A DNA stretch of 64,000 nt from Todiramphus chloris collaris (Eukaryota; Chordata; Aves; Coraciiformes; Alcedinidae), in the NCBI GenBank assembly GCA_025345505.1, contig JANVCC010000049.1, forward strand, positions 8,384,335 through 8,448,334, written 5' to 3'. Below are positions 1 through 64,000 of the stretch, piece by piece. Position 1 is the stretch's first letter. Every line of letters starts with the position of its first letter. The position numbers and the translations under genes are program-made. Under the pieces are notes generated by a model. That model was given only the letters and a program-made list of their open reading frames with translations. It searched no databases and was not told the origin of the DNA.

Positions 1-928
1 GCAGAATTCAACAAATCTTTCCCATTTCATGTGGCACAAAGGCATTTTCGTTATCGAAAACCATGTTTGTGACAGTCAGTACTGTCAAGAATTAATGGGA
101 CAGGGAAATTGATAGATATCAATATTTTTAGTTGATATGTACTTTTAAAAGTCACATCCTGCAAATATTTACATGCACAAGTAACTTTACTCACGTAAAT
201 AAAGCCACTTGCATGTTTAGGCATGTGCAGAAATAGCCTAAAATTTCCATGAAAATCTAAAGCAAATAATGTATGATTTTTCTCAAAGAATTAACAACAG
301 GGCATATGTAATAGGTGGACTTGGGAACTAGTTGACTTATTTATTAACTGAGTTAAGTATAAATTCTTCTGAGTTACTGCCTCCAAGAATTTCCGCACTT
401 TGGCTGTAATTTTAACTTTTATCCTTGCAAAAAATGGTGGGGAATGTTACTAAAGTTACAATGTTATGAGTTTGTTTCAAGTGTTGAAGCACAATAATCT
501 GACTGGTTTCACTCATTTTTGCAAAGCTGACAGCTCTGCAATGTAAACTGCAAATCTGCCTCAGCTGGTTGCATATGGCTCATGTTTAATCAGAAAATAA
601 TTTAATGTATTGAGCTGCACAGCAAACCGTTCTTAAACATCAACAGAACTTGGTGTCCTGAGATACACGATTTACACAAAAAACTACCTTTCAGCCACAT
701 GCTCTGTCTGGATTAATGAAATTACACCACAGAAACACTGCTTCTAAAAAAGATTTAAGAGGTTCATTTACACAGTAGGAGTAAAATTATGCAAAAGGAA
801 AGGGAAAGGGGGTGACTTTCCAAAGCCAACACCAATTTTACGGTCCAGAAAAGGACTATGCCAGGAGGGCATATTGCTGCGGCTGGAATCTTATTAGCTG
901 TGCAGAGGAGCTTTGGCTGGGGTGCTGG

Positions 929-1038
929 ATCCTGGGCTGCCATCAGATGGGTCCTGGACTGCCATCAGATGGGTCCTGGACTGCAATCGGGTGGCTCCTG
1001 GACTGCCATGGGATGAGTCCTGGATTGCCATCACTGCT
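929..1038. repeat. 22-bp minisatellite, about five copies
   Basis: A unit close to GTCCTGGACTGCCATCAGAT plus GG repeats head-to-tail about five times, with starts near 929, 951, 973, 995 and 1017. The second copy is closest to the consensus. The first, third, fourth and fifth differ by a few substitutions, and the last decays into unique sequence. Overlapping open frames here on both strands arise because the array carries few stops, so I do not call a gene. Confidence 0.85.
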
Positions 1039-4000
1039 GCAGAAATGCTGCTGCGCATCCTCCCACAACTCCAGCCGCTTCCACAGGCTGGGGGGGGGGG
1101 GGTTCTTCTCAGCCTCTGGCTTTGCCCCAGATGCCCCTCCCTCTCTCTCTGTTATCAAAGTGGGTGGATATTATTCAGGGTTTGGGGACAGTCTTCTCTC
1201 TTAGTGCTGTACTTCAGCCTGTTTGCAGCTTGGGGGCAGAGCCACACTGGCTGGTGCTGGCAGCGGGGAAAAGCCGCTTTCTGGAGGTTTTCGAAGCTGG
1301 GACAAGTTCTGGGAGGGGAATTCCACCCCCTTCCCTTGATTAGACATTTAGTTACCTCACTCTGAGGCAGAAGGGAGCTTCCCTCATAGAAAGAAAAGTT
1401 TTTTTTTTGACAAAAAAAAAAACCCCAAAACATCTTTGCCTTTTTATATGTGAACACCAGCCTGTATCCATCCTCAGCCTTCTTTCCAGGCTGTGCTGGA
1501 TCTGTGGACTTTATTACTTAAAGCAAACATATTTTTCTGCTGTGCCGAGACAAATTACACATTCTTCCTTCTACTAAGGTTTGTTTACCTCCTGTCATGT
1601 TTTTTCTTTTCCAGCGGAACACTTTGAGCTTGGGATCTAACAGGAGCATCCTTTAAATATACACATCCAAAAATGCATTTAACTACTGTTAATATATTTT
1701 ACCTTCTTAGTGGAGACCTGGATGACAACACATTCACTGGAAAAAGGTGTTGCTCTGCATGAGATTCTGTGTTATGCCTCTAGACAAAGCTCTGGGAACA
1801 TATAGCAGGTTTTAGCTGGTTTTATGCCCTCCTAATCCTGATCTGCTCTGCAGGCTGGAGTAGACATCCTAGTGCTTAGTCAGCCTGAGGTCTCCATGTG
1901 TTTTAAGTACACTGTGAACTCAGCTCATCCCTGAATTTCCAAAATGCTGTCTGAGAGAGTCAACAGCTTCTCTCAGACACACCTTCTAGTGCTGCCCAGC
2001 TCCTGCACAAGTGTTCAGAAGGGAAATTGCTGAAGGGAAACTTTGACAAGCTGCACAATGAAATGCCTCCCCTAAAATGGATGTAAAAACTACTTCACAC
2101 TGCCCTGCTCAGGGGACTTCATCCTAATTGACACGATTTTGAATTTAATGGCTACATGCACTGATTTCTGTCTAGGACATCTGCTTTCATGCAGTCGATG
2201 CTTTTGAAGATGCGCTGATCATCACTGCTCTTGAATCTGATGCTGTGTAGAAGAAAGGAGGCCTTGGGGGCTCTCTGGGTGCTGGTGGGACCTCATGAAG
2301 TACAAGCATCCTGCGAATTGCAGGTGGTTTATAAAGCCTGCTGTGGATCTATGCAAGTTTTGTGCATTTAACAGGCAACCTGAGAGCTTCTGTCTGCAAC
2401 GTGATCATGTTTCTTCCAAAAAAACCAAAGAGAGGAATCCTAGCATTTCCTATTGCATGCAACTGTAGGAATTCAATGTCAGAAAACAAAAGTACCATCT
2501 GGTTTTTTTGGCTGTGCATGATGATATGGTGCACGCATACACTGCCAGTTCTCTTATATGTGCAAATGTCCATATCTCTGCTTCTTTTAGAGGGTACCTG
2601 CCCAAAACAATTCTCAAAATCCAGTATCTGCTTGACCCCCTAGAGCAAATACAAGCTCAACAACCAGGGAAAGGCAAACATGTTCCACTAACCAAGAAGG
2701 AACATTCAGACAGAGAGCAACATAGAGACTATGTGATGCAGTAGAAAGGTGAGGACAAGCTCTGGGTCTTCTCATCAGATCCTTCCATCAAACATTGATA
2801 ATACCTGTAGATTGCAGAGAAAAATTTAGGCAATACTGTACGGCATCCTATAGTAACAGAGTAACAGAGCTCACCAAAATATGAATTTTGTATGTAACTT
2901 TAGTCAAACAGTAATTTTTTGACTCATTTCTGAAATGTCACATGGTGTAAGGGAAGTATATTTTGGAAGGAGATGTCTCATCTAGAAATGACTCGAGCAT
3001 AGTCTTAAGTTTATGCACAGTGCTGAAGCTTAAACAAGTCCTGGTTTGTTCCGCTGGCTCGAAGGAGAAGCTCAGTGTGCATACAAAGGTCTGGGCAGGA
3101 CCGGGACCAAAGGCTTCCCTGGCACACAGGGACTGGGCTGAATAATCAGCAGGACCGCTCATGTCCCAGTTACCCAGCATGTGTGTAAAACGGTTGTGGG
3201 ATCAGCTTCACGGTGTAGCCCACTTTTGTAACTTGTTTTGATGGGAAGATTACTGCTCCTCAAGACAGAGCTTTCAAGGTTTGCAAACTTACACAGCCCT
3301 CATTGAAGCTATTTTCAGTTTTACGGGCCGAAGCACATATTTAGATACGTGGCTCATCCAAAAATTAAGATTTACACAAAATCTAGACAGCTCACAACAT
3401 ACTCCGATTGCCAGCTGTAGAGAAATAAATTCTATTAAGCAATTTTACAAAAGAGGAAGATGAGTAGTTACAAAATAGAAAAACTGTGCTTCATGTTTAG
3501 TATGCAGGGATGTATGCATGAATTAAAATGTCCTGTTATATATACAAATCATAAAAGCCATTGAAATACTGGTAATATTTGGCAAAATTTGAAGCCTGAG
3601 GGAATACATACCCTTCCAGAAGGATATGTACATTTGGGCTAAAGTGAAGCAGAGAAATTGTAATACAACAAAACCCTTCTGGTGAGAAAGGCAAATCTCA
3701 AACCACGGAGACGTTAATGCAGGAATTTGGACAAGTATAATCCATGATCATATCAGAATGGCAGAAGGATGTGTACTGCGTCTGGAGGTGTGTTCCACAA
3801 AATAAACCTACCTAGAGAATCTGAAAATCTATGTCCAGCTTGGCTATGCATTCAAAACTTTGTCTTCAAAGAACTAATTTTGACATGAGAAAAATGCAAA
3901 CCCTGTTATTGAGCAAGACACTATAGGAAGCATCTGTAATTCAGCAGCTCAGCACTGTGTGGGGCCCTATCCTGTGCACACAACATGGGTTATTTAGTCA

Positions 4001-4613
4001 TGTGAGTAACTGCCCTTTCAATTAGACAATTTAGATCCAGACTTCAGGATTTAACCCACCTGAAACCAGGAAGAGATGAAGAAGTCAGTACTGCAAAAGG
4101 ATGAGTTCATTTTAACTTCTCATGATGTTAATGAAAGTAGAAGTGACTCATGGAATTAAAACGTATAGAAATTGCACAAAAGAGCAGAAATTTAATTTCA
4201 GCCTGTTTCAAAAGAATATGAATATAAAATAAATGAAAAGGATTAGAAAGCTAAAGGCAGAATTTAGCATATTTATGCAGTTACCCAACTTATGAAAATA
4301 AACACAAGACCGAGCTTTTGCTCTTTACATTTACATTTTAATAAAAGTATTTATAAGAAATTGTCAAAGACCTCTTAAAGAGACATGTTTGAGATATCAG
4401 TATGTGGCAGTCCTTTACAGCATATCAAAGAGACAGCAAATGTTACATTATTTATCACAGCAATCAATATTACACTAAAAAGTAATTAAAATTAGACGTG
4501 AAGTCCATGCCATTAGTATATATTTGTTTCTCGTTCTGCATGTAGGTTGTTCTTTTTTAGGAGAGGGTTTATTGTTTTTGTAAGTGCAGAGTAACACAGC
4601 TTACCTGTGTTTT

Positions 4614-4666
4614 ATCTCGATGATCTTTAAGGTCCCTTCCAACCCTGACAATTCTATGATTCTATG
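4614..4666 (+). mobile_element. CR1 LINE 3' tail fragment
   Basis: About 50 bases match the extreme 3' end of avian CR1: a GATGATCTTTAAGGTCCC segment, then CTTCCAACCCTGACA, then two ATTCTATG-type octamers. The 5' part is missing, as expected from the strong 5' truncation of CR1 insertions. It lies in + orientation in AT-rich DNA with no gene nearby. Confidence 0.9.
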
Positions 4667-7377
4667 AAACAGTTTTAGAAATAAAGTAAATAGAAATGAA
4701 AAGGTGAATGACAGTTTTGAATCTGTTTTACTAACATAATGATGTAAGTGTGAAATCTTTTGTAATAAAACATCTACTATCAGTGATTTTTCACAGAGAA
4801 GTGCAAATATGTAGAGATTATCCAGAAAACTAACTTTTTTCAGTGACATTGAGGAAAAATTTGAATGGTAATCTCAAAAAAAAAATCTCTCTTTTTGTTC
4901 TATCCTCACGAGAGGAAAGTCATTTCCACTCTACATGTTTTTCAGATGATTGGTTTAAAAGAAAGAGTTTAGCAGCAAATGGCAAGTAATCCACAGGTAT
5001 ATGAAAAATCCAAAGTGTGCAGAAGAGACATAAATACAGATCTTTAAGGAACTCTGTTCCTGCACAGATTTAGCAAAGTTGTGACTGTGTGAGCATTCAC
5101 AGAAGAAGTTAGCAGCCTCTGCAGGATCAGAATAATTCTGTAGCTAACGATTAAAGTATTTTCTCTTAAATATGCCTTTGCAGTTTTTGTTTCTTTTTAA
5201 GAAGACCTCATCTCTCTGAACATTTTCTTCCCAAAATATAAAATATGATGTCTGAAAGACTCCAAACCTGGCTATAAAACATGCTTTTGGACACTGATTT
5301 CATGCTGCTGTTCTGCAAGCTTAGTAGAATACCTTCATAAGACTTTCAACTATTCCCAGAGTTTTTAGAAAGTTAGATTTTATTAATCTGACAGAAATCT
5401 CTCCATACAGCAACCGATAAGCATCTTGGGATAGTTTGTTTTGAAAAAAATAATGTTCTGTTTCACAAAGATACATTCCTCTCACATGTTTCTGATTTTC
5501 GTTTCTTTTCTTTTATGCATCCAGATAGTTCAGCACAATTCCCTGCACTTCCTTCAGCATGAAATAGGTCAGACAATAGTTCCATTCCTTGAAGGAAACA
5601 GAAGTGGAGGAGACAGTCCAAGGCAAACCTTGAACATAGTTGTTCAAGTATGAATGAATCAGTAACCAAGAAGAGATAGAACAGAATTATCTGCAGCACT
5701 GAGAAGAAAAGTACAATGAAGGAAACAAGTATCTTCTCAGCGTGTACGTGTGCACGTGATTCCGTTACAGAAAAAAAAAATCTGGTATAAGAAAAGAACA
5801 AGCTATATAATTTCACAATAAATTCTGAAAGAGATTTTCAGGAAATTATCTTTTTTTTTTTTTTTTCTGTGTGTCTCTGTATTGGGACTGCACCTCACTT
5901 ACTCTTCACAATGGTCCTCCTAACCTGGAACAAAACCTTACCACAGCAAGCAATGTGTTTTACAAGCATCACCTTACAATCTATAAATCACGTGTGTTTG
6001 AAAAGGCCATCAGTGCAGTGCAAAACTCTCTGCCCAGCTAACGGGGCAGATGAATGCTTTAGCTACACAATATTCTTTCAAATATTAAGAAATGTTCCGG
6101 CGCTTTTTTCTCTGACCATTCCTTTTTTTTTAGCAACTGATATATCTGCAGATCCCAAGACTCCCAAGATACACAAAAATACAAGTCAAAGGTCAGCAGG
6201 AGGATGTAAAAATACCATTTAATCTTATCTGTGCAACACTTCTTGTAGACTTATTTCACCATCTTCAGGCTCCCTTTGTTGAAAGACTGATTTATTTCTG
6301 AACAGGCAGAAAAGAGATCATCAATTTGCAGCATGCAGTGAGTAAAAGCTGCTACACTTACATAAAATTTATTCATGTAGAAGATTTGGATAACACTTAT
6401 GATCCAACTTTTCATATTAAATAATAATAAAAAATCAATGCAAAACGTATGATTTTTATCTCAAGAAAGTTCTCTAATAATGTGGCACATTTAGCACTTA
6501 TTTGCTAAGTTTTAGAAAGTTTTGGTTTAGAGTTAGACATTAAGTACCTTTTATTTAGGAATGTTTTCTACCCTGTTGTGCGTACATGAGTTGCTGGGAC
6601 ACTGCTGTGTTATTTTTCATTACTCTGTCAATTCAGTATTCCGTTTCTGCAGGGGCATTGATAACAAATTTACATGCCCATGCTAAATTATTGATTTAAA
6701 CGTTGAGCATTTTGCTCTCTTTCAGCATTCGCGGCTCAGGACCTCAGAAAGGTATTTTGCCGAGTCAGGAGCAAATTTAAATTTCGAATTTTGCACGGCC
6801 CTCCATTACACAAAATCTCCCTGCGGCTCCAAATCAGGAGTCGGTAATTTCGGTACCTACCCCAGACACTATGACATAAAAGTTTGCAAAGAACAACCTG
6901 GCCGAGCATTTCCACTGATAATGAAGAAACAAATTGCAGTTTCTGGAACAAATAATAAAACAGCCTCCGAAGCAGGTCTGCCTGGGGAGAGCCCTCCGGT
7001 CCTGCTCCAGGAGGCTTTGATATGGTGGTGGCTTTGTTTTAGGCCTCACACGCACATGGACGCGCGCGGGGAGGAAAGTAGGGGAGCTCGGCAAAACTCG
7101 CCCTTCAAACCTGAAAGAACTTGGCTCCAGAATTTAAAAAAAGAAATTAAACAGTAGTAAATACAGGCGGGACAAAAGCCCTTTTCTCGTTGTGTAACGA
7201 ACGTAATACTGATAGATTACTCCCCGGTTTCCATGGGGACCTTTTTGTTCAAACTTCAGATACCGATGATTAGGGTTAAATGAGGCACCTCGTATTTTTT
7301 CGCCGAACGGAATGGAGTGGCCAGGGGGAAAGCGGGGCAAAACTGTTCGCTATTGATCGATTTTATTCCCCCCCACC

Positions 7378-7402
7378 TTTTTTTTTTTTTTTTTTTTTTT
7401 TT
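7378..7402. repeat. 25-base T homopolymer
   Basis: An uninterrupted T run sits exactly where AT-rich flanking DNA gives way to the GC-rich island. Long dA:dT runs next to CpG promoters disfavour nucleosomes. Whether it acts that way here is inference. Its length will be unreliable in sequencing. Confidence 0.9.
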
Positions 7403-7560
7403 AAAGAAAGATGATTACTTCTAATCCTTGAGGAACTGCGGCTGCTGGCAGGGCACAATTAGCACATTTTTAGCATTCCTGCAAGGGCCGCCCGCCAAGG
7501 CAGGCTGACCGTGCTCCCCCAGCCCGGGCCGGGGGTCCCCAGCACCCCCTGGTCTCCAGA

Positions 7561-7650
7561 GAGACCCCTCGGGGTGCACCGCTCGGGGCTTCAGCTGTAG
7601 CGAGACCCCTCGGCGGGATTCGGTGGTAGCGAGACCCCTCGGGGGGTTCA
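7561..7650. repeat. Short imperfect GC-rich tandem repeat
   Basis: The 12-mer GAGACCCCTCGG recurs at 7561, 7602 and 7631, each copy followed by related G-rich sequence (for example TTCAGCTGTAG and TTCAGGTGTAG). Spacings of about 41 and 29 bases show an irregular tandem array. It lies at the left shoulder of the CpG island. No function is visible. Confidence 0.7.
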
Positions 7651-8249
7651 GGTGTAGAAAGAACTTGGAGGGTGGAAAGGGGGAAGCCACCAGCGGCGGG
7701 GTGGCACCGCGGGCCGGGCCCGCTGCCGTGTAGGCCAGGCCAGGCCGGGCCGGGCTCACGGCCACATTATTTCGGGGCTTTTCGCCCCGAAACGGCCACA
7801 AGCTCCCACCCGATGCGGCACTGGGCGTCCCGAGTGGCTGTGGCCACGCGTGGCCGTGGGGGGCTGGTGGCTGCGGCCGTGGTTCGCTTCCCGTAGGGGA
7901 AGGGCGCGGAGTGGCGGCGCGGCCCCCCGCCGTGCCAGGGCCCCCTCAGGGTGCGCGGCGGGCCGCCCCCGGCCGGCGGCACCCACGCTCCCCGCGCCGC
8001 TCTCCCAGCGGCGGCACCAGGCGCGGGGTGGCCGACGACTCCCCCCGAAAGTCGCCGCTCTTTTCCCTACGAGCCGGCCGGGCGGGCAGCCCGCTCCCCG
8101 CGGTCCCCCGGCCGTGCCGCGGGGCGCTGCCCGCCCCAGCCTTTCCCCGAGGTCTCTGGCCATCACCATCCTCCCCGGGTGGGAGGAAGAGGAGGCCGGG
8201 GCGTCGGTGGCTGCCATTGGCCGGGGAGCCACGGCTGCAGCTGCAGGAC

Positions 8250-8267
8250 ACAATTAATTATGCTAAT
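8250..8267 (+). promoter_or_regulatory. SOX/POU-like composite motif (tentative)
   Basis: An AT-rich pocket inside the GC-rich island contains ACAAT (8250-8254, reverse complement of the SOX core ATTGT) followed by ATGCTAAT (8260-8267), one base off the octamer ATGCAAAT. The inverted SOX half and the 5-base gap differ from the classical SOX2-OCT4 element, so binding is uncertain. An inverted CCAAT (ATTGG, 8216-8220) lies just upstream. Confidence 0.3.
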
Positions 8268-9169
8268 GGCGTGGGGAGCGGATGTACTTTTTTCCCCCCT
8301 TTATTCCTCTCTCTTTTTTTGGCTGGTCGGTGCGGGAAGGAGACGCCCTGGGCTGGGATCACATGATATTGTCTTCGCGCCACTTTCGTAAAACCCTTTT
8401 TATTCCAGGGCTTTGCTCGGGCTCAAAGGTAACGTTGTTTATCTTTCCATTTTCTTCCCCTTTCCTTCGCGCTTCTTTTTCGTTTCCCTCCCCGTAAGCC
8501 GGTGCGAGCCCGAGGGTGCTCCCCGCGTTTGTATGCTTTTTATTATTTTATTTTAGAAATTTATTTCCTTGGTTTTTTTTTTTTAATTTTTTTTTCCACT
8601 CCTTTCTTGCGCGACTCGCCGAGCTGCGCCGCAATCTCTGCCGGGCGGCACGGATTGCCCGCAGCGGGGGGACGCGCAGCCGGGCGGGCAGTCCCGAGCC
8701 GCGACCCCCGTCCCTGGGGGGGCGGCAGCGCCTTGCTGGGGCGAGGGCGGCGGCCGCCCACCTGTAGGAGTGCGCGGGTCTCGCCCTGCCTCCCGCGTGG
8801 GCCCGCGGCTCCTACGCTACGCCCGGCCCCCCGCACCCTGGAACAGCTCGCAGCGGCTGGTGTCCCCCTCCCACCCACCCCCGCGCCCGTGGCCGGCGGC
8901 TCCCGCGGCACCAACAATGGACGGGGCCGCGGAGGGAGGCCGAAACTTGGGGCTTGCCGGCCGGCCGCTGGGGTGCGGGGCGTCGGAAGAGGAAGGGGGG
9001 GGGGAACGGACGGAACGCAACCCCGCGCGCCGCGTCCCCCTCCCCGCCGCCCCTCTCCCGCGTGCGTGTGGGGGGCAGAGTAGCGAGGGGCCGCGCGCCG
9101 CCCCCGCGTGGCCGGTGCGTGGGGGGAGGGGGCGCGCGCAGCGAGCACATGGCGGCGGGAGGCGGCGGG

Positions 9170-9179
9170 GCGCATGCGC
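9170..9179. promoter_or_regulatory. NRF1 site
   Basis: GCGCATGCGC is a perfect palindromic core of the NRF1 consensus, a common activator of CpG-island promoters. It lies 100 bases left of the assembly gap. A YY1-like ATGGCGGC is found at 9149-9156, 14 bases further left. Confidence 0.6.
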
Positions 9180-9279
9180 GGCGCGCGGAGCGCGCTGGGG
9201 CATGTAGTGCGAGGCCGCTCCGGAGGCGGCGCGCGGCGGGTGCGCGCGCGCTCGGTCGCTGGCTGGCGCGCGGAGGGGG

Positions 9280-9679
9280 NNNNNNNNNNNNNNNNNNNNN
9301 NNNNNNNNNNNNNNNNNNNNNNNNNNNNNNNNNNNNNNNNNNNNNNNNNNNNNNNNNNNNNNNNNNNNNNNNNNNNNNNNNNNNNNNNNNNNNNNNNNNN
9401 NNNNNNNNNNNNNNNNNNNNNNNNNNNNNNNNNNNNNNNNNNNNNNNNNNNNNNNNNNNNNNNNNNNNNNNNNNNNNNNNNNNNNNNNNNNNNNNNNNNN
9501 NNNNNNNNNNNNNNNNNNNNNNNNNNNNNNNNNNNNNNNNNNNNNNNNNNNNNNNNNNNNNNNNNNNNNNNNNNNNNNNNNNNNNNNNNNNNNNNNNNNN
9601 NNNNNNNNNNNNNNNNNNNNNNNNNNNNNNNNNNNNNNNNNNNNNNNNNNNNNNNNNNNNNNNNNNNNNNNNNNNNNNN
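9280..9679. other. Assembly gap (400 N) in the CpG island
   Basis: Exactly 400 undetermined bases sit in the most GC-rich part of the island, between G-rich edges. The round number suggests either an estimated or a placeholder size. The missing bases probably include core promoter or the first transcribed bases of the host gene. Open frames drawn through the N run are artefacts. Confidence 0.98.
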
Positions 9680-9698
9680 GGGGGGGCGGGCGGGCGGC

Positions 9699-9748
9699 TT
9701 GGCGCGTTTTTGGGGCTTTGAATGGAGGACTGCATTTCCCACCGTGCT
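9699..9748 (+). promoter_or_regulatory. E2F-like and ZNF143/Staf-like sites
   Basis: TTGGCGCGTTTT (9699-9710) resembles an E2F site. ACTGCATTTCCCACCGTGCT (9729-9748) closely follows the ZNF143/THAP11 type ACTACATTTCCCAGAATGC, keeping the ACT-CA, TTCCCA and TGC blocks. ZNF143 sites usually lie within about 100 bases of a start site, so transcription may begin close to here, just right of the gap. Regulation of miR-17-family clusters by E2F is established; use of this particular site is inference. Confidence 0.5.
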
Positions 9749-9810
9749 TTGTTCCTGCGCTTTAATCGCCGCCGCGGCGGCAGCGCGCGCCCCTCGGACG
9801 GGGCGGGCGG

Positions 9811-9977
9811 CACGTGGTGGGCCCCCACACCCCCTCCCGGGGCGGGGGCCGGCGTGCCCGGCCGGAGCGAGTCCGCGCTGGAAGCGCCGGTGCTCCGCGC
9901 CGCCCGAATCCCCCGGGGATGCTCCGGTTGCGGTCCCCGGGGCGGGGGGGAGGGGAGGGGGGCGCGCCGTGCACGTG
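9811..9977. promoter_or_regulatory. Pair of CACGTG E-boxes
   Basis: Two canonical MYC/MAX/USF palindromes, CACGTG, occur at 9811-9816 and 9972-9977, 161 bases apart, right of the gap in the island. MYC activates miR-17~92-type clusters in vertebrates, so these are sensible candidates for the same control here. The sequence cannot separate MYC from USF binding. Confidence 0.5.
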
Positions 9978-10285
9978 GCGAGCGCGGCCGAGTAATCCCC
10001 CTGCCCGGCCGCTCCCCCCCGAGCAGATGGTCAGTGCGGGGGAGATAACGGCGGCCGCGCCGCCCTGAGGGGAGATAATGCCCCGCCGGGGGTGGCGGCC
10101 CTCCCCCAGCAGACCCACCCCCGCCATAAGCACCCAGAGCGGCTCGCTTTCTGTGGGGGGCGGTCGGCCCTGATGCCCGCGGGCATCCCCAGCAAAAGCT
10201 TTCCCACCTCCGCAGGTTTGTAAGCCAGGTCTTGACAGCGTGGCGCCGGAGGGAAATTTAAATTTGTTAATAGATTTTTTTTAAT

Positions 10286-10300
10286 CCCCCCCCCCCCCCC
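10286..10300. repeat. 15-base C homopolymer
   Basis: An uninterrupted C run at the right edge of the island, just after an AT-rich patch (ATTTAAATTTG). Its length is prone to sequencing error. Confidence 0.85.
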
Positions 10301-10764
10301 AATCTCTTCCTCCGAGGGTCTGTCGCTTTTGTGCTGCGCTGCAGTTAACGGCATCATCTGGAGTACAGATACTCCATTATCTGGTGTGGAGGGTGCGGGA
10401 TCATGTGTCAGAACTTTTCTTAGGCTACTGGGGGGAAAATGTTTGGTTGGGTGATGCAAGATACTCGGTAAAGCTCCGGGAGAAAGGTCAAGTGGAACAT
10501 CTCGCGTGCCGTAGTACTGCACTAAAGCGAAACTGGGATGTTTTGATACCTAGTATGGTGCTTTTTAGCTGCCATTAAAAACTGGGGGAAGCCACATTTA
10601 CTTTAAGTGAAAATCAGCTGCAAATTCTTCCTTCCTTGGTGTGCTCTCAGTTGCCTTCTTAAAACTCTGAACCCTTTTCTGCCGCTGTACTTTAATAAGA
10701 AAAATTTCTGCTAGATAGAGTAGCAAATCCATATCTGTGTTATGCAACATTAATATTGGTTTTC

Positions 10765-10775
10765 TCTTTTGGCAG
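10765..10775 (+). other. Candidate splice acceptor upstream of miR-106a
   Basis: A pyrimidine-rich tract ends in TTTTGGCAG followed by GTACTG. It lies 104 bases before the first hairpin and would make the whole cluster one 3' exon. Possible donors in the island include AAAGGTAACG at about 8436-8445. No donor can be assigned from sequence alone. Confidence 0.4.
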
Positions 10776-10878
10776 GTACTGCTGGCTCCCGTGCTTCAGT
10801 CAAGATGCTTCTGTGATGCTTTTGCTGCACTGAAACAAGAAGACCTTTTAAGTAGAAGAGTTTCTATCTGGTGATGGG

Positions 10879-10960
10879 CCTTGAGTTGTGCAAAAGTGCT
10901 TACAGTGCAGGTAGAGTTTAGGATCTACTGCAGTATAAGCACTTCTGGCATTACTGTGGC
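10879..10960 (+). ncRNA. MIR106A: mir-106a precursor hairpin
   Basis: The 5' arm at 10892-10914 is identical over 23 bases to the known vertebrate miR-106a-5p, with seed AAAGTGC. The 3' arm at 10928-10949 (starts CTGCAGTATAAGC) pairs with it across a short loop. It is the first member of the cluster and shares its seed with miR-20b, so the two should repress overlapping targets, such as the CDKN1A, E2F1 and PTEN types known for this family. Confidence 0.96.
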
Positions 10961-11023
10961 GATTCAGTGCTGGTAGCAGGGCATGGACTTAACCAGGATT
11001 GTTGTTTTGCTACGTTACGAATG

Positions 11024-11106
11024 GTTCTTGTGTTAAGGTGCATCTAGTGCAGTTAGTGAAGTAGCGTAGAATCTACTGCCCTAAATGCTCCTTCTGGCAC
11101 AAGCTG
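11024..11106 (+). ncRNA. MIR18B: mir-18b precursor hairpin
   Basis: The 5' arm at 11034-11056 matches miR-18b-5p, with seed AAGGTGC. The base that separates 18b from 18a is visible: the arm ends GCAGTTAG rather than GCAGATAG. The 3' arm at about 11075-11098 starts ACTGCCCTAAATGC. The stem base is closed by CTTGTG (11027-11032) with CACAAG (11098-11103). Confidence 0.96.
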
Positions 11107-11219
11107 CTGCCTGCACGTCCAAAAAAACCGCATCCATCTGGCTTTAGCTCAGCGATTGCAATTCTAGTTAAAGTGGTTTTTTTTTCACTGAAGGCAATTG
11201 CCCAGGAAGTAGTTTTGTC

Positions 11220-11298
11220 CTAGCAGTATCAAAGTGCTCATAGTGCAGGTAGCTTTGAATTGGACCTACTGTAATGTGGGCACTTACAGTACTGCTAG
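11220..11298 (+). ncRNA. MIR20B: mir-20b precursor hairpin
   Basis: The 5' arm at 11230-11252 matches miR-20b-5p, with seed AAAGTGC and the CTCATAG core that sets 20b apart from 20a. The 3' arm at 11268-11289 starts ACTGTAATGTGGGC. CTAGCAGTA (11220-11228) pairs perfectly with TACTGCTAG (11290-11298) to close the stem. Confidence 0.96.
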
Positions 11299-11347
11299 AT
11301 AAAGTGCATCCTAGCTAGTGGCAGTTTCTGGTGAAGATGGTGCTGAT

Positions 11348-11419
11348 CACAGTCAGTTTTGCAGGTTTGCATCCCAGCTTACTAAAATTGCTGTGCAAAT
11401 CCATGCAAAACTGACTGTG
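11348..11419 (+). ncRNA. MIR19B2: mir-19b-2 precursor hairpin
   Basis: The mature strand is on the 3' arm at 11392-11414 and matches miR-19b, with seed GTGCAAA. The 5' arm at 11355-11378 begins AGTTTTGCAGGTTTGC. CACAGTCAGTTTTGCA and TGCAAAACTGACTGTG form an almost perfect outer stem. miR-19 is the main oncogenic component of the paralogous miR-17~92 cluster through PTEN repression. No miR-19a is present here. Confidence 0.96.
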
Positions 11420-11507
11420 GTGGTGGAGAATCTGTGGTGAGTGATGGGGTTTGAAGCTTTTTCTCCCTCTTTTTCCATGGAAGATCTGAAGATGCCTTGC
11501 GCTGGTT

Positions 11508-11584
11508 TCTCCATGGGTGGGGATTTGTTGCATTACTTGTAGCTATATGTAGAGTATTGCACTTGTCCCGGCCTGTGGAGGAAA
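11508..11584 (+). ncRNA. MIR92A2: mir-92a-2 precursor hairpin
   Basis: The 3' arm at 11555-11577 matches miR-92a, with seed ATTGCAC, and ends CCCGGCCTGTG. The 5' arm at 11515-11536 begins GGGTGGGGATTTG, which is diagnostic of the 92a-2 locus rather than 92a-1. It shares its seed with miR-363, about 140 bases further on. Confidence 0.96.
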
Positions 11585-11646
11585 GGAGGACTTGTCTTCA
11601 GGCTGAGCTGCCCTGAATTTGCCAGTATGGTAAGCTTTGTTTTGCT

Positions 11647-11724
11647 GTTGTCGGGTGGATCACGATGCAATTTTGATTAGTTTAGTAGGAGAAAAATTGC
11701 ACGGTATCCATCTGTAAACCGCAA
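11647..11724 (+). ncRNA. MIR363: mir-363 precursor hairpin
   Basis: The 3' arm at 11695-11717 matches miR-363-3p, with seed ATTGCAC followed by GGTATCC. The 5' arm at 11652-11673 begins CGGGTGGATCACG. It is the last member of the cluster. Its presence identifies the locus as miR-106a~363, since miR-363 has no counterpart in miR-17~92. Confidence 0.96.
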
Positions 11725-11986
11725 GACCTTCATCGCTGACAGCACGGCCTTTGTCACTAATCAGTTCTCTCAGCAGTCTGTGGTAATGTGTACAGTGCCT
11801 TGCTGGTGACTCCACAGCTTGAAGTGATGGGAAGAAAGAAAACTCGGGATGCTAAGGTTTGTCTACCATTTAAAAAGACAAAACAAAAGAAAAACCAAAC
11901 CCCTGGAACAGTTGCAGTGGTCCAGGAAAGGACGTTTGGGGAGTTTGTTTCTGTAATTGCATGTGAATGACTCTGGTGGACTTGCC

Positions 11987-11992
11987 AATAAA
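11987..11992 (+). terminator. Candidate poly(A) signal of the primary microRNA
   Basis: A canonical AATAAA lies 270 bases after the miR-363 mature strand and is followed within about 20 bases by a GU-rich stretch (CTTGTGTTT, 12010-12018). That is the normal arrangement for cleavage and polyadenylation. Isolated AATAAA hexamers are common by chance, so the evidence is positional only. Confidence 0.4.
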
Positions 11993-14900
11993 AAGATTTA
12001 AAAATGAAACTTGTGTTTAATACCGTATCTCACTAAGACGTGGTTGCAGTTAGACAAGGAATAAAAATATGGGAGTCCCCTTTTTTATTGGCCTATGGGA
12101 TAATACAGCCTTGTCCTGTCTGCTCCAGCAATCTCCTCAATTTTGAAGAAGGTGGATCAGCTACAAACCTTCTCTTGCTGCTGCTGCTTCAGAGAGGCTC
12201 TTTGCTGGGAAGGGGGATGTTTCTCCCCAGGGCAGGAGAAGGGTGTCTTCAAGTGATAGTGCTCAAACTTGCCCTTAAGTGATAGTCCACTCATTTTTAA
12301 ATTTTTTTTAATTTTATTTTATTCCACCCCTCCCCCCACCTTGACTCGTTGAACCTAGAGCTGCAGCTTGTCTTGAACTGCAGCCCTGGGAGTGAGGAGA
12401 CCTTGGTTTGTCCCAGCTTCAGAGGCTGGCAAAATGCTGCAGCCTGCTCTGCTGTGGGAGCAGAGACTGGGAACAGGTTCTGCTGCACAAGCTGAATGTG
12501 GCAGCCTGAAATTTAGTGCTCTGCTGTTGGGTGTCGGTGCTGGGAGAGTCTCTGCTGACTGAGCGAGCAAGGGGGTCTGGATGCCGTTGGGCAAAGGAGG
12601 GAGCTGAACGTGAGCCGCGTGTGGTGGGTGTGCAAGTGATGATGTGCTGGGGGAGAGCTGTGTTGCTGAGACTGCTGCTACAGTGCGGTACTCTAAAATG
12701 GTTTGAGGTTTGGGTGGCCTGCCTGCAAAGGGGAGCTTCTGCGTGTCTTGGGGAGAGGATTGCTTGGGTGCTGAGGCTTCAGCTGGGGTTTTTCTCTAGC
12801 CTGCCCTCTTGAAACTGTATGGTTACATGCCCTGTAACCATAGCCATGGTTATGTGGCAGAGCTGTTTGAGACTTGCTCCAGCACTTCTGCTTGTGGTCA
12901 CTGCAGTTGCCCCTGTACAAATAGATGTCCAGTTAAGGAGGCAGCACCAGGGAGTTTACAACACCATCCTTCCACAAAGCTAAAGTATTTTGAGATCTAA
13001 AAGGAACACTTTTGCTGGTCTGGCTTACGGTGGCCAGTGCAGCTGGGCTGATAACCATGGTCGCTCTGTGATGCGATCCTGTCCCTAGAGTCCTGTGCCC
13101 AGACCTGGTGCAAGGGGTGGTTGTTCACAGCAGGGAAGAAAATACCCCAAGCAGAGCAGTCCTTGCTGTTAGTGCAAGCACAACTACACAGCTCCTGTGA
13201 GGGCTTTCCTGCAGCCAGTGGCTCCAGATGATTTTCTACCTCAGAATCTAATCAGAGTTGTAATCTTCCCCGTGCTTTGGACAGCTGTAAACTGGACTTC
13301 AAATGCCTGTGCAAACAAAAGGCAAAGATGTTCCTTAAGTGTAGAGCCCTTCTTGGCTGCACCACTTGTTGACAGTGAGGGAAAATGGGTTGGAGTATGT
13401 GCTAATTGTGATTTACTGTAGTACATCGTACGCCAACCGAGTGGAAGGCATCAGGCTGTGTTCACACCGGGAACGAAGCCCAAATTTGCTACCGTGTTAA
13501 TGTCCTCTTGGGAGACGCTTCAAGCCTGGCTTTGTATTGCTAATACTGGAGCTGTACCCAGCTCTTGTGTGGGGTCTTACTGCTGCTTTTTGGGTGAACT
13601 GGGCTTGTGTTGATGGGGTGGGTTCTGGAGGGGATTTGGTGCTACTGGCGGGCATGCTCAGCACAGACAGTGTTTGGTACAAGGTGCTGGTGTGGTCAGC
13701 CCAGGATCTTGCCAGCAAGGGCTTTGAACACTGTGGTAGAGCCAGAGCTTGAGACAGGCCCCCCAAAACTGTCCCCCCCAGTCTGAGCTGTTAGCAGGTG
13801 ACCGATAGCTTCGGCAGTAAGCGGGGTGTATGTTTGAGTTATCTGGCTGAGCAGGATTGTTGTTGTCTGATCCTGCAAGTGAAAGCTATCTATTAACAGC
13901 GTAGGTGTTTGCTGTTCTGGTGAGTATCTACACAATCTGTTCCAAGTGACAAGCCTGTGGTTTGCAGTTTGGGTGGTTTGCAGGGAATTTACTGACTTTG
14001 AGCAAAGTGTTGGAATTTGGAAGCAAGCTGAATGTCCCTGCCATTGTAAACTAGCTCAGGCATCAGGAGGAAGCAGGATCCTCTGCTCTTTTGGGAGCGG
14101 TTTCTGCAAACCCTGCCCTGTGTGTGCTTGGTACATATAGAGTAAGTTGGTTTTATTGTCAGGCTCCGGTATTCAAGCACAGTGGGGTGGATGGTGCATC
14201 TATAGGACCTGCACACACACTGTGTTTTCTCCAGGGTACTGGTGAAATGGTGAGGAGGGGCTAACTCAAAGGGCGTTGGCATTGCAGGATTTGGAAGTCA
14301 AGCGTGCTTCTGTTACCACCTTAGTGCACCTCTAAGGCTGATGAGGAGTGTGGTGTGATTAGAGGCTGCAGGGGCTTTGTGTGATGAACTCTCATTCACT
14401 GTACATCTTCCACTGAGTCATTTCTCATGTATGAACTCTACTGTCCCTTCCTCTCTTGCACCTGAGGATAAACTGGCTCGAGCAGATTGCAGAAACTCCT
14501 CTCTGAGCCTGTCACCCCTGGCCTACCCATCCTGGCAGCTGTGTCAAACCTGCAGCCTGTTTTACACCGCCCTGATCCCCGTGTCATGACTTATGTTTTC
14601 AAAGGCTTAAAAATCCTGATCTTGACTTCTGAAGTAACAAAAGACTCGTCTTTACGCTGGTAGCACTGTGCAGAATTGCCTTGTCCAGAACATTGCTTTG
14701 GGAGATTTTTCAGGAGATGCCCTTGCTTTCCAAGGGGTTGGATGCCCCATAGAATCAGGAGGAGTTCCAGGAGGACAAAAAAGCTCCAAAAACCCCCACA
14801 GACAAACCCAACCCCAAAGCAAATGAGTCCAAGTGGTGATTTTTGGGTAGTTTGCATATCTGAACTCTGTGAAGGTGGATGCAGAGATGGGGTGCGCAGA

Positions 14901-17900
14901 GCTCTGCAGTGGGGTGTCCACCTGCAGAGTGGGGCTGTGTTTGGGGAGCTCTGGAGTTTGTCCCCAGCTCCCTGCAAGGGGGTAATCAGTGGGATCTTGG
15001 GCTTTTCTGATGTACCTTCTGACCTGCCCTGACCCTGCCTTTGGAGGAGCTGAAGTTGGGTGTTTCCCCCCAGTCTCTCTGAGGATCCTTTCTGCAGCCC
15101 CTTCTCCCATGGGAAGCACAGAGGGTGCAGGGATGGGTGTCCAGGCTCTGCATTAATGCTTTGCTACAGTGAAGGAGGAAAGGGGTGAAATCTCCCTGGC
15201 CACACACGTGCTGCTGCTATGGCTGTGCAGGTGTGAGGGTTGCTGTGCTGCTTTTTAAACAAGGAGGGTGGGGTTTTTTTTGTTACCCATGAGAAGCCTT
15301 GCAACCATGTGGCCATTGGACATTGGTGCTGAGGGGCTATGGCTGTTACAGTGGTTATTTTGGGGGGGGTGGCTGGGGAGGAAATGTCAGAAAGGAGTCA
15401 GCAGCAGTAATTTTTCACTGGAAGTATATAAATAGCTATGAGCACAGGCAGATGTGAGGGCTTCTCGTGGAAAGACGCATCTCTGGCTCTGGAAACTTTA
15501 GAGGACTTTTAACATTGGAACACCTAGGCTATCTTTATAGAGTGGGAATATTTCATATTATTTCCTTCCTGCCACACAACACTTTCTGTTATTTAATATG
15601 CATATGGTTATTCCCAGATGTAATTGGTGTTTATCTTGCAGAGTATCTAGTGGATACTTTGCTTTTCTCTTAAAGGAAGCTTGGTAAAATCATTCGTAAC
15701 TTCTGAAGTGTCGTTTCTTTTTGAAGTATCTTCTGCTGTTGATGGTCTTCAGGGTGATTTATTTTTTTTGTTATAACACAGTCACGTTTAAATTGGCCCA
15801 GGTAAGTATTTCTAACTGGTGTGTCTCTCACAGCTCACAGCCTGTGTGCTTGCTGCCCTCGTTCCCAAGTTACTCTGTCCAAAGTAATTACAATGTGTAT
15901 TCGTAAAATCTGGGTTTCGTTTCCATGTTATTGGGTTTAATTCATTGCTGACAAAAAGATGTAGTTCTAATTTGCTTATGTTGGTCACTTAACCAAACGT
16001 TGTTCTGATCCAAACCAACTTCCAACCTGGACCTGCTGGCCGAGAAAGCGATTCCGCGTTGCATCCATCCTTGGTCTCCTCCCTGTCTGCACTCCTCTCC
16101 CGTATAAGAGCTGCTCTGCTGATACACCAGAGTAAAACTCCCCATTCTCTTTAACTTTTTACATCCAGCTGTTGATTGAAGTTGCTGTACTTGTGCAGTC
16201 TGTACGCCAGCTGCTGCAGCCGGATCAGAAGTCACCAGGTATGTGGCTAATTATGTTTCCCATTGGAAGTGTTGCTTGTAAAGGTTGGGTTTCATTTGCC
16301 AAAGGATTTAATGAAATGTAGGGAATTGCAGCACTGAACCACAGGGGAAATCACCAATGCTGTTTTTACGTATTGCATATATTTAAATTGTGTAGAAGAC
16401 ATTACCATTTTGTTACTCTGGTGATGCAGAGCTGGAGTCAAGTGATTTATTATTTTTTAATTACTATGATTTAATTTTTTTAAATATTATTTTTTAAATG
16501 GAATGGGCACTTTGGTGCAAAGTGCTGTTCTTGTGCTGGTCTCTGCTGGTGGAGGCATCAAACCTGGTTCCCTGGTAGGTACCCTGCAGCAATAGCTTGA
16601 AAAGTTTGAAAGGACGTATCTCTTGTGACTTCAAAGGCCACACTTTGTCAGCCAGCCTGCCTGCTCAGAGATTCATTGCAACAATGAAAAGAAAATTAAG
16701 ATCTTCCTGCCCTAAAAACATGGCCCCCTTCCTTCCTCCAAAGCTGGACCACTCGCTCATCTGTGTTCTTTAGCAGCAAAGCCCAAAGCATTCCTCCCTT
16801 CCTGTACCTGACAGCGATGCAGGTGCTTGTTAGCGTTTAACAAACACTTTTTTTTTAAGTAGCACCGAGTCCCAGAATGTCCACTTCTGTTAATTTTTAG
16901 TGATTTGAGATGGGCACTTAAATCCCTGAAAGTGGCTTGAAAATCCCTGTGCTGAGGTTGGCTGTCAGTGGTGGTGATGGGTCTGCAGCTCCAAACTGAT
17001 GGTGCTTGTAGCTGACTTTTCAGCTTTCTGCCTGGGATGTGGGAGGACTTGGGCACTGATGGGGAAGTGCCATCCCAGGAGACAGGAGGTTTGTCCTGGT
17101 CGTGCTCCCCAGATATCACCGTTCCACTGGGGAGGCTGCAGGACTGGCTGACATGGCTTCTCTTTTTTCCTCTTATTAAAAACGGTCTTTTGTATTCACT
17201 AGTTTGCTGGTTTAACTGATGAAAAATCTGGATTTGCATTGATATGGAGTAAAAAGGATACAGAAAGATGGAAAAAGAATTTTGTCTTTGCTGTCTCTTT
17301 CGGCTTTTGCAAGCTACCAAATCCTTGTTTTACTCAAGGAGCGATTTCTACTAGAACAGAATGTTTATGATGATGATGAAAACCTAATAAAACAGCCCTA
17401 CAGCTGAAGAATTCTGCATCTGCACCTTATCCTTCAATCCAAGAGCAGCATATGACAGCTTAATTGTTTGATTAAAAATGTTTTACTTCTCCTTATCATA
17501 ATACAGTACAGAAAGGAGTGTGAGATGGCTACTCACCCTCTGTTTTGGGGAGACTTCATGGTAAGTGCTTTATCTGCAGAGAAAGCTGCAGTTAGTTTTA
17601 AAGAAAATTGAATTTAAAACTAGCAGAGTTAGGACTGTATCGGGAGAGTGGTTCTTCCACCAACAAGCCCGTGTGTGAGCAGCAGGGATGGGAAGAAGTG
17701 TTGCTTGCCATTGCCACCTACCTGTGCAATTTTATTAGTACAGTATACGTAGCAAAACACGTTGCACTAACTCTGATCATTGCATTGCCACAGCTCTGCT
17801 GATGGGCTGCTCCCGAGGCAGCAGTGTGGTAAATGGACCTGCTCAAAATTATTTTTTTATATCAAAAATGTCTTTTTACCTAGTTATGCCTCACTCTCCA

Positions 17901-19739
17901 ACTAAAACATGAGCCTGGCTTGTTTTAGGAGGTGATGACAAGCAGATAAAATGGAATTAGAGCCTCTAGTGTGGGCAGAGCTGCAGTTCTGCCTTTAATA
18001 GTTTCTCACTCGGGAAATTTGTGTTGCAATGCTGATGCTCCAGCTGCTGGAAGGTTGTTGGAGGAGGCAGGGGTTAGCAGGTTGCTGAACTTCTCAGACC
18101 TGTGCGAGCATCCTGCTCTGGTGACTTAAACCTGCTTGTGAAGCCGCTCTACCCAAGGTGCTTGCAGAAAGCATCGCCCGTCAGACCTGCTGGGGATAGG
18201 AGGAGGACGTTCGGGTGAAGCTCCACAGCTGCTGCTTCGTCGGGCTGTAAAAGATACATGAGCGCCATCTAGACTAATGCTATTTATTGCTTCCCCCCTA
18301 TTTTCTAATGGGCTGTGACCAGTCAGCGTCCCGGTGGAAGCTGCACGAGTGAGAGAGGGAAAAGTTGTTGGTGCTCAGTTGTGCTGCCTGCAATCGGGGA
18401 GCTTTGCAAACGGGAGCTCGGAAAAAGTGGGAAGACTTCCCTGTGGCTCTGTCAGCCCACCGTGCTCGGCTGGGCACCAGACTGTCCCCTAGCATGGCTC
18501 AGAGTGATGGCACAAGACCTCGGGGGACCCTCCTGTCTTTGTGAGAGCTGGTCCTGGGCTCAGAAGCTTTGCAGCTGTGTTGGGCAGGATTTGCCTCACT
18601 TCAGCTGCCTGCTGTGGGATCCTGTTCTGCTTTTTCTTTGCCATTAATGAGCTACTGGTCATCAGAACCAGACCCACTTTGCTTGCGTCCCATCGGATGC
18701 CAGGGGTGCCAGTGCCACAGCTGCTCAGGCTGTTGGTGCCATGTGCAGGTACGTTGCCTTGCTGGGTTTTGGGTTCCCGCAAAGCCCAGACGGGAGCCCG
18801 CTGAGGTGTCTTGTTTGCACGTCAAGGCATCGTGTTGGAGCTGTGAGCTGCAGCCTTGTACCGGTGCTCATGCTGGGGCTGGCTGTGAGCTGTCTTGCTC
18901 CTGGCCCCACAGCACTGCCCACTGCCCATGGAGTTACTGTCCTGGCTGCCCAAATGCAGCCAGTGTGCTCTACTCCTGATGCAGCCCTGTTCTGCTTCAC
19001 GGCTGGTTTTTACAGCATGGATTTGGAAGATTCATGCACATCCCTGACTGAAGAAAAGAGTTGGTCGGGTGGGGAAAATACAGCTTTGTCAGATCTGTTG
19101 CTTGGCCTGATTTTACTTCTTGATCATGTTGTTTCTGGGTAAAGCTTTTATCCCTTGTCACGATAAGCTGAGGCTGCTATAAAAGGCCTCCTAGAAACCC
19201 CCATGTGCAATGTGAGTGTGATTGCCTCTCCGAGCCAAGCCTGCAGCCTCTCAGAAAGTGTTACCGGAGCTTCTTCAAGAAAAACTACTTTTGTTCTGCC
19301 CATAAACTGAATGCAAATGGGTCTTTTCATAATTTGAGATGCTGGAGCCATGGCTCTCTGCCTCTGCCAAGGGCTTGCCTTGACTTCGTGGAGCCTTTCA
19401 CCATTCTGGTGCTGTAGGGACCAGCTCAGAGATGGGAGCAGGCTTTGCAGCCCCAGTGCTGGCCACTCACGGGCTCTGTTGGGGCAGCTGCCCATGGCTA
19501 TCTGGGAATTACCAGGCCAGCAGGAGTGTAGTGGCTGCTGCAGAGGTGGGAAGGGAAACAGGCATAAAAATGAGTGAGGAAAAGCTGCGTGTGGCAGGTG
19601 AGGGACTGAGCTGCCAGAGGGTTTCTCCAAATGGCTCGCAGCCCTGCCTCCTGGTCCCAGCCCCGGCACAGTGGCTGGACGGTTTTAGTCCCAAATCTTC
19701 AGCCTCCTGGTTTTCCATTCGCCACACGAGGGCAGGATG

Positions 19740-20180
19740 TTTCTAAATAAAATACAGCAAGAAGTCTCCGGCCGGACAATCTGCAGCCCGAGCCTCCCTC
19801 TGGCTTGGGGCGAGCTGGGCACAGCGGCCCCCTCCGCCTTTCGGCCCCCTCCGCCTTTCACCCCCGCAGTCCCAGGGAGGAAGATGAACCTGCGGGGAGC
19901 CCGTGTGTGCAGAGCCCACCTGAGCTGCTGAGAACATCCCCCCTGCCCAAGGGAACCGCCCCGCCGTTTGCTAGCTCGCTGCTCCGTTATCCCTCTGGGC
20001 AAACTTCGTTTACTCCAGTGGCGTTAGCCCTGCATCATAAATGTCTTTTCTGACCATGCTGCAGGTCAGCGGCCTTCGCTCCCCTGGCACCCGCTTCCCC
20101 CAGCTGCGGGGATGCTCTCGGCAGCCCCGGGACGATTTCACGCTGCGCCCCCCAGGCTCTGCCTGCCGGCTGCTCTCTAG
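19740..20180. other. GC-richer patch with a tandem 17-mer duplication
   Basis: GC and CpG content rise above the surrounding intergenic DNA. A 17-base unit GGCCCCCTCCGCCTTTC occurs twice head-to-tail (19826-19842, 19843-19859). It could be a small CpG island, an enhancer or nothing. No start, splice or coding signal supports a gene. Confidence 0.35.
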
Positions 20181-20285
20181 GTCAGCTCAGCTTCGGGTGC
20201 TTTTGAACAGGATGGACTTAACAGGAGTTTGTCTGTTTGGAGTGAGTTTGTCTGCTGCCTCTGACTCGAGTTTCTTTCTCTCAAC

Positions 20286-20317
20286 TTTTTTTTTTTTTTT
20301 TTTCTTCTTCTTTTTTT
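20286..20317. repeat. Poly-T/pyrimidine tract
   Basis: T-rich run of about 32 bases with a few TTC interruptions. It could be the reversed A-tail of a decayed retrocopy, but no retroposon body is recognisable beside it. Confidence 0.8.
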
Positions 20318-20969
20318 GATGGAAATGTAGCAAATGCCCAGTGTGAATACATGGTTTTAAGAAAAAAACCCCACCTAATATGGATTTATCAGTGTAGCAA
20401 ATAATACTCATGGGCTTAAAACCAAAGCAAGGATGCTTGGGGGCTGTCAAAGGAAGATGCTAAAGGCTTTGTGGTGGGTGCTGAGGGCAGAAGCACAGGG
20501 AGTGAAAGTGGGGCAGGGGCAACCCCCTGAGTGGCTCCAAGGAAAGGCCTTGGAGATGTTCCTCTCCAAAAGCCTCTTCAGTTGCATTAACAAAATGCTT
20601 TTCTCTCACAGACAGTGTGGGCAGGCAGGCTGCAATTTATAGGTCTGGAGGAAATCCTGCTCGCAGTCCAGAGTAGCAAATGTCTGTTAACATATTATTA
20701 GAAGTGACAGAATAACAAGAAATGAGGATAAAGCCCATTCCCCCCAGTGGAGCAATGTGATTGCTGGTGGGGAAAAGTCTACCAGATATTATTAATCTTA
20801 AAATGTCAGAAATGTCATAGTCACTGCAATAAAACACAAGTCTCTATCGGTTATCTTGAGAACAGTCAGAAGACATGATAGGAAACCCCCTCAGCGTGGC
20901 TGTCTTCTCCCTGCCAAGGGCTCCCATAAATCTTTTGCCTTTTGCAGTTTTTTCAAAACTTCACTTGGA

Positions 20970-21023
20970 GAACAAAAAAACCAACAACCAAACCCAAACA
21001 AACAAAAAACAACAAAAAACCCC
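20970..21023. repeat. A/C-rich low-complexity tract
   Basis: About 54 bases made almost only of A and C, with CAAACAAAC and AAAAAAC units ending in AAAACCCC. Low-complexity sequence; no element recognised. Confidence 0.75.
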
Positions 21024-24000
21024 AGCCAGAGGTGGCTGCTGGGGGAAGTGCCAGAGAAGATATTGGTGTTCGGAGGCCTGACTGTCCTTCGCTAGGGGTA
21101 AGTTTGTGCCATCTTGCTCCTGCTGCTCAAAACCCAGTTTCTGCCCAAGCCCTCCCTACCTGCCCTCAGGGCTGTGCCCGCAGAGCTGCAGGCACTGTTG
21201 GCTTTACATCAGTGTACATTGTCCCAGTCATCTCCTCCTAGATACGCTTCTTGTTTGCTTGCTATCGCAGGTAATTTTTCATGTCCTCCTGTGTGAAGCG
21301 CTTGGGAGGAGACGCTGGCTCCAGTTAAAGTTTTATTAGTGTCTTCAGTCTGGCTGAGTTATTGCGGCTCTGGGGGAGGAACACGTCCCTGGCCTCAGCC
21401 GTATCGTGTGCAGAGGATGGGGCAGGCAAACACAACCTGCACCCTGGCATCCCCCTGCTCTTGCTCATCCTCCCGTCATCTGATCTCCTCAAGCCTGGGG
21501 CTCTCTCTGGTTATGCCAGGGTGACTGCTGCTGTAAGCCAAGAAAATCCAGGGATTGGGGCCACTGGAGCCAGAGGGGATGCCAGTGGCAATGGGGACAG
21601 TGGCACTGGTGTTGTGCCCTGACTGCTAACAAGTTCTCTCCCCCATTAAAAAAAAAAAAAACACTCCACCCCCCAGTCCAGACTGATGTAAGTCACTGCT
21701 GCACTGTTGGGCTTTTACCAGGGTAGGAAGAGGTGGTTTCTTTGGTTCTCCCGTTCTCGCTTGTGCGTGGTGAGCTGAAGTGCAGGACAGGAGCAAGGGA
21801 GGGAGATGGCCAGGCAGGAGGTTCCGTGGCTTGTGCCAGGCCTGGATACTACCACTCAGCCCCGGTGGGGACAGAAAAGTTATTTATCTTTGAAAGTGAT
21901 TATTCTCCTTTGCTATCACTCTCATGAATTTACAGGAGTAAACAGCTGACAGGTCATGATGGAGTTTAAGGATTGAATTTGGAAAAACCAATTCCTCCAC
22001 GAGTGTTGTTAACCTGCTACTCATTAGGGAGAAAGAAAAGGTGATGTTCTGTGGGGTGTTAAAGCCTTGAATCCATTTTGGGTCACCTCCCAGCATGTGC
22101 CTTGGCAGTCCCGGTGTCCAGACCAGGAACTGCCAAGCAGTGTGTTATCCTGTGGCTGGTTTGCCATCAATGGCTCCTGGCAGGACTGGAGCTGCCCGAG
22201 GAAATTCCTCACCCTTTTTGGCAGCTAATGATAGTAATGATTCAAAATAGCTCTTCAAATTTAAGGCTCCCTCTGCCTTCAAATCCTGGCCACCCCATCA
22301 CCTAGAAAACATGGAACATTAATTTGAAAAACTATCCTAGTGAATAAACTCCTCTGCTAAATATGTAGATGTGTACCAACAGGCACAGAAATTAGCTAGC
22401 TGGATGAAAAAAAACCTGGTGGCTATCAGCACCTGGCTTGCAGTCAGTATTGTACTGGTTCCAGAGTTCATTTCCACTGGTTCTAGATACAGGTCCTACA
22501 AACTATTTTCCTGCAGTTCTTTGGTGGAGTCTCTGACTCAATGCCAAGCTCAAATCCAAGGAAATCCAGAGTAAATCTCTCTGCAGAGTTGTGTGAGGTT
22601 GGTAAAAGTGGAGGAATGCTTGCCAGCTGCTCTGCAGGGAAATCTGGCCCTCTGGCAAAATCCAGGGACTGGATGTCAGCGAGAAAATCCCACTGACTTC
22701 ATCCGGGCCAGGATTCGGGTCGGGGGAGCGGGCTTAAAGGCTCGAAGCACCGATGCCAAGCCCAGCTCCACTGCCCTATTTCCAGCACTGGAGCCCTGCT
22801 GACTAACCTCTGTTCTGGTAGGGTTTAGCCACAGTGAGTATTTAGTTGCACATCAGGTGTGCTGCTGTGGTTGCTGCGGGAGGCAAAGTGCCGGTGGATG
22901 CTGCCGAGGGTTCTGAGCGGGGTTGTCCCTGCTCACAGCACCTTCCCCCTTTGCATGGGCTGCATGCGAACAGGTAATGTGCTGGGTTTTGCCCCTCGGC
23001 TCCCAGCACAGTCAAGAACTTGGGTATGGAAACAAACCTGGGTTTCTTTTTGCTAGTTTGGGAACATTGGTGACTTCTCTGGGTCCTTCTCTGTGGCTCC
23101 TTGTGCCTGGCACCAGCCTGCCTGTGGGCTGAGCTTAGGATGTTCAGCCTGATGCCAAGCACCAGGATCTGCTGTGCTGCATGCAATGCTCTACTGCAAT
23201 TTAGTTCACCTTTAAAATACACACAATTAAATTTTAAGACTCAGCACTTTTCTGGATCTGACCCTGTGAACACAAAAGGCTCCTCCAGAATGGCATAAAA
23301 TACCCAAGGAGACAAACCAGCTGACCTAGGCACTTTTGGGTTTGTTTTTCTTTTACATCTGAAGATGTACAACCAGAGGGAGGGAAAAACCAGGACAATT
23401 TCTTTTCAAACAGGCCAGTATTTCTGGCTTTACATGTCTCCTCTTTGATGACTGACTTCAGTGACCCACAATGGTTAAATACTGTAACTTCCCTTCAGAT
23501 CAAAAAAAAAAACCCCATAGCACCGATGTCCTTGAATACTTTGAGATTTGGCCTGTGTTCAGACCAATTCATAGAATGCAGCTCAAAAACTCACTCGGTG
23601 CCAAGTCTGTGATGCTTTGTCTTGTTTTAGCCAATATGGGTAGAAGTGATTTCACAAATTCTGCCAATGGTGGGTTGCTTGGGTGAGCTGCTGCCTGGGT
23701 TGATGCCTGTCAGGGTTGTGGGGGGCATGGGTGAGCCCCGGGTGCCTCTTGGACACAGTCTTGCAGATGGAGCTGCCCAGCCCTGCTCCTGGCTGGTACT
23801 GAATGGTGCAGAGGGGTTTGGGTGGCTTGCCCAAAATGCATCGCTATTTGCTTGTTTTCCAGGCTGTTTTTGGCTGCTGTGTATGCTGTCTGCATGCAGC
23901 TTTTGGCTGCTTGTTGGTGGCACAGGGAATCTGTGAATGGCAAAGTTCCTGCTGAAATCCCCCTCTGAGAGCCTCAGGAGACTCTCACTTTCCAGCTGTT

Positions 24001-26924
24001 CTATCAGCTTCTGTGGTGTCTCACCTTGTCTCCAGCATCATACCCTCATGACATGGAGAGATGTTTCACTTAGAAGACAGCAAACCAAGATCACAACAAG
24101 TTTGAGGCTAGAACATCCAGCCTGCTTTGCACTCAGAGGAAGCAAAAGGCAAAATCCTTAAATAAACTTCAGTAAAAGACTTCAGACCTATAATTAAATA
24201 CTGAACCAGCCTTGATTTGTTCTACTATACCACAGTGAAACTCTTGTAAGTCATAAGGGATGGTCTGAGATGTCCATGGTAGTTACAGTCTCTTCCTCTG
24301 TAAAGGCTGTGAGTGATGCATTTATAGAGTGTAGCAATCTGGTTGATGCCAGTATGGCAATCCCTGAGCTGGCAGGCTGCAGCTATGGGCTCTCCATCCT
24401 TGAAAAACAGCTGCCCACAGCAGGGCCTGATCCTGTCATGCTCCAGCCCAGATGGTTGCTGTCTTTAACTCAAGCCATGAAGCTCAGTACGGTTTTGTCC
24501 AAGTGCATCCTGGTGTGGTATAACGCTACCACACACTTAAAAGCTGCAAGTGGTGTTAATTTCATCATCATTCTGTGTTTCCACAACAGATGTTGACATT
24601 TCACTGTTTTCCCAGAATTAAATGTCACGTTATTCCCGTTCAAAACTACTATTGAAATGTTCAGGGATTCCATCTGCAGCTGTATTTATAGCTGCCTGCC
24701 TGCCTGCTAAGCCAGCATTTCTAAGCAGGTTTGTAAATGGGCTGCAGTGAGTTTGCATGTGTACTAGAGAGCTACCTAGGTTAATTAATTCCCTTTCCAG
24801 ACATAATAACCTATATCAGTGGGGCAGGTGGAAGGGTAGATTTTCTCTGAAATCAGTAATTATGCACATTGTGGGACCAACTTTTGGATTTCTGCTGTTG
24901 TTGCAATGTGTAAAACAAGAAGCAGCATTCAAGGAAAAGGTGATGGGGGATGTGAACGATCCAGAAAGGACAGATACGTGATTATCTGCAGCAAATCATA
25001 ATCCAAAATCCAGTGCAGAACGCTGCCACAGCTTTTAATTTTGCACCACTATTCATTGCTCTTGTTGTTTTAATCTCTAGCTCTGTCTCTGAAACTACTT
25101 CTCTGCTCTCGTCGGCTATTGAAGCACTTTGCTTTCAGCTGAGGGGTCAGGTAAATATCTCGTGCATCACCAGACTGGTACACGTGCCACATGCTCAGCA
25201 TTCACCCTCTGATGCCGAGGGCTGCAAACCATCTCATCAGACGCAAGCTCTTCTTTGCTAAGCTGTAGAATATTTTTTCAGGGCATCTTGCCCTGCTGCC
25301 TGGCTGAGGAGTAAATGTTAGTGAGTGGTTTGGGGGAGACACAGCAGGGAAGTGGGATGGAGGGGGTTTCTTCTCGTACACAGCCCCCAACCTGCTCTGA
25401 CTGCTCAGCCCCTGGCATCACTGTGCTGGTGACAGAGCAGTTATGCTGGGTGGCTTCGGGTGGCTCCAGTGATGGCAAAGGTGCCATGCTTCAGGATTTA
25501 GGGTGACCAAAGATGCAGGCGGTGTTAGTGCTGTGCTCGATGGCTTTAGCTGTTGTGGAGTGTGTGTATCCTGTGGTTTGTCAGGCTAAAAGGCAAAGGT
25601 AGTGTTTTCTTCTGGGGTGATTTGCTCTTCACATCCTGCACCTTTCTAGAGAAAAATCCTGGATGCAGAGGGGCAGGAGAAGCGTGACCAAAGGCACTGG
25701 TTTGCAGAACCTGTGAAGCAGAGGAAGGAAGGCTAAGTTTTGGAGCAGGGAACATTGAGGGAAAGAGGTGGGCAGGCAAACCCTGGGGTCTCTACCTTGT
25801 AACAGTTTCAGATTGAATGCAGATGCCTCCAGAACAATAGAGATGAGCAAGGGGCAGAGGCAACAGGAGGCAATTTGGAGCTGTACTGTAAAGGAGAGCA
25901 GGTAATCCACCCAGTGCTTCTGATCTTGGAGATTATGAATTAATCATAATGCCCAAAAAAGGCCTCGGGTGATTACAAATGCTGCCAGAAGAGAGACAAG
26001 CTTCCTTGGCTGGTCTCAGCCCAATGGTGCCATGAAATCACTTGCAGCTCAGCCAGTTCACACCTGCCACGACCTGGGTTACCTTTTAAATGATAAAGTG
26101 GAAAATGTCCCTTTTTTGGGGAGTGACAGTTTTTGGTGAGTGTGCTGCTTTCAGCTGTATGAGGAACTGTTGAGATTTTCAGTCAGAAGCTCAGAGAATC
26201 CCTAGTTCTGGAGAGTCTGAAAATGAACAAAGATGGGTAATAAGAAATAATCTGAAGAGGTTTTATTATTATTACATTCAGTGGTAGGGTTGTCTCTTTA
26301 ATGCTTTATATGTTTTTTCCACACTAGATATTATTATTATTAGAGCTTATATTACACAGTAAAAAGCTATTAGTTTTCTCAAAAGATTGTCGATTTTCTT
26401 TCCAAATTGCTAAATTACTTTTTCAATTTTATGGGAATGCTTTTTCATTTGTGCAAAATCCTGTGCTCAGAGGGTTAGGCCAATCTCATCATGCAAGACT
26501 ATTAGGTGAACTAATTGGATCTGTCTTACTTGTACATTTCTATCAGGAATATCTAATAAATGTGGAAATCCATTTGGCAATGAAGATGGCATCTTCATGT
26601 TCTCAGGACCTTGGAGATATCTGGTGTTGCAGCTGTAGCCTGAACACAGCCAGTGGGAATGAGCTGCTTTCCCATTGGCAGCTTTCTCAAAGCCTTTTTC
26701 CAAGGTATGAACCCGACCATCTTCATGATTGTCAGAAGTTGCTAAATGATGCAGTTTCTCTGTGGTATTTAATCGATGCTAATCCCGGGAGGATGCAGGA
26801 ACATCTCTCGCATGGCCCATTTGGGCTGTCATCGAAGTAGGTGTGAGGGTGACCTCAGTACTGTAATTGCTGATCCTCTTCAGTGTACTTTTGAATTTAT
26901 CTTCTCACTATCCCAGCTAAGCAG

Positions 26925-27005
26925 AGGAAAACCATTATCCCCATGTTGCAAGTGGAAAGGTGTGAGAGCGAGGCAACGAAGGAGCTCCCAAGGTCGGCTG
27001 GTCTG
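26925..27005 (+). mobile_element. Possible ancient MIR-type SINE remnant
   Basis: CCATTATCCCCATGTTGCAAG resembles the MIR core block (ATTATCCCCATTTTACAGATG). About 40 bases later, CTCCCAAGGTC resembles the following MIR block CTTGCCCAAGGTCA. Order and spacing are roughly right, but the intervening sequence has diverged heavily. Judged by eye, so tentative. Confidence 0.35.
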
Positions 27006-30000
27006 AAGGCATTTGAGAAGGAGCTACCGCACCCTACATCCCAACACTTAAGTGTTCACCTCTGCTCCACATTTTCCCTCCTGTAACACTGCATGGCCAA
27101 TGCTTAACATACTTACACAAGACTATCAGTGGCTTCTTTTGTAATGAAGTTTTTAACTTCTAAGACTCCTGCCTGGGTTCAACCAGGGGTTTGCACACAG
27201 GTCTGCTTTTAATGGCATGGCTTTGTAGTCTGGAGTTAAGACATTTTGCTGAATGGGTCCCGAAAGGTCAGATGCTGCCAGCCAATTTGCATTAGTGCTG
27301 TGCTCACAGTGGGGCCCGGGACTGCTCTGTGGCAGGATTTCTGTTTAACACCGTGCCCTGTGCGTGAGAATTGGTCTGCCTTCCCTCCTCACTTGGGAAT
27401 GCCTCGCCTGGCAGGAACTCTGCAGAGCAAAGTGAACCTTTCATGCATTTGCAAGATGCTTGCACTAGCAGAGTCTACTGGTTCAGTGCTTTGTATCAGG
27501 AAATGATGAGGTGTTTTGCTGTTAAATTGAATGCACTTTCTTGTTGAGTCAGGGTCTTGCTTTCCAGGGGAAGCTGAACCAAACCCCTCCCCTCCAATAC
27601 TTTGTGAGTACTAAATACTGGTCACTGGCAGCATTGGTACAGCTCAGTACAATGCTCAGCAACTCTCATTTGTGACAACAGTTTCTTGCAGAGCCAAACC
27701 TCTCTGTCCCTAAGTTCTTCCTGCTTAACCTTGCTCAGGTCACGAAAGAGGACAGATCCCTGAAGGGCAGTGGGTAAGACCTGAATGCTGCTTGCTCTGT
27801 TTTGCCAAGATCAGCAGGACATTTACTGCTGGCCTCAGAGAAGGTGCAACAAGAGAAAGAGTGGCACCAGGAGGAAAAAATCACTTGGTGTTAAGCATGT
27901 ATTGTTTAAATTATTCAGTTTCTCCTAAACCAGCCCATTGAATAATACATTGCGGTCACTTTTATTTCTAAATGCTTGCACTTAAACTGAGGTTAAAATG
28001 AAGTCCTAAAATGCCCCCTGCACTCGGGTTGCTCTGGAGATGCCCACCAAACAGTGCTTTGGTCCCAGCAGCACTCTTCCTGTTCCGCGTTTTAAGGCTC
28101 TGGATCCTGTGTTTGGGCAGTGCCAGCTCCCAGCACTTCCCAGTCATGTTCCCTGTACCTCCTGTATCATGAGACTGATTTTAACAACCCCAAAAGCACT
28201 AAAAATAACAAGTTCTGGCTTGTTTCTGTTTGCTTTCTCCATTGTTGGCCAAGACCTCTGTCAATAGCTTTACTCCTTGACTCAAGTGGAGTTTTGACCT
28301 AATTGCACTAATCCTTGTGTTTATGAAAAACCTCTGAAGTGCCCTACACCAGAGTCACAAAATGGAGTGGTGATGGAGCACAGCAGCTTGTTCTTCCCTT
28401 CCCATTCTGTCCCCAAAACATGCACGCATAGAGAGATTTCTGTACTTGAGGAGATTTTCTGCTTGACTCCTGTATCTCAGGTGTGGGCTTTTCACTCTTA
28501 TTGGAAGGACAGAGGGAGTCAGGAGAAAGTGTCTCTTCTTCACACTTACCTGCTCCTCAATTTCTGCTTAATGTTTGATAGTAATAATATAAACAAAACT
28601 CCAACCCCCCAAAGAGCTGTTTGAGAGGCCTGACATTTGTGCTTTATGTGTAGGAATGATTTAGCATTTAAAACCAAAATAAATCTCTCTATGTAAGGTG
28701 GTTCATTATTCTAACTAATTGGAAATGAGACGAATGTGGACGTCTCGTAAGGCTCCTTCTCAAAGAAAACTTCCCTTCTGTCGATACGCTGTCCTCCTCC
28801 GCGGAGGAGTGAAACCTGGCTGAGTGTTCAGCAGGATAATTAGTTGTTTGGGAAATGCCTTCAAATGTGCAAGTGTTAAATCTTACTGTTTGTTTGGGGG
28901 TTTTTTATTAGATCAGTTGGCTTGTGCAAGAAGGATGCAATCTTAATAGCCAAGCCCTCTGAGATCTAGTAATACCCTCGCAGATGCAAGCAGCAAGCGA
29001 GGATGCTGATAAAGAGAAGCCAAATACATGCTGAGCTCTGACTCCAGCCAGCCAGGAGGAGCACTCGGATAGCTTCTTGTGTAGCTGCTGCTGGCATCAC
29101 CTCTGGAAGGGTCAGGCCTGGAATGTAGCTGAAAAAAATTAATCAGTGCAAGGTCATGGTCTCCCAATATGATGGTATGGAGCTGGGACAAAGGAGGAGG
29201 GAGCTGCACAGCGTATGGGACCCTCACCTCCCAGGCAGGGAAGGGCTCTGGAGCACAGCTGGCCATGCTTGCCACACACATGGTGTCTGAACTGGGAGAC
29301 CTGAAGAAGTAAAAGCCCCAACAGGCCAATAGAGCCTCTGGGGAACAATAGGCATCTGCAGCAGAGGGGCAGGTGAGTGCTGTGCCCCCTTGTGAGATGA
29401 ACATGCAGCTGGTGAACCTCATGTCACTTTTCCAGCTGCAGGATGGGGCTCACAACACCACGGGTCTGGTGGGGACTTGCAGAAAGCAGCTGTAAAAGCA
29501 GAAGCTCCTTTCGTTTGCAATTTTTTCTCCTTGCCATCGTGTGCGGTGACCTTTCCTTAATGAGAAAGAAGACAGTGAGAAGCCTGGCAGGGAGGGAGGC
29601 AGGGAAGGAAGCACTGGGGGATGTGACCCAGCAAATAACCAGATGTTGTCCATCCTGCTACACAGTGGCTGAACACTGCAGTAGCCCACTGCTGGTCCCA
29701 GAGCCACCCTGTTGTTGGTGGTGGCTCTTCGTGCTGCTTCACATTGCTTTGTTCCAAGGTCTCCTCCCTTGCCAGTGCTCAGTACTTGATGAGGCTGCTC
29801 CAAATTCACTGGCTCCAGCAATGACTCCTGATCTGTGCCAATGAGCAAGTGGAACGTTATGTCCCTACAATTTCTTGAATTATTGGGTATAAAAGTTGCC
29901 ACCAAGTCACACACCCACTCTTTTACCTGTAAAGTAGCATTTGAGGAGCAGTCTAATGCTTCTGACACCTTTGGAAGTGCCTCATTACCATGTGATTGGA

Positions 30001-31038
30001 GACAGCTTCTGCATGAGCCCAGCAGAAATACTCCTCTATTATAGCTCTTCACAGAGTTTTTGCATTTATTATTATACATTAAAGTAATTTAATAAGGCAT
30101 AAATCAAATTTTACTCTGGTGCCCCTGCAAAGGAAAAAAGCACTCCTGGAAAGGCACCTGAATACATTGTGGCCTCCTTTAGAGTGGGAGCAATTTATAT
30201 ACTGGATGTAACTTCTGTTGGTTCTGCTGTAAATCCCATCTCAAAGCTTCTGTGCTCTCTGAATTGTACACTGGGACTTCATCAGTGTGTGCAGCCATGT
30301 GATTCTTACTCAGACCACCTGGTCTGCAAAGATCTAGTCTTCCTTTGCACTCTGACTGCACTGTGCACATCACTTGTTGCTTCAGATGCTTGCAGAGCTC
30401 GCTCTGTGCTGTTGAGCCTGTGCCAGTGCGGGGAACTGGGTGTGCAGAATCTCTCCTGAGTTAAATCCAGAGTGCCTCCCATGCTTGCACCAAAGCAGCC
30501 AATCTGCTCACTCTGTGCAGGGCTGGTTCACAGCAGTGCCCTGGAATTTTACATCCTGTCTCTCTCTGCAAGCAGGATGCCCATGGTGTGACAGCCTTGG
30601 CTTAGTAATTGTCATCAGCGCTTTATTTTCGCAGGTGAATGCTCTGGGTTGATCCCTTCTGGGCTGTCTCCTGGTGGCATCTCTAGTTGATTAATAACCA
30701 GGAGAAGATAAATGAAAATATCAGCTCTAGAAATGCCTGCTCTGTGCTCCCAGCAGAGGCAGCAGTGCACGATGAATAGTTTTCTCCCATCTCTTCTGCT
30801 TTGATTCCCTCTGTAGAGCTGCATCTCAAGTGTTCTCTTGCACTCAGGAGCTCTGCTAGTGTTCAGCCCCAGTCATTGTGAGCTGGAGAAGAGATGGGAA
30901 TTGCAGCTTGGGCGGTGGTGAGGAGTGCTATGAGCATCCTTCCTCCCCAATGGCCATGTCTCATGAGCAGCATACCCCAAACTCCAGCACACTGTGTATT
31001 TCATCCTTTCACACTGTGCTTTGGGTCCTCCAAAGATG

Positions 31039-31061
31039 AGGGGGGGGGTGTGTGTGTGTGT
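31039..31061. repeat. G-run followed by (GT)n
   Basis: A run of nine or ten G is followed directly by about six GT units. A short microsatellite in intergenic DNA with no visible role. Confidence 0.8.
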
Positions 31062-34000
31062 AAATACTTTTGAGCTCCATCTGCTGTGTCTGTGCATTTG
31101 TACAAAGGATGGGAAACTCTTCAGATAACTGGATGGTCAGCTGTATATCTAGCTGCTCCCTGCAAATCCTGTATCATATCACACTTAAGAACTGGTGTGG
31201 AAAGGTTTGGGATTTTGGCTGGGATTTTCTCCCATGAAATATTCTGCAATTTCAGAAAGGTTTCTGTCCTACAGGGGGAGAGAAGACTTTTCAGACTCTG
31301 AAAAAGGGAGAACTCCCCAGGACTGAAGTGTGGAGATTTTTCATGTCCCTGGGAAGCGTTTCTGATGTGAATGTGACTGAAACTGGTACTTACTGACAAA
31401 AAAGTTCCCATTCTCAAGTATCTTATTTTTGGATAGGTAAAGTGATTTGTCCAGGTATTGCTGACATACAGGTCTACTGGCACCTGCAGTGTCTTTACAT
31501 GATGCATCCCTCTGAAGGCTTTGCTGCTTCTGCTGTGTGATCTGCTTCCAACAAACTCCTGAGAGTTAGTGATTTATCAGCCACTGCTTTTTGGGGCGAG
31601 GAAAAAGTGAGTGCTTTATGCATCTGTCAACGTCCCTGCAGGGCACGTGGAATACAAAATCCTGCCAAAAAGGGAGGGATGTCTGCTACCTGGCAATCCA
31701 TCATTTTTCCCAGTGCCCCATGGCAAATGCACTTTTCTTTTTCCCATCAGACACGTGTGAGTACTGTTATACAGAAAAGAGCTTTTCCCTCCTCCTCCTC
31801 CACAAACAGTTATGAAAACCTGAAAATGCAGGTTCTGCAATATGAAGAATAAGATGGAAAGGGTCATTTTGACAGGGAGAAGTCATCATTGCCTGCAGCT
31901 CTTTGTTTCAGCAGGACATGTGATATCTCAAGTGACGCAGCTGGGCCATGGTCAGCACAATGGGATCACATCAGGGATGAGAAACCCAGGTTAAAGATGC
32001 CCATGTAGGCTGACAAGTATGTGTCAAAAATATGCAGATGTGTCAACAGATGCTCCAGGTATTTTGTTTTTTCCCCTGCCTCACGGTGATTTCCTCCACT
32101 ACAGGCATGGCTCAGGTGACCTTGTCCCCTTGGACCTCATCCCTTTGATTGTGGAAGAGTAAGTGAAATGTGTTGATAATCTGGTCAGTGTCTACTGGAG
32201 AGTATGAATCCCTCCCCCACATCTCTCCGTGGTGTTTTAATTGATTCAGGGTTTTCCCAGTGGAGAACTTCATAAGAGCATTTGATAAAATCAGCTACAC
32301 ATGATCCTGCTTCTCATTACTTACAGTCTTGAGGCAGGTAGATGATTAAGTGAAATTTTTATGGTGTGAGCTGTTGTAACAAGGGATATTATCATCCTGG
32401 ATATGAGAGAATGACTTGGCTCTTACTACATCTGCTGGCAGACAACTAACCCAGTGACTTTGCCTCTGATCTTGGAGCAAGTCATCTGCTTTCTCCTCCA
32501 GGAGAAACCTGCACTTGCTACCCTCACCCATGAAAGTCACGTGGACAGGCAGCGCCCAGGAAAATCGCTTCAGACTTTCTTTGGGCTGTGGCAGTCATGA
32601 TGGAGGTGAGAGCATCTGCAATTGTCATCTGGGGAAAGCCTTTGACGGCATGGGGTGGGGAGCATCCTTTGGGCTCAGGCACTTGTTTCTGACATAACTC
32701 CTTGTTAATAAATAAATTTTATTTTTGCAGGGAGTCATTGTCAAAATGATGACAGATCCCACTGTGAAGCCCGATCCAGTAAGGACCAGTACTGCGGTTT
32801 TCTAATTTGGTTTGGAATCTTAAAGCACTCCCTCATCTTAGCAGAGATAACTAAATGCTGCCTATTTGGTGCTGTATGTAATTCTTTGCTATAATGGCAT
32901 GCTTGACAGTAGCTGTGTACTTACCTGGAACAGTAAAAGCCTCCTGTACTTAAATGAAACACACATAGCAGGTTTGAAGATAAACACAGGAGATGTTTGA
33001 ATGCCTTTCAGACAACTGTAATTCAGACCATAAACTTAATATAGATTGCAATAGTGTATATAAAGGAGCGCTTCCAATACCAGCCTTTGTATTCTGCAAT
33101 TGAGTACATTGATTCCTAAAGCAATACTGTACCCAGACTGTTGCATAAACATAACACATCCATCACTGAATCAATGAAGGAGATGCAGAAAAGATACGTT
33201 AACTATACAGTGTGACATGACTGACATGAGCTGAAGTACATGTGGCGATATTTCACGTAAAGAACCATGAGAAATGAAAAACGTAAAGAATGAATCCTCA
33301 TCTGCATCTGTGAGAGCACACCCGCTCTTTGCTCCTCTGAAATCAGGCACGGTTTGCACTGTGGAGCACCTGTGCCTCTGAGCAAAATACAGTCTCTGGA
33401 TTCCTCCAAATTCCTGCAAAGTGGGACTTTTTGCTGCCGGGTTAATGGGACTTTTGTCGGCTCTGCTTACCAGACACAATAAACAGATAATAAATAGTGC
33501 AGTCTGCAGACAGGCTCCGACAATCCATTAACCAACGAGACATGTTGCACATTCCAGCTTATTAGTCTCATATCCATAATATATTTTAACAGTCTCTCCC
33601 TGGCAGGCATTTTCTCAGAACAAACACACAGGTTGGACTTTCATTTTTCATCCCTCTTTAAAATTTCAGAGTGCAAAAGAGCTGGCAGCGAGCCATTAGC
33701 AATGGTTTGATCCCATATTTGCACTGGAAATTGTAAATAGATGATATTTTTTTTTCTCCCCCTGGTCTTGTGCTCACACTTGCTCCCTCGTTGTTTTTCT
33801 CTGCAGAAGCAGCACTGTGCAGGCTGGGGGCAAGCAGTGAGGAGACAGCACTGGTGAGCACTCAGTGAGTGAGGGGTTCCCACCGGCTCTGGCTGGAAAC
33901 TGGTGAGGAAACGGCCTTGGTGGAGCAGTACAACCTGCCCACGCATGGCTCCCTGTTACTGGTGTAGCCCCTCTGGTCATCTGCCCAGTGCTCACCCAGC

Positions 34001-34354
34001 GGCATCTCCGTCCCGTGGGTTCCCCTGGGGACCCAGGGTTACCCAGGGTGCTGGTGCCACCCCAGGGGCCCTGTGCTGAGCACAGCTCTGCTCTCGCTGC
34101 AGTGGTACCAGCTGGAGTTCCACTCTGCCCATTAGCCAAAGGGACATGGGGCTGGCTGTGGTGCCTGTAGCTCAGCTCTGCCTTGCTGCTCAAACTGGGG
34201 ACAGCGAGGGCTGTAGAGACACTCTGCTTATTCATGGCACAGCACAGTGAACTCACACGTATGTGCGCGTGAGAGACCACACACCCTTCACATCCCACAG
34301 CAGTTGCACGCGTGGTGCTGTGCAAGATGCCAGGCTGGGTTATGCGGGTGCTTT

Positions 34355-34782
34355 TCTGGAGAGGGATCTAGAGCACAAGTCCTGTGAGGAGGAGCTGGGG
34401 GAACTGGGGTTGTGTAGCCCGGAAGAAAAGCAGCTCGGGGAGAACTTCCCACTCTCTCACAACTCCCTGAAAGGAGGTTGTAGTGAGGTGGGAGCCGGTC
34501 TGTTCTCCCGAGTAACAAGTGATAGGACAAGAGGAAACGGCCTCAAGTCGCTCCAGGGGAGGTGTAGACCGGCCGTCAGGAACAATTTCTACACTGAACG
34601 GGCTGTGAAGCCCTGGAACAGGCTGCCCGGGGCAAGTGGCGGAGTCCCCGCGGTCCCTGGAGGGGTTTCCCAGCCGTGCAGATGCGGTGCTGAGGGACGT
34701 GACTTAGCGATGCCCTGGCAGCGCCGGGGGAACCGCTGGCCTCGATGATCGGAGCGGTCTCTGCCGACCCAAACCACCCCAG
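34355..34782 (+). mobile_element. CR1 LINE fragment abutting the GPC3 promoter
   Basis: About 430 bases follow the CR1 3' region: a block near GAGCACAAGTCCTGTGAGGA, then a GGAACTGGGGTTGT block, then GGAACAGGCTGCCCGGGG, ending near GATGATCGGAGCGGTCTCTG. It is in + orientation and 5'-truncated, and it lacks the ATTCTATG octamers at its end. It is unusually GC/CpG-rich for a CR1. It ends about 330 bases before the GPC3 start codon, so it forms the upstream flank of the promoter island. Confidence 0.88.
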
Positions 34783-34872
34783 GCTTCGCCCCGCCCCGCC
34801 CCCGGACCCCGCGCGGAGCCGCCTGGCGGGGCAGGTGTGGCGCGCGCGCCGGGCGGGACAGGCGCCGCGAGG

Positions 34873-34968
34873 CCAATTGAGCGCCGTGGCGGTGCCGCGC
34901 GCGCGGCAAGTTTGCTGGTAGCGGGGCGGGGACCAATCAGCTCGGGGGCCGGCCGGGCGAGGGCCAAT
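34873..34968 (+). promoter_or_regulatory. Three CCAAT boxes (NF-Y)
   Basis: GGCCAATTGA, GACCAATCAG and GGCCAATGGG lie on the same strand with CCAAT starts 60 and 31 bases apart. The second and third have good flanks for NF-Y, and the 31-base spacing is close to three helical turns, as in many NF-Y promoters. Some 140-235 bases upstream of the GPC3 ATG. Confidence 0.6.
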
Positions 34969-35070
34969 GGGAGCGCTCTGGGGCGGGGCGGTGAGCGCGG
35001 AGCCGGTCCCCGCGCTTCGGGAGCGCCGCGCGAGGCGCGGGGCTGAGCTCCGCTCCGCCGCCCAGCAGCG

Positions 35071-35091
35071 ATGCCTGTCGGCGGGGTGTAG
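35071..35091 (+). CDS. Short upstream open reading frame in the GPC3 5' leader
   Basis: An ATG at 35071 opens a six-codon frame (MPVGGV) that stops with TAG at 35089-35091, 17 bases before the GPC3 start codon. The context (AGCGATGC) has a G at -3, so initiation is plausible. If the transcript starts upstream of 35071, as the CCAAT positions suggest, ribosomes must scan past or reinitiate after this uORF, which would damp GPC3 translation. There is no evidence that the peptide itself matters. Confidence 0.4.
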   Translation: MPVGGV

Positions 35092-35108
35092 AGGAGCTCC
35101 CCGGGAGG

Positions 35109-35268
35109 ATGTCGGGGAGCGGCGGAGCGCTGCTGCTGCTGCTGGCCGCGCTGCTCGGTGTGCCCGGGGGCGCGCAGCCGGCGGGAGAAGCCGCCTGCCT
35201 CCCGGTCCGCGCCGCCTTCCAGGTGCTGCAGCCCGGAGCCAAGTGGGTCCCCGAGAGCCCTGTGCCAG
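35109..35268 (+). CDS. GPC3: Glypican-3, exon 1 coding part
   Basis: GPC3 is a GPI-anchored heparan sulfate proteoglycan at the cell surface that tunes Hedgehog, Wnt, BMP and FGF signalling and restrains growth. Its loss causes Simpson-Golabi-Behmel overgrowth in humans. This exon encodes 53 codons plus one base. Residues 5-20 form a leucine-rich signal-peptide core (GGALLLLLAALLGVPG), with likely cleavage near residue 22. The mature N-terminus has one cysteine (residue 30) and the block LQPGAKWVPESPVPG, which closely matches GPC3 in mammals (LQPGLKWVPETPVPG). The exon ends CCAG|GTGAGA, phase 1, and joins exon 2 in frame. The start at 35109 (GGAGGATGT) is the only ATG placed ahead of the signal peptide. 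The N-terminus lacks the proline run I recall in human GPC3. Confidence 0.95.
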
Positions 35269-38200
35269 GTGAGACCACCCGGCCCCGCGGACTGTCGCCG
35301 CTCGCTGCCGGTGCTCGGCCGTGCCCGTGCTCGGCGGTCGCTCGGGCGCTAGAGGTACCGGCTGCAGCGCCCCGAGATAGGGGCGCGGGGCAGGGCAGCT
35401 GTGCGGCTGCGGGACGCTGCGGAGCCTCGTGCGGGCTCTTGCTGGGGCTGCTCATCCTGGGCAGCTCGGTGGCGGTGGCTGCCAAGCTCCGCGCTTCGGG
35501 TGCGGGAGGCGCGTCCCATTGCATTTGTCTGGGTTAAAGGGGAGCCCGCGGTTACGTCCCTGGACTGGAAATCTCCTAGCCGAGCGGGGCTTCTACCGCT
35601 CTCGTTTTGTTTAGGGGGGTCTCTTACCTAGGGGCGGCTCATGGGCACACTGGGGCTGTCGGGCAGAGCTGCTGTGCCCCCTGCAGAACCCGCCGTCCGC
35701 GGGCACCTCTGTCGCGGGCTCCGGTGCGAGGTGCCGGGGAGCGCAGGGCGGCCCTGCCCGCCAGCGGGGCCACCGCGCACCCGCCCACGTCCTGCGGCCG
35801 CCAGCGCTGCTTTCCTCGGGTCGCTCTGCGGCGGGCACGGCCGTCGCCCGAGGGAAATCCCGCTCTGTACAGTGCCTCTGAGAGCAGCCAAACCCTCACC
35901 CCCTGCCTGCTCAGGCGCTGTGACAGCCCCAGACACGGGGCTGGAAACGGGCAGCACAGCGCTCTCCGGGCTGTGTGCGCTGCGGGGCGGGCGGGAGGCT
36001 GCTGGGGTCTGGGCGAGGTGTGACTGCCCTGCAACCAGCGTTACAGGTGGCTGCCTGCGTGGTGCCTCACCACCTGCACCCTACTGCTGCTTTCACTATA
36101 TATGCCTCACTCCTATTTAAAATATAAGTGAAATATTAGAATTTCCTGCCTTTTAAAGGTCCCTTTGCAGCTTTTTGGTGAGTAGGGAGTGCCAGCTCCT
36201 CCAGGTGGGTGGCTGTGTGCCGGAGTGTGTGTGTGCGCACAGACGGATAGGTTTTGATAGCTGCCTTACAGAGCTGCCTGGAGAACTTGGGTGCTGTTGT
36301 GTCAGATTAAATACGCAGCAGCGAACGTCTGCCGTGAAAAGCTTATGATCAAAGTATAAGAAAACGAAGAGATAACAGGCGAATGTGACAGGCAGGGGAG
36401 GTGAAATGAGATCATTGCTAGTAGTAGATTTTTTTAATAATGATGTGTTATGTTTCTTGCATTCGGTGTTGCATTGACCACAAATACAAGAGTTGCTTCA
36501 GCAACGGTCTGCTGCAGTACAGGGGAGGAAGGGGAGAAGCAGGGTGCTTAGGGCTGGGACTGCAAACTGTTGTGTCTGCTGGTGTAAACACCAAGTCCTT
36601 GGTCTGTAGAACTGACTTACCAACAGCTGTGAGATCTAGAGGGAGAGTTTGGATGCAAGCCCTGGTTGAGAGATTACCTCCCCATCCCTTCCTATCCTTA
36701 CATCCCCTTCCCATTTAATTTTTGACTCTTTTCTTAATGCTCCCTTCAGAATAGCTGCAGGAGCAGCATGTCTTCTCTCTTCATCGTGCATCATCTCCTG
36801 TTTTGTACGGAGGTACTTCCAGAAACACTTTGCAATGAAATGCATGGAGAGTTGCAGGCTGGGGAAAGAGCTCCTCTCAGCACCACTAAAATGACAAATT
36901 TTGTGTTTGTCATCAAAGAAATAACTCCCATTCCTTCCCTGAAAGTCAGAGAAATGCTTGCGTTGATCCCTAGGTAACTGAATTTCTTGGAGTGTATTTT
37001 TCCAGGGAGAGGTGATGGAGAGTCAGGCAACTGGGGTCCTCCTGGTGGGTCCCTGAAGGCTGTGCTGTGAACATTGAGGGGCTGCTGAGGCCTCCATGCT
37101 GCAATGTGGTCAGTCCTTCCACAGAAACTGGTGGCATCCTCCATCCTGGCCTGGGTCGTGATGGCAGTGTATGCCTTTGCCCTGGCATCTTCCTTTCCCA
37201 GCAGGGTTCAGGTTGCTGAAGTTGCTCCGTTGTGCTCTTGTTCCCCTGGGAGCCGCAGCTGCATCCCTGAATACTCAGGAGTAAGGAGTCCCTTGCCTCT
37301 CTGCACAGCCCGTGGGTAGGTGGATCAATATCTTGTAACAGGGCTGGTGTTTCAAGTGAATGCTTCCAGCTTGTTATGATGATAAAGTTCCCACATATCG
37401 AATCGAAAGTGGATTTTACATTTGCCTAAGTACATAAACTTGATCATAATTAAAGCAGTGACTGCTTCCTTATACCTTGGATCTGCCCCATCTTGCATGA
37501 CTCTGTGTAGTAATTACACTTCAGAGCACTTGCTTCTCCTAGTAGCAGCTGCATAAATCTCTGTAATAGGGGAACATCACTCAAGAACTATTTTCCAGGC
37601 TTCTGTTTATTGCTTTTCTTCCTTTCATACATCTGTCAATTAAAAAAAGTTTTGGAGTTCCCAGGCACAAATCACCACTGAATCAATGCTGAGAACCTTT
37701 GCCTATAGATCCTACCACCCAGGAGAAACTGAGGGCTTGAACAACTTAAAACGTGTGTGGGGTTTGTTTTTTTTTGACACAGGCAGAAAATAATCCCTTC
37801 TGCAAGCTGCGTTTTGCATTATGAGCAGTAGTGGCAGAATGCTTAAGCACAGGAAATGTTGCTGAGTTGCAGCGCGCAGGAAAAATGTCCCATGGCTCCG
37901 TTTTACTGGGTCAGTGCTGCGTGGGCTGGGGAGGCACTGGCACAATGCTCCCTGTAGAGGAACCCAGCCACACTGTGCTGATACTTTTAATGATGAAAAA
38001 AACCCCCCAATTCTTATAAAGGTGAGGGAAGTGTCATATGGTATCAATGTTGCAGGAGTAACTGTAGCTGAAGGGGTGCATAGGGCAGTGAGAAAAAACT
38101 TGGTGTCCTCCAGCCTGGGGACCAGGGTTTGTAGCTCTGGAGCATGCTTTGGCAGGCTCGGAGGTGGGGAGCAGCACGACCTAGCTACTGTCAGCTGCAG

Positions 38201-40834
38201 CTGACTGGTTGGAGTGGTGGGAGGATGTAATTCATGGCAAGGGCTCAACTTGAGCTAGATGAGAGGGCTTGTGCTGGAGAGGAGTGAGGACAGGTTGGTG
38301 GGAGAGTGCTTTTCATAGGTTTTTCTGACGCTGAGATTAATGCCAGCTCATGAGCCAGTCTGCGACTCTCTGCTAGGCTAACTTCACATTCATTAAGAAC
38401 TAAATTATCATTTTTACGCTGTCTGTCTTTATTTTCTTCTTCCTTTTGTCTTTTCCCTGCATAAATTCTCATGTGTAAACAGTAAACCTGAATTTCCATT
38501 TTTCCTGGTCTGTATTTCTCTCATTTTGCTGTTTGGATTTCTTTGTGTTGGTGGTGATGCTCTGGATAATTGGGCTGGTGCATGTGGGTAGAGGGGAGGG
38601 ATGGGTTGTTACCTTGTGAGACTGGAGAGGAGAGGACTGTCTCTGCCCTGGGCTGTAGGAAAGCTGAGGAGTATTTATCTCAGCAGAAATACCTGCCAGC
38701 GGGTCTCTTTTCCTCCTCGATGGTGGAGTGCAGTTTCCAGCTTTTTGCTCATTCTCTTTGAGGGAAGCAAATATGGATTCAGTTTAAGAAAATAGATTAA
38801 CCTTTTGCTTTTGGAGCTGAGGTGTAAAGCTTTACAACCGCCTGGCTGAACGTGTCAAGCTTTCTTCTCTCTTTTTCTTTTCTTCTTTTTGGCAGCGAGT
38901 GTGTGCCAATGTACAATTTAAAAACTAAAAATCCCAACTCTTCCCGCTGGACTTGATACACCTTTGCTTGAGAGCTGATTCCCTTTGTACTCCTGATCTT
39001 TTATTCCGTCCTTCCTGAGTGGGACTAATGATTCTCCTCCCTGTGCACCCTTTCCATTTAGCTTAGCAGGGTAGTTTGAGATTTTAGTTTACTAGATAAT
39101 TGAGTTTTCTGTTCCTAATTATTTCAGGCCTGGAAGTTGCTCTCTCAATAGTTAAGAGAGCAGGAGCAGAACCCTAAAATGTAGTAATGTCCCCAGGCAG
39201 TGGTTTTATAGTGAGATCATTAATTTTTTTATCCCTCCCCCCTCCCTGGGCTTAATTTTAACAACATCCTGAAGAATGTTCTTCCCAGTCTTGGGAATGG
39301 CTTTAGGGTGTGTGTCTGTGTGACTGTAACAAATGTGTATGCTGAGTGGGTGCCCACAAATTAACTCTATATTTTTGATGATAGCATCACTGATACATTT
39401 GTACATCTGTTAAGAGGAAACTCTTATTCTGTAAAACCTCTCTATTTTCTCTGTAACTGCTACTGTTAAAAGAGATGTGGTGTTATCCAGTGTTACACCT
39501 GCATGGCAATCGTCTAGTCAACATTGCAAGGCTTAGGGAAGAACTCAGTCAGATGGCCTTGTGGAACACAAGATGGAATAGAAAATAGGGGATAATTAAG
39601 CAGTAATAAATATCCCATGTAGTACCCATACTGTTCCAACTTTAATCACCTATTGAACGAGGTTAGTTTATAATTTATCTCTTTAATTAGGTTTTAAAAA
39701 GATCAGCACTTAACCTGGGTTCTGAACAGTTGCATTTTCTTCTTTCCCCCCAAATGCTGAGCATTAAAAGCCAGTGACAGATGCACAACCTCCTAGTCAC
39801 ATGACTTAAAAGAAGGTTTTTAATAAAAAAAACCCAACAAAAGTACTGAAATAGCTGGGGGAAATCCACCGTATTTATAGGCTGAATCACTGCTTTTATC
39901 TGTTTAAAGCGTGATAGTGACTGAAACAATTAAAGAAAGAAATTATCACAAAGCAGCAGCTCTCTTATGGGTACCATTAAAATCTCCCAGAGCCAAGAGG
40001 GTGGGATGAAGTCCTCTAACACTTTCAGGCTGCAGAAGGTGACGGGTGTTGCTGCACAGGGTGGCAGAGCCCTGCTGTGACCCGGGGAGGAGGCTGCAGC
40101 AATGTAACGTCAAGCAGGGCTGGGTTCTTATTTTGGCAATGCCTGGGGTAAACTTGGAGGGAAGGTTAATCTGATTTAAGATGCTGTTGGGTCTGGGTGG
40201 GCAGGCTTGCATGGCCCAGTGGAAAGCATAGCTTGTCTGCCTATATCTCATGAGAGGGCTGGAGCTATCCTGGGATGCTTAAAATCAAAATACAGTCCTT
40301 CAGCCTCATGAAGGAGTTCAGAACAGCCTGCAGATGATCTCAAGGGTCTTTTTTGACATTTAATCCACTGAAATTATTTTTACTTCTGCTGTACTAACCA
40401 CCTATCTGTGGGAATAATTGTACATCAAAGTCAAATTTAATGCTTTAAATTCACTTCTACCTGGTAAAAATTCTGTGTGTCAGGAGAAGGTGGAAGAGGC
40501 AGAGTGCTGCTGAAATTACTGCAGTGTAGGAATCGGTTCTGTCAGCTAGGAGCGTATGCAAAATTGCTGGAGCATTTACACTGCTGTTCCCCAAGATGGC
40601 ATAAATGGCCCGGGGCTCTGATGGTGCCTGGCACCCAGAGCTGCTGGAAGGGGCCGTATCCAGCTCCTCACCCCCAGGAGCTGGGTGTCAGAGGGGCAGC
40701 CTCCTGTGCTTATTGTCTCATCGGAGTCGCTAATCTTGCAAGGATTGGGATGCGAGCATCCAAACGCAATTCCATAAAGCTGGTGGAGGAATTTGAGATG
40801 CTTTCTAGAAATGAATGTACAGCAATGATTTATA

Positions 40835-41082
40835 GCACGGGGAGGAGGTTGTTTGCAAGGGCTGAGCCTGGCATTATGAGGTGTAATGGCTTGAAACTTT
40901 TAAGCAAAAGGGGGGTGTGTAGGTTGGGAGATAAAAACAGTCTTAACAGTAAGGGCCATTAGGCAGCTGAATGGGCTTTGCTATCTCACAAGCTGAGGTG
41001 TTTGTGTTAGATAAAATGCCTGGAGGGGGTGGATTGGGAGGCAGGAGGTAGGATTCGATGACTCACAGGACCTTTTCCACAG
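40835..41082 (+). mobile_element. Old CR1/L3-type LINE 3' fragment
   Basis: The order of diverged blocks fits the 3' end of an older CR1/L3-type LINE: GTAATGGCTTGAAACTTTTA, then AGGTTGGGAGATAAAAACA, then TTAACAGTAAGGGCCATTAG, then a GATTCGATGACTCACAGGACC tail. It is much more diverged than the other CR1 copies in the window and lacks the avian octamer tail. It is in + orientation inside GPC3 intron 1. Assigned by eye. Confidence 0.55.
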
Positions 41083-42970
41083 CATTTATGGAGTCAGAAA
41101 TGTGTGGCAGTTTCATTCACGCTAGTATCTGATCTGTAGGCTTGCGGTGCGTTCCCAGGCATGCCTGTCTCTGCACCCACCATGCTTCCGGAGCGTGCAC
41201 AGTTTGCACAGCTCCTACCACTTGGGATGCAGGACCTTGGGTGGTTCTGCAGCATGAGTGCAGAAGAAGTTCCTCCAAGTGATGGCATGAATAAACCACA
41301 AATGTATTTGCAGGACAGAAACCACTGTCCCTGTTTCATTGGTGCCTGCTGGGGCTGGTGGTCAGTGGCTCCTGGGGGACTAAGGTCCTGGGCATCAGAA
41401 CTGCCTTTCCTTGCTATTGGGAATTACAGATGGGACTGTTAGGGTTTGCTTGCCATTTGGGAAAGCCATATAGAGAAAGCAGCTGGCACTTGAGAGTCCG
41501 GCCCTCATTCCCTGGCCCTCTGCAATGCTCTGCACCAAGAAAGCCCTTGTCCCTGGTAGCTGTAAGAGCCTGTCCTGCCTCTATTGACCTGTTGCATTTA
41601 CCGTGATGTTTCTGGTCACTGGTGTTAGTTGGCTATCTCTGTAAAACATTTTAAGCTGTCAGAATTAATTCCCGGGCTTTTCCTCCTCCTCCTCTGTGAT
41701 TGCTCTGCTGCAGCATGTGTCTGTCTCTTTACTTCACAAGAATAAAAATCCATTTAAGGGGAGAAATTGGCTTAATTGATGAAAAGAAGGATGGGATTAG
41801 AGTAGATGACCTTGCTGCTTCCTATCCCTGGCTTTAACTTGTACAGATCTCTTAATTACCAACTCTCACACTTTCTATATTGGTATTTCCATTAATCGTG
41901 GAAGGCTTTTTTTTTTTAGATTTGAAATGTGTCCTGGTATAATAAGTGTAGGAGGAAATAAGCTTTGTATTAACAAGAAATTTATGGCTGTATTGTAGTG
42001 TTAAAGGGACCATGCTAAGCCTTTTTGTGGTGTAAATTGACTTGGATTTGACTTTAAGAAACCTCTTTAACTTGCTATTATATAATCTCTTCTCTCATTA
42101 ACACACGTGGTTTTGTGGTTTCTGTTATTTTTTTGATGCATGAAATACCTGTGTCTCTGTTCCTCTGGAGCGGGTTAGTTACCAGAGACTTGATCTTTAG
42201 ATGTTAGTGGTGCTGGCACTTTGTTGGAGGGCTGGACTGAAGACATTTTTGCTGCATACATTGCTTTGCAGAAGGGGAAAATGAAGCAGCAGGTAGAGCT
42301 GGAGCCAGGTTTCTTTCTTCCCCTTTGCTGTGTGTTGTTTTGCAGCGATGGCAGGACTTGCATTGGTTACAGCTCCTTTCTGCCCGGGCAGGTGAAGTAT
42401 TTTTCCCTGGCAGTGCCAAGGGAAGGGATGGGGCTGGAGGGAGGGGGGTTTCTGCTGTAGCCCCAAGCCCTGACAGCTGGTTTTCCCTCGGTGGTGTGCA
42501 TGACTCTTCTTCAGGAGGTACGTGATTAAAGTGATGTTGATATGAATCCTGTTCTTCTACAGTATGCTTACAAAAGTGACTTTTGACACTTTCTAGTAAT
42601 GAGTGAGAGAGTAGATGTGGACTTGTAAGAAGGAGAGGGGAACCTGGAAGGATGTGTAATCCTTCCAGAGCAAAGATGTAAATTATGAAACTTGCTTTTA
42701 TTGAGGAAAAAAACCTTTACAGCAAACAGAGTCAGAGCCAGGGCTGAGGGGTGTGTGGAGCCTTCATCCTGTCTGGGCTGTCAGTCACTGGCCTGGAGAC
42801 TGCTTCCTAATCCTGACTCTGGGTGGTGCTGAGCTTAACAGGGAGATGGTCCTGCTCTGGGCATTTTGGGTCGCCACTGGAATGGAAGGTTCTTGCTGCT
42901 GTCTGGCCCTGGATAGCTGTTTTTAATGGAGTTGTTGCTTATTGTTTGAGTTTCTAACAGCACCATCAGA

Positions 42971-43396
42971 TCACAGAATCTTTAAGGTTGGAAAAGACCT
43001 CCAAGATCAAGCCCAACTGTCTACGTAACATTTTCATGCCCGGAAGTACCATGTTTACATGTTTTTTGAGCATCTCCAGGGATGGTGACTCCGCCACCAT
43101 CCCGGGCAGCCTGTTCCAATGCCTCACCACTCTTTCAGTACAGAAATTTTTCTATTGTCTCATCTAAACCTTCCCTGGCACAACTTAAGCCCATTACTTC
43201 TCATCCTATTGCTACCTGGGAGAAGAGACCAACACCTACCTTGCTCCAATCTCCCTTCAGGTAGTTGTAGAGAGCAATAATGTCTCCCCTCAGCCTCCTC
43301 TTCTCTGGACTAAACAATCCCAGTTCCCTCAGCCATACCTCATAAGGCATGTTCCCCAGACCCCTTACCAGCTTTGTTGCCCTTCTCTGGACCAGT
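42971..43396 (-). mobile_element. CR1 LINE fragment, antisense in GPC3 intron 1
   Basis: Reverse-orientation CR1: it begins TCACAGAATCTTTAAGGTTGG (3' end of the element), passes ATCTCCAGGGATGGTGACTC and GGCAGCCTGTTCCAATGCCT, and runs to CTTCTCTGGACCAG. About 425 bases of the 3' part remain and the 5' part is lost. Block order is intact with modest divergence. Confidence 0.93.
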
Positions 43397-44481
43397 GTTG
43401 GATGTGTTTTGTATGATGAGGTCTGTTTGCTTTGATATGAATTTGTTGGTCTGCTTGTGTTTGCAGGGCCTCAGTTTGCTACCGAAAGTTGATCAAGAAT
43501 GAGACTTCTTATTGCTGCTGCTTCCAGCTCTTCTTTCCATCTTCACCTGTTGTCCGAGCCCAAAAGATGAATATTATTTTTCCTAGATTTTCTTACTCTT
43601 TAACAACACTTTTCCTAATATTGCCTGCTCCTCCAGGAGTAAGAGCTTTGGGAGCGCTTTGGGAACACTTTGGGAATATCAAAAAGCAAAGTTCAGCATA
43701 GCTGACCATTGCTTTGAAATGCTAGAGCAAGCGATGTTCCTCCTGGTGTTGTCCTCTGGCTTTTGTACCATTTTGGTGAATGGGTAGGAGGTGTTGCCCA
43801 TGCAGTGCGTGGCTGCTTCTTGCCTTTTGCAGTGCTCAGTGCATGCCTTGGGACCTGTCCCTCCGTAGGGGGTGGTCCTTGGCCTTTTCCTGTTGCAATG
43901 AAGGATGAGATGATGAGATTGGTGGGAGCACTTGGGAGATATGTACAGTTTAGAAGTCTGCACAAACAAACAAAAAAGTAAATTGTTATTGTTGTGTTCT
44001 CCTGTTGTTACTGTTATTGCTTCGGATGCAGAGGGGTAGAGATAGCAGGAAAATAACACATTTATTTTAAGCTAGTTTTAAGTCTTTATGCAAATTACAG
44101 CTATGTCCTGCTTGCTGAACTACGTGCGTTGCTCTGTTTATTGTAAATCCACAGCTTCAAATCCTGTCTCCTTTTTCCATCTCTGCTGGCTCCTTACCCA
44201 CGTGCTGGTAGGCAGGCAGGAGACAGCGGGGCAGGGCTCTGCATCGCTCTGCTCGGCACCGGCACGTCAGCGGATGGAGCGTGTGGCAGCCCTGCACGGC
44301 AAGCTCTCGGGGGCCATTGCTTAGCAGTCCTGGCTCTGCCTTCTCAGTCTCTCCTTCAGCCAAGCTGCTTGCTCAGGACAAATTCCAGAAAAGTCATCGG
44401 TTTGCCCAAACAGTAATTGCAGCAATACCAGTGTGCAGAGTTGGTTTGCCCTCCGCTCTCAGCAATTCCACCTCCTAGTGA

Positions 44482-44844
<363 letters not shown>

Positions 44845-45702
44845 TAATGCACCTGGTTTGATATATGGCTGCTCTGCAGAGCTTGTCCTAAATGTTCCTA
44901 CAGCTGAAACAGCAAATGTAAATTTAAAGACTAAAACTCTTCAAGTGTGAATTTAAAGATAATTCTTGGAGAAGTGGGTTCTTAATTTAAGATAACTGTG
45001 CAAGTACCATTTTGTCTGATTCTGCTGGTCCCAAAAGATAGATTGCAGTAATATGATCTGGTTGTCATCCCAGTCACGTGCTGACTAACCACGTGTATTG
45101 ATTATTGTTATCCACTGCAAAACAAAGTTAGTTATTCCATGGGAAGGTGGGTAGAGGCTGCCTTGTTCACAGGTCTGGTCCTTGCCAAGGGCTATTGGTG
45201 CTCTTGGTAACTATAGAGTGGGAACTCTTCTTTTTTGAATAATATGATGTACTGGCTTTCTAGCAAAGCTGATCTTTGACAAATATTTCCTGCTGTGGGT
45301 ACACACTAGATTGTGTCACTTAAATCTGCAGTCATTTTTTTAGGGGCCTTTACACGTGAGCAAAACTCATGCCATCCATGATTAATGCGCAGTGAAATGA
45401 TTGCTTGTTCGTTGGATGCTCTCCTATTGAGGTTCTGTCATCCTGTATTAATGACATTTTTGCCTATATTTAAAAAGAAAGGCATAAACAATTGAGACTT
45501 TTTTTCCTTCATGCTGATATTTTTGCAAAATAATTGATTTATTTTTGTTCATGCCTCACTAACAGCAAGACCCAAAGCCTGCTGAAGCCTGTGAGATCAT
45601 GACAAAGCTCTGTTCTGGTCCACAACTGACTGATGAAATCTAATGTGTGGTTTTTCTCAATGTAAGATCAAATAGATTGCTGAGAAGGTAACAGCATAGT
45701 TT

Positions 45703-45742
45703 GTTTTTTTTTTTTGGTTTTTTTTTTGGTTTTTTTTTTTTT
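45703..45742. repeat. T tracts punctuated by GG
   Basis: Three T runs of about 10-14 bases are separated by GG, giving a period near 12 bases. Low-complexity sequence with uncertain assembled length. Confidence 0.85.
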
Positions 45743-46127
45743 AATACTTCTTAATGCAGTGACCATTAGGCTCCAATTTTTCTAAACAGAGTAGAGTAAA
45801 ACTAATGTGAGATTGGTTTTCTAGGCATTGGAAATGTGGACTAGCTTTAGAAATGGTGAATAACCTGTTCAGAATACAAAGTGTCTGCCTCTTCCCCTAC
45901 CATTTGACAAAAACATAGCAACATTAGGGTTTCTATTGTGTGTAGGAATGACACCCTATGGTACTACAGGCTGTGTATAGCATTTGGGTGCTCTAGCTCT
46001 GAATTTTCTGCCTCTTTTGGAGAGAGTTGAATCATCTTTTTTTTTTTTTTTTACCATGATTTTATCCTGGCCATGAGAGCCCTTGCCCTGTACAGGGATT
46101 TTGGAGCTGATGCTACTTTGAAAAGAC

Positions 46128-46360
46128 TTTTTTGGGAAGACTTTGGGAAGAATTGCTTCACTATGAGGGTAGAGAGACACTGGAAGAGGTTGCCCAGGGA
46201 GGTGGTGGAAGCCCCATCCGTGGAAGTTTTTAAGCCCAGGCTGGATGGGGCTGTGAGCAACCTGCTCTAGTGGGAGGTGTCCCTGCCTGTGGCAGGGGGG
46301 TTGGAACCAGATGATCTTTAAGGTCCTTTCCTACCCTGACGATTCTATGATTCTATGTTT
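46128..46360 (+). mobile_element. CR1 LINE 3' fragment
   Basis: Contains the CR1 blocks AGAGGTTGCCCAGGGAGGTG and TGGGAGGTGTCCCTGCCTGT, then GATGATCTTTAAGGTCC, and ends with two GATTCTATG-type octamers. It is 5'-truncated, in + orientation and little diverged, so relatively young. A T-run (about 46037-46053) precedes it. A 65-residue open frame over it is incidental. Confidence 0.95.
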
Positions 46361-48136
46361 CTGTGACTTGGTATACAGAATTACCATTCTTGGTCATGGG
46401 GAAGAAAAGCATTTATTTGAAGAAGTCATGACTACTTCTGCATATAAAAAAGCTCATGACTAATTTTAAATATCTTTTGCTAGCCCATTGTAGAAAAGGA
46501 ATTTCTAGCTGGCACCATTGAGGAGCTCACTTGAATTGCTTTGTATAAAGTATTTTGGACTTGAAAGGGTAATTCATTATACTTTGAAAATCAGATGCTT
46601 TTGTTATCTTAAATGCAGTATCAAAGTCTGTAGAGTAACACTTTTTTTTTAATAGGTGAATCTTTTGATTGCTGCTTATTTAAGAGTATTTTGATGGCTG
46701 CAGTGCCAGAGGCTGTTATGCTGTAGAAATTGTGCTTGGACCCAACACACTGCAGTCTTCTTGTTTCTTGGCACTGTTCGTGGTTGGGGACAGGCTTCTA
46801 TCTCAAGACGTCACTAAGGGAGCTGACACTGGGGTGTAGCATCTCAAACCCCACCAGTGTGCTGTTTGCTTCCTCCCACATTGCCAAAGTATGTGCTGTG
46901 ACAGCTGGATGCAGGTCAGAAATCTTGCTGCTGCCCTGGCACATCTGGAGAGTGTAGGATGCCAGTCACAGGGGTGTGCCTGGGGCTGTACAGGCTGCAT
47001 TCAGCTATTGGAGGGGTGCTGGAGTGGTCAGGGAAGAGGCACTCTCAACCTCTATTGAAGCCCCTGTGGTCCCTGAGCATCTCCTGCAGATCTGGCTCCC
47101 ACATGGTGTCTCTGCTCAAAGCTGGGAACAGATGCCCTGCATCTTCAGGAGCTGGGACCACAGGAGTGGGATAGCTCAAGGCAATGCCAGCTCACAGGTA
47201 TGCTCTGGCAGAGGAGGAAGCTCTGTGTGTGTGTTTTGCACCGGGCTGGACCCCATCATCTGCTGAGCATCCTGCACAGGGGTGGGTAATTGCACTGCTC
47301 TCTAGAGTGGAGTAGTATGTTGGTATGGAAACACAACCTAACCACTCATGTTAAAAACACAAACGTGAAATCCTTCAGAGTTTTAATATTTTTAGCCTGA
47401 CATCTAAAGGGACTGCTGGTCTGACAAACAATCTCACCCAGATGTTATTATTTTGCACCAAATTTAATTTCTTCCTGCTGAATCTAGAGCAGCATCTCTG
47501 CTGATAAAAATCAAGGGAAATTGTCTGGCATTTACAGAAAATCTCATCCAGACCTATCTGTTACAATGTTCACTTAGCAAAGTTTATTAGATTATTAGTT
47601 TTAGACCCTTGGGCTTGTTCTTTATTGCAGTTAAGAAGAAAAAGTCCCAACAGAAAAATCCTCCCTTCACTAAATTTAAATGGTACAATTAGCTCCTGGT
47701 CTTATCTTACAGGCATTTTTTAAAATTATGAAGATGATTTAAGTAGTGATTTAATCCTTTGGAAACTTGCTGCATTTGACAGTGTTAAAATGGATTGTAG
47801 CTGCCTTGACTGCAGTTAAATCTTACTCCAGGATTTCTTTGGGCAGGTTTTTTCGCATTCCTGTGATGTATCTGTTCTGATACCTGCCTGTGTGTGCACC
47901 TCCCAGCTCAGGTTTTCAGCCGATGGCAGCTCTGTGGAGGGCTGTGAAGCTTGAACCACACTGCTTCCAAACTTGCTCATGTGTCTCTTGACAAGCGACG
48001 TTTAGCATTGCTGTGTTCTCATCCAAACGAACCAGTGAGCTGCTGCAACTAACCCGCTGTGGCAAACCCTGCCTACAGCTGCTTTCTCCCTTTCCTTTCT
48101 CCTGACCTTGGCTGTTCAGTGGGGGCTTTCTGGCTT

Positions 48137-48205
48137 ATCTTATCTTTTTCTATTAAAAAAATTATTATTATTTCTATTAAAACTTATCTTTTTCTATTAA
48201 AACAA
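48137..48205. repeat. Duplicated CTTATCTTTTTCTATTAAAA segment
   Basis: CTTATCTTTTTCTATTAAAA occurs twice within 70 bases (near 48143 and 48182), separated by an AT-rich ATTATTATT stretch. A local slippage-type duplication. Confidence 0.7.
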
Positions 48206-50499
48206 CAAAAAACCCTCAACAAATTCTGATTTCCTAAATATTACATCTGAATTAAGTCAGTTTTGAGAAAGGTAAACAGGAAAATACCTTCCTTCTTTCC
48301 ACCACTAAAGAACTCTGTTCCCCAGGCTTGGATTGTGTGCATGTAATCAGTTTGATTCCTTCTGCTTCCTGAGTTTGGGAATTTGCTTTTGAGTGATTGC
48401 TTAATTTCTTCTGCATATTAACTGTCTTGCACTCTGGATAGCAGAAAATGAAACCTTTAGTAGCTGCTCGGATGAAGCTTTCGTAGTATACTCCTCCTAG
48501 TTCTTTGTCCAAGGAAAAAGGTACTTTTTATAAAGTGGAAAGACTGCGACACAAGCACAGAAGGAGCCTCCAAGGGAATAGGAGCATCTGTGTGCATTGC
48601 TTTCTGTAGGACTTGCTGGTCATCTTCCCCTTCCAGCAAGTGTGAAGCCCAGGAATAGGAGAGCTGACTACTAGTGGCTGTTCCTGCAAGAATAATACAG
48701 TGTGCTCTTGGAGAAAGCTGCTTTCCTTCTTTTGAAGTGATTGCTCACATAAGCTACCAGCTGGATCTCCTGTTGCCCTTCTGCAGCCTCTTCTGTTGAT
48801 ACCAGTCAAATCCTGGAGTGGACTCCCTGTGTGCTGTGAGCGCCAGGCTGGCAGAGCGAGTCGGTGGCCACTCTATCTCCTGGCAGTGATGGTGAGGTTG
48901 TTGGACCCAGAAGGGTAGCAGGGATGGAAATCTGGAGATGCACTATATACCTGTTTCTGACCCTGAGCCGGGCTCGCTTCCACGTGCTTCCCACATAGCT
49001 TCTGTGGGACTGCTGAGCTGCTGGGACTGTGGGAATGCGGGGGATGGTGGGAAGGTAGGAGCACAGTTACCTGAACTAGAAAATTGGCCAGGATGCTGCA
49101 GCTGAATTCCCTTTGGTGAAAGCCTGTAGGCTTAAATTAAGACGTGATCTCTTCCCTCTCAAAGGCAATGGCATTTAACCTTCTGCAAATGTCAGCTGCA
49201 AGACAAAAGGAGCACTTTTGGGTACCTAAGGGGAGCTTGCAGGAGCTATGGAGATTTGAGGGGCTTTTGGGATGTGTGTTTCAGAGTAGTTTCTAGGAAG
49301 ACCGTGATAAATGCGTATGGATAAACCTGCCTGTACAGGTTTGGTATTCTCTTAGTGGTGAGAGAAACCTGTTTCTTCTCCCCTACGGAGCTGAGCCCTC
49401 GGTGGTTCAGGCAGAGCAGGCGGTGCGGGGAGGATGTCGATTCATCTCCCCTTGTGTGCTGTGGTAGGATAAAGGCAGAGCTGTAACTCTTAGTCCTACC
49501 AGGCGGCTCTGAAGGCTGTAAATCTTCCATTAGGCATAAATGCAGCCATTTTGGTTATTTATAGTTATTTACACTATCCATTCATATCTGTCGGGAATGA
49601 AGGCGGTTTTGACATTGCAAGCTTCTATCAGGTTATCTTTAATCAGTTTAGAGGCACCTAAGCCACAAATATATCAAATCGCCAATCCTAATGTTGGAGT
49701 CCTCTAAAGTATGACTGAATTATTTATTTTGTTATGATGAAAATGTCTGGGCTTTATTGAGTTTTCTTTGAAGAACTTGATTCTGCTTGAAGTCTGTAAG
49801 ATAAAAGATCGGCGATTGTCTCTCCAAGTTTCTTATTCCAAATCCTTCAAGGCTTTTCACTTTTCATGAGCTGCTATTACTACTTTATAGTCAAGTTGAG
49901 GGAGCTGAGATTTCTTTTATTCTAGTAAAGAGGTTTAACTATGTAAAACCTTTTATCTTTACTAATTATGCCTTGCACGGGTAAATCTAAGATACACGTG
50001 GCATCAGTTAGGTGAGGAGAGATGGGCTGCGTGGTGGGAGCTGTTGCACATTAATCACCAAGAAGGGTCTGCTGATACCAGAGCTGCCCAGCAGAACTTG
50101 TTTCTTGTCCTTTGGAATAGTTTAATACTCCAGCGTCTTTAAGCCAATTAAGTCTGACAATGCAGGAGGGTCTTTTGGGTGTCGGCAGTAGGAAGAGGTT
50201 TGAAAGGACTTTGGTGCTGTGCCATTCTGAAGATTGCTGTTGCTTACAGTGAGTGGAGGGAGGAAAATGATGATATGGGACAAGTGGGAGAGGTCTCTAG
50301 CTTGAAAATTTGCTAACTATTTCTGGATATATAAAGCAGGGAAGGTGAGAGATGCTGAGATTGAGAGGTCTTGGAGTTGAAGCAGCCCTGCAGAGGGGAG
50401 ATGTGCCCCTGGGACTAGTGGGCCACAGTTGTGATGTGTGTCCAGGTCCAGATCCTTAACCAGTGTGCTGGTTTGGATCATCAGCAAGTTTGGATTGAG

Positions 50500-51535
50500 A
50501 GATGGCTAACAATAGAGCTCAGAAGGTCGTGATCAGTGGCACAGAGTCCAGTTGGAGACTTGTAGCTAGCGGAGTTCCCCGGGGGTCTGGACTGAGTCCA
50601 GTCTTGTTCAACTTACTCATTAGTGATCTGGACGAAGGGACAGTGTACCCTCGGGAAGTCTGCTGATGATACTGAACTGGGAGGAGTGGCTGACACTCCA
50701 GAAGGCTGTGCTGCCATCCAGTGAGATTTGGACAGACTGGAGAGTTGGGCAAAGGCAAACCTAATGAAGTTCAACAAGGACAAGTATAGAGTTCTACACC
50801 TGGTGGAATAACCCCGCGTACCAGTACAGGTCAGAGGTTGACCTGCTGGAAAGCAGCTCCATGGAGAAGGACCTTGGATTCCTGGGGACAATAAGTTATC
50901 CATGGGACGACGATGTGCACTTTTGGCCAATAAGACCAGTGGTCTCCTGGGGTTCATTAAGAAGAGTGTGGCCAGCAGGACGAGGGATGTTCTCCTCCCT
51001 CTTTACTCTGCACTAGTGAGACCACATCTGGAGTATTGTGTCCGGTTCTGGTCTTCCCAGTTCAAGAGGGACAGGGAAGTATTAGAGAGTCTAATGGAGA
51101 CTGCAAAGATGATTAAGGGACTGGAACGTCTCTCTTACGAGGAAAGGCTGAGAGACCTGGGGCTGTTTAGCCTGGAAAAAAAGAAGACTGAGAGGGGATC
51201 TTATTAATGTTTACAAATATCTGAAGTGTGGGTGTCAAGTAGAAGGGGCCAGTGTCTTTTCAGTGGTGCCCAGTGATAGGACAGGGGCAATGGCCACAAA
51301 CTGGAACACAAGAAGTTCCACCTCAAGATGAGGAAAAACTTCTTCACTGTGAGGGTGATGGAGCCTGGAACAGGCTGCCCAGGGAGGTTGTGGAGTCTCT
51401 ATCTCTAGAGACTTTCAAAACTTGCCTGGAGATGTTCCTGTTTGGCCTGCCCTTGATGATCCTGCTTTGGCAGGGGGGATGAACTCCGTGATCTCTAGAG
51501 GTCCTTTCCAACCCCTACCATTCTGTGATTCTATG
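50500..51535 (+). mobile_element. CR1 LINE copy with remnant of the reverse transcriptase region
   Basis: The longest mobile element here, about 1.0 kb in + orientation. It begins inside the reverse transcriptase part of CR1 ORF2 (translation reads [15 protein letters not shown], then across a frame break YTELGGVADTPEGCAAIQ). It continues through the CR1 C-terminal region (SVASRTRDVLLPLYSALVRP, HLEYC, GLERLSYEERLRDLGLFS) into the 3' UTR and ends GATTCTATG at 51527-51535. Stops and frame shifts interrupt it and the 5' two-thirds is absent, so it cannot move. A 101-residue frame at 50902-51207 is a surviving piece of it and not a host gene. Confidence 0.95.
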
Positions 51536-51975
51536 GACTGGTCTTCTTGCACAGCTTTTCTGTGCAGGAGAAAAGCGATTACAGTTAACTGAGTAGATGT
51601 GGGGAAAAAAATAAAATTCTTATCAGCAGTCAAATGTGATATGAGTGGGGTGGGCAGCTTATCAGCTGCAGGTGTGCTGTGGAAAGTGCATGGGAAAATG
51701 TGAACTCTTGCTTGTGGGCTTGTAAAATATTAAGCTGACATTTGAGAGTGGACTGGAAGGGTGAATTTGTTTTTGGAAGAGAATATTAAAACACTAATTT
51801 GACTTTACAAGTAAATAAGCACCACAAATAGATCTCTCTATCATCTTATACCTCCTGTCCCTAAGTAATTCTCTGCTAACTAAAGTCTTCCTGCATCCTC
51901 CTCTGATGCATCTATCTCCACAGTGGCAGTTCTCCTCTCTGAAAGATTCCTGGTTTGGTTTTGCTTTAATATTCT

Positions 51976-51999
51976 TTTATTATTATTATTATTATTTTT
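51976..51999. repeat. (TAT)n microsatellite
   Basis: About eight TAT/TTA units in AT-rich intronic DNA. Confidence 0.85.
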
Positions 52000-53447
52000 A
52001 ATTAATGTGTATTTTAAAATAGGAATTGCCTTGCTGGGTCAACTCGGGCCAATATTCTGCCTTTAGCAGTAGTTTTTGCCAGATGCTTTGGATGCACAAA
52101 GTTCCTAGTGGAAAACTATGGCGCTATGTTCCCCAGGTTGATAACGATGTTCTAAACTGATGATTACAGGTAGGTGGAAAGAGCTGTCTGCATAATGAGA
52201 GATCTCTAGTTGTCGGAATTGGTCTAGGGAGGTAATGTTTCCTTTCAGATAACTAGAACTTATTGTTCATAAATCACAGTTAATCTGTTTATTGCACTAG
52301 CATATGAAGCTGGGAGTCTGGAGTGTGCTATAATGCTTAGCTTTAGGAGCAGAGCTGTAATAGTAGCAGCAGTTTCAAATGATTTGAAATTGGGGGATCA
52401 GCAAAACGCAGGAGTTTGTGGAGGCTATGGGCATTAAAAATGACTGCTGAGGATTGATGAGTTTCTTTAACAAATTGTAAAATCCATCATGCAGGAGTTA
52501 GGGCATGAAACTACTCTCCTGAGCCGCATAAACCACAGATTTGGAAGTATTGCATGACAGTACACGCTACTGGGAAGGGAGATTTTGAAAGATGTTTGGT
52601 TTTGCTCTTGTTTCTCCCTCTTGCTGCCTGGAGTTCCAATGCCAGCATGGTGTTGGCACACAACTCCCTGGGCTGCGGGTTTGCTGGGTGGGACTGCTCC
52701 CCAGAGGAGCCTCTCTGTGCTCTTCACAACAGCCAGCCAGAGATATGGGGCTCCCCTCTTGCTTGAGCTCCTTCTCCCCTGTTTCAGTCAGTAACAGAGT
52801 GGTTATATCTCCCTTGATCTTCCAAAAATCTGGTGCATCTTGCACGGCTTTGCACAGCCCTTGCTGACAGCCGATGGAGAGCTTGGTGTGCATCTTTGGG
52901 GTGCCTCCTTGCAGGAGGGATCTTGTTGGCTTTTGCTGCTGTTTTCCTGCATCCCCATTTGAGCTCTGCAGTACACAGCCACACTGACAGCCTCTTGTGC
53001 TCCCATCTGCCTTTCCACACAGAGAGGGCCCCTGTGGGCTCCCCATGTTGGGTATCTGAAGATTGGCTGCTGTAGGAAGAAGCTGCATTGTGCCCTTTGC
53101 AGAGGGCTAGCAGCAACTCCCTGGTACATCCATGGAGGAGTGAAACATGTGGTAGGAGGTGTCCCTAGCTCCTTTTAGTTCTGTCTTTGTGGCTTGAAGG
53201 GTGCAGCCATGGGGAGTTGTGTGTGGTTGAGATCCCTTCCCTGTGTCCTGCCTCTCTTTGGTTTTCCCCTGCAGTTAAATACTGCTGACATCCTTCCCCT
53301 CATCGGTGAAATGAGGCTTGGAGGTTAATAGGGGCCTTTTTGTAACTGTTGACGTGCTGCTTCAGCAGTTCTTAAACACTGCGCTTGTGTCTGGGCTTAG
53401 GGGTCCCCCGTTCAAACTGTGTGGAGGAATTCCTGCATGCTTGTGGA

Positions 53448-53505
53448 CCTGCCAGCTCTGCTGCTGGGACACTGTCCCCTGCCAGCTCTGCTGCTGCTGT
53501 TCTGC
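53448..53505. repeat. Short tandem duplication, about 30 bp
   Basis: CCTGCCAGCTCTGCTGCTG appears twice, separated by GGACACTGTCC, and is followed by further CTG units. It lies in the middle of a cysteine-rich but otherwise featureless open frame on the + strand. Confidence 0.75.
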
Positions 53506-54225
53506 TGTGAAAGGGGGTCGTGCTCCCCTGCTTCCAGGAGGTGTAGGGAGGCACTGGCTGTGGCCTGGGCAGGGCTGTGGCAGATGCTGCACCCATGTCC
53601 CCCCGTGCCTGTGGTGCTCTGCCTCCACGGGAGATGGGGACGTGCCTGGGCTGGGTGTCTGCAGCAGCACTGTGGCCTTGCTGAGGTGCCTGCAGTGTCT
53701 GCTGCAGCCCCTCCGTGTCTGCATCCTACACTGGAGTGGTGGTTTCTCCGTCCCATCTGCTCTGAGCCCGGGCTGGCAAAACACAATCCTCTGCCTGCGT
53801 TCCCCGGTGGAGCATGAATGGCGAGATAACCAAGGAGTGAGGGTTTCTGTGTTCCTTCCAGGCTTCCTCTTTCACACGTGGGCCGTTTTCTGTAATTACC
53901 TTTTGAGCTGCAAGTTATCATCCTTTGATAGTTAAGTACTAACAGTCTTAAAATGCCTCCTGATGCTGTAAAGCAGTCAAATTGCATCTTTCTAGCTTGC
54001 AGTAGGATGATACACATGTCATGTTACCCTTGAATGAGGTATTTATAGAGCTACTTGAAGCCATTGAATTAATTTTTTTGGTGGTTTTTTTTTTTTTGGC
54101 TTTGTAATTCCAGTTCAGAAATGGGTACGGCAACATCTTCCATCTCTTGGCCTGAAAGGATGAACAGAGGTGTTCTCCTTGTGCAAAGTGTTTAAAATGC
54201 AAACAAGAGCTGGTTTGCATTTCCT

Positions 54226-54253
54226 GGAGGGGGGTGGGGGGGTGGGGGGGGAG
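54226..54253 (+). repeat. Dense G tracts with G-quadruplex potential
   Basis: Three G runs of 6, 7 and 8 bases separated by single T (54229-54234, 54236-54242, 54244-54251). Splitting one long run provides four GGG tracts with short loops on the GPC3 sense strand of intron 2. Formation in the transcript or DNA is possible but unproven. Confidence 0.6.
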
Positions 54254-56290
54254 AAGCCAGCACCCAGCAATAAAGGCAGGGACTGACTCTGTAAAGAAAA
54301 CATTTTCCTAGATTGTCATCTACTTTTAAAGCATCAATAAGATATAGCAATGAAATGGCCAATGGTGCATTTCATCTGAGGGAAATGAACTCTTGCTGAG
54401 CCAATTAAGCTGTCAATACGCTGTGGTTTCACGTTCCCTTGAGCTGACTGGATCACCTCAGGTGTGTTACTCACTCTGACTTCACCACTGATGTGAAATC
54501 AATTTGAGCAATTTATAATCTTTCATTTTACTGTGAAAGTATATTAATCTGTGAAAAACACCATTCAAATAGTGAGGGCAGATGAGAGCTTTCTGCACGA
54601 GTGTGAACAGCTGGCAGTGCCTCTTGGATTATCTGGAATGTAGAAGCCTGTGTAACTTTTAGAAGCACTGGAGGCACCACCGATCCAGTTTTCAAGCTTT
54701 GGGCTTTATCCTTAAAGTGTTCTATAATTCCCAGGAGCATTCTGGTCTAATCTTTTACTGCTCAACTGCAGTAGTTTGAAATTAGCTGTGTTCCTTCAGC
54801 CCAGACGAGGCATGCTGTTCTGCATTCTTTCCCATACCAAGAGCAGGAAAGAAGCAAGTACATACTGCTCCTTAGAAAATAAACCAAGTGCATCTCACAC
54901 GGGTGGCAGAAAGATGCTGAGGGATGTTGGATCTTCCCTGTGTTTGGTTCCTGGGGCAACAGTACCTAAACGTTTGGGTTTAGGTTTTCCTCCTGCTGCT
55001 GGACTTTGTCCAGTTAAGACTGATGTGCCAAGGGGAGATGCTACCTGTAAACCCCCTTTTATGCAGTTACACTGGGATGCTGTACCTGGCACTGCAGCCT
55101 TGAGAGTGGAGGTGTCTGTGCTGTGAGATGCAGCTCCATTGCTTGCTGTGCTGGATGTTCCTTCAGGGTGACGTTGTGGCATGGACGCTGTTTCTCTGAT
55201 GTAGGTTTTGTTTTTGACAGCTTCTAGGATCTTCTGTTGCTTTATGGGTTGTCAGAGGATAATTGGTGGACCTCGGAGAGATGGTGTCCCTGTAGTTACC
55301 CTTTCTCTGCTCTACCAAGCAGGCTGTGCCAAAGAGGTCTGCTTTTCTCTGAAGGGCCTTGGTGGCTCTGTGGGCTCAGCAAGAGTGAGTGCCTATGTAG
55401 TTTTTATTCACAAGAGTAGCGAGCTGAGCTGGTTAAAACCACTTGTCTTCCTCCTGAGATGAAATCTCAGCTTCAAGAGCTCTGTGGGTTTTGGAGGATG
55501 GTCATTTTGTTGAACAGTGGCCACATCTTGGCACAGCAGGAGAGGACCCGTGTCCTGTCCTCTGCAAATATGGTGAATTTTGGAGCTGCTGAAAGAGTGT
55601 CCAGCCCTGGTTTTGCCATGTAGCCAGTTTGATGGGCCTGTGATACAGTTTCTCCACCCAAGTCATCTGTGACCCTGAGGGGTAAGCAAAACCTCCTTGC
55701 ATCAACAGATAACTTGCCTAACTTCAACAGTGCTGGAAGAGCTATGACAGGGAGAAAGTCCTGAGGATATGCATGTATGTGACAAGACTTTCCTAAGGGA
55801 GAGGAAGTGCCTCATTTTAGGTTGCTAAAGGTGCACTGCAGGTCCTCTTTCTGTAAACTTGATTATACAGGCTGCTGGGAACCTGGGAGGTTTTGGCATG
55901 AATGACTTCTTGGGTTTTGTGGGGGCTTGGCTGCAGTCTCTGGGTGGTCTGGTGCTTCCCAAAGATCAACTCAAGCTCTTGCTGTGGTTTCCAGGACACC
56001 CTTGAACCTCCTGTTTTTTCCTGCAGCAGGGTTGGGTCCCACAATAAAGCAAAGGAGCAGTTGTGGCATTGCATGGTGGAAGGAACAGGCTGGTGACCAG
56101 CAGCTAGAGCAAGCTGAACCTGATTGCTGATGAAGGTCTAGTGACATGAGTGTCTCTGCTGTCTCCCTGGCGTATAGCTGGGTTGGGCTACGTGGAGTTT
56201 GAAAGCTATGATTTACTACTCTGGCTGTACCCTCCAGCTGTCCCCCTGTGGTATTGCCAACTGGAGCTCTTTTTGGGATGAAACATCAGT

Positions 56291-56406
56291 GGGTTGGAGA
56301 ATACCCTTAAGTTCAAGTCTAGCTGTAAACATAACACTGCCAAGTCCACCACTATCCCTAAGTGCCACGTCTACAGGTCTTTTAAATACCTCCAGGGATG
56401 GGGACT
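56291..56406 (-). mobile_element. CR1 LINE fragment, antisense
   Basis: A 116-base piece of CR1 in reverse orientation: GGGTTGGAGAATACCCTTAAG, then AACATAACACTGCCAAGTCC, CCCTAAGTGCCACGTCTACA and AAATACCTCCAGGGATGGGG. Both ends are truncated, and the terminal octamers are missing. Confidence 0.85.
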
Positions 56407-56679
56407 GATTTTACGGGATGTGAAGTCCTGGATATGTGGATATACGAGAAGCTTTGCTTTTGAAATTAAAGTTCTCACAAGTTGGCTGCAGCAGATCGTG
56501 ACCAAGTTCATCTTGGAGATGGATTCTACCAGGCGACTGGAGAGGGGCCCAACTCTTATTAAGGTTTGGGAAGGGATGGCATTTGTCTCACCAGTGCCAA
56601 GGGCTGGCAAAGCTCTCCCTTGTTGAAAACAGCAATGCAACAATTACTGTCTGGTTCTGTTGCTGCCTTTGTGCTGAGC

Positions 56680-56686
56680 TCTTCTC

Positions 56687-56718
<32 letters not shown>
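56680..56718. repeat. (CTTTT)n pyrimidine tract
   Basis: About five CTTTT pentamers run into a pure T run. A polypyrimidine microsatellite inside GPC3 intron 2, probably length-polymorphic. Confidence 0.85.
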
Positions 56719-57932
56719 CAAGCGACCAAGATTAAACCCTTCTGGTTTCTGATAACATAGGCCTAACAGATTTTTCTTCTCACAAAGGGAAAATATTTGT
56801 GCTCTTAATCTTGGTCCAAAAGTCTCTACAAGAGTGCATCTGATGGCTGCTCTTGTGCAAGCTGTGCGGTGCTGCTGGTGTCTGGGGGAAGGGCTGGAGT
56901 CAGGATCAGTTCCTGTCGGCCCACAATGAATGAAGGAGTTGGTTGCAGCACACCTAAAAATGTTTTCAGGTCTGCTTTGCATTGTGGACTAGTTAAAAAC
57001 TGCTACAGAGTAGAAATTGGTGACCATTGTGATGAAATGACTTCTTTTTTCTTCCCTCTGCTGGAAGTGACATTGGTGGGATGGTGATACCTTGGCGTGC
57101 TCAGATCTGCTAAAAAAGGCCCAGGAAAATCCTCCAGGGTGTTCTTTCTGCAATGGGCTAAATAACTTTCAATGTTAGATTTAGCAATGGTTAAACTGAG
57201 TCTGTAATTGCTTGCTGGCTGGCTTTCTTCACATGGTTTTGGTGTGATGCTGCATTGGGCCCGTTTGTCCCAGATAACACCGATGGGACAACTGGGTTTG
57301 CATGTGGCAGTTGGTGCTGCACAGGAGATGAGTGACAACTCTCCTGTAAAACTTAAAGTAATTGTGTTTCCATGAAGTAAAGCACCTAGGAATCAATGCA
57401 GCTTCTATGATGGGTGAAATGCAGGCAACACCATATATATCATCTGTATTTAAAATAAAATTGTTAGCTAAAAATCTGAAAGTGGGAGGTGGGGGCAATC
57501 AGGTAAACGTGTTTGTTAGGAAATGAAGGTTAAAAAACCCATCCCTCCGAGAGAAGGCAAACCAAACAGCAGTGTAGATCAGCTGTAAATGAATTCTGTT
57601 GCTGATTAGCTCTTCCCAAATTTGTTATTTTCAAGTCAGAATATCCATGATTGTCATAAAGAAGCAATTTTAAAAGCACTAGAGAACAGTAAGGCTGCCT
57701 CTAGGATTACAGCTCGCAGCTTTGGAATTCACTTTTCTTGAAGGAAATTGGTGAGTAACAGATTGCAGTAATACAGCAGATTTGTATGGGTCAAATTCCT
57801 ATTGTGATTGCAGTGAAAGATGATGTTCCCCTTTTTAGGGAAGGGAAATTAAATAGGGCTAGTAATCCATGTAAGGAGATTGGCTTACACTAGAAGGGGA
57901 GGAAAGAATGTGAAGGCTAATCAGATCAATGC

Positions 57933-57988
57933 ATTCTCTTGAATCTCTGAGGATTCTGAATTCTCTGAATTTCTGAGGAATTATCTGG
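57933..57988. repeat. Two-copy imperfect 27-bp tandem repeat
   Basis: ATTCTCTTGAATCTCTGAGG is followed at once by a second, slightly changed copy (ATTCTCTGAATTTCTGAGG). Local duplication with no known role. Confidence 0.7.
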
Positions 57989-60900
57989 AAATGACACACA
58001 TGCTTTTACTGCCTTTTAATTACAAAATTATTTCAATCTGTTTGAGTCTCCCATGTAAATGTGCTATCAACTGTTCTTAAATATTGGCTCATAAATTCCA
58101 AATAGTTCTTTAAATGGAAGAAATTATTATCCCTGGTCCTTCAGATGAGCATACCAGCTCAGATCACGGCAGGATGAGGACATTTGTACTGGAGAAATCT
58201 TTGCCAGCTAATTTAGGTGCACAGCTTCCCTCTGGATGAGGCTTTTAAGATTGTTATTTATGCTGTCGTTTGTCAGGGGAGTGCTCAGTCTCTGACGTCC
58301 GGCTGCAGAGCTGTGATCGACCTTGTTTATGAAACCTTTGGGAATTATGATGTACTTAGTGAGAGTTGGATGGAGGTCTTTGAGATGGCCCGGGAAGGGT
58401 TTTCATGTGTGGTATAATGCATTGCCTGCCTCGGCTGGGTAGGAGCTGTGATAGGATGCACAGCTGGTGAGTGGTTCTGCGCCTGAGATTCCTCTTGTGT
58501 AGAAAAGACATTTAAAAAAAAAATTCAATTAAATATCTTTATTAAATTAAATAATTTATGAATTTAAATATCTTTATTTATATAGTCTTGTCTAAAGAGA
58601 AAAATGACCAGGAAAATGCTGAATCTCTCGTGCAGCATTTCTTATGACCAAAATGTTTGCTGTTAGGAGTTTGCATTGTTAGTACACCAGTAGAAATGTT
58701 GAAAGCCCATGCTGGGTGGGTTGTTTGGTGTGCTGTGTTTTGTTTTATTTTTGTTTTTTTTAATTCTGGCTGCAGGAATAGCAAGAGTCCAGTGTGGTAG
58801 TGGTATTTTCAGCCTCTTGTGAAGGACAGGGTGATAAATGGTGGTCCTCTGTCTCTTTGCAGAAGAGCTGGATGTGGTAGTTGGAGGAGGATAATGTTTG
58901 ACCATCAGGCTGTGCCAGCTGCAGTTCTCATGTGTGAGGTACCACAGCCAGCTCTGCAAAAGCACTGCCATGGATGCTCGTGAGCTATGTGTGTGTGAGA
59001 CTGACCCATGACTCTCCCAGCATCAAGCAGTGAGCTGGTTTTAGATAAGAGGAAGAAGTGGCTGGTCTTGTGTCTAGTCTTGCAGGAGGATGGCGTGGCT
59101 GCTTGGTGAGCTGTGGGCTTTACCCTCTGTAGAAACCAGAGGGACAGCAGGAGGAGGATGACTGGCCTCGGGGCTGGTGAGGTGGTGCTGGGGGATGTGC
59201 TGGGGGCTGAACACTGGTAGGCTTTGCAGGTGTTTAGCACGTATATGAACAGCCCAGCACCACTCCTGCTTTGCTGTAGGGTGACATCTGCACAGCTGTG
59301 CTGGGTTCCTGTGGCAGCTCCCCACTGGGAGCTGGGCTTAAGGAGGGGCTGAGGTGCATCTGCCATCCACCAGGAAGGCACACGTTGCAGTGACTGGGGG
59401 GTCACGTGCTTACTGCATCTGTGTGATGCAGAGTTGTAATAAATGAAGAAAATGCCTGTGTTTAAATAGGTACCCTTGAAAAGGGGGAAAAAGTCTGCCT
59501 TGAAGAGCACTTGTGCTGGTGTGGCCTTCGTTGTCCTTGGGAATGAGCTCTGTGATTTCTGAAGAAAGATTAAAGGTGTGCTTCCATACAGAGTAGCTCC
59601 TCTCACCTGTGCTTGCGGAGAGGATGGCACTTGCGTGTTGGAATTTGCAGCAGCTCTAAAGCTGGAGGTGATAAGCTGCTTTTTCCCCTCTCTTGCTTTG
59701 TTCATAGGCTGTTTGTTTAGACAACGGTCTGGAAATTACATTATTAAATGTGTATGTCACATTTTGCTACCAGTGAAGAATAAGCAGTGCATTTGACATT
59801 TGGGGAAATGGTTCATTTTCTAAGGGATGTGGTTCAGAATCTACTTCTTGAACTAATGGACAGTATAATGCTTTTTTTTATTATTTTTTACTACATTGCA
59901 TAGATTTTTACCTTGAAGATGCTCTGTAAAGTGCACTGCATTACTAGGATTAAATAAAAGCAAATGCTTCACATCAAATGAGAAGGGAGTCTTTGAACTG
60001 GTGAGAGGTTGAAAACCATTTATTTCTCTAGCTTGTGATGCTTCACTGTGACATAAGCATGAAAAATAATTAGACTCACTAGTAAGTAAATATTTGATCT
60101 TGAAATGCATCTTGAAGATACAGAGCTGGGAGAAAGTAACCTCTTCAGACGCACATTGATTCTCTTGGATTTGTCTTGCACCAGCTGCTAGAAAGCAAAA
60201 TTGCATTCAGAAAACTACATCAGAACAACATCATTTATGTTAAAGAGATTAATAACTTTATGTGCAAACCAGGCAATCTCTGCAACCTCAGTTTGGTTTC
60301 TTGTGTCCTGTAGAATACAGCCTTTAATTACAGCATCGTGTGTATTTTTCCACAAGCTTCTTTCCTTTTGTAAGGGCACTGAATGAGTGTCTCTTAATGA
60401 GACATTTTTTGTCTCTTTATTGCTTGGTGCCTAGTTCTCAATATTTTCAAGTTACACTTAAGGACAGAATTCTTCAATTTTTTCAATTGCATGTGAATAC
60501 TTTGTTTTTGTGCTGTTTTCTTGATGTTCAGTGCTGAGCTGTAGCACGTTTCTTTTGCAGACAGAAAACCTGAAATTCAAAAGGTGCCTAATTAAGACCG
60601 TTTTTGAGTGTGTTCACTGCAGTGTAGCAATATGTACTTGGGATACAGGTCCCGGGTTTGGGTGCAGCCTCTTAGGTTAATACTGGCTTAGTACACTCCA
60701 CATCTTTCTCCTTCTGGATCTGGCAACGCAAGGAGCTGAAGGAGCAGTGTCCAACTTCCAAGGACTTCAGCTTTGTCTTTAAGTTGTTAAAAAGGGGCAA
60801 TAACACACCAAACCCTGGGCTCTCTTTAAAAGCAAGAGGTTTCAAGGTTGAAAATGAACAAAAAATGGAAGTCAAGTCATTCTCTCCCCCTCCCCTCAAA

Positions 60901-61597
60901 ACACAAGTGGGTTGGGTCTGGGTATGTTCTTGCAGATCCATCAAGAAACCCCCAAACTGCCAGACTGTAACAAAGTTCATGTTTATACAGACTTTCACAA
61001 AATCCTGTCAAAAGTCGAGTTCTGTTTCAAAGTCTGAGAAATGCTTCAGCTAATTAAAGAAAAGGTCAGCAGTGGGTTGGTTTTTTATTTATTTTTTTTT
61101 TACTGTAGGAAAAAAAAAAAGAAAGGAAGATAAATCTTTCTTCTCTGCCTTGTTCTCAGAGGCAGTTGAACCATTTGGACTGAAATTAAAATTCGCCTGA
61201 GGCAGACAAAAGGCATGTGAAGTTGCAGTCCAGATGGTTAGAGCTTGGCAAAATTATAGGTAAGTAGGAATAGGGTCTAAAGATCAGAAGCATTAGGCAA
61301 CTGTAATATGCAGGGCTACCACCTCTGCCTATAATCAGCTCTAATATTTAAATGTCTGTTGCAGAAAGCTGTTGGGCTGAAGTGTGATCACTCATTCAGA
61401 GATCTGGAAGGGACTCAAAAGCTGTAGTTAGAGTTTGCTTGCAGAGTGTGAGAAGGCTTTTAATCCTCTGTATATATGGTGTTAGGAATGTGTCACCTCC
61501 TAACTGCTAGATCTGTGTGAGGAATATCTGCTGTGGTCCTGCAGGCCTGCTCAGGTGTCCCTACTGTTGTTTTACTCGTCCTGTAGTCAATCTGTGT

Positions 61598-61633
61598 AAT
61601 AGATGAACATAACAAATAGATGAACATAGCAAA
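61598..61633. repeat. Two-copy 17-bp tandem duplication
   Basis: AATAGATGAACATAAC and AATAGATGAACATAGC are adjacent, differing at one base. A recent local duplication. Confidence 0.75.
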
Positions 61634-64000
61634 TTCAAGCGTGTGTGGATATCCTTGCATGGAAGGCAACTCAGTACCATTTGTTAAACTATTTGGGAAC
61701 TAATCTATCCGGAGAACTTAGTTTATGGGATGGCATGTGATCACCTGTACAAGGACTTGACTCGAAACATTATGAATATGCCAAAAAAATGTTCAGAGTT
61801 TCTTAAAGTGCCCAGAGTAGAGGAGGAGAAATGGAACAAGAGAAAACAAATAAGATGGTTCGTAACAAGAGTTGAGCCTTTTTAGGTGATAGAGAAAGTG
61901 CTGCTGTAGCTCAAGTTGAGCCTGATGTCACACTTTTGTGGACAAAGTGCTTCTCAGCTCTGCGAGTAACGTTGCTGCTGATGGTTCATGGGGCAATAAA
62001 GTGGAAAGGCCATTAGCAGGCTGGAGCAAAGCTCCATTTTTAAGTTGTACCCAAGCTATGTGTTTGAGTTACTCTGGGCTGGAGCTAGTTTGCCCCATTA
62101 ATACTAGGTTTTGGTACTAAAACTAGCTGTTAGCTATATATAGTTATGAAGTCAGGTGGTGCCCTGAGCCCTTAGATCTTTAGGACTGTAAAACTCTTTT
62201 GGAAGTGATGTTGGTGTCCTCCACGGCCAATGCCTATCGTGTCTGAGCTTTTCTACCAAGGCTTTCCTGGGGAAGCAGAAATATATCTCCTCTTGTGTTT
62301 TTGTAGAGGTCTGAAAGTGCACATAACTCACTGCAATGTATTTGAGGATCCAGGAGGAGTGTTTGGCTTGTATTTGAGTTGAGATCGCAGTAAAGCGGCA
62401 GCAGCTAAGCTCTAGGCTTGAAAGGGACAGAAAAAGGGATTCCTGTGTGTTATTTCAGAAGATGGCCCCCTGCCTTGTCTTGGGTGGTGCACAGAAGGGA
62501 GGCTTAATGGATCCTTCTGAGAGACAAGCGGAGTCAATATAGCACTTTTATTTCATCCCCTCTAGACATATCATTTTGGGTTGCCTCTGGGGCTGAGGAT
62601 CAAGTCTTGCCTCCGTGCTCCCCTCCAGGCTTTGCAGTACCTTCTCCAGAAGAGCATCCAGCTTTTCAGCCTGCTTCTAAGGCCGAGGTGCTTTATTCTG
62701 TGCTCCCTATATTTTAAATTTGTTTGCTTTTCCAGCCTGTCAGTGGCTAATAGCTTGTTTAGCTCCCTGGCTCCCCTCTCCTCCTCGGCCATGGTTGCTC
62801 CCCGTCGAGTGCCCTGTCTCCTTCTCCCGGAGTGAGATGGTTGAGGAGGTCATGCAGCATTAATAGGGAAGCAGATCTCTGATTTTGTTTCTGCTTATGG
62901 ACTCTGACATTTCTGACGTTTTCTGAAGTGTTAAATGTTTCAGAGAATACAACTTGGCTTTTACTGAAAAATTAATTATGTTGGCACTTTCCCCTTTGTG
63001 GTGGGCTTTTGTCAGAGGACAAAGCCACCGACGTGAGGGGGAAAGGGTGAGATGGAGAAAGGACAGCAGTAACATTAGAGGGAAGATCTGCATTGAGCTA
63101 AAAAGATCTAATTAAGTGTTGATTACCAGGGAACAATGTAAACTCTTCAGAAGGCATTACCTTCTGTGCGCTTACTGTATAGAACTAATTTATACATCCA
63201 AGTTTATCTGCTTCATAAATTGGTCTTCACCTAATTGCAATTAACGGACTATGACTTTCTCTGCTCTTCAGTGGTGTTCTCCGTTCCTTCTCTCCTCTCA
63301 ATGCAGAGGTCCACCTCGTGCAGCAAAGCACACGCTGCTCTGGGGAGTGTGTGGATGTACAGGTGGGGAAAACCAGCCGGGTTTTGTGCATATGTGCACT
63401 TCTGAAGACTTAAAAAAAGGTAAAAAGTAAAAGGGGAGGCAAAATACCAAAGCACTGTCCCGTTGATCCTTTCTGACCTTTTCAGTGTTGGTTTTCTTTT
63501 TGTCCTTTGAAAGGAAGGGATCATTAGGAAGCCTCAGTTGAGGAATAAGGAAATCATGGTGTAGGTTCTTGCAGAAATCGGGGATTAGGGACAACTCATC
63601 CACCTGAATGGCCATGATATGGCATTGATACAAATACACAACTGTTTGTACCCAGCCCTTGCAAGGGGCAGTGGTGCTGTTGTGGCTGATCTCTCTGCTC
63701 TCTGGGTTTTGCAGTCCAAGCATAGAAGATGTGACAGCAGTGAGTATGGATGAAAACGGGATGCAAAGCAATGGGTGCAATGATGAGCGTGTGAAGACCT
63801 GTGGTCTCAGCATCACAGCAAAAAAAAAGGTGGGAAGGAAGAACCTGAAGGCATAGACATAAGTAGCTTTGCCCATGTTTCTGGTAGCCCTTCAGGTGTA
63901 GTGGAGCACTGGAGAAAAATAGTAAACTTGAGTATACTGGCTGACTACTATTTATTTCTTCAAATGGTCTTCAAGAAGAAATGGAGCTGGAGTATGGCTG

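Follow-up and report, generated by a model that had tools for sequence, protein, structure and literature searches.

The window, i.e., the whole stretch of 64,000 nucleotides of Todiramphus chloris collaris DNA that was analysed, carries six microRNA hairpins that almost certainly correspond, as an orthologous copy, to the miR-106a~363 polycistron known from vertebrates and that, as far as processing can be deduced, share its general polycistron mechanism. The assignment to miR-106a~363 rather than to miR-17~92 is made because of the arm sequences, the gene content (miR-363 is present and miR-19a is absent) and the neighbouring gene, GPC3. Comparison of the whole window with all 4227 Rfam families (cmscan), with the curators' gathering score as the cut-off, produced six matches, all on the + strand between 10882 and 11723, with bit scores of 58.9 to 109 and E-values of 8.3e-12 to 8.1e-26, which counter a chance origin of the hairpins. 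Their order on the + strand, within about 1 kb, is miR-106a, 18b, 20b, 19b, 92a and 363:

10882..10957, + strand: pre-mir-106a hairpin (mir-17 family), RF00051, 68.3 bits, 5p arm from 10892
11024..11105, + strand: pre-mir-18b hairpin (mir-17 family), RF00051, 58.9 bits, 5p arm from 11034
11220..11298, + strand: pre-mir-20b hairpin (mir-17 family), RF00051, 71.2 bits, 5p arm from 11230
11345..11422, + strand: pre-mir-19b-2 hairpin, RF00245, 83.3 bits, 3p arm from 11392
11505..11585, + strand: pre-mir-92a-2 hairpin, RF00464, 85.8 bits, 3p arm from 11555
11644..11723, + strand: pre-mir-363 hairpin, RF01898, 109 bits, 3p arm from 11695

The initial annotation had proposed just such a six-hairpin miR-106a~363 cluster on one strand, and the Rfam matches bear this out; its interval of 846 bases was right within a few bases, the hairpins covering 842. 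The lowest-scoring hairpin, 18b, has several unpaired basal positions, and its 58.9 bits compare with a cut-off of 49.5. At a permissive threshold (E <= 0.5), each of the 10 Rfam matches in the whole window coincides with one of these hairpins or with its complement. To call the cluster the main functional RNA of the window was fair as regards structured RNA, but exons 1 and 2 of GPC3 are present there too. With the human letters of miR-106a-5p, 18b-5p, 20b-5p, 19b-3p, 92a-3p and 363-3p as reference, each mature sequence was found at its expected arm with 0 mismatches, in agreement with the earlier claim that all six match known microRNAs. The presence of miR-363 and the absence of miR-19a, on which that claim also leaned, hold as well: the miR-363 match is the one of 109 bits, and the interval between 18b and 20b (11107-11219), where a miR-19a relic might lie, has no Rfam match of any kind at E <= 5.

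Folding of each interval, a check that the initial annotation had suggested, gave a hairpin in six of six cases (-27.1 to -42.2 kcal/mol), and all six are retained when the 984 bases at 10777-11760 are folded together at minimum energy, for which the fold z is -8.23 against 20 shuffles. A scan for a seventh hairpin covered 340 windows of 84 bases with starts from 10500 to 12190 on both strands, with 30 shuffles each, and the best 45 of the 340 were examined; among these, all windows below z -3.0 overlap a known hairpin or its complement, and a seventh hairpin was rejected. The next windows outside the known hairpins are both on the minus strand, at 12040-12123 (z -2.98) and 10690-10773 (z -2.91), and were judged to be probably noise. 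Several of the hairpins also fold well on the minus strand, where the mir-19, mir-363, mir-17 and mir-92 matches all fail to reach their gathering scores and are mirror images of the + strand hairpins, and antisense microRNAs were likewise set aside.

Six of six mature arms unchanged from the human letters, and six of six hairpins above the Rfam cut-offs, would be unexpected after a long decay, and we consider it very improbable that the locus is a decaying or silent copy in which the hairpins persist but transcription has been lost. Such a copy would be in keeping with what is known of mammals, in which, according to PMC4982076, expression of the cluster is not widespread and its loss leaves the development of mice apparently normal (there citing Ventura et al. 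2008). Against this, PMC6410298 reports thousands of reads of miR-363-3p in the serum exosomes of chicken.

The reading as an intact miR-106a~363 cluster can also be tested by comparison with the paralogous cluster of the same genome. A search of the 1.17 Gb assembly (889 contigs) with the 846-base cluster, in which only the two best first-look candidates were scored, gave at least five matches in total: the window itself (query positions 1-759) and, on the minus strand of another contig, C10, four pieces. At C10:19517869-19518664, minus strand, are six hairpins above the cut-off, whose families follow in the order mir-17, mir-17, mir-19, mir-17, mir-19, mir-92; mir-363 was not found in this cluster at the Rfam cut-offs. 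The C10 locus is thus 17-18a-19a-20a-19b-92a, i.e., the complete miR-17~92 cluster of this genome. In mismatches to the mature sequences, the window and C10 have, respectively, 0 and 1 for 106a, 0 and 1 for 18b, 0 and 2 for 20b, and 0 and 8 for 363, while miR-17, 18a, 19a and 20a have 1, 1, 1 and 2 at their best places in the window and 0 each at C10. For 19b and 92a the two loci have the same arm sequence (0 mismatches each at both), and these arms have no power to discriminate. The comparison of the arms with a miR-17~92 locus elsewhere in the genome, another of the checks proposed at the outset, accordingly places 106a, 18b, 20b and 363 better in the window and leaves 19b and 92a tied. Five of the six window hairpins match their best C10 partner at 59/79 to 70/82 positions, and miR-363 is without a partner there (best 51/92 positions). 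On these mismatches and identities the loci are separate clusters, of which that in the window is 106a~363. A search of the whole genome for the mir-19 family, in which 60 out of 346790 first-look candidates were scored, gave three hairpins above the cut-off; the window has one of them and C10 the other two.

The two clusters are alike in the parallel order of the same hairpin families, in a good acceptor site shortly before the first hairpin (at about 50 bases in C10 and 106 in the window) and in being followed, on their own strand, by an exon of a glypican gene; the C10 cluster differs in its miR-19a between 18a and 20a, its lack of miR-363 and its GPC5-like, rather than GPC3, neighbour. They also bear on the statement that the six hairpins stand in ancestral order. 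The order is indeed the usual one for 106a~363, but the claim of ancestry does not follow, given the extra miR-19a slot of the C10 paralogue; the ancestral arrangement is not readable from two loci, because these differ by both miR-19a and miR-363.

The glypican neighbour of the window cluster was identified from two exons:

35109..35270, + strand: coding portion of GPC3 exon 1, an open frame that runs from the ATG at 35109 to a GT donor
44512..44673, + strand: GPC3 exon 2, identified by phmmer, Pfam Glypican and residue identity to human GPC3

The translation of exon 2 matches solved Glypican-3 chains (phmmer, E 3.1e-29, against 0.027 for Glypican-1), has a Pfam Glypican match (8.3e-17), and has 50 of its 54 residues in common with human GPC3, as compared with 34 for human GPC5. 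Exon 1 by itself had no PDB match at E <= 1 (for an overlapping stretch of 59 amino acids) and no Pfam match, and we presume it to be exon 1 of GPC3 from its similarity to the human gene and its position before exon 2; a second CpG island, at about 34.3-36.3 kb, covers this ATG-bearing exon. GPC3 thus follows the cluster on its strand, with 23.4 kb between miR-363 and the start codon. A tblastn search with the two GPC3 exons of the 80 kb downstream of the C10 cluster gave one convincing match, to exon 2, at C10:19479992-19480153 on the minus strand (E 8e-19, 57 % identical to the window exon), and nothing convincing for exon 1 (best E 1.0). This C10 exon, about 37.7 kb downstream of its cluster, is GPC5-like: it shares 44 of its 54 residues with human GPC5 and 33 with GPC3. 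A glypican gene after the microRNA cluster at both loci fits the duplication of a whole segment. That the window could carry miR-17~92 or a copy recently derived from that cluster, as 106a, 18b and 20b arms just 1-2 bases from miR-17, 18a and 20a and the shared 19b and 92a arms might suggest, is refuted by the separate cluster on C10 and the differing glypican neighbours, with the presence of miR-363 in the window (8 mismatches in its best C10 match) standing against it too, and we give the idea next to no credence.

Elsewhere in the window, Pfam searches of ten chosen open frames (from 162 listed) matched Glypican alone, in one of the ten. The remains of CR1-like LINEs were noted as an open frame at 50842-51207 (+), which had no Pfam match, and as octamer pairs at 4650-4666, 46341-46357 and 51519-51535; the former resembles CR1 reverse transcriptase and the latter may be CR1-like 3' ends, as would suit a bird or other sauropsid. 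There is a minisatellite at 926-1033 (22-base units, 4.9 copies), and a search with 14-base seeds found no repeats of 60 bases or more.

Around the miR-106a~363 cluster, the window has several candidate signals for a host transcript:

7251..10500, strand not assigned: CpG island (GC > 0.55, CpG o/e > 0.6), in which the promoter of a host transcript may lie
10756..10775, + strand: putative acceptor with a pyrimidine tract and CAG; the exon would begin at 10776
11434-11442 (between 19b and 92a) and 11627-11635 (between 92a and 363), + strand: strongest donor-like sites, both between hairpins
11987..11992, + strand: candidate poly(A) signal AATAAA (pattern match), with a second at 12060

The CpG island was called in 500-base windows, with the o/e inflated in those that overlap a 400-base N gap at 9280-9679 inside the island, and this gap may hide the promoter or the donor of a first exon. 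The candidate acceptor, 106 bases upstream of the first hairpin, ranks fifth of the 4472 AG dinucleotides on the + strand of the window in a simple weighting scheme; the corresponding acceptor at C10, about 50 bases before miR-17, is the best within 1000 bases upstream. The AATAAA signals are 264 and 337 bases downstream of the cluster. What speaks against a simple host transcript is that the best donor-like site between 7001 and the exon has a moderate score (7.2, at 8428) and that the two strongest of the whole 7001-12300 region, with scores of 9.4 (11436) and 9.2 (11629), are inside the cluster, such that alternative splicing at 11434-11442 or 11627-11635 could cut the cluster exon. In mouse, the Kis2 RNAs are, according to PMC1794537, differentially spliced, directly upstream of mir-106a, and overlap it by four bases. 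On the pattern of these signals we lean, with moderate confidence, towards a host RNA that would be driven from the CpG island, spliced, polyadenylated and non-coding, with all six hairpins in one exon, and that would be comparable to mouse Kis2. A more speculative and rather doubtful suggestion, raised because both clusters have a good 3' splice site near the first hairpin and a glypican gene downstream on their strand, is that the clusters may be controlled through splicing into the cluster exon and through the contest of this splicing with Drosha over the first hairpin, and that such control may be older than their split.

Under the polycistron mechanism proposed here, a single primary transcript would probably start within the CpG island (7.3-10.5 kb), be spliced into the exon beginning at 10776 and be polyadenylated after 11987 or 12060, carrying all six hairpins. 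Cleavage by Drosha, followed by Dicer, would yield miR-106a, 18b, 20b, 19b, 92a and 363, and the mature microRNAs would repress mRNAs via four seed groups, i.e., 17/20/106, 18, 19 and 92/363. CNNC motifs usually have a distance of 16-18 bases; with the 3p ends of 106a, 18b and 20b being approximate, a CNNC is present 14-24 bases past the 3p end in four of the six hairpins (not 106a or 19b), and at 16-18 bases in 18b alone. These positions count against the proposed mechanism, as does the good folding of several minus strands. The terminal loop region of pre-mir-363 has a GGAG at 11688, which LIN28 may bind, and binding of lin28a to a GGAG motif in the loop of Xenopus pre-mir-363 is described in PMC4982076.

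A single assembly here offers a clean orthologue together with the paralogous cluster and the glypican neighbour of each. It is useful for annotating microRNAs that protein-only pipelines omit, a purpose that the published chicken and Xenopus clusters already serve. In human, GPC3 is downstream of miR-106a~363, on the same strand and side, and in mouse we take the insertions in XqA5, by their map position, to mark the site of the 106a~363 cluster. The window copy itself is intact and ordinary, and the cluster is already known: PMC4834410, PMC6410298 and PMC4982076 describe miR-106a~363 clusters with the same six names as in the window from the X chromosome of human and mouse, chicken chromosome 4 and Xenopus, with all six microRNAs reported to be expressed in Xenopus embryos (PMC4982076). 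No difference of substance was found between these known clusters and that of the window, which shares the GGAG of the miR-363 loop with Xenopus (PMC4982076) and a GPC3 neighbour with mouse. In PMC2065841, on mouse, the table names Gpc5 for the mir-17 row and, as a point against the assignment by neighbour, Phf6 as the gene for the mir-363/106a cluster, Gpc3 being named in the discussion only, at more than 120 kb from the XqA5 insertions as against the 23.4 kb between miR-363 and the GPC3 start codon here. The miR-106b~25 cluster is like that of the window in having the mir-17 and mir-92/25 families, and unlike it in consisting of three microRNAs inside a protein gene, in mammals an intron of MCM7 (PMC4834410).
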